DNA of 41,878 bases from Methanoregula sp. (GCA_022710385.1 JAKLGZ010000006.1:1-41878), one strand, 5' to 3'; shown: positions 1 through 41,878, numbered from the stretch's first letter. The notes: generated from the sequence alone by a model not told the origin. Numbers and translations are program-made.

Positions 1-90
1 CAAAAAAGACTTAATTCTTGGCAATTTTCATGGTTTGGGTGTGATTTGTTATTTCATGTGCGTTTCATTGGAAAAAGAGATGACCAGATC

Positions 91-957
91 TTATCCGACT
101 GCCGGGAGTTCGGCACAGTTGCAGTCAGTGACTATTCCTGCATCCATCCCCTTCCTGAACGCTTCAACCCTCTGGGCTGAGGTCCCATGAGTGAACGTAT
201 CGGGCACGACGTATCCCATGGACTGCATCTGGATCCGGTCATCACCGATAGCGCTTGCAGCGTTCAGGGCTTCTTCCAGGTCACCCCGTTCAAGGATCAG
301 GTCTCCATACTGCGCCTGGTATGCCCAGACCCCGGCATAGCAATCGGCCTGGAGTTCAAGTGCTACCGAGAGTGCATTGGCATCGGCCTCGTTCAACCGG
401 GACTGCTGCCGGTTCACATACTGCAGGGTACCGAGGAGGTTCTGCACATGGTGGCCTACCTCGTGGGAGATGACATAGGCCTGGGCAAAGTCACCGGGAG
501 CCTTGAACTGCCGCTCGAGTTCCTTGAAAAAGTCGAGATCAATGTACACACGCTGGTCGGCAGAGCAGTAGAACGGCCCGGTCTGAGAGGTCGCCTGGCC
601 GCACCCGGTGCTCACGTAGTCCTCGAACACCACCAGGTTTGGCGGGCTATACGTTCTCCCTAACTGGTCTTCAAAGATGATGGACCAGGTCTGTTCCGTG
701 TCGGTGAATACCCGTGCCGATGAGTCGAAGACCTCCTGATCGGCCTGGGTATATTCGGGTTGCTGCCCGTACGATTCGGTTGAGACGTCGTTTCCCTGGA
801 TGAACTGGCCCGGATCGACCCCGAGGAAGACTGCAGCGACGAGGATGATGATCAGTCCAATCCCGCCGATCCCTCCCGCTGCTCCCCCCGGGATGCGACT
901 GGAGGTACCTCTCCGGTCCTCAACATGGGTACTGGTCTTGTCGGTTCGCCACTTCAT
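91..957 (-). CDS. Membrane-anchored neutral zinc metallopeptidase (YpfJ family)
   Basis: A 288-residue protein. Residues 1-25 are polar and cytoplasmic, followed by a glycine/isoleucine-rich transmembrane segment (GGIGGIGLIIILVAAVFLG) and a soluble domain presumably outside the membrane. The catalytic motif HEVGHH (HEXXH) lies near residue 163, and ELQADCYAGVW downstream supplies the third zinc-ligand glutamate region seen in this family (PF04228). Architecture and length match YpfJ-type proteins, whose physiological substrates are not known. The ATG at 957 was chosen because a GGAGAGGGGG ribosome-binding site lies 7 nt before it; the open frame extends to 1125, but that extra stretch reads like translated leader. 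It appears monocistronic, since the ferredoxin upstream is more than 300 nt away. The family call is strong; its role in quality control or stress is inference. Confidence 0.88.
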   Translation of the reverse strand: MKWRTDKTSTHVEDRRGTSSRIPGGAAGGIGGIGLIIILVAAVFLGVDPGQFIQGNDVSTESYGQQPEYTQADQEVFDSSARVFTDTEQTWSIIFEDQLGRTYSPPNLVVFEDYVSTGCGQATSQTGPFYCSADQRVYIDLDFFKELERQFKAPGDFAQAYVISHEVGHHVQNLLGTLQYVNRQQSRLNEADANALSVALELQADCYAGVWAYQAQYGDLILERGDLEEALNAASAIGDDRIQMQSMGYVVPDTFTHGTSAQRVEAFRKGMDAGIVTDCNCAELPAVG

Positions 958-1280
958 CGCCTGTTCCCCCTCTCCAGGTCTGTTGCATTGGTCATTGCGT
1001 TCACCTTTGTTCGCTACAGGACTCATTGTGAGGATGTGACGAAAAAAGTTCTGATTGATGAAAGGGGAGCACGGGATTCCAGGGATTTCCTGTGAGGAAT
1101 CAGTCCGAATTCCGCCGGCTGTCACGCAACCCTCCTGATCCCGGGAGGGGGCTTTGGATCAGAAGGGGGAGGAACTGGAACAAGAGAGGGAGGACCAGGT
1201 AAAAGACCGTTGGGGGTCGCTCTCGCGATCTCTTGGATGGGTGCTCTCCTGGTATGACTCCCCACAGCCAATCCCGGAGT
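958..1280. other. Intergenic region between ferredoxin and metallopeptidase
   Basis: About 320 nt without a convincing gene. It holds the purine-rich ribosome-binding site of the metallopeptidase at its low-coordinate end. The short frames here have no recognisable protein features. I see no clear hairpin or tRNA-like structure. Confidence 0.5.
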
Positions 1281-1475
1281 TTATGAGACCCTCATGATCC
1301 ACCGGGGGGTGATGGCCTGGGTAGGGCAGAACTCCCTGCACTTGAAACAGGCCACACACAAATGGGGGCGAAGCGGTTCTGCCTTATGGTTAACTATCTG
1401 GAAGACTCCCATAGAACAGAGATCGATGCAGGTACCGCATCCGTTGCAGAAGATGCGATCTACATATACTTCCAT
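1281..1475 (-). CDS. Small 2x[4Fe-4S] ferredoxin
   Basis: A 64-residue electron carrier with two complete cluster motifs: CNGCGTCIDLC (CxxCxxCxxxC) near the N-terminus and CVACFKCREFC near the middle, each followed downstream by a proline-containing segment as in bacterial-type ferredoxins. Such proteins carry low-potential electrons in methanogen metabolism; the specific partner cannot be told here. The ATG at 1475 (MEVYVDRIFC) gives the canonical short ferredoxin. An in-frame TTG at 1505 has a GGCGGA element just upstream and would add ten residues, so the start is not certain. A strong TATA-like box lies at 1541-1550 on this strand. It stands alone, with no oxidoreductase partner adjacent. 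Confidence 0.85.
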   Translation of the reverse strand: MEVYVDRIFCNGCGTCIDLCSMGVFQIVNHKAEPLRPHLCVACFKCREFCPTQAITPRWIMRVS

Positions 1476-1540
1476 CAGAATAGTCGGCGAGGGGCCTACT
1501 TCCAAAACGATCCGCCTTGATCAGGTCTTATCTGCTGGAG

Positions 1541-1550
1541 ATATATAAAA
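1541..1550 (-). promoter_or_regulatory. TATA-like promoter box of the ferredoxin gene
   Basis: Read on the minus strand this is TTTTATATAT, preceded by TTCGAA. Transcription would be expected about 22-25 nt further on, near 1518, just before either candidate start codon (TTG 1505 or ATG 1475). Only the sequence match supports it. Confidence 0.5.
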
Positions 1551-1962
1551 TTCGAATTAATTTCGGTGAGCATACCGCTGCTCCCCCTGCAGGAATCCTG
1601 CGATTCTTTTCTAGAGGGAGGTGAAACCGGTCCGGAAAAAAACCGATACCCTCATGGATCCGGTAAAGGCACCGGGATTTGACCACGTTGTGGATCTGAA
1701 TCTGAACGATAACCTTTTAAGCATCCCGATGAGATCATGTATTGCACAGTTTTCCGGGCCCTCATCCCTCTTCGGAATGAGGCCCAACTGCTCTCATTCT
1801 CGTCTGTTTGCTCTTATTATCCGCGGTTTTATCTTCCTCCCGTCCTGTTTTCTTCTCGTTTATTGTTGCCACCCTCCTGTGTTTTTTTTCGATTCCTCTG
1901 TTTGAGCGATCTCATAATTCCCGGAATGAGCCTGGTTATCGGGGAGCAGAAAGCTTCCGTGC
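1551..1962. other. Gene-free stretch with hairpin and pyrimidine tract
   Basis: No convincing gene. It contains an imperfect inverted repeat at 1756-1785 (GGGCCCTCAT ... ATGAGGCCC, one bulged base) and a strongly pyrimidine-rich tract from about 1795 to 1905, including a T8 run near 1880. It lies beyond the 3' end of the MBL gene and could hold its transcription end, but this is inference. Confidence 0.4.
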
Positions 1963-3696
1963 TCATGCTGCCCGGGCGGTGAACTCAAACGATTGGAGCC
2001 CGTCTTGTTGCCTGACAACAAGACTTCCGCCGGCGCGTTCTGCGAGTCCCCGGAGAAACCTCCAGGTCAGGGGTTCCCGGGCTCCTGTGACGGCGAGGAT
2101 TCCGGTTATGGTGATGGTTGCCCCCTCTTCTCCCTTCCGTATTCGGATCCCGATCCTGCCAGCCCCTGTCCCGACAAGGTCTTCGAGGATATATGTGAAC
2201 AGGTCAGTGAAATGGTCACGGTCAATCCACGCAAGGAGAGGGGAATCTTCCGCGACAACCTCGCATTCCACCTCATCGAGCAGGGGCCGTGATCCGATTC
2301 GGGAGAGCAGGATGCGGGAGAATGCCCCCTCGTCGTCAGGACCAGCGAGGATCTCGTCATCGGAGAGGAGCGGTAGCGAGAGACCGGTGACGATGGCCTC
2401 GATGACCGGGACGAGATCAAGTACCTGCCTCTCACCTGGCAGCGTGAAGCCGCGGAGCATGGTGATATAATCGGCAAGGAGTCGTGCGGCCCTCCTGACG
2501 AGGGTCGGGTCGATGATGCCGGAAAGTTCGTTCCGCTGGAAGGTCCGCTCGAGCTTCCCCATCACCTGGGCAGCTTTCAGCATCAGTGGTACTGGGCTCG
2601 GGGAGATCTTCTGGTACTCCCCGGCAAAGTCCCGGAACGCCTCCAGCAGTTCATCGATCGCATCAGTTGAGATGAGCGCAGCAGTCTTTTCAGCCATACC
2701 AGCCTCGCCCAGTTCATCAAGGATATACGTGACATAGGCCAGGCGTCCGGCCATGATCGTGAAGAGCTCGTTTACCTGCTCCATGCAATCGGTAGCATAC
2801 TCCGCGGTCGCCACTGCCCGATCGCGGTTCAGCTCCGCGATATGGGAGAGGGATTGTGCATCAGCCCTGACACGGGAGAACATCCGTGCGGCATCTCCGG
2901 CAGGGATGATGTTCCCGTGCCCCGGGCAGACATGGGTAACCCCCCCTTCTGCTACCAGCCGTTCGGCCCCTGAAAGTGATCGCACGAGCGATTCCTGGGA
3001 CCACCCGGTCAGGCCGGCAACGCCCGGATTTGCGGCAAAGAGGAGGTCGCCAACAAAAAGGAGATTCCCGATCCGAAGACAGATGCTGTCAGGGCTGTGG
3101 CCCGGGGTATGGTAGAGATCGAGAGCGGGTCCGTACCCAAACCGTATCTGTTCATGCGGGAGTCGGGGAGAGTCAGTCTTGGCAGGATCCTGCACAATGG
3201 TGATCTCGGCACCGTTTGGAAAACAGAGCGATGCGGGAACACCGGCATGGTTCTCCCGTTCAGGGGCAAAGAGGCGAAGGCCTACCTTCATGGGGGAGAG
3301 GGGCTGTTGAAGGATATCGGCCTGCGTGACCGTCCGATCGCCGCATTCGAGCGCGAGTGCACCAGCGTGATGTACCGCGAAGACGACGGCTTTCTGAACG
3401 GAAAAGGCTGCGTTTGATTGTATCCCGATGAAGTGATCGACATGGGAGTGTGTCAGGAACGCGAAGACGGGGCGATCGCACTCCTCCCGGCAGGCCTCAA
3501 TAAGCCGGGAGAGTTGTTCCCCCTGTTCGGGTACACCTCCGGGATCCACGATGAGGATCACCTCAGGGGTGGTGATGACGTACGAGTTGGATGATATGAC
3601 GTCGATCTTCCGGATGAGGGGATACATCAGGGCACCCGGGGCACCGGGTACTGGCTGCCACGTGAGGGATACCAGCGGACCGTCACCAGCGGGCAA
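1963..3696 (-). CDS. Metallo-beta-lactamase-fold protein fused to a degenerate histidine-kinase-like C-terminus
   Basis: 577 residues from a TTG start. Residues 25-290 form an MBL hydrolase domain with a full metal-ligand set: THSHVDH (H83, H85, D87, H88), H200 in HTPGHS, D217 in FVGDLLF and H260 in CPGHG. A large insertion lies between the second and third motifs. Residues 290-450 are helical and resemble a dimerisation/phosphoacceptor module. Residues 455-577 end with a GGSLVVR-like segment reminiscent of a GHKL ATPase fold, but I see no clear N-box asparagine or G2 glycine loop, so ATP binding is doubtful. The TTG at 3696 has a good GAGGGAGAGG site and overlaps the end of the STAS gene by 14 nt, suggesting translational coupling. 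A later ATG at 3627 lacks such a site. The substrate is unknown; a role as partner or output of the STAS/RsbW pair is inference from context. Confidence 0.75.
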   Translation of the reverse strand: MPAGDGPLVSLTWQPVPGAPGALMYPLIRKIDVISSNSYVITTPEVILIVDPGGVPEQGEQLSRLIEACREECDRPVFAFLTHSHVDHFIGIQSNAAFSVQKAVVFAVHHAGALALECGDRTVTQADILQQPLSPMKVGLRLFAPERENHAGVPASLCFPNGAEITIVQDPAKTDSPRLPHEQIRFGYGPALDLYHTPGHSPDSICLRIGNLLFVGDLLFAANPGVAGLTGWSQESLVRSLSGAERLVAEGGVTHVCPGHGNIIPAGDAARMFSRVRADAQSLSHIAELNRDRAVATAEYATDCMEQVNELFTIMAGRLAYVTYILDELGEAGMAEKTAALISTDAIDELLEAFRDFAGEYQKISPSPVPLMLKAAQVMGKLERTFQRNELSGIIDPTLVRRAARLLADYITMLRGFTLPGERQVLDLVPVIEAIVTGLSLPLLSDDEILAGPDDEGAFSRILLSRIGSRPLLDEVECEVVAEDSPLLAWIDRDHFTDLFTYILEDLVGTGAGRIGIRIRKGEEGATITITGILAVTGAREPLTWRFLRGLAERAGGSLVVRQQDGLQSFEFTARAA

Positions 3697-4015
3697 GCGC
3701 CTCTCCCTCGTCAGGGTAGATGGAGAAGATGGAGGTGAACCCGGCGAGTTTCATGATCTTGAATACTTCCGGGGAGAGGCTGCAGAGGCCGAACTTGTCC
3801 CCCGGGGTCTTCAGTTTCTTGGCGGTCGCCAGGATCACCCGAAGCCCTCCGCTGCTGATATACGGGACGCCGGAAAAGTCGAGCAGGATCTTCCGGTTCC
3901 CCTGGTCGATCTCCTGCAGGATCGCTTGGTCGAGTTCCGGTGCCGCAGTGGTATCAATCCTCCCATTGACGGAGAGGACCGTCCCGCCTTCCCTGTGTGC
4001 AGTTCTGATTTCCAC
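3683..4015 (-). CDS. STAS-domain protein, RsbV-like anti-sigma-factor antagonist type
   Basis: 110 residues, the usual length of a single STAS domain. The beta strand KILLDFSGVPYISSGGLRVI holds the conserved serine region (ISSGG) phosphorylated in RsbV/SpoIIAA proteins. Such proteins bind an RsbW-type kinase when unphosphorylated and release its other partner. Archaea have no bacterial sigma factors, so the classic target is absent and the output must differ. The start is GTG at 4015 with AAGGGA upstream. It is followed by, and overlaps by 14 nt, the MBL-kinase-like gene. The RsbW-like kinase gene lies on the opposite strand about 330 nt away. Domain assignment is secure; physiological role is unknown. 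Confidence 0.88.
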   Translation of the reverse strand: MEIRTAHREGGTVLSVNGRIDTTAAPELDQAILQEIDQGNRKILLDFSGVPYISSGGLRVILATAKKLKTPGDKFGLCSLSPEVFKIMKLAGFTSIFSIYPDEGEALARW

Positions 4016-4108
4016 CGTTATTCCCTTGAGGGTATGTCGGTATTTTCGGGAGATAACCCTATCCTTCCTGTTTTGCCCTCGTCATGGGATCAGAGAACCT
4101 GACCCTTT

Positions 4109-4339
4109 ATGAGCAATCCGCGTGCTACTCAATTGTACGAGTGCCTGATCATGGAGTCCCCGATCCGTTCATCGCTGCTGGTCCTCCTGCAGATCTCCTG
4201 GCCAAAAGAGGTCCCCCTCACCTCGCATACCCTGCCAGCAGAGGAGGGTATCCAGGCGATGCCCGAAACGGTCAGGATCTTTTTTGGGGACATTCCCCGA
4301 TTTGATGATATCACGAGCATGATGATAAGGAGTCGGTGA
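4109..4339 (+). pseudogene. Probable C-terminal remnant of a PP2C/SpoIIE-type phosphatase (RsbU-like)
   Basis: A 76-codon frame whose last third (AEEGIQAMPETVRIFFGD then IPRFDDITSMMIRSR) resembles the extreme C-terminus of PP2C/SpoIIE phosphatases, which commonly end in a helix, FxG, and a DDIT motif with a hydrophobic strand. The rest of the phosphatase is missing: an in-frame stop lies at 4100-4102 and the opposite-strand STAS gene begins at 4015. The first 40 residues match nothing I recognise and no ribosome-binding site precedes the ATG. The frame ends in TGA at 4337-4339, touching the RsbW-like gene, whose AAGGAG site lies inside the remnant. That is the usual order phosphatase-kinase in Rsb-type operons. 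The alternative is a small unrelated gene or chance similarity. Confidence 0.45.
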
Positions 4340-4341
4340 TT

Positions 4342-4758
4342 ATGGAGACACGGTTTGACCTGGCGATCGGATCGGAGGTTGAAAGGGTCCGTGCCGTCAC
4401 CGACCGGCTTGAAGAAGCGATGCAGTTGCACGGATTCTCCTCCGAGGAGATCCTCGATACCCAGCTTGCTGTCGAAGAAGCGATCACGAACGTGATCGTC
4501 CACGGGTACGGAAGACCCGGAGAGTCGATCCTCGTCTCCTCCCGGATCAGGAGCGATCGGGCGGAGGTGTGCATCACCGATACGGCACCCCGCTTCGATC
4601 CGCTCTCGGTCGCTGATCCCGATATCGGGGAGGGTATCGATGACCGGGAGATAGGGGGGCTGGGGGTATTCCTGATCCGGAGGGTCATGGACGAGGTCTC
4701 CTACCGCTATGAGGAAGGAAAGAATGTTCTGGTCCTCACGAAGGTGAGAAAGAGTTGA
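4342..4758 (+). CDS. RsbW-like serine-kinase ATPase (GHKL, anti-sigma-factor type)
   Basis: 138 residues, typical of stand-alone RsbW/SpoIIAB proteins. Visible GHKL motifs are the N-box VEEAITNVIVHGY near residues 48-60, the G1-like DTAPRFDP near 85-92 and the G2-like GGLGVFLIRRVMDEVSY near 109-125. In bacteria this kinase phosphorylates a STAS antagonist and sequesters a sigma factor; here the STAS partner is encoded on the other strand, and the sequestered target is unknown because archaea lack sigma factors. The ATG at 4342 has AAGGAG 9 nt upstream; a GTG at 4336 is possible but too close to that site. Followed by a promoter and a flavodoxin gene. Confidence 0.85.
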   Translation: METRFDLAIGSEVERVRAVTDRLEEAMQLHGFSSEEILDTQLAVEEAITNVIVHGYGRPGESILVSSRIRSDRAEVCITDTAPRFDPLSVADPDIGEGIDDREIGGLGVFLIRRVMDEVSYRYEEGKNVLVLTKVRKS

Positions 4759-4816
4759 AGGATTCCGGCTCCCTGAGGAAGGAGCATTCGCAGGGATCGC
4801 CGGATTTCTCATCAGG

Positions 4817-4824
4817 TTTATATT
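4817..4824 (+). promoter_or_regulatory. TATA-like box of the flavodoxin gene
   Basis: TTTATATT centred about 30 nt before the ATG at 4850, which predicts a transcript starting only a few nucleotides before the start codon. No ribosome-binding site is visible, consistent with a near-leaderless message. Confidence 0.5.
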
Positions 4825-4849
4825 CCCCTTTCCCCAAAATGTTCCCTTC

Positions 4850-5308
4850 ATGAAGATCCTGATCGTCTACATGTCATACCATCATATGAATACCGAGAAG
4901 ATAGCCAGGGCGATGGCGGAAGTCACCGGCGCAACCCTGTCGAAGGCCGACGAGGTCGATCCCGGGGATCTTGCCGGGTATGACCTGATCGGATTCGGAT
5001 CCGGTATCTACGGGGGCAAACACCACACGTCCATTCTTGCCCTGGCCGATGAGATGCCCCCCATGGAGAAACCGGTCTTCCTCTTCTCGACATCGGGAGG
5101 GTACAAGGAGGAGTTCCATACTCCCCTCAGGAGGAAAGTGATCACGAAGGGATGTACGATCATCAACGAGTTCCATTGCCCTGGTGAGGCAACCTTCCTC
5201 AAATTTATCCGGGTGAACAAGGGGCGCCCGGATGAGCAGGACCTTGAGAATGCCCGGATCTTTGCCAAAGGACTCCTTGCTGCCCCTGGTGCGGAGAAGC
5301 AGGAATGA
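4850..5308 (+). CDS. Flavodoxin-fold protein
   Basis: 152 residues, in the usual range for a short-chain flavodoxin. The N-terminal strand KILIVYMSYHHMNTEKIA contains the FMN phosphate-binding loop. Two further flavodoxin hallmarks follow: GFGSGIYGGKHH around residues 48-60, the loop contacting the isoalloxazine ring, and VFLFSTSGG around residues 77-85. It probably binds FMN and carries electrons or acts as a small reductase in the cytoplasm. No partner enzyme is adjacent; the next gene is an uncharacterised protein 45 nt on. Fold assignment is firm; the redox partner is unknown. Confidence 0.88.
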   Translation: MKILIVYMSYHHMNTEKIARAMAEVTGATLSKADEVDPGDLAGYDLIGFGSGIYGGKHHTSILALADEMPPMEKPVFLFSTSGGYKEEFHTPLRRKVITKGCTIINEFHCPGEATFLKFIRVNKGRPDEQDLENARIFAKGLLAAPGAEKQE

Positions 5309-5353
5309 TCAGAGGCTGCCCCATCGGCTGTCATACCAGGCCCGGTCAGGTCC

Positions 5354-5875
5354 ATGTCATCCCGTAAACGAAAACAGGAGTATGTCAGGACCACCGGGGA
5401 CCGATCACGGGAGGAGCTGATCTTTGCCACGCTCTCCCTTCCGATCGCGACCGATACACGGTTAGCAGGGCTGGTCAGGGTGTTGAACGATCTCCCTGAT
5501 GTCTATACTTGTAGTTCCTGTGGTGGGCATTCCGACCTCCGGGACCGGGAGAACCCGGTGCCCGAGGGATATTTCTATGTCCAGTTCATCCTCGAGCCGA
5601 CAGAGAGCGGCTTTTTCTCCCTCGGGATCATCGACCTTGCCGCCCGGAATGTCGACAACGAGAATCTCGCTGTGAAGGTCCTGAACTGCACCGACAACCC
5701 GAAGCTCGTCATGTTCCACATCCTCGGGAAGGAGGGGGTGGATCCGGGTGAGTTTGCAGAGGAGATCCGTTCACTCTGCAAGGAATGGGGTGTCTCCTGT
5801 GAGGGGGTCTACGAACGGAAAAAAAAGGTGAGGCGGCAGATCGCATATGATCGGATACAGAAAGGGGATTCGTAG
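5354..5875 (+). CDS. Uncharacterised CSSCGGH-motif protein, paralogue of 6902-7399
   Basis: 173 residues of unknown function. The central part, from ARLVRVLNDLPD-like residues through CSSCGGH and SLGIIDLAARNVD to FAEEIRSL, aligns well with the protein at 6902-7399, at roughly 40-45 percent identity by eye over about 120 residues. The pattern of a helix, a short strand, then SSCGGH recalls the SSCSGR motif of TYW3/Taw3 wybutosine methyltransferases, but the rest does not clearly follow that family. The tail (KKKVRRQ) is basic. There is no signal peptide or membrane segment. The start is ATG 5354 with only a weak upstream purine stretch. A hexapeptide acyltransferase lies between the two copies, so the block may have arisen by duplication. 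Confidence 0.7.
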   Translation: MSSRKRKQEYVRTTGDRSREELIFATLSLPIATDTRLAGLVRVLNDLPDVYTCSSCGGHSDLRDRENPVPEGYFYVQFILEPTESGFFSLGIIDLAARNVDNENLAVKVLNCTDNPKLVMFHILGKEGVDPGEFAEEIRSLCKEWGVSCEGVYERKKKVRRQIAYDRIQKGDS

Positions 5876-5979
5876 GGGGATAAGGGAGCAGCTTCTATGC
5901 CAGAACAGCCTGATGGAGGGGATGGCATGATGCCAGACCCCCGCTCAAAGATGATTCTTCAGAAGGGGGAGGTGTATCG

Positions 5980-6738
5980 ATGAACAATACGAACCAGGAT
6001 ACTGCTGCCGGGGATCTCCTCCAGGAAATTCGATCAATCCTGGACCAGGGACCCGACCTTCCTGGAACGGAATGGATCCTGTCCCTGGTGGGATGTCCGC
6101 ATGTTTCGGAATCGCTTCTTGAAGGTCTCCGCATCTACAGTGATTACCTGCCAAAAGCGACGGAACATCCGTTCAGTCCTGGTCAGAGATACCTGCATTT
6201 TCTGTGGGATGCTTTTGATCGCGCTCTCCTCTCCCTCTCTATGCCGATAGCATTCCCCTTCCGGAGAATGATAGCAGAGCGGTTGTTCTCCCGCTGCGGG
6301 AAGAACTTTAACGCCGAAGGGAATATAAGATTCAACTTTGGGCAGCTCCTGGCTGTTGGTGACGATGTCTTCCTGAACCGGGGATCGTTCATCGATACCA
6401 AAGGTGGGGTCATGATCGGGAACGCTGTCGGGATCGGTGAGTTCGTAAGGATCTTTACCCATGCCCATTCGGAATCCATCCATTCTGTCAGAACCTATTC
6501 GCCGGTGACGATCCAGGATTATGCGAAGGTCTTTTCCGGGGCGATGATCCTGCCCGGGGTCACGATCGGCCGCCAGGCCATCGTAGCAGGAGGAGCGGTG
6601 GTCACCACCGATGTCCCCGAGAATTCAGTGGTTGCCGGTGTCCCGGCCCGGGTGATCAGGGAACGGAGAACAGAGGGAAGAACCGGAGCGGATCTCGACC
6701 ATGTCTGGCTGCACAAGGGGGCATTCCAGGACGAATGA
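5980..6738 (+). CDS. Left-handed beta-helix (hexapeptide repeat) acyltransferase
   Basis: 252 residues. An N-terminal helical region (1-115) is followed by hexapeptide repeats from about residue 120 to 230, with typical turns such as VMIGNAVGIGEFV, ILPGVTIGRQAIVAGGAVVT and the closing VPENSVVAGVPARVIRE. The histidine in FTHAHS occupies the position of the catalytic base in maltose/galactoside O-acetyltransferases. It probably transfers an acetyl group from acetyl-CoA to a sugar or similar acceptor; the acceptor cannot be read from sequence. The N-terminal 100 residues are longer than in plain maltose acetyltransferases. The start ATG 5980 has a strong GGGGGAGGTG site. It lies between the two paralogous CSCGGH proteins. 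Confidence 0.87.
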   Translation: MNNTNQDTAAGDLLQEIRSILDQGPDLPGTEWILSLVGCPHVSESLLEGLRIYSDYLPKATEHPFSPGQRYLHFLWDAFDRALLSLSMPIAFPFRRMIAERLFSRCGKNFNAEGNIRFNFGQLLAVGDDVFLNRGSFIDTKGGVMIGNAVGIGEFVRIFTHAHSESIHSVRTYSPVTIQDYAKVFSGAMILPGVTIGRQAIVAGGAVVTTDVPENSVVAGVPARVIRERRTEGRTGADLDHVWLHKGAFQDE

Positions 6739-6868
6739 AAGGCCGAATCTCCCCTGTTCCTTTCCGGAAAGGATCAGGGGACCTGGGACCGGCCGCAATC
6801 AAAGCCAGCACCCTTACCCCCCTGAGTCGTACAGGTCATCCTGACCCTTTGTTTTCAATCCGGAATCA

Positions 6869-6877
6869 TTTTATAAA
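6869..6877 (+). promoter_or_regulatory. TATA-like box of gene 6902-7399
   Basis: TTTTATAAA centred 29 nt before the ATG at 6902, predicting an essentially leaderless transcript. The gene has no usable ribosome-binding site at normal spacing, which fits. Confidence 0.5.
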
Positions 6878-6901
6878 CTTCAGTCGTAGTAAGACCAGGG
6901 G

Positions 6902-7399
6902 ATGAGCGTGGTTGGTCAGGAGAAATCAGATTCTAGTAGAAAATTCCGGGAGAAAGAGCCGGTGTGCAAATCCCTCTCCTACGAAAGTAAAGCCCAGATC
7001 TCCCGGTATCAGGATATTTTTTCCATTGACGAACGGGTGAGGGAGCTCGTTTTACGGATCAATGCCCTCCCTGATATCTGCACCATGACCTCCTGCGGTG
7101 GACATCCGATCCCTGATGAAGAGAAGGGACAACTGCCTGATGGTGAATTCAATGTCGGTTTTTTTATCAAGCCGACTATCAAGGGGCTCAGGTCACTCGG
7201 GATCGTCGATCAGGCTGCCAGCAATCTCGATGATCAAAACATTACGATCAGGGTCTGGAATGACTCGAATAATCCCAATTTTGTGGTATTCATCCTGACG
7301 GGGAGAAACTGCGTGGAGCCTTCTTTCCTGGCTGAGGAGATCTATACCCTCGGGAAGATCTGGATCGATGGGGACTGGACTGCACGAAAGTTCTTCTGA
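6902..7399 (+). CDS. Uncharacterised TSCGGH-motif protein, paralogue of 5354-5875
   Basis: 165 residues of unknown function. It shares with the upstream paralogue the segments LPD, SCGGH, SLGIVDQAASNLD and FLAEEIYTL in the same order and spacing. The N-terminal 35 residues differ (polar, charged), so the conserved unit is roughly residues 38-155. The SCGGH motif with a preceding threonine resembles part of TYW3-type proteins; this is a weak hint only. It has its own TATA-like box and appears leaderless, so it is probably transcribed separately from the acyltransferase before it. Confidence 0.7.
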   Translation: MSVVGQEKSDSSRKFREKEPVCKSLSYESKAQISRYQDIFSIDERVRELVLRINALPDICTMTSCGGHPIPDEEKGQLPDGEFNVGFFIKPTIKGLRSLGIVDQAASNLDDQNITIRVWNDSNNPNFVVFILTGRNCVEPSFLAEEIYTLGKIWIDGDWTARKFF

Positions 7400-7707
7400 T
7401 AGATGGCTTGGTTGAAGGGTGATGATCGGCAGATCCACCAACAAATCAACCTTCTCAAAGCTTTTTTTCCAATAGTAATTTGCCACATTCCCGCGAGGGA
7501 TATGCAAGCCAGCTCACACATCAGGAATGCTCGAGAAAACACTTCCTGATGATAGTTGATCCGGAATGCATGGTTTGAGTAATGAGAAGGTGATAACCGT
7601 GGGGGGGAGATCACTTTGTTTATCGAACAGAGCTAACATCGGCGTGAAACAAAGATATTTTATAGCAGCTAGAGAGATCCCCTTTGATCCTGAGGAGGAT
7701 TGAGACC
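7400..7707. other. Intergenic region with promoter of the FG-GAP protein
   Basis: About 300 nt without a supported gene. A TATA-like TATTTTATA at 7656-7664 precedes the downstream gene, with transcription expected near 7685. No other structure stands out. Confidence 0.45.
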
Positions 7708-8988
7708 ATGGATTTCAGACATTTCAGGTTCGTAATGGTAATTCTGATTGTCGTTTTGACAATCGGCGTTGGATTTGTGACCGCTGCTGGAATGGGCAGG
7801 GGGGCGGTGCAGGAAGTGCGACTGGATCCCGATCCATCCGATACTGATACTGAGTATGGCCGATCCGTGGCGATTGACGGCAATCTCGTCGCAGTAGGGA
7901 TGGGTGGAGATGGCGCGATAGGATCTGTTTACGTTTACAGGCACATGGGTCCAACCTATGTCCTTGATGAGAAACTGGCTTTTCCTGAAGAGGTATCATG
8001 CGATTGTCTCGACGCTAAGGAAACTGAAGATCCTGAAGACGAATTTACCCTGTGTCCGGAATTTGGGAGAACGGTAGCTATCCAGGGGGACACGATTTTC
8101 GTGGGAGCACGCTTTGCACCCGTTGGTGAAATAAGCGCTGGGGCAGTCTATGTGTTTAAAAATAAAGGGGATTCATGGGTATACACTGCCAAGATTGTCT
8201 CCCCAAATCCTGAAGCAGAGGATAATTTTGGGCGCGCTCTCGCGGTTCAGGGGAACCTCCTCGTGGTGACTGCGAGAAAAGAGGATCAGACCAGCACCGA
8301 TGTAGGTGGGGCATATGTGTATCAGTATACGGGTAGGGAGTGGATGTACTACACAAAACTCACCGCAAGTGATGCAACTTCGAGTGCTTATTTTGGTCAA
8401 TCGGTTGCGATTCAGGGAGAGTACCTGGTCATCGGGGCCCGCAATGCTGATCCACAAGGCGCCGGTGGGTTTTACCTCTTTCGCAGAGACGGGGCTGAAT
8501 GGGTTGAGACCGCCAAGGTAAGCCCGCCCAACGGGAAGAATAACGATCAGTATGGCTTCTGCATTGCAATGTCCGGAAATACCGTGGTGGTGGGTGCCCG
8601 CAGGACGGATCAGAACAGTATCATGAAGGACACCGGCTCAGCCTTTGTCTATACCATCAAAGATGGTTTCCCAGTACTGGTCACCAAGCTTACCGCCAGT
8701 GATGCAGAGGCGTCGGATGAGTTTGGCCAGTCGGTTGCGTTCGTGGATGATCTCATTGCGGTAAGTGCCTGGAAAGATGACGGGAAAAAGGGGTCCATCT
8801 ATCTCTTCCGAATGACTGATGGTACATGGACTGAGATAGGTAAGATCCAGGCATCCGATGGCAAGAGTGGAGACGAATTCGGGTATTCCCTTGCAGCCCT
8901 TGGCAACAGGTTGGTCACCGGTGCTCACAAGGCTGATTTCATGTACAAAGATGCCGGGGCAGCATACGTGATCCCTGTAAGGCTATAG
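7708..8988 (+). CDS. Secreted seven-repeat FG-GAP beta-propeller protein
   Basis: 426 residues with a signal peptide (residues 1-27, hydrophobic VMVILIVVLTIGVGFVTAA). The mature part holds seven FG-GAP-like repeats of about 50 residues, each starting with a signature such as EYGRSVAIDGNLVAVG, EFGRTVAIQGDTIFVGA, YFGQSVAIQGEYLVIGA or EFGYSLAALGNRLVTGA. Seven repeats suit a complete seven-bladed propeller of the integrin-alpha type. The second blade carries a three-cysteine insertion (CDC ... C). No C-terminal membrane anchor is visible, so it is probably released or bound to the cell surface; the ligand is unknown. ATG 7708 was chosen because GAGGAGG lies 8 nt upstream; a TTG at 7684 would disrupt the signal peptide. 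Confidence 0.85.
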   Translation: MDFRHFRFVMVILIVVLTIGVGFVTAAGMGRGAVQEVRLDPDPSDTDTEYGRSVAIDGNLVAVGMGGDGAIGSVYVYRHMGPTYVLDEKLAFPEEVSCDCLDAKETEDPEDEFTLCPEFGRTVAIQGDTIFVGARFAPVGEISAGAVYVFKNKGDSWVYTAKIVSPNPEAEDNFGRALAVQGNLLVVTARKEDQTSTDVGGAYVYQYTGREWMYYTKLTASDATSSAYFGQSVAIQGEYLVIGARNADPQGAGGFYLFRRDGAEWVETAKVSPPNGKNNDQYGFCIAMSGNTVVVGARRTDQNSIMKDTGSAFVYTIKDGFPVLVTKLTASDAEASDEFGQSVAFVDDLIAVSAWKDDGKKGSIYLFRMTDGTWTEIGKIQASDGKSGDEFGYSLAALGNRLVTGAHKADFMYKDAGAAYVIPVRL

Positions 8989-9129
8989 CCAGAAAAATCA
9001 CTATCTTACTTCCCTTTTTCAAAGCAGGCGAGACAAGCCTCTGATGGGTAATGATCCCCTTCTTTTACAGTTTCGGATTTTCGATATTCCCTTAATGATT
9101 GTTATCCCCTTTGAAGCGAACCGACATCC

Positions 9130-9459
9130 ATGACCCTTCCCCGTTGGCAGTGCCTAGAATGCGGCTACCACTATGACCCCGTGAAGGGAGACCCGAAAGG
9201 TGGGATCCCGCCAGGAATCCCTTTCGAGGACCTGCCTGACTCATGGCGATGCCCCGAATGCGGGGGTATCGAAGGTAAAGCAAGGAGTCTTCGTCCGGCG
9301 ATAACGATCCAATCGAAGTCAGGGAATTGCAGAGCGCTTTTTGATACACCTCATTTGCAGATTCTGCCAATGCAGAAAAAGAATATCCGTCTTGGGCATC
9401 TACTTCCCAATAATCCCCCCGTCCAGGAGAGGTGGACGAGAATAGCCCATGAGTGCTGA
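9130..9459 (+). CDS. Rubredoxin, apparently frameshifted in a G5 run
   Basis: The first 44 residues are a normal rubredoxin: [12 protein letters not shown] with C8 and C11, the [10 protein letters not shown] loop, FEDLPDSW, then RCPEC with C41 and C44 binding one iron. After C44 the open frame continues for 65 residues that do not look like any rubredoxin. Removing one G from the G5 run at 9262-9266 restores a standard ending ([14 protein letters not shown], stop at 9302-9304) and a normal 57-residue protein. This is either a real frameshift mutation or a sequencing/assembly error. Rubredoxin supplies electrons to oxygen-defence enzymes such as the superoxide reductase encoded at 13628. Confidence 0.8.
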
Positions 9460-9483
9460 AACGGGATCACGGAGTGAAATGCG

Positions 9484-9978
9484 ATGGCGAAAATAAAACA
9501 GAAGATTGTCCCTTGTATCTGGCTCGAAAAAGATGCAGAGAAGGCGGCAGAATATTACATCTCTGTCTTCAGGAATTCGAAGATCCAGAAGACCGCGTAT
9601 TATCCGAAGGCTTCAGAAGAGGTCTCCGGCCAGAAAGCGGGATCGGTGATGACCGTCAAGTTCGAGATCGAAGGCCAGGAGTTCATGGTGCTCAATGGGG
9701 GTTCGGCGTTTCGGCCGAACGAGGCAGTCTCCTTCATGGTCTATTGCGATACGCAGGAGGAGATCGATTCTTACTGGGAGCGGTTGTCAAGCGTCCCGGA
9801 AGCAGAGATATGCGGGTGGCTGAAGGACAAGTTCGGCGTGAGCTGGCAGGTCGTCCCAACCGTCCTCGAGGCGATGACGACCGATAAGGACCCGGAGAAG
9901 GTGGAACGGGTGACCGCCGCGTTCCTGAAGATGAAGAAGTTTGATATCGGGGAGTTAAAGAAGGCCTATAATGGGTAA
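9484..9978 (+). CDS. VOC-superfamily protein (PhnB / 3-demethylubiquinone-methyltransferase-like)
   Basis: 164 residues. The start KIVPCIWLEKDAEKAAEYY and the following VFRNSKI are typical of the PF06983 branch of the vicinal-oxygen-chelate superfamily, as are the FMVLNGG strand and the segment FGVSWQVVPTVL near residue 118. Members are often labelled 3-demethylubiquinone methyltransferase, but that activity is not established for them and this organism would not make ubiquinone. The cofactor and substrate are unknown. ATG 9484 is preceded by a GGAG-type site in CACGGAGTGAAATGCG. Single gene, 24 nt after the rubredoxin frame. Confidence 0.85.
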   Translation: MAKIKQKIVPCIWLEKDAEKAAEYYISVFRNSKIQKTAYYPKASEEVSGQKAGSVMTVKFEIEGQEFMVLNGGSAFRPNEAVSFMVYCDTQEEIDSYWERLSSVPEAEICGWLKDKFGVSWQVVPTVLEAMTTDKDPEKVERVTAAFLKMKKFDIGELKKAYNG

Positions 9979-10181
9979 CCATGGCTACCTCAGGCCTTTC
10001 CTTCAGGATCTTCGGCTGATTGATGTTCTGGCAGGGGTATCCGGGGCGGAAGTTCGGCCCCTCTCTTCATTTTACCTGCAGGAGACCGGTTCTCTGAGTC
10101 ATCTCCGAATCACAAAAGATATTCCCTGATTTTTCCTATAGGGGTCAGGGGAGATAATCGCACCAGAAAAGAGGCAGTACC

Positions 10182-11645
10182 ATGACCCACGATGTTGAAG
10201 AGACCCTTGACCCGGATGACTGGAAGGCGATGCGGGCACTTGGCCACCGGATGCTCGATGATGCACTGGACTATATCGGGACCCTGCGGGATCGGCCCGT
10301 CTGGCAGCACGCCCCCCCAGAGGTGAAAGCCCATTTCGACGGCATGCCCCCTCATGGTCCGGAACATCCGGATGAAATATACCAGGAATACCGGGACTAT
10401 ATCCTGCCATATCAGCTTGGAAACAGCCACCCGAGGTTCTGGGGGTGGATCGCTGGTTCCGGGACCGTGATGGGGATGTATGCCGAGATGCTTGCGTCCT
10501 CGATGGATGCCGTCAGCGGGGCATTCTCCTTCATGAGCAACAACTACGTCGAATCCCAGGTCATCGGCTGGTGCAAGGCGATGCTCGGGTATCCCATGAC
10601 GGCAAGCGGGCTCCTCACGAGCGGGTGCTCTGCCTCGAACCTGATAGCACTCGCCGCTGCCCGAAACACGAAGGCCGGGTTTGACCTGCGGAAGGAGGGG
10701 ATGCAGAACGCCAAAAAGAAGATGACCCTCTACTGCTCCGACGAAGCCCATTCCTCCCTGCAGAAGGCGGTTGAACTGCTGGGATTCGGGAACGATGCCC
10801 TGAGAAGGATCCCTGCAAACGATCACATGCAGATCGACCTTGCAGCCCTTGAATCAAGGATTAAGGAGGACAGGGCAGACGGGTTTTGCCCCGTCTGTAT
10901 CATCGGGGCTGCCGGGACGACGAATACCGGGGCGGTTGACGACCTGCATGCTCTTGCCGATATCAGCACGAGAGAGGGGTGCTGGTTCCATGTCGATGGG
11001 GCATTCGGTGCCTGGGCAGCTATCGCCCCTGAATCCCGGCACCTCGTTGCGGGGATGGAACAGGCGGATTCGCTCGCCTTTGACCTGCACAAGTGGATGT
11101 ACCTGCAGTATCCTATCGGCTGTGTGCTCATCAGGGACGCTGAATTGCACCGAAGGGCATTCTCCCTGACCCCGACCTACCTTGCCCACGGCGAGGGTGA
11201 CAGGGGATTGACCGGTGTCGACCTCCCCTGGCTTGACGATTACGGATTCGAGCTCTCCCGCGGCTTCCACGCCCTCAAGGCCTGGATGACCATAAAAGAG
11301 CAGGGAACGGAGAAGTATGGCCGCCTTATCCAGCAGAATATCGAACAGGCGCAGTATCTCGCCCGGCTGGTTGAAGCTGCCCCGGAACTCGAGCTGGCGC
11401 TTCCGGTCTCCCTGAACATCGTCAACTTCCGGTACGCAAAGCCGGGTATGAACGACGAGAGACTCGATCATCTGAACAAGCAGATCGAGCTCGACCTCCA
11501 GGAAGCGGGGATAGCGGTTCCCTCAACAGTAACCATCCGGGGAAGGAAGTACCTGCATATCGCCATCACCAACCATCGCAGCAGGAAAGAAGACTTCGAT
11601 CTCCTCGTCAGGGAAGTGATCCAGGCCGGTAAAAGCAAATCATGA
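10182..11645 (+). CDS. Pyridoxal-phosphate-dependent group II amino acid decarboxylase
   Basis: 487 residues. Fold type I PLP enzyme with the conserved LTSGCSASNLIAL phosphate-binding region, a histidine in YCSDEAHSSLQKA that stacks on the cofactor, HVDGAFGAW with the aspartate binding the pyridine nitrogen, and FDLHKWMYLQ with Lys304 forming the Schiff base. Length and motif spacing fit the aromatic-L-amino-acid decarboxylase branch (about 480 residues) and not the shorter MfnA tyrosine/aspartate decarboxylase that makes methanofuran precursors in methanogens. The amine product cannot be assigned from sequence. Start ATG 10182 has GAGG upstream. It stands alone, converging on a histidine kinase gene. 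Confidence 0.87.
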   Translation: MTHDVEETLDPDDWKAMRALGHRMLDDALDYIGTLRDRPVWQHAPPEVKAHFDGMPPHGPEHPDEIYQEYRDYILPYQLGNSHPRFWGWIAGSGTVMGMYAEMLASSMDAVSGAFSFMSNNYVESQVIGWCKAMLGYPMTASGLLTSGCSASNLIALAAARNTKAGFDLRKEGMQNAKKKMTLYCSDEAHSSLQKAVELLGFGNDALRRIPANDHMQIDLAALESRIKEDRADGFCPVCIIGAAGTTNTGAVDDLHALADISTREGCWFHVDGAFGAWAAIAPESRHLVAGMEQADSLAFDLHKWMYLQYPIGCVLIRDAELHRRAFSLTPTYLAHGEGDRGLTGVDLPWLDDYGFELSRGFHALKAWMTIKEQGTEKYGRLIQQNIEQAQYLARLVEAAPELELALPVSLNIVNFRYAKPGMNDERLDHLNKQIELDLQEAGIAVPSTVTIRGRKYLHIAITNHRSRKEDFDLLVREVIQAGKSKS

Positions 11646-11781
11646 GGATCACCCCTCTGCCTGTCAAGTGAAATTCCCTGCAGAAGTCTTCGGTCATATC
11701 TCGTCCCTGATCGATCCACCCTGTCCGGTCATGAATACGATGGCCGGGAACAGATGTCTGGAACCATCTCTTTCCTGATCC

Positions 11782-13389
11782 TTACGATGGCAGTGCGGGG
11801 AGCGTGAAAAAGAAGGTCGATCCCACCCCGACCTCCGAGTCCACCCACATCCGCCCGCCATGCCGCTCGATGATCCGCTTACAGAGGGCAAGCCCAAGGC
11901 CGGTCCCTGGATAGACATCCCGGTCATGGAGCCGTTCGAAGAGCATGAATATCTTGCTGAAGTATTTCTGCGGAATGCCGATCCCGTTGTCCCTCAACGC
12001 GAACTCCCACATCCCGTCAGATGGCGTCGCTGAGAGGTGGATCTCCGGGGTTTTCTCCTCCCTGCTGAACTTGATGGCATTATCGATAAGGTTCTGGAAG
12101 ACCTGGGCAACCTGGGTCCCGTCGGCAAGGACCACCGGGAGCGGATCATAGGTGACGGTTGCGTGGTTCTCCTCGATGACATGATGGAGATTGTTCAGCG
12201 CAAGTGACAGGATTGTCGTCGTATTAACCGGCTCCATCTGTTTTGCATGCGTCCGTACCCGGGAATACTCGCGAAGATCGTTGACCAGGCTGCTCATCTG
12301 GAGTCCGGATTGTTCTATTACTTTCAGGTACTTCCCGGGGTCCTGCCACCGGCCTTCCCTGCACTGGTTGAGGAGGAGCTGTGAGAAGATGACGATCCCC
12401 CTGACCGGTTCCTGGAGGTCATGGGTGGCAATCCCGACAAAGAGCTCCAGGTCCTCGTTGCTCCGCTTAAGGCTCTCCGAGTATTCTCTGAGCTGCTGCT
12501 CTGCGAGTTTCCGCTCGGTAAGATCGTAGGCGCTCACCGCAACACCGATGACAGTTCCGTCAGCGGAAAGGACAGGATTGATGATAATATCATGCCATTT
12601 TCCATCACGGTTCTCTTCAAATTTTACCATCCTTTTTGACCGGATGGCCTGATCAAACCAGGATTTTCGACGGGAGACGTGCTCGTGTGGTATGAGATCC
12701 CAGACACGTACTCCGAGGAGTTCTTCATACCGTTTCCCAATAATCGTGGCATAATTGTCGTTGATATTCAGGATGATTCCATCAATATCGAGGAGAACCG
12801 CAATCTCGGCAGAGGAGTTGATCAGCGCCCGTTCGGTTTCAAGTCTCTGCCTGAGGGCTTCTTCCATCCTTTTTCTCTCAGTGATGTCGTAGGTGATACC
12901 GACAAACCGGGGGATGCCGCTCTCAGAACAGACCCTCCCTTTTGCGGCCAGCCAGTGGATACTCCCGTCTGGCCAGATGATGCGGTACTCGTGATCGAGC
13001 CGCGTGCCATCGCGAAGGGATCCCATCCATGCATCAATCAGCTGCTGGAGGTCCTCGGGATGGATATAGTCCATGAGATCCTGCTCCCGGTGGAAGGTAA
13101 TGTCAGGGGAGAGTCCGAAGATCCTGTTGAGCTGCGGAGTGGCCATCCAGCTCCCGTCCCGCCCGGAGATCCACATCCCCGCTGCCGCGGCATCGAGGGT
13201 GAGCTTCAGGTGGTTTTCGCTCTCCCGGAGCGCCACCTGCATTTTTTTGTTCTCCCTCCTCAGTTCCTCGAGTTCATCCCGGAGCGGGGCAGCCCGTTCC
13301 TCGATCAGGTGTTCGATCTCTGCCGGTGCCAGAAGGGATGTCCGGGCAGTGGTTCCCTGATCAGTTTGGGGTTGTGACGGGCTTTTCAT
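11782..13389 (-). CDS. Cytoplasmic PAS-domain sensor histidine kinase
   Basis: About 535 residues. Order: a short coiled coil (residues about 20-55, EEL/RREN-rich), PAS1 (about 60-175), PAS2 (about 185-300), HisKA with the phospho-acceptor histidine in IATHDLQEPVRG, then an HATPase_c domain with N-box NLIDNAIKF, G1 DNGIGIP, F-box and G2 PGTGLGLALCK. No transmembrane segment and no receiver domain, so it should sense a soluble signal and hand phosphate to a separate regulator not seen nearby. ATG 13389 was chosen because a TATA-like box lies 40 nt upstream; the open frame to 13530 crosses that promoter. Its catalytic half is closely similar to the kinase at 19478-21559. Confidence 0.88.
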   Translation of the reverse strand: MKSPSQPQTDQGTTARTSLLAPAEIEHLIEERAAPLRDELEELRRENKKMQVALRESENHLKLTLDAAAAGMWISGRDGSWMATPQLNRIFGLSPDITFHREQDLMDYIHPEDLQQLIDAWMGSLRDGTRLDHEYRIIWPDGSIHWLAAKGRVCSESGIPRFVGITYDITERKRMEEALRQRLETERALINSSAEIAVLLDIDGIILNINDNYATIIGKRYEELLGVRVWDLIPHEHVSRRKSWFDQAIRSKRMVKFEENRDGKWHDIIINPVLSADGTVIGVAVSAYDLTERKLAEQQLREYSESLKRSNEDLELFVGIATHDLQEPVRGIVIFSQLLLNQCREGRWQDPGKYLKVIEQSGLQMSSLVNDLREYSRVRTHAKQMEPVNTTTILSLALNNLHHVIEENHATVTYDPLPVVLADGTQVAQVFQNLIDNAIKFSREEKTPEIHLSATPSDGMWEFALRDNGIGIPQKYFSKIFMLFERLHDRDVYPGTGLGLALCKRIIERHGGRMWVDSEVGVGSTFFFTLPALPS

Positions 13390-13425
13390 CCATCTTTCGT
13401 TCCTGTGAAAAAGACAGTAAAACAG

Positions 13426-13434
13426 GTTTATAGG
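13426..13434 (-). promoter_or_regulatory. TATA-like box of the histidine kinase gene
   Basis: On the minus strand CCTATAAAC, about 40 nt before the ATG at 13389. Its position argues that the longer open frame reaching 13530 is not translated. Confidence 0.45.
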
Positions 13435-13627
13435 ATAGATTATAATGATATCCCCCAGGGAGAGGGGGACGAAAGCAGAGTCCCTGCGGATGTGTTCAGA
13501 GGATGCCCGTCTCTCAGGGAACTCCGTCACGGGAACGCCCGTGTTATGGTGCTTCCCCTGCGCCCTGCCTGTCAGGAATGTTTATGACGCTTTCAGGCAA
13601 GGATCACAGCAGAGGAGTGAGAAGAGC

Positions 13628-14005
13628 ATGCTTGAAATTTTCAAATGCGGAAACTGTGGAAAGATCGTGACCATCTCCCATGAAGGTGCCGGCCAGCTGG
13701 TCTGCTGCGGGAGGCCGATGGTCAAACAGGCTGAGAATTCTGTCGACGCAAGCAACGAGAAGCATGTCCCGGTCGTTGAGAAGCAGGGGGACGGGATCCT
13801 TGTTAAGGTCGGATCAGTCCCCCACCCTATGGAACCAGCCCACTATATCGCGTGGATCGAGGTCATGGCAGGCCCCTACCTGTACGTGAAAGGCTTAAAA
13901 CCAGGGGAGAAACCTGAAGCGTTCTTCCCGGTCTCCTCTCCTGATGTCAAAGTCAGGGAGTACTGCAACCTCCACGGGCTCTGGACGAACAAGCCTCACC
14001 ATTAA
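13628..14005 (+). CDS. Desulfoferrodoxin, class I superoxide reductase
   Basis: 125 residues, full length for the two-domain form. Residues 1-36 are the desulforedoxin domain with four cysteines (KCGNCG and VCCGRP) binding a structural or electron-relay iron. The catalytic domain carries EKHVPVVEK with the Glu-Lys-His start of the active site, HPMEPAHYIAWIE, and CNLHGLW with the Cys and His ligands of the His4Cys iron. It reduces superoxide to peroxide in the cytoplasm without releasing oxygen, using rubredoxin as electron donor; a rubredoxin gene lies 4 kb upstream. ATG 13628 has GGAGTGA upstream. The longer open frame from 13445 is translated leader. Confidence 0.95.
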   Translation: MLEIFKCGNCGKIVTISHEGAGQLVCCGRPMVKQAENSVDASNEKHVPVVEKQGDGILVKVGSVPHPMEPAHYIAWIEVMAGPYLYVKGLKPGEKPEAFFPVSSPDVKVREYCNLHGLWTNKPHH

Positions 14006-14231
14006 AGCCAAAAACAACCTGACCGCATGCCGCTGTCTCTGGCTGTCATGAAGAGCGGAGCTAGTTGCTGGAAACCATGATCCCTCGTGACGAACAACAG
14101 GGCAATTTCCCCCCAGTCACCCTTTCTGGCCGAGGACAGAAGGCTCGATGGCGTATCCACCTGGTAAAGGAACGGGTACACGGGATACGTATTCCAGGTA
14201 TGAATCTCAGCCAGGTCCGAAACGTCCCTGT

Positions 14232-15440
14232 TCAGCTCTTCGAAGGTAATGTCGTTATGGTAATATGGCGTACGGTGGAAATCTCCGGCTCCTCATTCAC
14301 GAAGACAAGGATGTCAAACGTCCGTGTCTCATTTGCCAGGTAATCGTAGGTCACCCTGCTCGATCCAAACCAGAGATGCTCTTCCACTGAGAGCGGGATG
14401 CCGTTTTCATAGATCCCAATGGTAGCATCTCTCCCAAGCACCGGCTGGCCAAAGAATGCATGCCCCCCAATGGCATAAAAGTCAATAAAGAACATTCCGG
14501 CTGAAACGGTGACCTCCAGTTCGGGATTCTTTTCCAGCCTCATGGTCTTTGTTATGCCATTTTCAGGGCTGGAGAGGGAGATGCCAATGGCAGTGATATA
14601 GACATAGTCAGGGGGAGGAGGAGGGGTTGTTACCCTGAGATCAAGGCGGGTCAACCCTCCGGCAACGAACGGATATGCAGGCTGCCATGTGCTGTTATTT
14701 GCGGGATCCCCTGCCTCGGCTGGAAGACCGTTGACCGAGAACATGATCGGAGTACCATCGGGGATGCACCCCCTTACTGCCAGGGTATCCAGGGTCCTGT
14801 TGGCGCTCCCGTATGTCCCGTCGGCACGGGTGGTCATGGGATTCCCCGCGATCTCCTGGATCACCCCTTCTCCTGTGGCACGCACTATCGCTGACTCCGG
14901 CGCTGGTCTGCCATCAATGGTCACCGTGCCGTAGAACAGGTGGGGATCGCCTGATTGACAGCCCCTGACGATGGTGATGGTAACCATGGCAGTGTCTGAA
15001 TCCCAGAACCCGTCATGAACCTTGTAACGGAAGGAATCAGATCCTGCGTAGTCCGGCCAGGGAGTGTATACCACCCGGTCTCCCCTGATAGGTCCAAGCG
15101 TACCATGGAGCGGTCCTGCCTCGATGAACCAGTGCAGCGTATCCCCATCAGGATCCCTGGCAGAAAGGGTAATTTCCACGGGAGTGTTCTGGTTGGTCGT
15201 TATGGAACAGTCAGACACAGAGGGGGGGAATCCATTGGGGGCAGGGAAGCCTGCTGACTTTGTCCCGTCACGATCAGGAGCACCGGTCTCTAGCGTATCG
15301 GACCCTTCACCCTGGGGTATGGCTTCCTCCCCTGCCAGAACAGGAATCCCGGAAGAGGAGGATACCAAAGCCAGCGAGGGGAGGACCAGCGTTGCCATTG
15401 CAAGCAATGCGATCACGATGAGTATCCGGCACCCGGCCAT
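14232..15440 (-). CDS. Secreted surface protein with a cadherin/Ig-like domain
   Basis: 402 residues with an N-terminal signal peptide (LIVIALLAMATLVLPSLAL). Residues about 75-160 form an Ig/cadherin-like repeat with DPDGDTLHWF and the PDYAGSDSFRYKVHDG signature that often binds calcium. A second region from HLFYGTVTIDGRPAP resembles the beta-sandwich modules common in surface proteins of Methanomicrobiales. A PPPPPD linker separates a third beta-rich domain (about 280-395). Several NxS/T sequons are present and no C-terminal anchor is visible. The ATG at 15440 lies about 35 nt after a TATA-like box, so translation is probably leaderless. The function is unknown beyond surface location. Confidence 0.8.
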   Translation of the reverse strand: MAGCRILIVIALLAMATLVLPSLALVSSSSGIPVLAGEEAIPQGEGSDTLETGAPDRDGTKSAGFPAPNGFPPSVSDCSITTNQNTPVEITLSARDPDGDTLHWFIEAGPLHGTLGPIRGDRVVYTPWPDYAGSDSFRYKVHDGFWDSDTAMVTITIVRGCQSGDPHLFYGTVTIDGRPAPESAIVRATGEGVIQEIAGNPMTTRADGTYGSANRTLDTLAVRGCIPDGTPIMFSVNGLPAEAGDPANNSTWQPAYPFVAGGLTRLDLRVTTPPPPPDYVYITAIGISLSSPENGITKTMRLEKNPELEVTVSAGMFFIDFYAIGGHAFFGQPVLGRDATIGIYENGIPLSVEEHLWFGSSRVTYDYLANETRTFDILVFVNEEPEISTVRHITITTLPSKS

Positions 15441-15471
15441 GGTAGTGATGGGGGAACGTATAGCGTTCTGC

Positions 15472-15480
15472 TATAAAAAA
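15472..15480 (-). promoter_or_regulatory. TATA-like box of the surface protein gene
   Basis: On the minus strand TTTTTTATAG centred about 35 nt before the ATG at 15440. No ribosome-binding site precedes that ATG, which fits a leaderless or very short-leader transcript. Confidence 0.5.
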
Positions 15481-15700
15481 TATTCAGATGATAACGGTTA
15501 TCCTGCCCTTCCTTGAGAACCCCGCTCCCATGATGAACACCGGCACCGGTGCATGCCGCCGGACCCTTTGGTTCCGGAAATGCGGCTTCTCACCCTTTCT
15601 CACCGATCCAGGGCTGGCCTGCACACCTGAAGGGGGAGAATGGCAGGCCCGATTTCTCGAATGCTCAATATTATCTTCTCTGAAGATAACCGCTTCACGT

Positions 15701-15961
15701 ATGGGAGACTTTGATCCAAGGAAGCATACTGCAGAAGAACGGGGCATCGATGCCAAAGGCAACTATGTTCGCGGTCTCAAGATGTCTGAAACACGGTTCA
15801 AGAACATGGTCACCGGCCACTCCCCTGCCGAACAGCAGAGCATGAGACAGCAGGTCGAGGAAGCCGAAGAAAAAGGACTTCGTACCTATCAGATAAAGCA
15901 TGCAAAGGGATACTACAACATCGAGAACGGGATCGTGATCGGAAGCGCGAAAGGAAAGTGA
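15701..15961 (+). CDS. Small hydrophilic protein of unknown function
   Basis: 86 residues, charged, without signal peptide or membrane segment. The start MGDFDPRKHTAEERGIDAKG and the central AEEKGLRTYQIKHAKGYYNI segment look like a folded protein and not random translation. I do not recognise the family. ATG 15701 follows an AT-rich CAATATTATC about 33 nt upstream that could be a TATA box; the longer frame from 15488 includes cysteine/arginine-rich non-protein-like sequence. A GC-rich hairpin with a T-run follows the stop codon. Confidence 0.6.
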   Translation: MGDFDPRKHTAEERGIDAKGNYVRGLKMSETRFKNMVTGHSPAEQQSMRQQVEEAEEKGLRTYQIKHAKGYYNIENGIVIGSAKGK

Positions 15962-15973
15962 GTTCTCTCACCT

Positions 15974-16004
15974 CCGGCCTGACAGGCCGGATCGGCTCCT
16001 TTTT
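15974..16004 (+). terminator. Hairpin plus T-run after the small protein gene
   Basis: CCGGCCT-GAC-AGGCCGG forms a perfect seven-pair stem 12 nt after the stop codon at 15961, followed by T5 at 16000-16004. It looks like an intrinsic terminator; archaeal termination mainly uses the T-run. Confidence 0.5.
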
Positions 16005-16009
16005 CAATT

Positions 16010-16028
16010 AAAATGGCTTCGCCATTTT
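16010..16028. terminator. AT-rich hairpin between convergent genes
   Basis: AAAATGGC-TTC-GCCATTTT is a perfect eight-pair stem with a three-base loop, followed by TATTTT. It is symmetrical and could end transcription from both sides, since the gene at 16237-16923 converges on it. Confidence 0.4.
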
Positions 16029-16236
16029 TATTTTGCATGATTGTGTCTCATATACACTAAGGAACTATTTTCGGGTGCGCTCTTTTCCCTTTTTGTCCGT
16101 AAGCCTGTCAGAGGGTTGTCAGGAACTTCTCCCCTGGATCACCCGGCATACCTGTGTCCGGCTGGCGCCCGGTATCTTCACTGTACCATGCGGTGGTGCT
16201 CTTTACTTTGAAAAAAAGGGGAAATGAAGGAGGATA

Positions 16237-16923
16237 TCATCTCTCGACAAAGATCTCTATTCCGCCAATCACAATCGAATCATCCGGGTTGCCGATCACG
16301 ACTTTCAGCTCGAGGGTATTTGCACCCCCGACCTGGTAAGATGCAAAACTGGTGTGTTCAAACGGTCCAGGCCCGTACAGGTCCGTATCATCGTCCATCA
16401 TCACCGTTGCTCCATCAGGGGTTGTCATCTGGCTCAGACGCGTCTGAGCGATGTACGTCGTCGCGGAGTCAGTCGTATTGATGTAATAATGGATCATCAC
16501 CCCGGTCACCTTCCCTCCGTCAGGCAGTATGAGCGGGAAGATCACCCATTGGTGATCGTCCTCGGTCACCATCGTTTCCGTAGTGATTTCCAGTGCACCA
16601 GTAGTGCAGGGAAGATCTGACGCGTTGCAGATCCCTGAGGTGATATAGGTCGTTTGCGGCCCGTTCGGACCTGTGGGGTATGCCACAAGCGGGTTTACCC
16701 AGACGTTCTCCAATTTGAGACCAGCAATTTCATCTTCGAGGGCAAGGATAGTGCAAAAAGCATCGGCGATCTGCTCCTGGAGCGCGATGAGGGTGTCCCA
16801 TATCTCCAGGAATTGGGTATCTCCTGAATCTTCCGGAGGGGGGACCTCAGCGTACGCAGGTGCTGTCAGAATAACGAGTACCAGCAGTATCCCCATAAGT
16901 ATGGGGAATGTTCTCTGTTCCAT
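16237..16923 (-). CDS. Secreted protein of unknown function with short coiled coil
   Basis: 228 residues. Residues 1-23 are a signal peptide (PILMGILLVLVILTAPAYA). A heptad-like helix follows (about 38-62, LQEQIADAFCTILALEDEIAG), then a beta-rich domain of about 160 residues ending in VIGGIEIFVER. Two cysteines in the ICNASDLPC segment could form a disulfide outside the cell. No anchor is visible. The family is not one I can name. ATG 16923 has AAGGTGG 5 nt upstream, and a TATA-like ATATATTAA lies at 16978-16986, so it has its own promoter. Confidence 0.7.
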   Translation of the reverse strand: MEQRTFPILMGILLVLVILTAPAYAEVPPPEDSGDTQFLEIWDTLIALQEQIADAFCTILALEDEIAGLKLENVWVNPLVAYPTGPNGPQTTYITSGICNASDLPCTTGALEITTETMVTEDDHQWVIFPLILPDGGKVTGVMIHYYINTTDSATTYIAQTRLSQMTTPDGATVMMDDDTDLYGPGPFEHTSFASYQVGGANTLELKVVIGNPDDSIVIGGIEIFVER

Positions 16924-17284
16924 TGATGCCACCTTGCTCTTTTTCAGAGCAATGTGAAGATTAGAGTAATACTACATTAATATATTGTCTCAAAAATAAG
17001 CCAGCGAACAGGCTCAGTGCATTGAAAAGGAGGCAGAGAGGCCCTGTTCTCCCGCTCCATCAGACGCTATCTCCGTAAAAAACCGGGTCTTGATGGTCAG
17101 CCGGAGTGTACAGAAGTTGCGGATACGTTCCTTTCAGAAAAGCAGAGAGTTGGGATCTCCCCCTCGCTCTCAAAACCCGATGTTCCGCAATCCGCCTAAT
17201 GTGATCGGGAAATTGCGGGAAATACTGTTCTCAATAGGCACATCGGGAATCCGGAAGCCCGCCACCCCTCAAGATCCCGGCCCG
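16924..17284. other. Intergenic region with promoter of the secreted protein
   Basis: About 360 nt with no gene I can support. A TATA-like element at 16978-16986 on the minus strand serves the secreted protein gene. The remainder (17040-17284) is GC-rich and lies just beyond the 3' end of the MBL-rhodanese gene; short frames here are not protein-like. Confidence 0.4.
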
Positions 17285-18652
17285 TCACGGCGCATACCCG
17301 GCCCGCTTGTACGCGGTATATCCGCCCCCCAGGTTCGAGACCATTCCAAACCCATGCATCTTCAGGATACTTGCCGCGATGCTTGCCCGCTGCCCGCCCC
17401 TGCACATCAGGATATAATGAAGTGTCGGGTTGAGCTCGGTAAATCTTGTCCGGAGGTCATGCCACGGGATGTTAACCGAGGATTCTGCATGGGCGGCATC
17501 CCATTCCTCGCTGGACCTGACATCGACAAGGACTGCACCCCCTTCACTGACCAGCGTGTGTGTTTCATCCGCGGAGAGGACCGGCACCCGTGTGATCGGG
17601 AGGCCTGCAGCCCCCCATGAGAGCATACCGCCATCAAGATACCCGGCGACCCTGTCAAATCCTACTCGGTGGAGCTGGAGGGTTGCCTCATCGGCATGCC
17701 TCGGTTCCTCAACGACAAGCAGGATATCCTTTTCGGGGGGAAGGATCCAGCCTGCCTGTGTGGGGAAGTTTCCGGAGAGATCGATGTGCCATGCACCCGG
17801 GATGTGGACCCCTGAGAACGACTGGTAACTCCTGACATCGAGGAGGAGGGACCGGTCATCCTTCATCTTCTTAAAGAAGGTACCTGGTCCGAGCGGGACG
17901 GGTCTGGCGAGGGATTTCATGAGGGCAGGCCCTGCCCGGTTGATCGCCGAACAGCGGGTGAAATGATCGGGGGCAGCAGGCATCTCTGACGTGAGAGCCC
18001 TGACAAATGCATCCTTGTCTTTGATACGGAGGGCATAGTTGTACCGCTTCTCATACCCGATCGTGCTCGTCCGCTTTGCGGCCATCGCCCTCCCGCAGAG
18101 CGATCCTGCCCCGTGGGCAGGGTAGACCTCGCATTCGTCAGGGAGCGTCATGATCTTATCGTGAAGGTTATCATAAAGAGAGGACGCCAGATCTTCTGCC
18201 CTCCCGGGGAAGAGATCAGGCCTGCCAACATCACCGACAAACAGGGTATCGCCGGAAAAAAGGGAGACCGGGGAGTCGCCCCGGGCCAGATCGGTAGCCA
18301 CGTAACAGAGGGATTCAGGAGTATGCCCGGCGGTCTCGACAACGGAGAACCGGATATCCTCGAGAGGTATCTCGGATCCTTCGGAGACTGCGTAATGGGG
18401 GAATGCACAGTTCCCTTTCGTGGGTGCGTAGACTGCTGCACCAGTTGCCTCGGCGAGATCAAGGTGGCCCGAGACAAAATCGGCATGGAGATGTGTTTCA
18501 AGGATATGAGTGATCCTGACCCCCATCTCCCGGGCCGCACGCAGGTATCGTTCGGTGTCGCGGGCGGGGTCGATGACCGCACAGGTCCGGTCCCCTGCGA
18601 CGATGTAGGAACTGTGGGCGATTCCAGGAACGAAAAACTGCTGGATGATCAT
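17285..18652 (-). CDS. MBL-fold hydrolase with two rhodanese domains (persulfide dioxygenase-like)
   Basis: 455 residues. Residues 1-250 are a glyoxalase II-type MBL domain with THLHADF (HxHxD; the usual following histidine is Phe), H in TAGHTPES, FSGDTLFVGDVGR and YPAHGAGS, the pattern of persulfide dioxygenases that oxidise glutathione-like persulfides. Residues about 265-345 are a first rhodanese domain with LLDVRSYQSFSGVHIPGA; its expected catalytic cysteine position reads VVEEPRHADEA, so it is probably inactive. Residues about 360-455 are a second rhodanese with MCRGGQRASIA, keeping the catalytic Cys. A TATA-like box sits 28 nt upstream of ATG 18652. The likely role is in reactive sulfur handling; the thiol carrier in this archaeon is unknown. 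Confidence 0.85.
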   Translation of the reverse strand: MIIQQFFVPGIAHSSYIVAGDRTCAVIDPARDTERYLRAAREMGVRITHILETHLHADFVSGHLDLAEATGAAVYAPTKGNCAFPHYAVSEGSEIPLEDIRFSVVETAGHTPESLCYVATDLARGDSPVSLFSGDTLFVGDVGRPDLFPGRAEDLASSLYDNLHDKIMTLPDECEVYPAHGAGSLCGRAMAAKRTSTIGYEKRYNYALRIKDKDAFVRALTSEMPAAPDHFTRCSAINRAGPALMKSLARPVPLGPGTFFKKMKDDRSLLLDVRSYQSFSGVHIPGAWHIDLSGNFPTQAGWILPPEKDILLVVEEPRHADEATLQLHRVGFDRVAGYLDGGMLSWGAAGLPITRVPVLSADETHTLVSEGGAVLVDVRSSEEWDAAHAESSVNIPWHDLRTRFTELNPTLHYILMCRGGQRASIAASILKMHGFGMVSNLGGGYTAYKRAGYAP

Positions 18653-18676
18653 GTAGTGGTTCCTCTCCTCCAGGAA

Positions 18677-18684
18677 ATTAAATA
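18677..18684 (-). promoter_or_regulatory. TATA-like box of the MBL-rhodanese gene
   Basis: On the minus strand TATTTAAT, centred about 28 nt before the ATG at 18652. It suggests the gene is transcribed independently of the 5TM gene 81 nt upstream. Confidence 0.45.
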
Positions 18685-18733
18685 CTGCTTATCCCGGCAA
18701 GAAGGAAGGAGGAACGGGCCTGTCCCCCGGGGC

Positions 18734-19366
18734 TTAGGGTAACGGGTCAGGCTTTTCAGGCCGATGGATGCTGTGGAGGACGATGATACTGATACCAACC
18801 CCGAGTGCGTTGGCGATGATCATGGCAGGGATCAGGGCGACCACGATCTCCACTGCTTCAGAGAACGGTTGGATCAAGGCCAGGGCAAGGCCTCCATGCA
18901 GGAGCTCGATTCCTGCGGTAAAGATCATGGCAGGGACGATACCTGGCAATCTCCCGTGCAGGTATCGGTACACCATGCCGGCGAGGAGTCCTGCAAGGAT
19001 CGTCGCAATACAGCACGGTACTGCCGAGTCCCCCCCGAGAAACAGGCGGTGGATCCCCCCGATCAGCCCGACAGCCACACCAATGTAGGGACCTGCCACG
19101 AAACCTGCCACGATGGGGGCGAGATCCCGGATGTTACTGATAGCCCCATGCTCCCACGGGATCCCGATATAGGTGCCGAATATTGAAAAGAGGCCGAAAA
19201 TAACAACAAATACCGCATAATCCCGCACCGTTGCTTTTTTGAAGATCACCCGCTGGATCGTCTCCAGCTTTGTGACGATCTCCATGAAAACGAAGATGAA
19301 GATCTCCGTTGATGCAAAGAGGGTGAGGAGTTCACCGAACATATTTTGCGAGGTTCCTGCAGACAA
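18734..19366 (-). CDS. Stand-alone LytS-type 5TM sensor membrane protein
   Basis: 210 residues from a TTG start, almost entirely hydrophobic with five to six membrane segments. The stretch GTYIGIP, then NIRDLAPIVAGFVAGPYIGV and GLIGGIHRLFLGG, is the hallmark of the 5TM-5TMR_LYT receptor domain, which normally sits at the N-terminus of LytS-type histidine kinases. Here no output domain follows: the frame stops soon after the last helix. It lies 111 nt downstream of the cytoplasmic PAS kinase gene on the same strand, so the two could act together. The TTG at 19366 has GGGGAACGG before it; an ATG at 19342 is an alternative start. Confidence 0.82.
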   Translation of the reverse strand: MSAGTSQNMFGELLTLFASTEIFIFVFMEIVTKLETIQRVIFKKATVRDYAVFVVIFGLFSIFGTYIGIPWEHGAISNIRDLAPIVAGFVAGPYIGVAVGLIGGIHRLFLGGDSAVPCCIATILAGLLAGMVYRYLHGRLPGIVPAMIFTAGIELLHGGLALALIQPFSEAVEIVVALIPAMIIANALGVGISIIVLHSIHRPEKPDPLP

Positions 19367-19477
19367 ACCGTTCCCCTGGTGAATTCGTAGTACCAGTATC
19401 GCTCCTGATCAGGTTTAAAGACGCCGGATGGTTCCTCTGAAAACCGGAAAACGCGGCCAGACAGGGTGCCGGAGTGT

Positions 19478-21559
19478 TCAGACGGAAGATTCAGGAGCAG
19501 TGACTGGGAGGGTGAAGTAGAAGGTCGATCCTCTCCCCTCATCAGACTCAACCCACATCCGGCCGCCGTGGCGCTCAACGATTCGCTTGCACAACGCAAG
19601 CCCAAGGCCGGTTCCCGGATAGGTATCCCTCGGGTAGAGGCGCTCAAAGAGGATGAATATCTTCTCAAAATACCCTTCCGGAATTCCTACACCGTTATCC
19701 CGCACCGAAAACTGCCACATCCCATCAAGGGAACTGGCGGAGACATGGACTGTTGGTGCAATCCCCTTCTGCTGGAATTTCATGGCGTTTGCAAGGAGGT
19801 TCTGCAGGACCTGGGTCATCTGGGAACTGTCGGCCTGAACGATGGGGAGCGGGTCGTGGGTGATGGTGGCCTGGGTCTCCGTCACTTGCCGATGAAGGGT
19901 GTGCAGAGTATCCTGGAGGATCCTCTCCATGTCGGTCGGAGCAAACGGTCTTCCCCCGGACCGTACCCGCAGGTATTCCCGGAGATCAGCCACCAGGGTG
20001 TTTAGCCTGAGGCCATCGCGGGCGATATTTTCAAGGTATTTCTTTGTCTGGGAGCTGTGATCAGACCTGCACTCGGCAAGGAGGAGCTGTGAATAGGCGA
20101 CGATTCCCCGTATCGGCTCCTGGAGGTCGTGGGTGGCGATGTAGGCGAAGAGTTCAAGGTCCTCGTTGCTCCGTTTCAGGTTGGCGGCATATTCCCGCAG
20201 CTGCTGTTCAGATTTTTTCCGCTCGGTGACATCCCGCAGGATCACTTCGATAGCCGGCTTGCCCTGATACTGAATCCTTCTCCCTCTCCCCTCCACCGTC
20301 ATAATAGTCCCATCCTTACGGATAACCTGAATCTCGGTCGGGAGGGTGCTGATCCCTTCTTTATCCTTCTCGGCAACTGTCCGACTGATTGCCTGGGAAT
20401 CAGGATGGATTATCGTAAAGGCATCCCTGCCAATAATATTCTCAGGATGAGGGGCATGGAACAGGTGTGCAGTGGCCGGATTTGCATAGAGAATAATACC
20501 TCCATCGTGGATCACAATGGCATCCGGGGACATCTCGATCAAGGTACGATACTTCTCCTCGCTCTCGAGAAGGGCAACTTCTGTCCGCTTCAGTTCGGTG
20601 ATGTCCCGTACAATCGCACCGATACGGAATCCTTTCCTGGTGGGAATCCTGAAAGCCCGTACCTGGACATGATGGACTACTCCGCTCGTGCTCTGTATCT
20701 CATCTTCAACAATTTCACGGTAAAACTGGTCGTTCTCATCATGCAGGAGGCGGTCCCAGATCTCCTTGTACCAGGTCAGGGGATCAAGGCCAGGTCCTTT
20801 CGGGCTCGACCTCAATGCCTGGAACTCCCATGCAGGCAGCCCCACCACCTCATCTGCGGCAAGCCCGGTAAGTCGTTCCTGAGCCTTATTAAACTTGGTA
20901 ATGCGTCCCTCCTCATCGGTCAGGAGAATCGCGTCACTCGATGATTGGATCAGGTTGTTCAATTCATCTTCACGTTCGGAAAGATTCTCCAGAATCATTT
21001 TCAGATCGGTAATATCCCGGACAATCCCCCCGTAAAATGTTCTTCCCAGCACTGTGTAATAAAAATTTTTCACTTCGATGGTCCTGAGAGCCCCGTCTGG
21101 ATGCTTCACGGCTATTTCGAGATGAGGACTATGGGATCTTGACGTTGGTGTCCTGTCAAGCGTATCGATTATGGCGGATAACCACTTTTTCCCATCGCCC
21201 GCATCATTGGACTCGGGAACACATCGTGATGCAACTTCAAAGATTGTTCTTCCTATCGCATCGTCCCTGGAGATACCAATGATCTCCTCCATGCCGGTAT
21301 TCCACTCAAGGATCACACCTTTGTCATCATTCAGAATGATTCCTTCATATATGCCCTGGAGGAGGTTCCTGAACTTTTCATCACTCTCTTTAAGGACTGC
21401 TTCGTATCCTTCCGGCGCTGCCAGAGATGCTTTGAGGGCAGTAATCTCCCTTTTGAGCGCTTCGTTCTCGGCTTTCAGATCTCCTGCTGGAGGAGAACCC
21501 GGTGCTCCGGCAGCAGAATCAGAACGGTCCTCTTCTCGTCTCTTCCTGGATCCAGACAT
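19478..21559 (-). CDS. Multi-PAS sensor histidine kinase
   Basis: 693 residues. A short coiled coil (about 28-50) leads into PAS1 (about 60-185), PAS2 (about 200-325) and PAS3 (about 330-450), joined by EREDELNN and LLESEEKYRTLIEMSPDAI-type linkers. HisKA follows with IATHDLQEPIRG carrying the phospho-histidine, then an HATPase_c with NLLANAMKF, DNGVGIP and PGTGLGLALCK. No membrane segment or receiver domain. The catalytic half is nearly the same as that of the kinase at 11782-13389, so the two may share a partner. A TTAAATAA element at about 21618-21626 could be its promoter. ATG 21559 is the first in the frame. Confidence 0.9.
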   Translation of the reverse strand: MSGSRKRREEDRSDSAAGAPGSPPAGDLKAENEALKREITALKASLAAPEGYEAVLKESDEKFRNLLQGIYEGIILNDDKGVILEWNTGMEEIIGISRDDAIGRTIFEVASRCVPESNDAGDGKKWLSAIIDTLDRTPTSRSHSPHLEIAVKHPDGALRTIEVKNFYYTVLGRTFYGGIVRDITDLKMILENLSEREDELNNLIQSSSDAILLTDEEGRITKFNKAQERLTGLAADEVVGLPAWEFQALRSSPKGPGLDPLTWYKEIWDRLLHDENDQFYREIVEDEIQSTSGVVHHVQVRAFRIPTRKGFRIGAIVRDITELKRTEVALLESEEKYRTLIEMSPDAIVIHDGGIILYANPATAHLFHAPHPENIIGRDAFTIIHPDSQAISRTVAEKDKEGISTLPTEIQVIRKDGTIMTVEGRGRRIQYQGKPAIEVILRDVTERKKSEQQLREYAANLKRSNEDLELFAYIATHDLQEPIRGIVAYSQLLLAECRSDHSSQTKKYLENIARDGLRLNTLVADLREYLRVRSGGRPFAPTDMERILQDTLHTLHRQVTETQATITHDPLPIVQADSSQMTQVLQNLLANAMKFQQKGIAPTVHVSASSLDGMWQFSVRDNGVGIPEGYFEKIFILFERLYPRDTYPGTGLGLALCKRIVERHGGRMWVESDEGRGSTFYFTLPVTAPESSV

Positions 21560-21712
21560 ATGATATCATCGGAGATCCATGGGATACCCGTGGACTCCGG
21601 CAGACAACCCCAGTCCATTATTTAATGTCAATCATTAAAAAAAATCCGGTTCCGGAAGGATCGTTCTCTCTTCCTGGCATACCCTTTTTCGTCCAGGGAT
21701 GGATCTTTTGTT

Positions 21713-22102
21713 ATGACATCAACAGGAACTCCCGGACAGCTCCCCACCCTCCTTCTTGCTCATGAAAAAGCCCGGGCACGGGCCTGGAAGGAGAAGAATA
21801 TGAGAGCGCTCGATATCCTCCTTGCACCGGACTTTATCGAGATCAACGCACTCGGCAGATTCTCAAAAAAAGAGATCCTGGCAACCCTTCTGCCCTCGCT
21901 CACGCTGCACGAGTTCATCATCTCGGACCCACGCATGGTCGTGGCTTCCCCCGATGCAGCGGTCCTCATCTACCAGTGCATCGAGGATATCACGATCAGA
22001 GGGCAGAGGATTTCCGGGACGTTTCATGTCGCTGCTCATTACGCAAAACGTGAGAACAAGTGGGTGCTGCTGGTCTGGCAGATCACACCGGTGTCGTGCT
22101 GA
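21713..22102 (+). CDS. NTF2-like (SnoaL/DUF4440) small protein
   Basis: 129 residues, the typical size of a single NTF2-like cone fold. Features are the N-terminal helix AHEKARARAWKEKNM, the ILLAPDFIEINALGRFSKKEIL segment common to DUF4440 proteins, and the closing beta strands YAKRENKWVLLVWQIT. Such proteins bind small molecules or act as minor enzymes; the ligand is unknown. The ATG at 21713 has GGGATGG upstream. A small hairpin (ATCGGG ... CCCGAT, 22154-22174) lies after the stop and may mark the transcript end before the DNA ligase gene. Confidence 0.78.
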   Translation: MTSTGTPGQLPTLLLAHEKARARAWKEKNMRALDILLAPDFIEINALGRFSKKEILATLLPSLTLHEFIISDPRMVVASPDAAVLIYQCIEDITIRGQRISGTFHVAAHYAKRENKWVLLVWQITPVSC

Positions 22103-22259
22103 GGAGAGATCGGAGGCGGGGAGGAGTCCTCAATGCGGGAGTTCTCCAAAAAAATCGGGGAGGAATCTCCCGATAGTCCAACGAATCATCATCAGCGTAT
22201 TTTACAATGTCCCCGATATGGGCAGCACTCCCAAACGCGATCAGCCCGCAATGAAACAG

Positions 22260-22266
22260 ATATATG
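22260..22266 (+). promoter_or_regulatory. TATA-like box of the DNA ligase gene
   Basis: ATATATG about 38 nt before the ATG at 22301. Sequence match only. Confidence 0.4.
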
Positions 22267-22300
22267 GTTCTAAGAATCAGGAAGAAACTACCGATCACCG

Positions 22301-23305
22301 ATGCACCCCCTCCTCGCCGCCCTGACCGAAGAACAGCAGAAAAGGCTCGTCGCCCGCGAGCAACCCGCCTGGATTGAGCCGATGCTCGCTACCCTGGCAT
22401 CCCCCGGATCCATGAGCGGCGACTGGATCTTCGAGCAGAAGTTCGATGGCGAGCGATGCCTCGTATTCCGCGACCGGCACAGGATCCGGCTGCTCTCCCG
22501 GAACAGGAGCGTCCTGAATGATACCTACCCCGAACTGGTGGAAGCCCTGGAAGCGATCACCGACGGACAGTTCATCGCTGACGGCGAGATCGTCGCGCTG
22601 GAAGGCGAGACTCCCATTTTTTCCCGGCTCCAGGAAAGGATGCAGATCCACGACCCGGAGAAGGCCCGGAGGAGCAGGATCCCGGTCGTTCTCTACCTCT
22701 TTGACCTGGTGTACCTGGACGGCTTCGATCTCTCCAGCCTTGACCTCCGCACCAGGAAAACCCTTCTTGCATCACTCATCCCCTTCAGGGACCCTGTTCG
22801 CTATAGCGAACACCAGGAGGATGGCCTGGAATTCTATCGAAATGCCTGCAGGAGAGGTTGGGAAGGGATCATCGCCAAGAGAGCCTCGGGACGTTACCTC
22901 CACCGGCGATCTTCTGACTGGCGCAAATTTAAGTGCCTCCACCGGCAGGAGTTTGTCATCGGCGGATATACCGACCCGGAAGGCAGCAGGCCAGGGTTCG
23001 GGGCGCTCCTCCTGGGATACTACCAGGATGGCCGCCTGCTCTCTGCGGGAAAGGTGGGGACAGGGTTTGATGACCGGACCCTCAGGGAGATCGGTGCCCG
23101 ACTCGTCTCCCTGGAACAGCAGGCTTCCCCGTTCGCAGATAAAGAGAGACCGGAGAAAGGGGAGCATTTCGTCACCCCGGTCCTTGTCTGCGAAGTGATC
23201 TTCACCGCGTGGACTCCTGAAGGAAAACTCCGCCACCCCCGTTATCTTGGGCTTCGGGATGACAAGCCGGCCAGAGAGGTCGTAAAGGAGAAGCCGCAGT
23301 CGTGA
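22301..23305 (+). CDS. ATP-dependent DNA ligase, LigD ligase-domain type
   Basis: 334 residues with adenylation and OB domains. Motif I is EQKFDGER with Lys47 as the AMP-accepting residue; motif III-like VLYLFDLVYLDG, motif IV EGIIAKRASGRY and motif V WRKFKCLHRQEFVIGGYT follow in order. The OB domain shows GALLLGYYQDGRLLSAGKVGTGF. This layout is that of the ligase part of bacterial LigD and its archaeal homologues used in non-homologous end joining, smaller than the replicative archaeal ligase (about 550 residues). No Ku, primase-polymerase or phosphoesterase gene is next to it. It seals nicks using ATP; the exact repair role is inferred. A 10-pair hairpin lies after it. Confidence 0.9.
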   Translation: MHPLLAALTEEQQKRLVAREQPAWIEPMLATLASPGSMSGDWIFEQKFDGERCLVFRDRHRIRLLSRNRSVLNDTYPELVEALEAITDGQFIADGEIVALEGETPIFSRLQERMQIHDPEKARRSRIPVVLYLFDLVYLDGFDLSSLDLRTRKTLLASLIPFRDPVRYSEHQEDGLEFYRNACRRGWEGIIAKRASGRYLHRRSSDWRKFKCLHRQEFVIGGYTDPEGSRPGFGALLLGYYQDGRLLSAGKVGTGFDDRTLREIGARLVSLEQQASPFADKERPEKGEHFVTPVLVCEVIFTAWTPEGKLRHPRYLGLRDDKPAREVVKEKPQS

Positions 23306-23457
23306 TAGTGATGCGGGAAGACACGATTGGTGCGAATAAGGAAGGTGCCGTACCGATCAGAGATACATCCATTCACCGGTATCATCAAAATGACTTGAAC
23401 TAATTGAGCCTTCTAAAAAAATAACATGATTCCTTCGAGGGCCACAAGCATAAAAGA

Positions 23458-23480
23458 TGAAAATGCCGGAGGCATTTTCA
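23458..23480. terminator. Symmetrical hairpin between convergent genes
   Basis: TGAAAATGCC-GGA-GGCATTTTCA is a perfect ten-pair stem with a three-base loop, placed between the converging ligase and lipoprotein genes. A T-run follows on the minus side (ATCTTTT). It suits a two-way terminator. Its core recurs near 34846. Confidence 0.45.
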
Positions 23481-23496
23481 TATAAAAGAGGGAGAT

Positions 23497-23871
23497 TTAG
23501 GTCTTGTTTACGATATCTGCGACGGTCTTATTGGTCTGACTGGTAAGGTTGGCTGCGGTCTGATTCGCCTGGCTGGTAATGTTCGCTACGGTCTGGTTGG
23601 CTTTCTCGGTGAGGTTTGTCGCAGACTGGTTGACTTTCTCGGTAATGTTTGCCACGGTTTGGTTGGCTTTTTCAGTGATGTTTGCCGCGGTCTGGTTGAC
23701 TTTCTCGGTGATGTTCGCCACGGTCTGGTTCACCTGGGGCGGTAATGTCGGTTTTTCGGTCACTGTTGGCGTTGTCACCGGTTTCATTTCGGGCGTCTGC
23801 TGGGTGCACCCGGCAATCAGCATCGTTGAAAAGACGAGCAGTACGATCAGAAACAGGGTTGTTTTCTTCAT
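23497..23871 (-). CDS. Lipoprotein with undecad repeats rich in N-glycosylation sequons
   Basis: 124 residues. A lipoprotein signal peptide ends in LIAGC (lipidated Cys22). After a Pro/Thr-rich linker (residues 23-46), residues 47-124 consist of seven 11-residue units, consensus VNQTVANITEK, with hydrophobic positions spaced as in right-handed (hendecad) coiled coils. Nearly every unit has two NxT/S sequons, 14 in all, so a heavily glycosylated helical stalk on the cell surface is plausible. No enzymatic domain. The 33-nt repeats in the DNA are diverged and coding. TATA-like TATATTATA lies at 23904-23912. Function is unknown; membrane anchoring is inferred from the lipobox. Confidence 0.8.
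   Translation of the reverse strand: MKKTTLFLIVLLVFSTMLIAGCTQQTPEMKPVTTPTVTEKPTLPPQVNQTVANITEKVNQTAANITEKANQTVANITEKVNQSATNLTEKANQTVANITSQANQTAANLTSQTNKTVADIVNKT
23500..23733 (-). repeat. Seven diverged 33-nt coding repeats
   Basis: Tandem units of 33 nt encode the 11-residue repeats of the lipoprotein. Units differ at several positions (Val/Ala/Thr at position 1, Lys/Gln at the end), so the array is old or under selection for the protein pattern. Confidence 0.75.
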
Positions 23872-24215
23872 TCAAGAATCACCATATGGGTATAATCAAT
23901 TGGTATAATATACGATATAGATTTTGAAATGATTACACGATTTATCGACGGAGTAAACCTCTTGTCAGTACGATGGGAGTGTGTTGTTCTGCTCCGGATC
24001 CCCAGGAAGTGGGGCTCCCTATCATGGCCGTGAAACGATATGGAAGCCATTAAGGGAGAAACGTTCCAGGAGCGATCGGGGCATTGTTTTTTTCACACCC
24101 CTTCCCTGGGATTTTTTCAAACACCACAGGGTGCCTTCCACGAAAATAGCAATCTCGTTATCATCCTCTTACCATAGCATCCTCTTCTCTCACCGGATAT
24201 CAGGGCGGTCCTTCG
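23872..24215. other. Intergenic region upstream of the lipoprotein
   Basis: About 340 nt. Holds the lipoprotein promoter (23904-23912, minus strand). The rest shows a T7 run near 24086 and no convincing gene. Confidence 0.4.
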
Positions 24216-24440
24216 TCATACCCTCATATGTTTCCGGATGAGGAACATTCCCATCGATAATAGTACCACACCACAGGCAATCGCAACCGTGAATGTCGCT
24301 GCATTGACGCAACAGGCTGTGGATCCGGTTGGCTCCTGTGCAAGAGTGGTATAATCCCTGATGATACCGAACATCAGGAAGATGAAGAGCAACGCAGATC
24401 CCGCGATAAATCCCCTGTAGACGACATCCTGCCAGTGCAT
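24216..24440 (-). CDS. Small two-helix membrane protein, unknown function
   Basis: 74 residues with two clear transmembrane segments: FIAGSALLFIFLMFGII (about 11-27) and FTVAIACGVVLLSMGMFLI (about 50-68), joined by a polar loop with a CC pair. It has no recognisable domain. ATG 24440 is used; an in-frame TTG two codons before is possible. No good ribosome-binding site. It could be a genuine small membrane protein; coding status is moderately supported by the coherent two-helix pattern and a basic C-terminus (RKHMRV). Confidence 0.5.
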   Translation of the reverse strand: MHWQDVVYRGFIAGSALLFIFLMFGIIRDYTTLAQEPTGSTACCVNAATFTVAIACGVVLLSMGMFLIRKHMRV

Positions 24441-24576
24441 GATCAAGGGCTATTGCCGGGGCGAGGTGTTGTTCTTTTCGTTTAGACGCCCAGAAACGAG
24501 TTTCGAGAGATCTCTTTCCCAGAGAATCCTCTGGAACAGGATCACCCTTGACCCGTGATCAGTTGAGGCGGCGTTC

Positions 24577-26058
24577 TTATTTCCCGGTAGTCTCTTTATA
24601 AGTGATGTACTGGTGTCCATCCTGGAGCGTGACTGGCTGGAACTGGATGGTCTTCAGATCGCCATTCCGGCAGTGCACCCGGAACGTCCGTGGACGGATC
24701 TGACCAATGGCAGAATGTGCAAGATCATATTTCCAGGCATCAATCGCCTCCTGCCGGTAATCAGGGTCGGGAAATGCCTTCTCGAACCATGTCCGGCCTG
24801 ACGGGATATCCGCGAGGGTATATCCGAAGAGACGGGTAAACTCCGGGTTGACGTGAGTGTAGCGGCCGTCAGACTCGATAATACTCATCGGACCAGGCGA
24901 GAGATCCATCACTTCCCGGAACCGGTGCTCGCTCCGGCTGAGACGCTCCGTGGTCATCCGCATGGCTATCGCAATCGATGCCTGCCTGATGAACGATTCA
25001 AGCGGCTGGTTCTTGTCCAGCCGCTCCCCCTGCGGCATGAATATCCCGACAAGGCCGAAGAGTTGGTTTTCCCAGATCAGGCCGGTACAATAGAACCGGT
25101 CAATACCGAACCGCTCGAGGATGGCATCGCAGATCTCAGGAGGGATCTGCTGGAAGCAGATCTCGTAAAAAGACGTAGTCTCCTCGCCCGAGTCCGACCG
25201 GAAGACAAATTCCCGGAGTGTGAAGAACGATCGGAGTGTCTCGTTGAAAGGGGCTTCAAAGATACTATCGGTTGGCAGGACCATACCGATGGGATCCTTC
25301 CCCAGCAATTCGACCAGCCCCTCGTGAAATTCACGGCCGGCGATTGCCCGGATGGAGAACTGATGGCGTACCTCATCATAGGACTGGACATAGACCATGG
25401 ACATGGGGATGAGCTCGATGATCCGCCCGGCGATATACTCATAAATATCAGCACTGAGGGGAAGATCGACCAGTTCCCATGCCGTTCTCCCGAGGAACTC
25501 CATGCTCCGGACGTACTGTTTTCGCTCGGTGATATCCTCGAGTACCAGGGTGCACCCTTTCTCTCCGTTCTCGAACGTGGTCGGGATCACCTGCAGATGG
25601 AAGAAGTGCTCCTGGTCGGCGCCCTGATACCTGATATCAGTGATGATCTGTTCGTGTTCCACTTCCCGGATGAGCGAGAGGGCTTCGGGTGAGGAGACGA
25701 CAGGGACTTTTGCCTCCTGGATGGTTTTTCCAACGATCTCCTCTTTGGGAAGGTTAAGAAATTTTGCGCACTGGTCATTGACCTGAATGATTCTCTGGCG
25801 GTTGTCCAGGACGATGATAAGGTTCTTTGTGAAGCAGAGGAAAGAAGCGAGAGGAACACGCTGGGCAGCGTAGTAGACCTTGGCATTGCCGATATACCTG
25901 AGTTCAACCTTGCCGGAAACTTCAAGGATATCCAGCTGCCGTGCAACAGCCTCCCTGTTTGTATCCAGTGCCCGGGCTAGCTCAGTGATGGTCATCCCCT
26001 TGGGCTTGTGCCTGAGGACCTTCTGGATCTGATCTGCCAGTTCGCGATCAGGCGGCAT
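24577..26058 (-). CDS. HTH-PAS-GAF-PAS regulatory protein
   Basis: 493 residues. Residues 1-70 form a winged helix with MTITELARALDTNREAVARQLDILEVSGKV-type recognition region, suggesting DNA binding. PAS1 follows (about 72-185) with VLDNRQRIIQVNDQCAKFL, then a GAF-like domain (about 190-375) and PAS2 (about 385-493). There is no HisKA or ATPase domain, so it is not a kinase. HTH-PAS proteins of this layout are frequent in Methanomicrobiales and are thought to couple a cytoplasmic signal to transcription; targets are unknown. ATG 26058 starts the HTH directly. It faces away from the MscS-like gene, with about 230 nt between. Confidence 0.85.
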   Translation of the reverse strand: MPPDRELADQIQKVLRHKPKGMTITELARALDTNREAVARQLDILEVSGKVELRYIGNAKVYYAAQRVPLASFLCFTKNLIIVLDNRQRIIQVNDQCAKFLNLPKEEIVGKTIQEAKVPVVSSPEALSLIREVEHEQIITDIRYQGADQEHFFHLQVIPTTFENGEKGCTLVLEDITERKQYVRSMEFLGRTAWELVDLPLSADIYEYIAGRIIELIPMSMVYVQSYDEVRHQFSIRAIAGREFHEGLVELLGKDPIGMVLPTDSIFEAPFNETLRSFFTLREFVFRSDSGEETTSFYEICFQQIPPEICDAILERFGIDRFYCTGLIWENQLFGLVGIFMPQGERLDKNQPLESFIRQASIAIAMRMTTERLSRSEHRFREVMDLSPGPMSIIESDGRYTHVNPEFTRLFGYTLADIPSGRTWFEKAFPDPDYRQEAIDAWKYDLAHSAIGQIRPRTFRVHCRNGDLKTIQFQPVTLQDGHQYITYKETTGK

Positions 26059-26245
26059 CTTCTGAAATCATCGGAACCGGCCATGAAAAAAATTGTTATT
26101 TGTTCTTCTGCGGAGTGTGATGCACCGGATCGAAAACTCCCTCTCATCACCCTGATACCCCTGTAAAAAGATGGTCTCTCTTACGAATTGAATAAAAATG
26201 GTTCTATTATATTACCGATATTTATAGCTTCCCCTTCCCTTAACC

Positions 26246-26255
26246 ATAAATATAA
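26246..26255 (+). promoter_or_regulatory. TATA-like box of the MscS-like gene
   Basis: ATAAATATAA about 38 nt before the ATG at 26289, with AAGGAG between them (26272-26277). Confidence 0.5.
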
Positions 26256-26288
26256 GCATGCTTCCCCCAAAAAGGAGTTTTGGTTATC

Positions 26289-26978
26289 ATGACCATTCTA
26301 TCAGAAATTGTTGAAGCCGTCACTGGTTCGATGAGAGACCTGATCGTTCCGATGATCGCCTACATTCCTTACCTCATTGCTGCGATCATCATCCTGATCA
26401 TCGGATGGATTATCGGGAGGTTCCTTGGCGGAATTATCTCAAAGATACTCGATAAAGCAGGTGTCGATGATGCCCTCCGGAAGACTTCCATTGGAAAAGC
26501 GATAGAACAATCCGGCACGAACATCGTGCATCTCTTCGATCTCATTGTCAGGTGGTTCATCTACCTCATTGCAATCGCTGCGGCCGCAAGTGTCCTGAAG
26601 ATCGGATTCATCAGCGACCTGTTCGAGGATTTCATCTTGTACCTCCCCCACATTGCGATGTTCCTGATCATCCTGATTGCCGGATTCATTCTGATCGATT
26701 ACCTGCTGGATCTCATCCAGGCATGGGGCAAGACACAGGATATCGAGTTCCTCGGCGTCATCCTCGTGGCTCTGCGGATATTCTTCTACTTCGTCATTGT
26801 CATCCTCGCCCTCTCCCAGCTGCTGATCGATCTGACGATCATCTACACCTTCGTCACTCCGATAGCATGGGGAGTGGGCATCGGCATCGGAGTCGGTATC
26901 GCCGTTATCCTGGCCTTTGGCCTGAAGGACCGTGCTCCCGAGATGGTGAGCAACCTGCTGAACAAGATTCACAAATAA
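26289..26978 (+). CDS. MscS-type channel-like membrane protein (TM-helix repeats)
   Basis: 229 residues with about five membrane spans. The first (IAYIPYLIAAIIILIIGWII) is followed by GRFLGGIISKILDKAGVDDAL, the typical conserved TM-helix module (PF05552) of small MscS relatives; a second similar repeat is YLPHIAMFLIILIAGFILIDYL. The C-terminal span is glycine-rich (GVGIGIGVGIAVILAFGLKDRA) as in MscS pore helices, but the cytoplasmic beta domain of full MscS is absent. It may form a pressure- or ion-related channel; this is not proven. The ATG at 26289 has AAGGAG 11 nt before. Confidence 0.82.
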   Translation: MTILSEIVEAVTGSMRDLIVPMIAYIPYLIAAIIILIIGWIIGRFLGGIISKILDKAGVDDALRKTSIGKAIEQSGTNIVHLFDLIVRWFIYLIAIAAAASVLKIGFISDLFEDFILYLPHIAMFLIILIAGFILIDYLLDLIQAWGKTQDIEFLGVILVALRIFFYFVIVILALSQLLIDLTIIYTFVTPIAWGVGIGIGVGIAVILAFGLKDRAPEMVSNLLNKIHK

Positions 26979-27252
26979 TTTTTTTGCATCTCTGCCTCTG
27001 TCTGGTGTATCCATCCTTTCAGAGGGGACCTTGTTTTGGTCGCTATTCGGAAGTGGAATAATTCATGAGGCGGTACCCATCGGGGCCCTTTCCTGATGCA
27101 ACACCTTTGGCCCGGTCATACTACTACCGGGCTGCATAGCACCCTATGCGACACTATCAAAATTTTCATGAATGCCTGATGACCCCCATCCGGAAGGCAG
27201 AGCATCATTGGGATCCTGTTGGTTGACAGGAGAGCAGGATTACGGGAGAGTG

Positions 27253-29013
27253 TTACGTTCTGTTCACTCCCTTCCTCCGTTCCCCGATCTGCTGGCGCCA
27301 CATCGCGTAATACAGCCCCTTCTGGGCAAGAAGTGCGTCGTGCGAACCCGTCTCCACGATCTTCCCCTTCTCAAGTACGTAGACCACGTCGGCATGCATG
27401 ATCGTGGACAGGCGGTGGGCGATCAGGATGGAGATCTGCTCACGGGAGAGCGAGATATCACGGATGGTATTCGTGATATCCTGCTCTGTCAGTGAATCAA
27501 GGGATGAGGTTGCCTCGTCAAAGATCAGCAGCCGGGGACGTCGCAGGATCGCCCGGGCAATTGAGATCCGCTGCTTCTCGCCGCCGGAGAGTTTCATGCC
27601 GCCCTCCCCGATGATCGTATCAATCCCCTTCGAGGAACGGGCGACAAGATCATCACACGCAGCCTTGTGGAGGGCATCCCGGATCTGCTGTTCCGTTGCA
27701 TCAGAATTGACGAACAGGAGGTTCTCCCTGATGGTTCCGGCAAATAGCTGCGCCTCTTGCGCAACGAACCCGATCTGGCGGCGCAGCGGGTTATACCTGA
27801 TCTGGGATGAGGGGTGGCCGTTGAAATAGATCTCACCGCTGACAGGCCGGTACAACCCGACCAGGAGCTTCACGAGCGTCGATTTGCCCGAACCGGAGGG
27901 ACCGACAAATGCGATCGTCTCTCCCCTCTTCACTTCAAATGAAATCCCGTCAACTGCGTTGCACGAGGCGGTCCTGTGCCGGAACACCACGTCCGCAAAA
28001 CGGATGGATTCCAGGTCTTCAACGATGATCGGGTTCTCAGGGTTCTGCTCGATCGGTTTGTGCATCAGCTGATCGAACGTGTTCACGGACGCTTCGACCT
28101 CCCGGTAGCTCAGAATGAAGCTGCCCAGCTCCTGGAGGGGACCGAAGATGGTCGTGGAGATGAACTGCATCGAGATCAGCTCGCCGGTGGTGAGGACATT
28201 CCGGAATATCAGCCAGAGCAGGATGAAGAGGATCGAACTCTTCAGGATGGAGAGCGTCGTCCCCTGCAGGAAGGTGAGCGTCCGGACCTTTTTCACCTTC
28301 GTCATCTCGAGGGTGAAGATCTTCAGGTTATGCTCCCGCAGCCTCCGGATCTCCGGAAAGGTCAGCCCGAGACTTTTCACGAGTTCGATATTCCGCAGGG
28401 ACTCGGTGATCACCCCGGACATCTTGTTTGTCTCCCGGTTGATCTCGCGCTGCGTAGTCTTGATCTTCTTGGAGAGAAGCCCGGTGAGCGATCCCAGCAC
28501 GACAATGCCGATGAGGAACACCGGTATCAGCAGCCAGCTCTTTGTCACCGCATACCCGATCAGGAATCCCATCCCGATGAGGGAGGAGAAGAGGACATTG
28601 ATGGCAGTATTCATGAAGATCTGGGTATCCGTCCGCACCTTCTGCAGCACCGACAGGGTCTCCCCGCTCCGTGTCTCCTCGAATTCACTGTAGGAGAGCC
28701 GGAGCGTCTGCTTCAGGCCGTCGTTGAATATCTGCATGCCGAACTTCTGGACGACCAGCCGCACGAGATAGTCCTGGAACGCCCGTGCGAGCCTGGCAAG
28801 CAGGGCGATCGCAATGGCTATCCCGAGCCAGAAGAGGACCGAGGATACCAGTTCAGCCTCCGGCAGATTCGCGGGATTCAGTGCGTAATCATCGATGATC
28901 TTCCCGAAGATGACCGGGTCGATCAGGTTCAGCAACTGGCTGATCGCTGCCAGGATCAGGGCAACAAGGATCAGCCACTTCTGCGGTTTCAGGTACTTCC
29001 AGAGGATCTTCAT
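27253..29013 (-). CDS. ABC exporter, fused membrane and ATPase domains
   Basis: 587 residues as a half-transporter. Residues 1-310 hold six membrane spans (ABC_membrane type). The nucleotide-binding domain shows Walker A GPSGSGKSTLVKLL, Q-loop VAQEAQLF, signature LSGGEKQRISIARAI, Walker B RLLIFDEATSSLD and the H-loop LIAHRLSTI. It would act as a homodimer or with a partner, driving export of a lipid, peptide or drug; no substrate clue is next to it. ATG 29013 (MKILWKYLKPQKW) matches the usual N-terminus; a GTG at 29115 would add 34 residues that look non-coding. It is downstream of argG on the same strand, about 180 nt away. Confidence 0.92.
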   Translation of the reverse strand: MKILWKYLKPQKWLILVALILAAISQLLNLIDPVIFGKIIDDYALNPANLPEAELVSSVLFWLGIAIAIALLARLARAFQDYLVRLVVQKFGMQIFNDGLKQTLRLSYSEFEETRSGETLSVLQKVRTDTQIFMNTAINVLFSSLIGMGFLIGYAVTKSWLLIPVFLIGIVVLGSLTGLLSKKIKTTQREINRETNKMSGVITESLRNIELVKSLGLTFPEIRRLREHNLKIFTLEMTKVKKVRTLTFLQGTTLSILKSSILFILLWLIFRNVLTTGELISMQFISTTIFGPLQELGSFILSYREVEASVNTFDQLMHKPIEQNPENPIIVEDLESIRFADVVFRHRTASCNAVDGISFEVKRGETIAFVGPSGSGKSTLVKLLVGLYRPVSGEIYFNGHPSSQIRYNPLRRQIGFVAQEAQLFAGTIRENLLFVNSDATEQQIRDALHKAACDDLVARSSKGIDTIIGEGGMKLSGGEKQRISIARAILRRPRLLIFDEATSSLDSLTEQDITNTIRDISLSREQISILIAHRLSTIMHADVVYVLEKGKIVETGSHDALLAQKGLYYAMWRQQIGERRKGVNRT

Positions 29014-29193
29014 CGGTGGGGAGGTGTCCTTGGAAGGACCTCCTGAATGTACCTGTAGCGTGAGTTGAGGTAAATCTTTAGGAAGGAGAGGTGGTCTTTT
29101 TGGAGGAGAAACCACCTGGCGGTTGAGTGTGCAGTATGAAAATACATGAGCGTCTTCTATCGAAAAGGGTGATGAGCGGAGCTCTTTTACCCT

Positions 29194-30381
29194 TTATTTT
29201 TTCTTCCGTTCCTCGACCAGCCGGGCCTGAATCCCGTAATAAGCCGAGACCCCGGTCGCGTGGCACTGGTCGAACGTGGTGCTGTCAAATGAGACCAGAT
29301 CATCGGAGTAGATCCCCTCGGGGGATGACCGGCCGAGCACCCGGCAGCACCCCTTGTAGAGCTGGAGGTCCACCTTCCCGTTCACCTTCTGCTGCGATTC
29401 GGTGATGAACGCGTTCAGGTCATGGAAGAGCGGCTCGTGGACGAGGCCCATGTAGGCGAGCTCGGACCACTTGTCATCAACGATCCGCTTGAACGCCAGC
29501 TCCTGCCGCGTGAGGGTGAGCTGCTCGAGGTCGGCATGGGCGGCGAGGATGACGGTGGCAGCCGGGTGCTCGTAGTTCTCCCGTGCCTTCAGCCCGAGGA
29601 TCCGGTCCTCGATCATATCGGAGCGGCCGATCCCATGCTTTCCGGCAACGATGTTCAGTTTTGTGATCAGGTCGCGCCCACTCATGGCTTCGCCGTTCAT
29701 CTTGATAGGGATCCCCTTCAGGAACTCAAGGGTGATCTGCTCGGGCTTGTCCGGGGCCTTCTCGACCGGGACGGTCCACCCGAAGATCTCATCAGGCGGG
29801 TGGTACGCCGGGTCCTCCAGCCGCCCTCCTTCGATGCTCCTGCTCCAGAGGTTCTCGTCGATACTCCAAGGCTTCTCCTTGATGACCGGGACCGGGATCT
29901 TGTGCTCCTTTGCGTACTCGATCTCCCATTCGCGGGTGAGGTTCAGCTCACGGATCGGGGCGACTACCTCAAGGCCGGCTATCCGGAAGATGAAGTCGAA
30001 CCTGAGCTGGTCGTTCCCCTTGCCGGTGCATCCGTGGGCTACAGTCCTTGCCTTCTCCCGGAGGGCGACCCGGACCACTTCCTCGGCGATCAGGGGCCTC
30101 GCGAGTGCAGTACCCATCGGGTATCCCTCGTAGGACCCGTTCGCCCGGATAGCCGGGAAGAGATACTCGGTGACGAACCTATCCCGTGAGTCGATCGTAT
30201 AGTGGGCATCGGCGAACTTTTCCCCCTTCTTTGTCGCGACGGCGATCTCTTCGTCTCCCTGGCCGACATTGACGGCCACGGTCACTACCCGGTCGTAGTC
30301 ATACCGCTCTTTGAGGAGCGGGATGCATATGGAGGTGTCAAGGCCTCCCGAATACGCCATCACAACAGTTCCTTTTCCCAT
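29194..30381 (-). CDS. argG: Argininosuccinate synthase
   Basis: 396 residues, the normal ArgG length. The N-terminus [17 protein letters not shown] contains the PP-loop (SGGLDTS, residues 11-17) that binds ATP. Later family blocks include [15 protein letters not shown] and [14 protein letters not shown], both part of the citrulline/aspartate site. It joins citrulline and aspartate in the step before argininosuccinate lyase. Together with carAB in the same window it supports arginine synthesis. ATG 30381 has GGAG 8-9 nt upstream, and the upstream frame to 30630 is not protein-like. A TATTATTAT element near 30434-30442 may be its promoter. Assignment is secure. Confidence 0.97.
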
Positions 30382-30797
30382 GGTATCGCTCCGTGCTGCA
30401 AGCCAAATGTACCTGATCGGTTCGACGTCGTGGATAATAATACTACCAGAACCCACGCCCGGAAAAAGAAGGGAGCAGTCTGGAATCAACGAGGTCGGAG
30501 GAATGGAGGAGGTCCTGTCCTCCTTCTTGTTCTCTTGGCAGATCCCGTTTTTTGTTCCCGCCTCCTGGAGCCAGCGGGTGACAACAAGGGTTCTCAGGAG
30601 GATCCGTTTGTCCCCATTGAGGACGAACATAGAAAAAAGTATTTACATAATGTAATGTGTACTATACATTATCTACAGTAAATTTGACAATCGGCACCAT
30701 TCCGATCGTTCAAGGAAGGGGGAGTCCGCCGGAAAACTGGCACCCCCGAACCGGGCTGAAAATGAGGAATGGAGTGAGCTAAGGGAGACTAACGACA
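30382..30797. other. Divergent promoter region between argG and the Cthe_2159-like operon
   Basis: 416 nt with no gene. It contains the argG TATA-like element (about 30434-30442, minus), and an AT-rich island at 30636-30690 with nested inverted repeats that may hold the promoter or operator of the plus-strand operon. AAGGGAG before 30798 is the ribosome-binding site. Confidence 0.5.
30644..30672. promoter_or_regulatory. AT-rich inverted repeats, candidate promoter/operator
   Basis: TACAT-A-ATGTA (30644-30654) is palindromic, and ATAATGT (30647-30653) pairs with ACATTAT (30666-30672). TATACATT around 30664 could be a TATA box, which would give the operon a leader of about 105 nt. Only sequence pattern supports a regulatory role. 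Confidence 0.35.
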
Positions 30798-33263
30798 ATG
30801 AAAAGCATGACTGCATTGATCCTGGCATTCATCATAGCCGTCACCTTTACCGGCTGGGTGAATGCGGAGACAGCTGGAACTGATTCCGGAGTTACTTCTG
30901 TTACTCTGAAAGGCAGTTCGATCACTGTTGAGGGAAGCGGGGCGACGGTTGATGGCACCACCCTCACCATCACATCCGGTGGCACCTACACCATCAGCGG
31001 CACTTTGAAGGATGGCCAGATACGGGTAGATGCAAAGGACGAGGAAACGGTAAAGCTTGTCCTGAACGGAGCAACCATTGCCTGTTCTGCGAGTGCTCCG
31101 ATCTATGTCGTCAACGCAGAGAAAACGGTGATCACCCTTGCAGAAGGAACGAAAAATTATGTCACTGATGGAGATTCGTTTATCGCTGAAGATGCAGAAT
31201 CGGATGAACCCGATGCAGCACTATTCACTAATGACGATCTCACGATCAACGGCGATGGTTCACTCACCGTCTCTGCAAGCTATAATCACGGTATTTCGGT
31301 CAAGGACGACCTCAGGATTAACGGAGGACAGATTACCGTGATTGCGGTGAATGATGGTATCAAGGGAAGAGACTCTGTCACCGTCAGGGACGGGACCATC
31401 ACCGTGAAAGCAGGCGGGGACGGAATCCAGTCCAACAATGATGAAGATGCCGAAAAAGGCATTATCTCCATCGAGGGTGGAACGATCGCTGTTACCGCTG
31501 GAGAAGATGGTATCCAGGCGGAAACCAGCCTGAGTATCAGTGCCGGTGAAATCACGGTCACCTCAGGGGGAGGCAGCGGCATGGGGAGTACCTCAGATAC
31601 GTGGGGTCCACGGGGCATGGAACCATCCGAAACAGAAAGTGATACCGGGAGCGCCAAGGGGCTGAAAGCCGGGGGTGCCCTCACGGTATCAGGCGGCACG
31701 ATCACCCTCGACTCATCCGATGATTCGATCCACTCGAATGACAGTATGACTATTAACGGTGGCACTATCACGGCCTCCTCAGGGGATGACGGCATACATT
31801 CAGATTCCACCCTGGAGATTAACGGGGGGGACCTGCGCATTACGAAATCCTACGAGGGTATGGAAAGTGCCGTCATCACCCTGAATGCCGGAACGATGCA
31901 TATCGTTGCCAGCGATGACGGGATAAACATCATCAGCAGCGATGACGCCTCTGTGGTACCTGGTCGGCCTGACCAGAATGCCTTCACTGCTACCGGTGCC
32001 AATTACCTGCATATCAACGGCGGGTATATCGTGATCGATGCCAATGGAGACGGGATTGATGTCAATGGGCCGATCGAGATGACCGGTGGCACCGTGATCG
32101 TCAACGGTCCGACAAACAACGGCAATGGTGCACTGGATTACCTGGGCATCTTCAGGATGACAGGGGGGTATCTCCTCGCAGCAGGCAGTTCAGGTATGGC
32201 ACAGGCCCCTGGCACCTCATCGACCCAGTATGCGGTAATGCTGACATTTGCATCAGCCCAGCCGGCAGGCACGTTGGTGCATATCGAATTCGACGATGGC
32301 AAGGACATCCTCACCTTCATGCCGACGAAGACTTACCAGTCAATCGTACTCTGTTCACCCGACCTGGAGAAGGGCGGGACCTACGTTGTGTATACCGGAG
32401 GCAAATCAACCGGTTCGGTGACTGACGGCCTCTACTCCGGGGGAATCTATACCCCCGGTACGGAAATGACCAGCTTTACTATAGCAGGTATCGTGACGAA
32501 CGCCGGGGCATCCTACAACCAGAATCCAGGTACCAATCCAGGTTCAGGCACGAATCCCAGCATGAATCCAGGTACGAATCCACGGGGAAAACCGGGTACC
32601 CCCGGGGTCCCCACCCTTGCACCTTCAGGGACGGGGACCCTCTCTGTGACTTCTTCCCCGAGGGGGGCAAGTGTCTCCCTTGACGGTGCGTATAAAGGGG
32701 TGACCCCGGTCATCATCACCGGGGTCTTGAGTGGGACACACCAGATCACCGTCACCAGCCCCGGATACCAGGACTATTCAACCGGGGTATCGGTCACGGC
32801 CGGTCAGATGGCAAGTGTGGTCGCGTCACTGAAGGATCAGACCGGGTCGACCTCCACTTCCTTGACAACTCCAACTACTGCCCCGACAAAGGCACCACCC
32901 GGCACGGAGACCGGGACCCTTTCGGTGACCACCACCCCGGGAGGGGCCACGGTCTCCCTTGACGGTACCTACAGGGGACTCTCCCCTCTTACCCTGACTG
33001 GTGTTTCTGACGGATCCCACGAGCTGAAGATCTCCAAAACAGGGTACCAGGACTTCCACACCAGCGTGATGGTGACTGGAGGGAAGACCACTACCGTATC
33101 AGCACCACTCACCAGTAGTGACATTGGCTTATCACAGCCCGCCAGCTCGTTCCGGACAAATCACCCAGTCAATACCTTGTTTCCCCGGATGATATCAGCG
33201 TCATCGGTACTGATTGAAGAGGGCAGCGCCCTGCTCCGGTCGTTGTATCAAGGGTTCGGATGA
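30798..33263 (+). CDS. Secreted Cthe_2159-like carbohydrate-binding beta-helix protein with two PEGA domains
   Basis: 821 residues. A signal peptide (about 1-24, ending VNA) leads into a long right-handed beta-helix (about 30-560) with the marks of the PF14262 Cthe_2159 family: GTLKDGQIRVDAKDEETVKLVLNGA-like opening, APIYVVNAEKTVI, HGISVKDDLRINGG and repeated GGTITV-type strands with Asp/Asn-rich turns (SSDDSIHSND) that could bind calcium. The founding member binds pectin-like polygalacturonate. A Pro/Asn/Gly linker precedes PEGA domain 1 (about 610-680) and PEGA 2 (about 705-775), small modules for surface attachment. No membrane anchor is visible. ATG 30798 has AAGGGAG; the stop overlaps the next start by 4 nt (ATGA). 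Confidence 0.82.
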   Translation: MKSMTALILAFIIAVTFTGWVNAETAGTDSGVTSVTLKGSSITVEGSGATVDGTTLTITSGGTYTISGTLKDGQIRVDAKDEETVKLVLNGATIACSASAPIYVVNAEKTVITLAEGTKNYVTDGDSFIAEDAESDEPDAALFTNDDLTINGDGSLTVSASYNHGISVKDDLRINGGQITVIAVNDGIKGRDSVTVRDGTITVKAGGDGIQSNNDEDAEKGIISIEGGTIAVTAGEDGIQAETSLSISAGEITVTSGGGSGMGSTSDTWGPRGMEPSETESDTGSAKGLKAGGALTVSGGTITLDSSDDSIHSNDSMTINGGTITASSGDDGIHSDSTLEINGGDLRITKSYEGMESAVITLNAGTMHIVASDDGINIISSDDASVVPGRPDQNAFTATGANYLHINGGYIVIDANGDGIDVNGPIEMTGGTVIVNGPTNNGNGALDYLGIFRMTGGYLLAAGSSGMAQAPGTSSTQYAVMLTFASAQPAGTLVHIEFDDGKDILTFMPTKTYQSIVLCSPDLEKGGTYVVYTGGKSTGSVTDGLYSGGIYTPGTEMTSFTIAGIVTNAGASYNQNPGTNPGSGTNPSMNPGTNPRGKPGTPGVPTLAPSGTGTLSVTSSPRGASVSLDGAYKGVTPVIITGVLSGTHQITVTSPGYQDYSTGVSVTAGQMASVVASLKDQTGSTSTSLTTPTTAPTKAPPGTETGTLSVTTTPGGATVSLDGTYRGLSPLTLTGVSDGSHELKISKTGYQDFHTSVMVTGGKTTTVSAPLTSSDIGLSQPASSFRTNHPVNTLFPRMISASSVLIEEGSALLRSLYQGFG

Positions 33264-34087
33264 TTATGGCGATAGGACAGCGGGAGACGGTCATGCCGTA
33301 TAATCCAGGTGAAAAACCTGCGCTCTGCTCGGTGATCAGCGAATGTGAGAGTATCTCCCTCTCCGAGCTGGAAGAAACAAAAGCCCAGCTCCTGACCCGG
33401 GTGGAGAGCAAGCACCTGATGACTCTTGGGCAGTGCAGGGAACTCGTGCGGACACTGGCTGGCTCCTACAGGATACTCGAGATACAGGGTATCAAGATCG
33501 GGAGATATGAGACTATGTACTATGATACGCCCTCGTTTCTTACCTACCTGGAGCATCATAACAGGAAAGGCAACCGGTTCAAGCTGAGGCTCCGGCATTA
33601 CGATACGTCGGATGAGACCTACCTCGAAGTAAAAAAGAAGACCAACAAGGGATCCACCGAAAAGAGCCGTATCAGGACATCCTGGTCTACTTCCGGATTC
33701 TCACCCGACCAGGTGGCGTTCCTCAGGGCAGCATTTCCATACGATTGCCGGGCATTTCATCCCGTTCTCTGGACAGTGTATAACAGGTGTACCCTCGTCT
33801 CCAAAAAAAACCCCGAACGAATCACCCTGGATACCGGAATAATGTTTGGAGACGGGGAGAAGGTGATCTCGTACCCTGACCTCGTGATCGGGGAGATCAA
33901 GTACGAAAAGGGAGTGAAGAACTCCCCGGCACTCCTGGCGCTTCATGGGATGAGCATCAGGAAGAGGGCGTTTTCCAAGTACTGTATCGGAGTATCGCTC
34001 CTGTATTCCTGGCTGAAGCATAACCGGTTCAAGGAGAACCTGCTCTTCCTCTCAAAATTATCCGGCGGAGGTACGGCCGCATGCTGA
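33260..34087 (+). CDS. VTC-domain protein (polyphosphate polymerase-like)
   Basis: 275 residues. The core has the VTC/CYTH tunnel-fold signature: RVESKH (R47, E49, K51), YYDTPSFLTYLEHH (88-100), RFKLRLRHYD with alternating basic residues (R106, K108, R110, R112), TYLEVKKKTNKG with E123 and K125, and EKSRIR. In yeast Vtc4 these residues bind ATP phosphates and metal during polyphosphate synthesis. Bacterial members of this small cytoplasmic type sit next to DUF4956 proteins as here, and their product is not established. It starts inside the stop of the previous gene (ATGA overlap) and overlaps the next by 7 nt, so co-translation is likely. Confidence 0.85.
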   Translation: MIMAIGQRETVMPYNPGEKPALCSVISECESISLSELEETKAQLLTRVESKHLMTLGQCRELVRTLAGSYRILEIQGIKIGRYETMYYDTPSFLTYLEHHNRKGNRFKLRLRHYDTSDETYLEVKKKTNKGSTEKSRIRTSWSTSGFSPDQVAFLRAAFPYDCRAFHPVLWTVYNRCTLVSKKNPERITLDTGIMFGDGEKVISYPDLVIGEIKYEKGVKNSPALLALHGMSIRKRAFSKYCIGVSLLYSWLKHNRFKENLLFLSKLSGGGTAAC

Positions 34088-34665
34088 GCTTGTCGATCGG
34101 GTTGTTCCTTGCCGGATTTATCATCAACTTCCTGTCGGCGTTCGTTATCATCAGGCTGATCTACTACCCGAGAGGGCGGTGCAACAATTTTGCCTTTACG
34201 TTCCTTGCCTTCAATACCGTGATCTATTTCATCATGGGGTTGTTCACGAGCATCGAATTGTCAATTGCGGCGGGGTTTGGCCTGTTTGCCTTGTTCTCGA
34301 TCCTCCGGTACCGGACCGAGACCGTCCCGATCCGGGAGATGACCTACCTGTTCGTGATGGCAGCCCTGCCGATCCTGAACGCTGTACTCTGGGGATTGTC
34401 CTCCTATGCCCTGCAACTGGTAGTGGATCTTCTCGTTATCGGAACCCTCTGGGTCCTTGACAAGGAATGGGGATTCAACCGTTCACAGTTCCAGATGACC
34501 GTGCGGTATGAGAAGATCGACCTGATCAAGCGGGAGAAGAAGGACGAGATGCTCGCTGATCTCCGCGAACGGACCAGCCTTCCCGTCCAGGATTTCGAGA
34601 TCCTGAGCATCGACTTCCTCCGGGACTGTGCAGAGATCAGGATCACCTATTCAGGAGAAGTATAA
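34081..34665 (+). CDS. DUF4956 family membrane protein
   Basis: 194 residues. Four predicted membrane segments in the first 120 residues surround the family signature GLFALFSILRYRTETVPI followed by REMTYLF. The C-terminal 75 residues are cytoplasmic and charged (DLIKREKKDEMLADLRERT). DUF4956 proteins are commonly encoded beside VTC-domain genes, as here, suggesting a membrane partner of the VTC enzyme; a transport or anchoring role is inference. ATG 34081 lies within the end of the VTC gene (7-nt overlap). It is the last gene of the operon, facing carB. Confidence 0.87.
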   Translation: MLSLSIGLFLAGFIINFLSAFVIIRLIYYPRGRCNNFAFTFLAFNTVIYFIMGLFTSIELSIAAGFGLFALFSILRYRTETVPIREMTYLFVMAALPILNAVLWGLSSYALQLVVDLLVIGTLWVLDKEWGFNRSQFQMTVRYEKIDLIKREKKDEMLADLRERTSLPVQDFEILSIDFLRDCAEIRITYSGEV

Positions 34666-34967
34666 GGTCTCATTTTTTCGGAGATCGCAATTACAATACC
34701 TCCTACCTCTCCAGAATTTTCATGTAAGATACGTAAAAAATCACCTGGTTCACCTTTTAGACAGATGCATAGATGAGAAATAATACTGGAGGAATTTTCA
34801 CAGGAGCTCCTTTGACTACCGTTCGGTCGAGAGTAATGGATGAAGTGCCGGAGGCATTGGTGATGGAAAAAATACCTGATTCACCATTGAGAAACATGCC
34901 TGCAGGACGATACTTCGGTACTACTTTCGTAAAAAGCAGAATTGAAAAGTGAATCGGGTTCCGTTGA
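34666..34967. other. Convergent intergenic region with hairpin and imperfect repeat
   Basis: About 300 nt between the converging DUF4956 and carB genes. It contains a hairpin AGTGCC-GGA-GGCATT (34844-34858) sharing the 13-mer TGCCGGAGGCATT with the hairpin at 23458-23480, and an imperfect direct repeat (about 34735-34775 and 34865-34906; AAAAAAT.ACCTG.TTCACC). No gene is seen. Confidence 0.45.
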
Positions 34968-37900
34968 TTACTGGTGATAATGGGCCAACGGCTCGATCGT
35001 GATCTGTTCTTTCTTGATCGCCTCTATTGCATATGCTGCGGCCCTGGCGGCCTGGACCGTCGTGATGTAGGGGACCCCGTAATCGACAGCGGCCCGCATG
35101 ATCTGGTAATGGTCCTGCCGGGACTGCTTGTCAGAGGGTGTGTTGATGATCAGCCGGATCTCCCCTTTCCGGAGAAGGTCGATCACGTTCGGCGAACCTT
35201 CCTGGACCTTCCGGATCAGGTGGGCATCGATCCCGGCATCCGAGAGGTAGTCCACCGTCCCCGATGTCCCATAGAGGGCCAGACCAAGTTCGCGGAGCTT
35301 CCGGGCGATCGGGATAACCTCGTCCTTCTGCTCGGAGATGACCGATATGAAGATGTTCCCCCGGACCGGGAGTTCATTGTCGGCCGAGATGCAGGCCTTG
35401 TAATAGGCACGGCCAAAGTCGTAGTCGATCCCCATCACCTCACCGGTGCTCTTCATCTCAGGCCCAAGCACCGTGTCGACACCCGGGAGCTTGTTGAACG
35501 GCAGGAGCACCTCCTTGACTGCGGTATGGCAGATATGGGGCTCCCCCATCCCGAGGTCCTTCAGCTTCTTGCCTATCATCACCTTCGCTGCGATCTTTGC
35601 AAGCGGGATCCCGGTGGCCTTCGAGACGAATGGCACCGTCCGGCTCGCCCGTGGGTTTGCCTCGAGGATGTAGACTGTCTCTCCCTTGACCGCCATCTGG
35701 AGGTTGACGAGCCCTACCACCCCGATCCCGAGCGCGATCCGGGTCGTGTAATCCCTCACCTTTTCGAGCACGGCCGGGGAGAGCGACTGCGTGGGGATCA
35801 CGCACGCCGAGTCCCCGGAATGGACCCCCGCTTCTTCGATGTGCTCCATGATCCCACCGATCAGGACCTCGTCGCCATCGCAGACCGCGTCAATGTCGAG
35901 CTCGATCGCGTTCTGGAGGAACGAGTCGATCAGCACCGGGTGGTTCCGGCTCACCCTGACCGCCTCCTTCATGTAGGACTCGAGCTCGATCTCGTCGTGG
36001 ACGATCTCCATCGCTCTCCCGCCGAGGACGTAGGAGGGGCGGACAAGGACCGGGTACCCGATAGCGGCAGCCTTCTCACGAGCCTCCCCGAGTGAATAGG
36101 CGGAGCTGTTGGGGGGGCTCGGGATATCGAGATCGCGGAGCAGCTCTGAGAACCGGTCCCGGTCTTCTGCAATATCCATCGAGTCCGGGGTCGTCCCAAG
36201 GATGCGGGTGTCCATGCCCCGCCGGATCAGCTCCTCGTGGATGGGTACGGCGAGATTCACGGCATTCTGGCCGCCGAACTGGACCATTACGCCTGAGTAA
36301 TGGTCTTTTTCAAGGATGTTCAGGATGTCCTCGAGCGCCATCGGCTCGAAGAAGAGCCGGTCCGAGGTGTCGAAGTCGGTCGAGACCGTCTCGGGGTTGT
36401 TGTTGACGATGTGCACCTCGACCTGTTCCTCCCGGAGCGCTTTGACCGCATGGACTGTGCAGTAGTCGAACTCGATCCCCTGCCCGATCCGGATCGGGCC
36501 TGACCCGAGGATCAGCACCTTGTTCCGGTCGTTTGGCGGGATCTCACACTCTTTGTCAAGGGTGGAGTAGAAGTAAGGGGTCGTCGCCGGGAACTCTGCG
36601 GCGCAGGTATCGACCATCTTGTAGGCCGGGTCCCCGGCAATCTCACGGATATCAGCGGGACTGATCCCTGTCAGTGCGGTAAGCTCCGGCTCGGTGAAGC
36701 CGTACTTCCGTGCCAGGATGATATCGCCCTTTGTTGCCGAATCGGAGAGCCGCTGCTCGAGATCGACAATATTCTTAATCTTTTCGAGGAAGAAGGGGGC
36801 GATGTCCGTCAGGTCCTGTATTTCGGCGAGCGGGAACCCGGCCTTGAAGGCATCGAAGAGCGTAGGGAACCGCTCATCGGTCGGCCGGGAAAGGATCATC
36901 CGGATCTCGTTTGCGTTCGTGTGCTTATACACATCGGTATCGAGCGACCGGAGCGCCTTTTTGAACGCCTCCTCCACGCACCTCCCAATCGCCATCACCT
37001 CGCCCGTACTCTTCATCGCGGTGGTGAGGGTGCGGTCGGCGTTCTTGAACTTGTCGAACGGCCAGCGGGGGACCTTGACGACGATATAATCGATGGCCGG
37101 CTCGAAAGATGCCGGGGTGCAGCCGGTCACCGAGTTCGTGATCTCATCCAGGTGGAGCCCGATCGCGATCTTTGCCGCGACCCTGGCGATCGGGTATCCG
37201 GTCGCCTTGGAGGCCAGCGCACTCGACCGGGAGACCCGTGGGTTCACCTCGATCACCCGGTAATCTCCGTCCTTGTACGCGAACTGGATGTTGCACCCTC
37301 CCTGGACGTCCAGCGCCCGGATGATCTTGATCGAGGCGCTCCTGAGGAGCTGGAACTCATCGTCACGGAGCGTCAGGATCGGGGCGACCACGACACTCTC
37401 ACCCGTGTGGATCCCCATGGCATCCACATTCTCCATTCCGCAGACGATGATGCAGGTATCAGCAGCATCCCTCATCACCTCGAACTCGATCTCCTTCCAC
37501 CCGACCACGCTCTCCTCTACGAGCACCTGGTGTATGCGGGAGCGGGTCAGCCCTATCTCGATGATCCGGATCAGCTCGTCCCGGGTATGGGCTATTCCCC
37601 CCCCTGACCCCCCGAGGGTGTAGGCAGGCCGGATGATGGCAGGGAGCCCTACAATGGCGAGTGCCTCGTCCACCTGGGAGAGCGAGTTTAAAATCATGCT
37701 CTTTGGCACCGGCTCGCCGATCTCCTCCATCAGGGACCTGAACTTCTCCCGGTCCTCCCCCTGGTAGATCGCCTCGAGAGGGGTGCCGAGCACCTGCACG
37801 TTTGCAAGCGCCCCCCGCTCGGCAAGCTCGGCTGTCATGTTCAGCCCGGTCTGGCCCCCCATCCCGGAAAGGATCCCATCCGGCCGCTCCTTCTCAATGA

Positions 37901-38129
37901 TCTTCTCGATGATCTCTGCCCTGATCGGCTCGACATAGATCACATCGGCCGTCTCGGGATCGGTCTGGATGGTTGCCGGGTTCGAGTTGACAAGGACCAC
38001 CTTCACCCCTTCCTCGCGGAGTGCCCGGCATGCCTGCGTGCCCGAGAAATCGAACTCAGCCGCCTGCCCGATCTGGATCGGCCCGGATCCGATCAGGAGG
38101 ACTTTTTTGATCTCCGGCTTCTTCGGCAT
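34968..38129 (-). CDS. carB: Carbamoyl-phosphate synthase large subunit
   Basis: 1053 residues, standard full length. Two homologous ATP-grasp halves are visible: GSGPIQIGQAAEFDFSGTQA at the start of the first and GSGPIRIGQGIEFDYCTVHA near residue 550 of the second. The oligomerisation region lies between them, and a C-terminal MGS-like allosteric domain (about 930-1053, GNIFISVISEQKDEV to the C-terminus) follows. It makes carbamoyl phosphate from bicarbonate, ATP and ammonia delivered by CarA, for arginine and pyrimidines. The ATG at 38129 shares one base with the carA stop (TAATG), a typical coupled pair. Assignment is secure. Confidence 0.98.
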   Translation of the reverse strand: MPKKPEIKKVLLIGSGPIQIGQAAEFDFSGTQACRALREEGVKVVLVNSNPATIQTDPETADVIYVEPIRAEIIEKIIEKERPDGILSGMGGQTGLNMTAELAERGALANVQVLGTPLEAIYQGEDREKFRSLMEEIGEPVPKSMILNSLSQVDEALAIVGLPAIIRPAYTLGGSGGGIAHTRDELIRIIEIGLTRSRIHQVLVEESVVGWKEIEFEVMRDAADTCIIVCGMENVDAMGIHTGESVVVAPILTLRDDEFQLLRSASIKIIRALDVQGGCNIQFAYKDGDYRVIEVNPRVSRSSALASKATGYPIARVAAKIAIGLHLDEITNSVTGCTPASFEPAIDYIVVKVPRWPFDKFKNADRTLTTAMKSTGEVMAIGRCVEEAFKKALRSLDTDVYKHTNANEIRMILSRPTDERFPTLFDAFKAGFPLAEIQDLTDIAPFFLEKIKNIVDLEQRLSDSATKGDIILARKYGFTEPELTALTGISPADIREIAGDPAYKMVDTCAAEFPATTPYFYSTLDKECEIPPNDRNKVLILGSGPIRIGQGIEFDYCTVHAVKALREEQVEVHIVNNNPETVSTDFDTSDRLFFEPMALEDILNILEKDHYSGVMVQFGGQNAVNLAVPIHEELIRRGMDTRILGTTPDSMDIAEDRDRFSELLRDLDIPSPPNSSAYSLGEAREKAAAIGYPVLVRPSYVLGGRAMEIVHDEIELESYMKEAVRVSRNHPVLIDSFLQNAIELDIDAVCDGDEVLIGGIMEHIEEAGVHSGDSACVIPTQSLSPAVLEKVRDYTTRIALGIGVVGLVNLQMAVKGETVYILEANPRASRTVPFVSKATGIPLAKIAAKVMIGKKLKDLGMGEPHICHTAVKEVLLPFNKLPGVDTVLGPEMKSTGEVMGIDYDFGRAYYKACISADNELPVRGNIFISVISEQKDEVIPIARKLRELGLALYGTSGTVDYLSDAGIDAHLIRKVQEGSPNVIDLLRKGEIRLIINTPSDKQSRQDHYQIMRAAVDYGVPYITTVQAARAAAYAIEAIKKEQITIEPLAHYHQ

Positions 38130-39184
38130 TATTCGAGCCTCCGGAACATCGTATCAAAGAAGGGGATCTCGGTGTCCCTCGGTCCGCCATGGGCTTCCGG
38201 ATGAAACTGCACACAGGTGATATCGAGATACCCGTTCTCGAAACCTTCGAGAGAGCCATCGTTCACGTTCGAGTACAGCACCCGGCATCCTTCGGGGAGG
38301 GAATCGGCATCGACGGCAAATCCATGGTTCTGGGTCGTGATATAGATACTCCCGTCCTTGTATCGCACCGGCTGGTTGCTCCCGCGGTGTCCGAACTTCA
38401 TCTTGTAGGTGCTCCCCCCGAGGGCAAGCCCGCATACCTGGATCCCCATGCAGATCCCGAAGATCGGGAGCGTGCCGGCAAGATCGCTGATGCAGCGGAT
38501 CGCTCCCGTGGCATGGACCGGGTCCCCGGGGCCATTGCTGATGAAGAGGGCATCGGGGCGGCATGCCATGACCTGGTCTGAAGGGGTATCGTGGGGAAAG
38601 ATATGGAGGTCCGCTTTCCGTGCCAGGAGAGAGAGGACCATGTTCTTCTTGATGCCAAGGTCGAGCACCGCGATACGCTTGCCTGGCCCCGGGATATGGT
38701 ATGGCTCCCGGCAGGAGACGGCAGGGATGAGCGCTCGTTCCGAGATCGGGGGGACGTCTCGTGCGCAGCTGACCGCATACTCCCCGTTGTCATCCCCGAC
38801 AACAAGGGCCGCCCGCAGGGTTCCCTTCTCCCTCGTCTTGATGGTGAGCATCCGGGTATCGACTCCCTGGATGCCGAGGAGCCCCCGGTCAGCAAAATAA
38901 TCGGCAATGCGGGGATATGCCTCGGGTGCATCGCAGATCTCCCGGGTCACACATCCCATCGCCCACACCTTCGGGTGCTGGAAGTTCCTCTTGTCAACCC
39001 CGTAATTGCCAATGGTGGGAAAGGTGAACATCAGGATCTGCCCGTGATAGCTCGGGTCAGTCAGAGCCTCCATGTATCCCGACATCTGGGTGGAGAAGAC
39101 CAGTTCACCCGCACATTCCCCTTCCGTTCCAAAACCCTGCCCAAGCACAAATGTGCCATCCTCTAGACCCAGAACCGCCTTCAT
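38129..39184 (-). CDS. carA: Carbamoyl-phosphate synthase small (glutaminase) subunit
   Basis: 351 residues. An N-terminal CPSase_sm domain (MKAVLGLEDGTFVLGQGFG, STQMSGYMEALTDPSY) is followed by a class I glutamine amidotransferase domain with the nucleophile Cys in FGICMGIQVCGLALGG and the His-Glu pair in VQFHPEAHGGP. The nucleophile loop reads GICMGIQ where bacterial enzymes usually have GICLGHQ. It releases ammonia from glutamine and channels it to CarB. ATG 39184 is set by a TATA-like box 31 nt upstream; the frame to 39286 crosses the promoter. Co-transcribed with carB. Confidence 0.97.
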   Translation of the reverse strand: MKAVLGLEDGTFVLGQGFGTEGECAGELVFSTQMSGYMEALTDPSYHGQILMFTFPTIGNYGVDKRNFQHPKVWAMGCVTREICDAPEAYPRIADYFADRGLLGIQGVDTRMLTIKTREKGTLRAALVVGDDNGEYAVSCARDVPPISERALIPAVSCREPYHIPGPGKRIAVLDLGIKKNMVLSLLARKADLHIFPHDTPSDQVMACRPDALFISNGPGDPVHATGAIRCISDLAGTLPIFGICMGIQVCGLALGGSTYKMKFGHRGSNQPVRYKDGSIYITTQNHGFAVDADSLPEGCRVLYSNVNDGSLEGFENGYLDITCVQFHPEAHGGPRDTEIPFFDTMFRRLE

Positions 39185-39211
39185 CGTTCCATACGTAATG
39201 CGCAGGATTAC

Positions 39212-39219
39212 ATTTAATA
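39212..39219 (-). promoter_or_regulatory. TATA-like box of the carAB operon
   Basis: On the minus strand TATTAAAT, centred about 31 nt before the carA ATG at 39184, predicting a transcript with almost no leader. Confidence 0.5.
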
Positions 39220-39412
39220 GGTAGCGGAACGGAGAAAACACCGGTCCTGGAGAGGAAAATGCGATCAAATCCGCGTGCCGCAGCACTCCCTCAATTATTT
39301 TTATAATCTCTTCTTTTCAGAATCTAAGAATAATTGGCTGTTTTTTCTTTATTTAACAGGGTTAAACCATTTCGATATCGGAATGAACGCTTTTTAAGTG
39401 TTCGTTTTCTGA

Positions 39413-39427
39413 ATAATAAATTTTAAG
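39413..39427 (+). promoter_or_regulatory. TATA-like region of pdaD
   Basis: ATAATAAATTTTAAG, 20-33 nt before the ATG at 39446. The AT-rich region 39290-39430 separates the divergent carA and pdaD genes and could host shared regulation. Confidence 0.45.
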
Positions 39428-39445
39428 TTTGCCTAATCCTCAGTT

Positions 39446-40000
39446 ATGATCATGGCCGTACCCTCCAAGATATTTTTCACCAAGGGTGTTGGTGTACATA
39501 AAGATCGTCTCGCATCGTTCGAGCTCGCACTGCGGAGGGCGGGGATCGAGAAGTACAACCTTGTCTATGTATCGAGCATCTTCCCTCCCTTCTGCAGACT
39601 GGTGACGGTTGAGGAAGGGGCACGGTGCCTTGAGCCGGGCAGCATCACCTACTGTGTCATGGCCAAGAACGAGACCAACGAACCGAACCGCCTGATCTCT
39701 GCGGCGATTGGGCTCGCCCTCCCGAAGGACTCGCAGGAGTACGGGTACCTTTCAGAGCACCACGCATACGGCGAAACGGCGGAGAAGACCGGGGACTATG
39801 CAGAGGACCTTGCAGCCACCATGCTTGCAACTACCCTCGGGATCGAGTTTGATATCAACCAGGCTTGGCAGGAACGGGAACAGATCTACAAGGCAAGCGG
39901 CAAGATCATCAAGACCACGAATATCTGCCAGTCTGCCCAGGGTGACAAATCAGGGCTCTGGACCACCGTCCTTGCGGCGGCTGTGTTCATCACGGACTGA
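39446..40000 (+). CDS. pdaD: Pyruvoyl-dependent arginine decarboxylase
   Basis: 184 residues, the size of archaeal PdaD proenzymes. The self-cleavage site is YVSSIFPP, where the second serine of the pair (S43-S44) becomes the pyruvoyl group after chain cleavage into beta and alpha subunits. Other family blocks are the N-terminal [20 protein letters not shown] and the [12 protein letters not shown] segment near residues 107-118. It makes agmatine from arginine, the first step to polyamines in archaea. Its gene is divergent from carAB, fitting an arginine-related neighbourhood. ATG 39446 or 39452 could start; transcription appears near-leaderless. Confidence 0.96.
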
Positions 40001-40083
40001 GACGCCCTCTCTTTTATCTGCGGATTGGCGGCATTCTGGCCTGTCTGAATGCATCCTCTCCATTAACATTATCCGGAATAATC

Positions 40084-40090
40084 AATATAT
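40084..40090 (+). promoter_or_regulatory. TATA-like box of the lipoprotein gene
   Basis: AATATAT centred 28 nt before the ATG at 40115. No ribosome-binding site is visible, in line with leaderless translation. Confidence 0.45.
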
Positions 40091-40114
40091 GGGCTCGAGC
40101 AGAACCCTCCCCTT

Positions 40115-40861
40115 ATGACGGGAATGAGGACAGGCATTATCTGCATACTCGTCATTGTGGCCATGGTATGCCTTTCCGGATGCATCTCCCCCCCTGAGAA
40201 GAATACCGGTTCAGCAGCTCAAGGGGGCACTGCCGCTTCAAAAGGGGGTATCAGCGGAGCAAAGGCGACCCCGACTGCTGCCGGGCCAGACGGAGGGAGC
40301 ACAACGACCACCACACCGACCCCGGCTCCCGGTGAAGCCGGGTATCTGGTCCCTGCCACACCATACCCGACAGAGGCCATCCCGGCATCGACCATGTCAG
40401 GCACCCGCCTCCCCGACATTACTCCCTCCCCGGTAGAATACATGGGTATTTACTATAGCACCCTCGCACTGAAGAACAACCGGACCGCCTTCACATACGA
40501 CCTCCAGAAGCCTCCCCTCGTGATCGAGATCTGTTTCTCACCGAATATGACCACCCGGACGATCTGGTATGACAGTAAATACACTGACCGGGGAGAGAAG
40601 ACAGAGACCGTCACCACCATCAGCCCCGCTGCATGGTTTGAGGTGACCGTCCGCGAGCCTGCTTCAGGGCAGATCGTCGCAAAGGAAGGATTTGGACGGG
40701 GATACAGTACCGATACCGGAAAAGATCTCACCATCCGGTCCCAGGGAAAGTATTTGATCGAATTTTCCGGGAATGAACTCTCCGCACAGGTCCAGATCAG
40801 GGTGCCAAAAGAAGGCAATCCTGCGGGATCGCCCCTGAAAAAGATGGCCTGTACGTTCTGA
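40115..40861 (+). CDS. Putative lipoprotein of unknown function
   Basis: 248 residues. The signal peptide ends in a lipobox (VCLSGC, Cys about 23). Residues 25-105 are a low-complexity Thr/Pro/Gly/Ala linker that probably spans or extends from the cell envelope. Residues 108-240 are a beta-rich globular domain (YYSTLALKNNRTAFTYDL, then VIEICFSPNMTTRTIWYD) ending in a strand-rich IEFSGNELSAQVQIRV. I cannot name the family, though lipoproteins of this layout are frequent in Methanomicrobiales. Its promoter gives a nearly leaderless transcript. Monocistronic, converging on the MobA-like gene. Confidence 0.75.
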   Translation: MTGMRTGIICILVIVAMVCLSGCISPPEKNTGSAAQGGTAASKGGISGAKATPTAAGPDGGSTTTTTPTPAPGEAGYLVPATPYPTEAIPASTMSGTRLPDITPSPVEYMGIYYSTLALKNNRTAFTYDLQKPPLVIEICFSPNMTTRTIWYDSKYTDRGEKTETVTTISPAAWFEVTVREPASGQIVAKEGFGRGYSTDTGKDLTIRSQGKYLIEFSGNELSAQVQIRVPKEGNPAGSPLKKMACTF

Positions 40862-40945
40862 ACTCTGCCTCTCCTCCCTTCTTTTCACGGCAGAATCCCC
40901 ACTGGCTTCTCTTCAGGATATGATATCAGCCGGGCATGGAACCGG

Positions 40946-41542
40946 TCAATCGGAATCTTCGCGGCCGAGATACTCCAGATCCTCGAGTTTGTTGATGTTG
41001 GTGAACGTGGAAAGGTCCGGATCGATGGCCTGGATCCGGCCCACCGGGACAAAGGTGACATTGAGGTGCTTTACCAGGGAACGGAGCGAGAGGGAAGGGG
41101 GATCTTCAAGATAGTGTTGAAGGGGATCTTTCCGGTACACGGCATGGAGCGGTTCGAGCATCTCCGTGTCCCAGGACGGGATCGCGGCATCGTAGTCCCC
41201 TAATGCATCAAAGAGGGCTGAGACGACCATGGTGTCGATGCAGGGCATATCGCAGGCGCAGACGAAGATGGGATCGCCCTTGCATGCCGCAACCCCGGCA
41301 TGGAGCCCTCCTATCGGCCCCATGCCTTTCCTGATGTCGTGGACACACCGGGCTTCGTAGATATGGGCGAACCGTTCACAGTGCTCATCGTCCTTTGCCA
41401 CAAGGATGATCTCGTCCACTGCAGGCCGGAGGGCATCGATCAGCCGTTCGATGAAGGTCTTTCCGAGATACCTGAAGAAATACTTCTCCATGCCGTTCAC
41501 CCGCCTGGCTTCCCCTCCGACAAGGACGATTGCTGACCTCAC
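40946..41542 (-). CDS. MobA-like nucleotidyltransferase
   Basis: 198 residues. An NTP_transf_3 fold is shown by the N-terminal SAIVLVGGEARR loop, KTFIERLIDALRP, EIILVAKDDEH, GPIGGLHAGVAAC and FVCACDMPCID, with the aspartate of CDMP as metal ligand. The usual second part of the loop (RMGxxK) reads RVNGMEKYF, keeping a lysine. Such proteins attach GMP to molybdopterin or activate related cofactors; methanogens need them for formylmethanofuran and formate dehydrogenases, but other NTP substrates remain possible. GTG 41542 has GAGG 5 nt upstream; the longer frame to 41605 is less likely. No other cofactor gene is nearby. Confidence 0.82.
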   Translation of the reverse strand: MRSAIVLVGGEARRVNGMEKYFFRYLGKTFIERLIDALRPAVDEIILVAKDDEHCERFAHIYEARCVHDIRKGMGPIGGLHAGVAACKGDPIFVCACDMPCIDTMVVSALFDALGDYDAAIPSWDTEMLEPLHAVYRKDPLQHYLEDPPSLSLRSLVKHLNVTFVPVGRIQAIDPDLSTFTNINKLEDLEYLGREDSD

Positions 41543-41687
41543 ACCACGCCTCTTTTTTTCTCCCTGCGGTTTCACGCCATGGCCTTCCCGTGCAGCCCGG
41601 AGCACTTCTCTTCTCCGGATCCCTTCCCTGCAATCCTGTTGCGGGCACCAGATCTCATGGTGCCTGATCCAGGCCCTTTCATCATCA

Positions 41688-41878
41688 TCAGTCCTCAGTC
41701 CTTCTCCTACTTTGCCGTTTGCTCCTCTCTTCCATCGCCAGAAGATCCACTTTTATCGCGGGATCAGGGGTAAATCCCCCGATTCCGTCCCGCGCTACCA
41801 CCCGGTGGCAGGGGATGATCAGCGGGAGGATATTCCGCGAGAGGGCCTGCCCGACCACCCTCGCGGTCGTCCCCGACC
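41688..41878 (-). CDS. ogt: Methylated-DNA-protein-cysteine methyltransferase, C-terminal part
   Basis: Partial gene: the window edge cuts it, leaving 62 residues and the stop codon at 41688-41690. The frame contains the catalytic PCHRVV motif, preceded by VVGQALSRNILPLIIPCH, the helix-turn-helix/active-site region of O6-alkylguanine-DNA alkyltransferases, and GIGGF after it. The acceptor cysteine removes alkyl groups from guanine in a suicide reaction. The C-terminal tail (EERSKRQSRRRTED) is basic. The N-terminal part lies outside the window, so length and domain order cannot be judged. Confidence 0.9.
   Translation of the reverse strand, partial: SGTTARVVGQALSRNILPLIIPCHRVVARDGIGGFTPDPAIKVDLLAMEERSKRQSRRRTED

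Follow-up and report, generated by a model that had tools for sequence, protein, structure and literature searches.

A near-obligate VTC-DUF4956 gene pair with alternative secreted partners in methanogens and bacteria, possibly for making a surface phosphate polymer

Gene sets related to the one described here are known from Gram-positive bacteria and, for one of the proteins, from yeast. The cotH, PPP, DUF4956 and DUF4832 genes accompany Gram-positive pel clusters as accessory genes (Whitfield et al. 2020, PMC7112168), and in the NELoc-2 locus of Clostridium perfringens a CotH gene lies close to VTC-domain genes that each precede a membrane-protein gene (PMC2879425). In the yeast VTC complex, polyphosphate from the Vtc4 tunnel is thought to follow a basic path into a membrane channel, and the complex is inactivated by the triple mutation R264A/R266A/E426N (PMC9911596). 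The window, which is the whole stretch of 41,878 nucleotides of Methanoregula sp. DNA that was analysed, has a three-gene set that resembles each of these systems in part. It shares with the pel accessory set a PPP/VTC gene adjoining DUF4956 (with a 7-nt overlap in the window) and a secreted-type partner gene; however, the pel set is bacterial and has CotH as partner, whereas the window has Cthe_2159 and no CotH match, and there argG, an ABC exporter and carAB flank the set, in place of a contiguous pelDEADAFG. With NELoc-2 it shares a VTC-domain gene followed by a membrane-protein gene, but the clostridial pair is duplicated, lies in a pathogenicity locus and has membrane proteins annotated as tubulin/FtsZ (PMC2879425).

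The original prediction of an archaeal host was correct, the window coming from a Methanoregulaceae methanogen whose closest named contigs belong to Methanoregulaceae and other Methanomicrobiales. The three predicted open reading frames were recovered at exactly the expected coordinates (30798-33263, 33260-34087 and 34081-34665) with overlaps of 4 nt (ATGA) and 7 nt, Pfam returned the expected domains (Cthe_2159 with PEGA, VTC, and DUF4956), and the view that the genes form one transcription unit is supported. The features of the locus are as follows:

30453..34948, no strand assigned: accessory cassette, present in the window and absent between argG and carB in the close relative G109
30798..33263, + strand: secreted 821-aa protein, a Cthe_2159 beta-helix with two PEGA domains (Pfam, PDB match, termini read from sequence)
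30951..31793, + strand: Cthe_2159 domain, residues 52-332 (Pfam PF14262)
about 31788-32105, + strand: second Cthe_2159-like stretch (Pfam PF14262)
32634..32834, + strand: first PEGA domain, residues 613-679 (Pfam PF08308)
about residues 705-775 of the 821-aa protein: second PEGA repeat (Pfam PF08308)
33260..34087, + strand: VTC-domain triphosphate-tunnel enzyme, 275 aa (Pfam, invariant columns, Vtc4 alignment, AlphaFold/Foldseek)
34081..34665, + strand: DUF4956 membrane protein, 194 aa (Pfam, AlphaFold, conservation)

The genes that flank the operon, identified by Pfam, all lie on the opposite strand, argG with the ABC exporter at one end and carB with carA at the other; no Rfam family and no tRNA was found near the operon. 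The window has 4.5 kb of DNA that G109, with a 99% identical carB protein, lacks here. Specifically, the BLAST match between the argG-carB junction of G109 and the window runs up to 30452 and resumes from 34949, with 61 bp of other sequence between the two matches in G109. The argG and carB genes are neighbours without the VTC-DUF4956 set in seven members of the genus, G109 among them (the others are G132, G131, G134, G018, G009 and G069), and two further members, G037 and G129, have the same three genes at the same argG-carB position. The three-gene set is thus a 4.5-kb cassette that members of the window's genus either have or lack between argG and carB.

The first gene codes for a protein that matches the Cthe_2159 profile over its full length (Pfam E=4e-100, model positions 1-262 of 262), PEGA in two stretches (E=6e-35) and, over residues 14-259, the solved Cthe_2159 structure of Clostridium thermocellum (4peu/4phb, E=5e-49). 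It has the same beta-helix domain as the clostridial protein but exceeds it in length and carries in addition a second Cthe_2159-like stretch and two PEGA domains. Its N-terminus is signal-peptide-like as read from the sequence, and no C-terminal membrane anchor was seen on reading it.

We counted the families across two classes; the genomes counted are related, so that the p values given here are optimistic. Among 129 genomes of the methanomicrobial class, VTC is present in 30, DUF4956 in 31 and both in 29 (Fisher 2e-25); the corresponding numbers among 249 genomes of the Anaerolineae class are 48, 50 and 46 (7e-43). The two genes are adjacent in 29/29 of the methanomicrobial genomes that have both, most methanomicrobial loci share the 7-nt overlap, and by their listed coordinates the Anaerolineae-class genes are on the same contig and less than 5 kb apart in 44/46. 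Co-occurrence in 29/129 genomes with adjacency each time indicates that this is not a chance arrangement. A scan of GTDB species genomes for DUF4956 of the window's type gave 67 loci, spread over Methanomicrobiales, Chloroflexota, Acidobacteriota, Deinococcota, Bacteroidota and Actinomycetota, and VTC stands beside DUF4956 in 64 of them. Control searches also found VTC, DUF4956 and CotH in Methanosarcina acetivorans. VTC and DUF4956 are therefore a near-obligate pair in archaea and bacteria. The proposal that the families co-occur elsewhere, with related sets in bacteria, holds in both classes and the functional coupling it implied is supported, but tight coupling, proposed for all three genes, holds only for the VTC-DUF4956 core, as Cthe_2159 is adjacent to it in a minority of genomes.

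In most methanomicrobial VTC-DUF4956 operons a CotH kinase gene occupies the place of Cthe_2159. Among the 29 methanomicrobial genomes with the pair, CotH is found in 21, full-length Cthe_2159 in 12, both in 4 and neither in 0, such that Cthe_2159 is present in 8/8 genomes without CotH relative to 4/21 with CotH (p=1e-4, optimistic for related genomes). The same pattern is observed in the 46 Anaerolineae-class pair genomes, with CotH in 34, Cthe_2159 in 22, both in 12 and neither in 2; here Cthe_2159 is present in 10/12 genomes without CotH and 12/34 with it (p=0.005, again optimistic because of relatedness). At least one of the two is present in 29/29 and 44/46 pair genomes, respectively. The partner also switches within single genera, CotH in G036 being replaced by Cthe_2159 in G106 (genus g19) and CotH in G082 by Cthe_2159 in G023 (genus g16). 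CotH gave no match in the window genome, which is 74% complete, nor in its relative G037, which is 98% complete. Cthe_2159 and CotH kinase are the two main alternative secreted partners of VTC-DUF4956. In other phyla, genes with a secretory, envelope or phosphate role accompany the pair, a context that favours a phosphate product for the envelope: an EF-hand and PPDK_N protein comes after DUF4956 in 9/9 Bryobacterales loci, DUF2490 does so in eight loci of Bacteroidota, and one actinobacterial locus has a Na+/Pi cotransporter. Histidine-kinase genes adjoin the pair in Acidimicrobiales. Note that the CotH and Cthe_2159 families also occur without the pair, as with CotH in genus g13.

The region upstream of the operon contains two nested features:

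30629..30690, + strand: promoter-region block of ~60 nt (MAFFT of the upstream regions of G000, G037 and G129)
30644..30675, + strand: 32-bp dyad TACATAATGTA-N10-TACATTATCTA (inverted repeat)

The block is near-identical in the three operon-bearing genus members while its flanks have diverged, and the dyad, which occurs at one site only in the window with 0 expected, is probably a transcription-factor binding site. When a symmetrised consensus was run over 837 kb, every site with at least 21/32 matches lay upstream of a CotH/VTC/Cthe_2159 operon, although that consensus was partly built from those sites. Because this is circular, the test was rerun with the window site alone as query and in genera other than the window's, and at least 21/32 matches were then found in 11/50 upstream regions of CotH/VTC/Cthe_2159 operons relative to 0/368 control upstream regions (p=3e-11). 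We considered that the dyad might be an artefact of AT-rich promoters and rejected this, since Markov-resampled versions of the 50 regions gave a mean of 0.2 hits at this threshold and a maximum of 2, relative to the 11 seen. Searching 51 genomes of the family with the dyad pattern alone located sites before Cthe_2159 genes that are unlinked (G024, G395) and also near other secreted-protein genes. Finally, G024, G058 and G081 each have the dyad both at an unlinked Cthe_2159 gene and at their own VTC-DUF4956 operon, which argues for a common function independent of gene order. The dyad is thus shared by CotH-VTC-DUF4956 operons and unlinked Cthe_2159 genes of other genera. A literature search for a methanogen phosphate operator found nothing relevant.

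Regarding the enzyme, Pfam places VTC (PF09359) on the 275-aa protein with E=3e-26, a broader VTC-family profile matches Vtc4 with E=3e-14, and the AlphaFold model (pLDDT 86.7) has Vtc4 structure 3g3r as its best Foldseek match (E=1e-12, 15% identity); a single-sequence PDB search gave no match, so profiles were needed. The protein has the Vtc4-type active-site residues R47, K51, R110, R112, K127, R176, R187, E212, K214 and K240. In the alignment Vtc4 K200, R264, R266, K281 and R361 correspond to window K51, R110, R112, K127 and R176, and Vtc4 R373, E426, K428 and K458 to window R187, E212, K214 and K240, all of them conserved, with the Vtc4 numbers deduced from chain offsets. On this alignment the VTC protein carries an intact polymerase-type active site, and the doubt whether it could bind nucleotide at all finds no support in these residues. 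The likeness to the yeast Vtc4/Vtc3/Vtc1 complex extends to the triphosphate-tunnel polymerase fold, the active-site residues and an enzyme tied to a membrane component. In contrast to the yeast complex, SPX and Vtc1-type (DUF202) membrane domains are absent, Pfam showing nothing but VTC in the 275-aa protein and nothing but DUF4956 in the adjoining one, and the membrane partner is the unrelated-looking DUF4956. A further difference is the nearly invariant Glu49 of the window protein, which stands where Vtc4 has Thr198; triphosphatase TTMs carry an acidic residue there (PMC4641920), and for this reason the protein may instead be a hydrolase.

The membrane protein matches DUF4956 (PF16316) over the entire model (E=1e-50, positions 1-169 of 169). 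Its AlphaFold model (pLDDT 81) has five long helices and, C-terminal to them, a small alpha/beta domain, which in fold searches shows a weak, non-significant resemblance to ACT domains. Arg76 and Arg78, nearly or fully invariant, would lie at the cytoplasmic end of helix 3 in the topology predicted by the positive-inside rule. Neither sequence nor fold searches of the PDB returned a significant match for DUF4956, a point against the export reading; the order of its motifs suggested a possible kinship with MgtC.

Vtc4-type residues together with a membrane partner and a secreted partner suggest the logic of yeast VTC turned outward. Our preferred reading, with a probability of roughly 0.45, is that the VTC tunnel enzyme polymerises phosphate, that DUF4956 passes the chain outward and that the product serves an exchangeable secreted protein. 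The three genes would act as one regulated unit, in which the cytosolic VTC protein would polymerise phosphate from ATP, like yeast Vtc4, and DUF4956 would probably take the growing chain at its arginine-bearing cytoplasmic mouth and hand it outward, doing the job of the membrane part of yeast VTC, which works towards the vacuole. Outside, the product would serve the secreted partner, here the Cthe_2159 beta-helix and elsewhere the CotH kinase. From the VTC-DUF4956 pairing, the choice between two partners, the common dyad and the polymerase-type active site, all revealed by computation, we infer polyphosphate as the product, export through DUF4956 and a role of the product outside. Judged by its proteins, the set probably makes a phosphate polymer for the cell surface and, by analogy with yeast, perhaps exports it. 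Searches found no published biochemistry for prokaryotic VTC or DUF4956 proteins, which counts against this reading, and nothing relevant on a link between CotH and polyphosphate.

Two other accounts of the pair are in our view unlikely, although each has evidence in its favour. VTC and DUF4956 might form a membrane-bound sensor or regulator that exports no polymer: the tunnel enzyme would bind or hydrolyse tri- or polyphosphate, and DUF4956 would signal through its C-terminal domain to control the deployment of surface proteins. This would fit Glu49, which lies in an RxExK motif resembling the ExExK of hydrolytic TTMs, the C-terminal domain that is weakly like regulatory ACT domains (none significantly) and the histidine-kinase genes of Acidimicrobiales; however, VTC agrees with the polymerase Vtc4 at most positions (R47, R176, K214, K240), and the equivalent of Lys458 is kept even though its counterpart is dispensable in a plant triphosphatase (PMC4641920). 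Alternatively, the set might assist in glycan phosphorylation, with VTC giving activated phosphate, DUF4956 being part of the transfer machinery, CotH phosphorylating a sugar or protein and Cthe_2159 binding exopolysaccharide or a surface glycan. Contiguity of cotH-PPP-DUF4956-DUF4832 with pelDEADAFG in streptococci, clostridia and bifidobacteria (PMC7112168) and the annotation of the Cthe_2159 family as carbohydrate-binding point this way, but among the classified neighbours of the methanomicrobial operons there was no recognisable gene for glycan synthesis, pel or other, and the pair is widespread without such genes close by.

It is less probable still that Cthe_2159 is a mere passenger, a secreted adhesin that shares the cassette and has a promoter-type sequence common to many surface proteins. 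That the three-gene set is an accessory cassette in the genus would be expected of a passenger, as would the dyad-like sites upstream of other secreted proteins (L204, L209 and L210). Against this, two unrelated classes use CotH and Cthe_2159 as alternatives, and the dyad is common to unlinked Cthe_2159 genes and VTC-DUF4956 operons, with controls at 0/368.

Returning to phosphate polymerisation and outward transfer, a more general form is conceivable but rather doubtful, namely that VTC-DUF4956 is a widespread prokaryotic machine for making and exporting polyphosphate. It would supply phosphate to secreted phosphotransferases (CotH, and the EF-hand/PPDK_N proteins of Bryobacterales) in surroundings poor in ATP, or give Cthe_2159-type beta-helices a surface-held polymer, and its coordination in methanogens would fall to a single transcription factor that binds the 32-bp dyad.

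CotH-PPP-DUF4956 sets were already known at Gram-positive pel loci, and what appears to be new is the Cthe_2159 alternative and the shared operator; in the open-access literature searched, neither the archaeal operons nor the dyad nor Cthe_2159 as an alternative partner was found to have been described before. Prokaryotic VTC and DUF4956, whose joint function has been obscure, now stand as a near-obligate pair with CotH or Cthe_2159. This turns a vague gene neighbourhood into testable questions on polyphosphate synthesis by VTC, export by DUF4956 and the phosphate source of secreted CotH-type kinases, for which Methanosarcina acetivorans is a genetically tractable host.

Methanomicrobial loci repeatedly carry, next to the VTC-DUF4956 pair, a gene for a small lipoprotein family (L053, L054, L056, L057, L059, L062, L063 and L105), the one checked member of which had no Pfam family. 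Another member of this family adjoins a dyad site, the inverted repeat found upstream of the operon, at locus L210.

Among the bacterial loci, the gene downstream of DUF4956 in all nine from Bryobacterales (L130-L138) codes for a large protein of secreted type that combines EF-hands with PPDK_N, the pyruvate-phosphate-dikinase ATP-binding domain, at its C-terminus. PPDK_N is a surprising domain to find extracellularly. In Bacteroidota (L142, L143, L146, L147, L148, L150, L152 and L153) the pair is followed by a DUF2490 protein with a signal-peptide-like N-terminus that is possibly an outer-membrane protein, and in an actinobacterial MAG (L155) DUF4956 directly precedes a Na+/Pi cotransporter gene.

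L132:6552-9377, EF-hand and PPDK_N protein downstream of DUF4956 (Bryobacterales example)
L155:4841-6019, Na+/Pi cotransporter (PF02690) directly after DUF4956

Elsewhere in the window, the gene at 40115-40861, coding for a 248-aa protein without a confident family match, adjoins that for pyruvoyl-dependent arginine decarboxylase.

The dyad also lies upstream of two related secreted proteins.

L204:1547-2392, S-layer-like secreted protein
L209:1785-3032, S-layer-like secreted protein

Thus, the dyad regulon probably extends beyond the Cthe_2159/VTC/DUF4956 operon.
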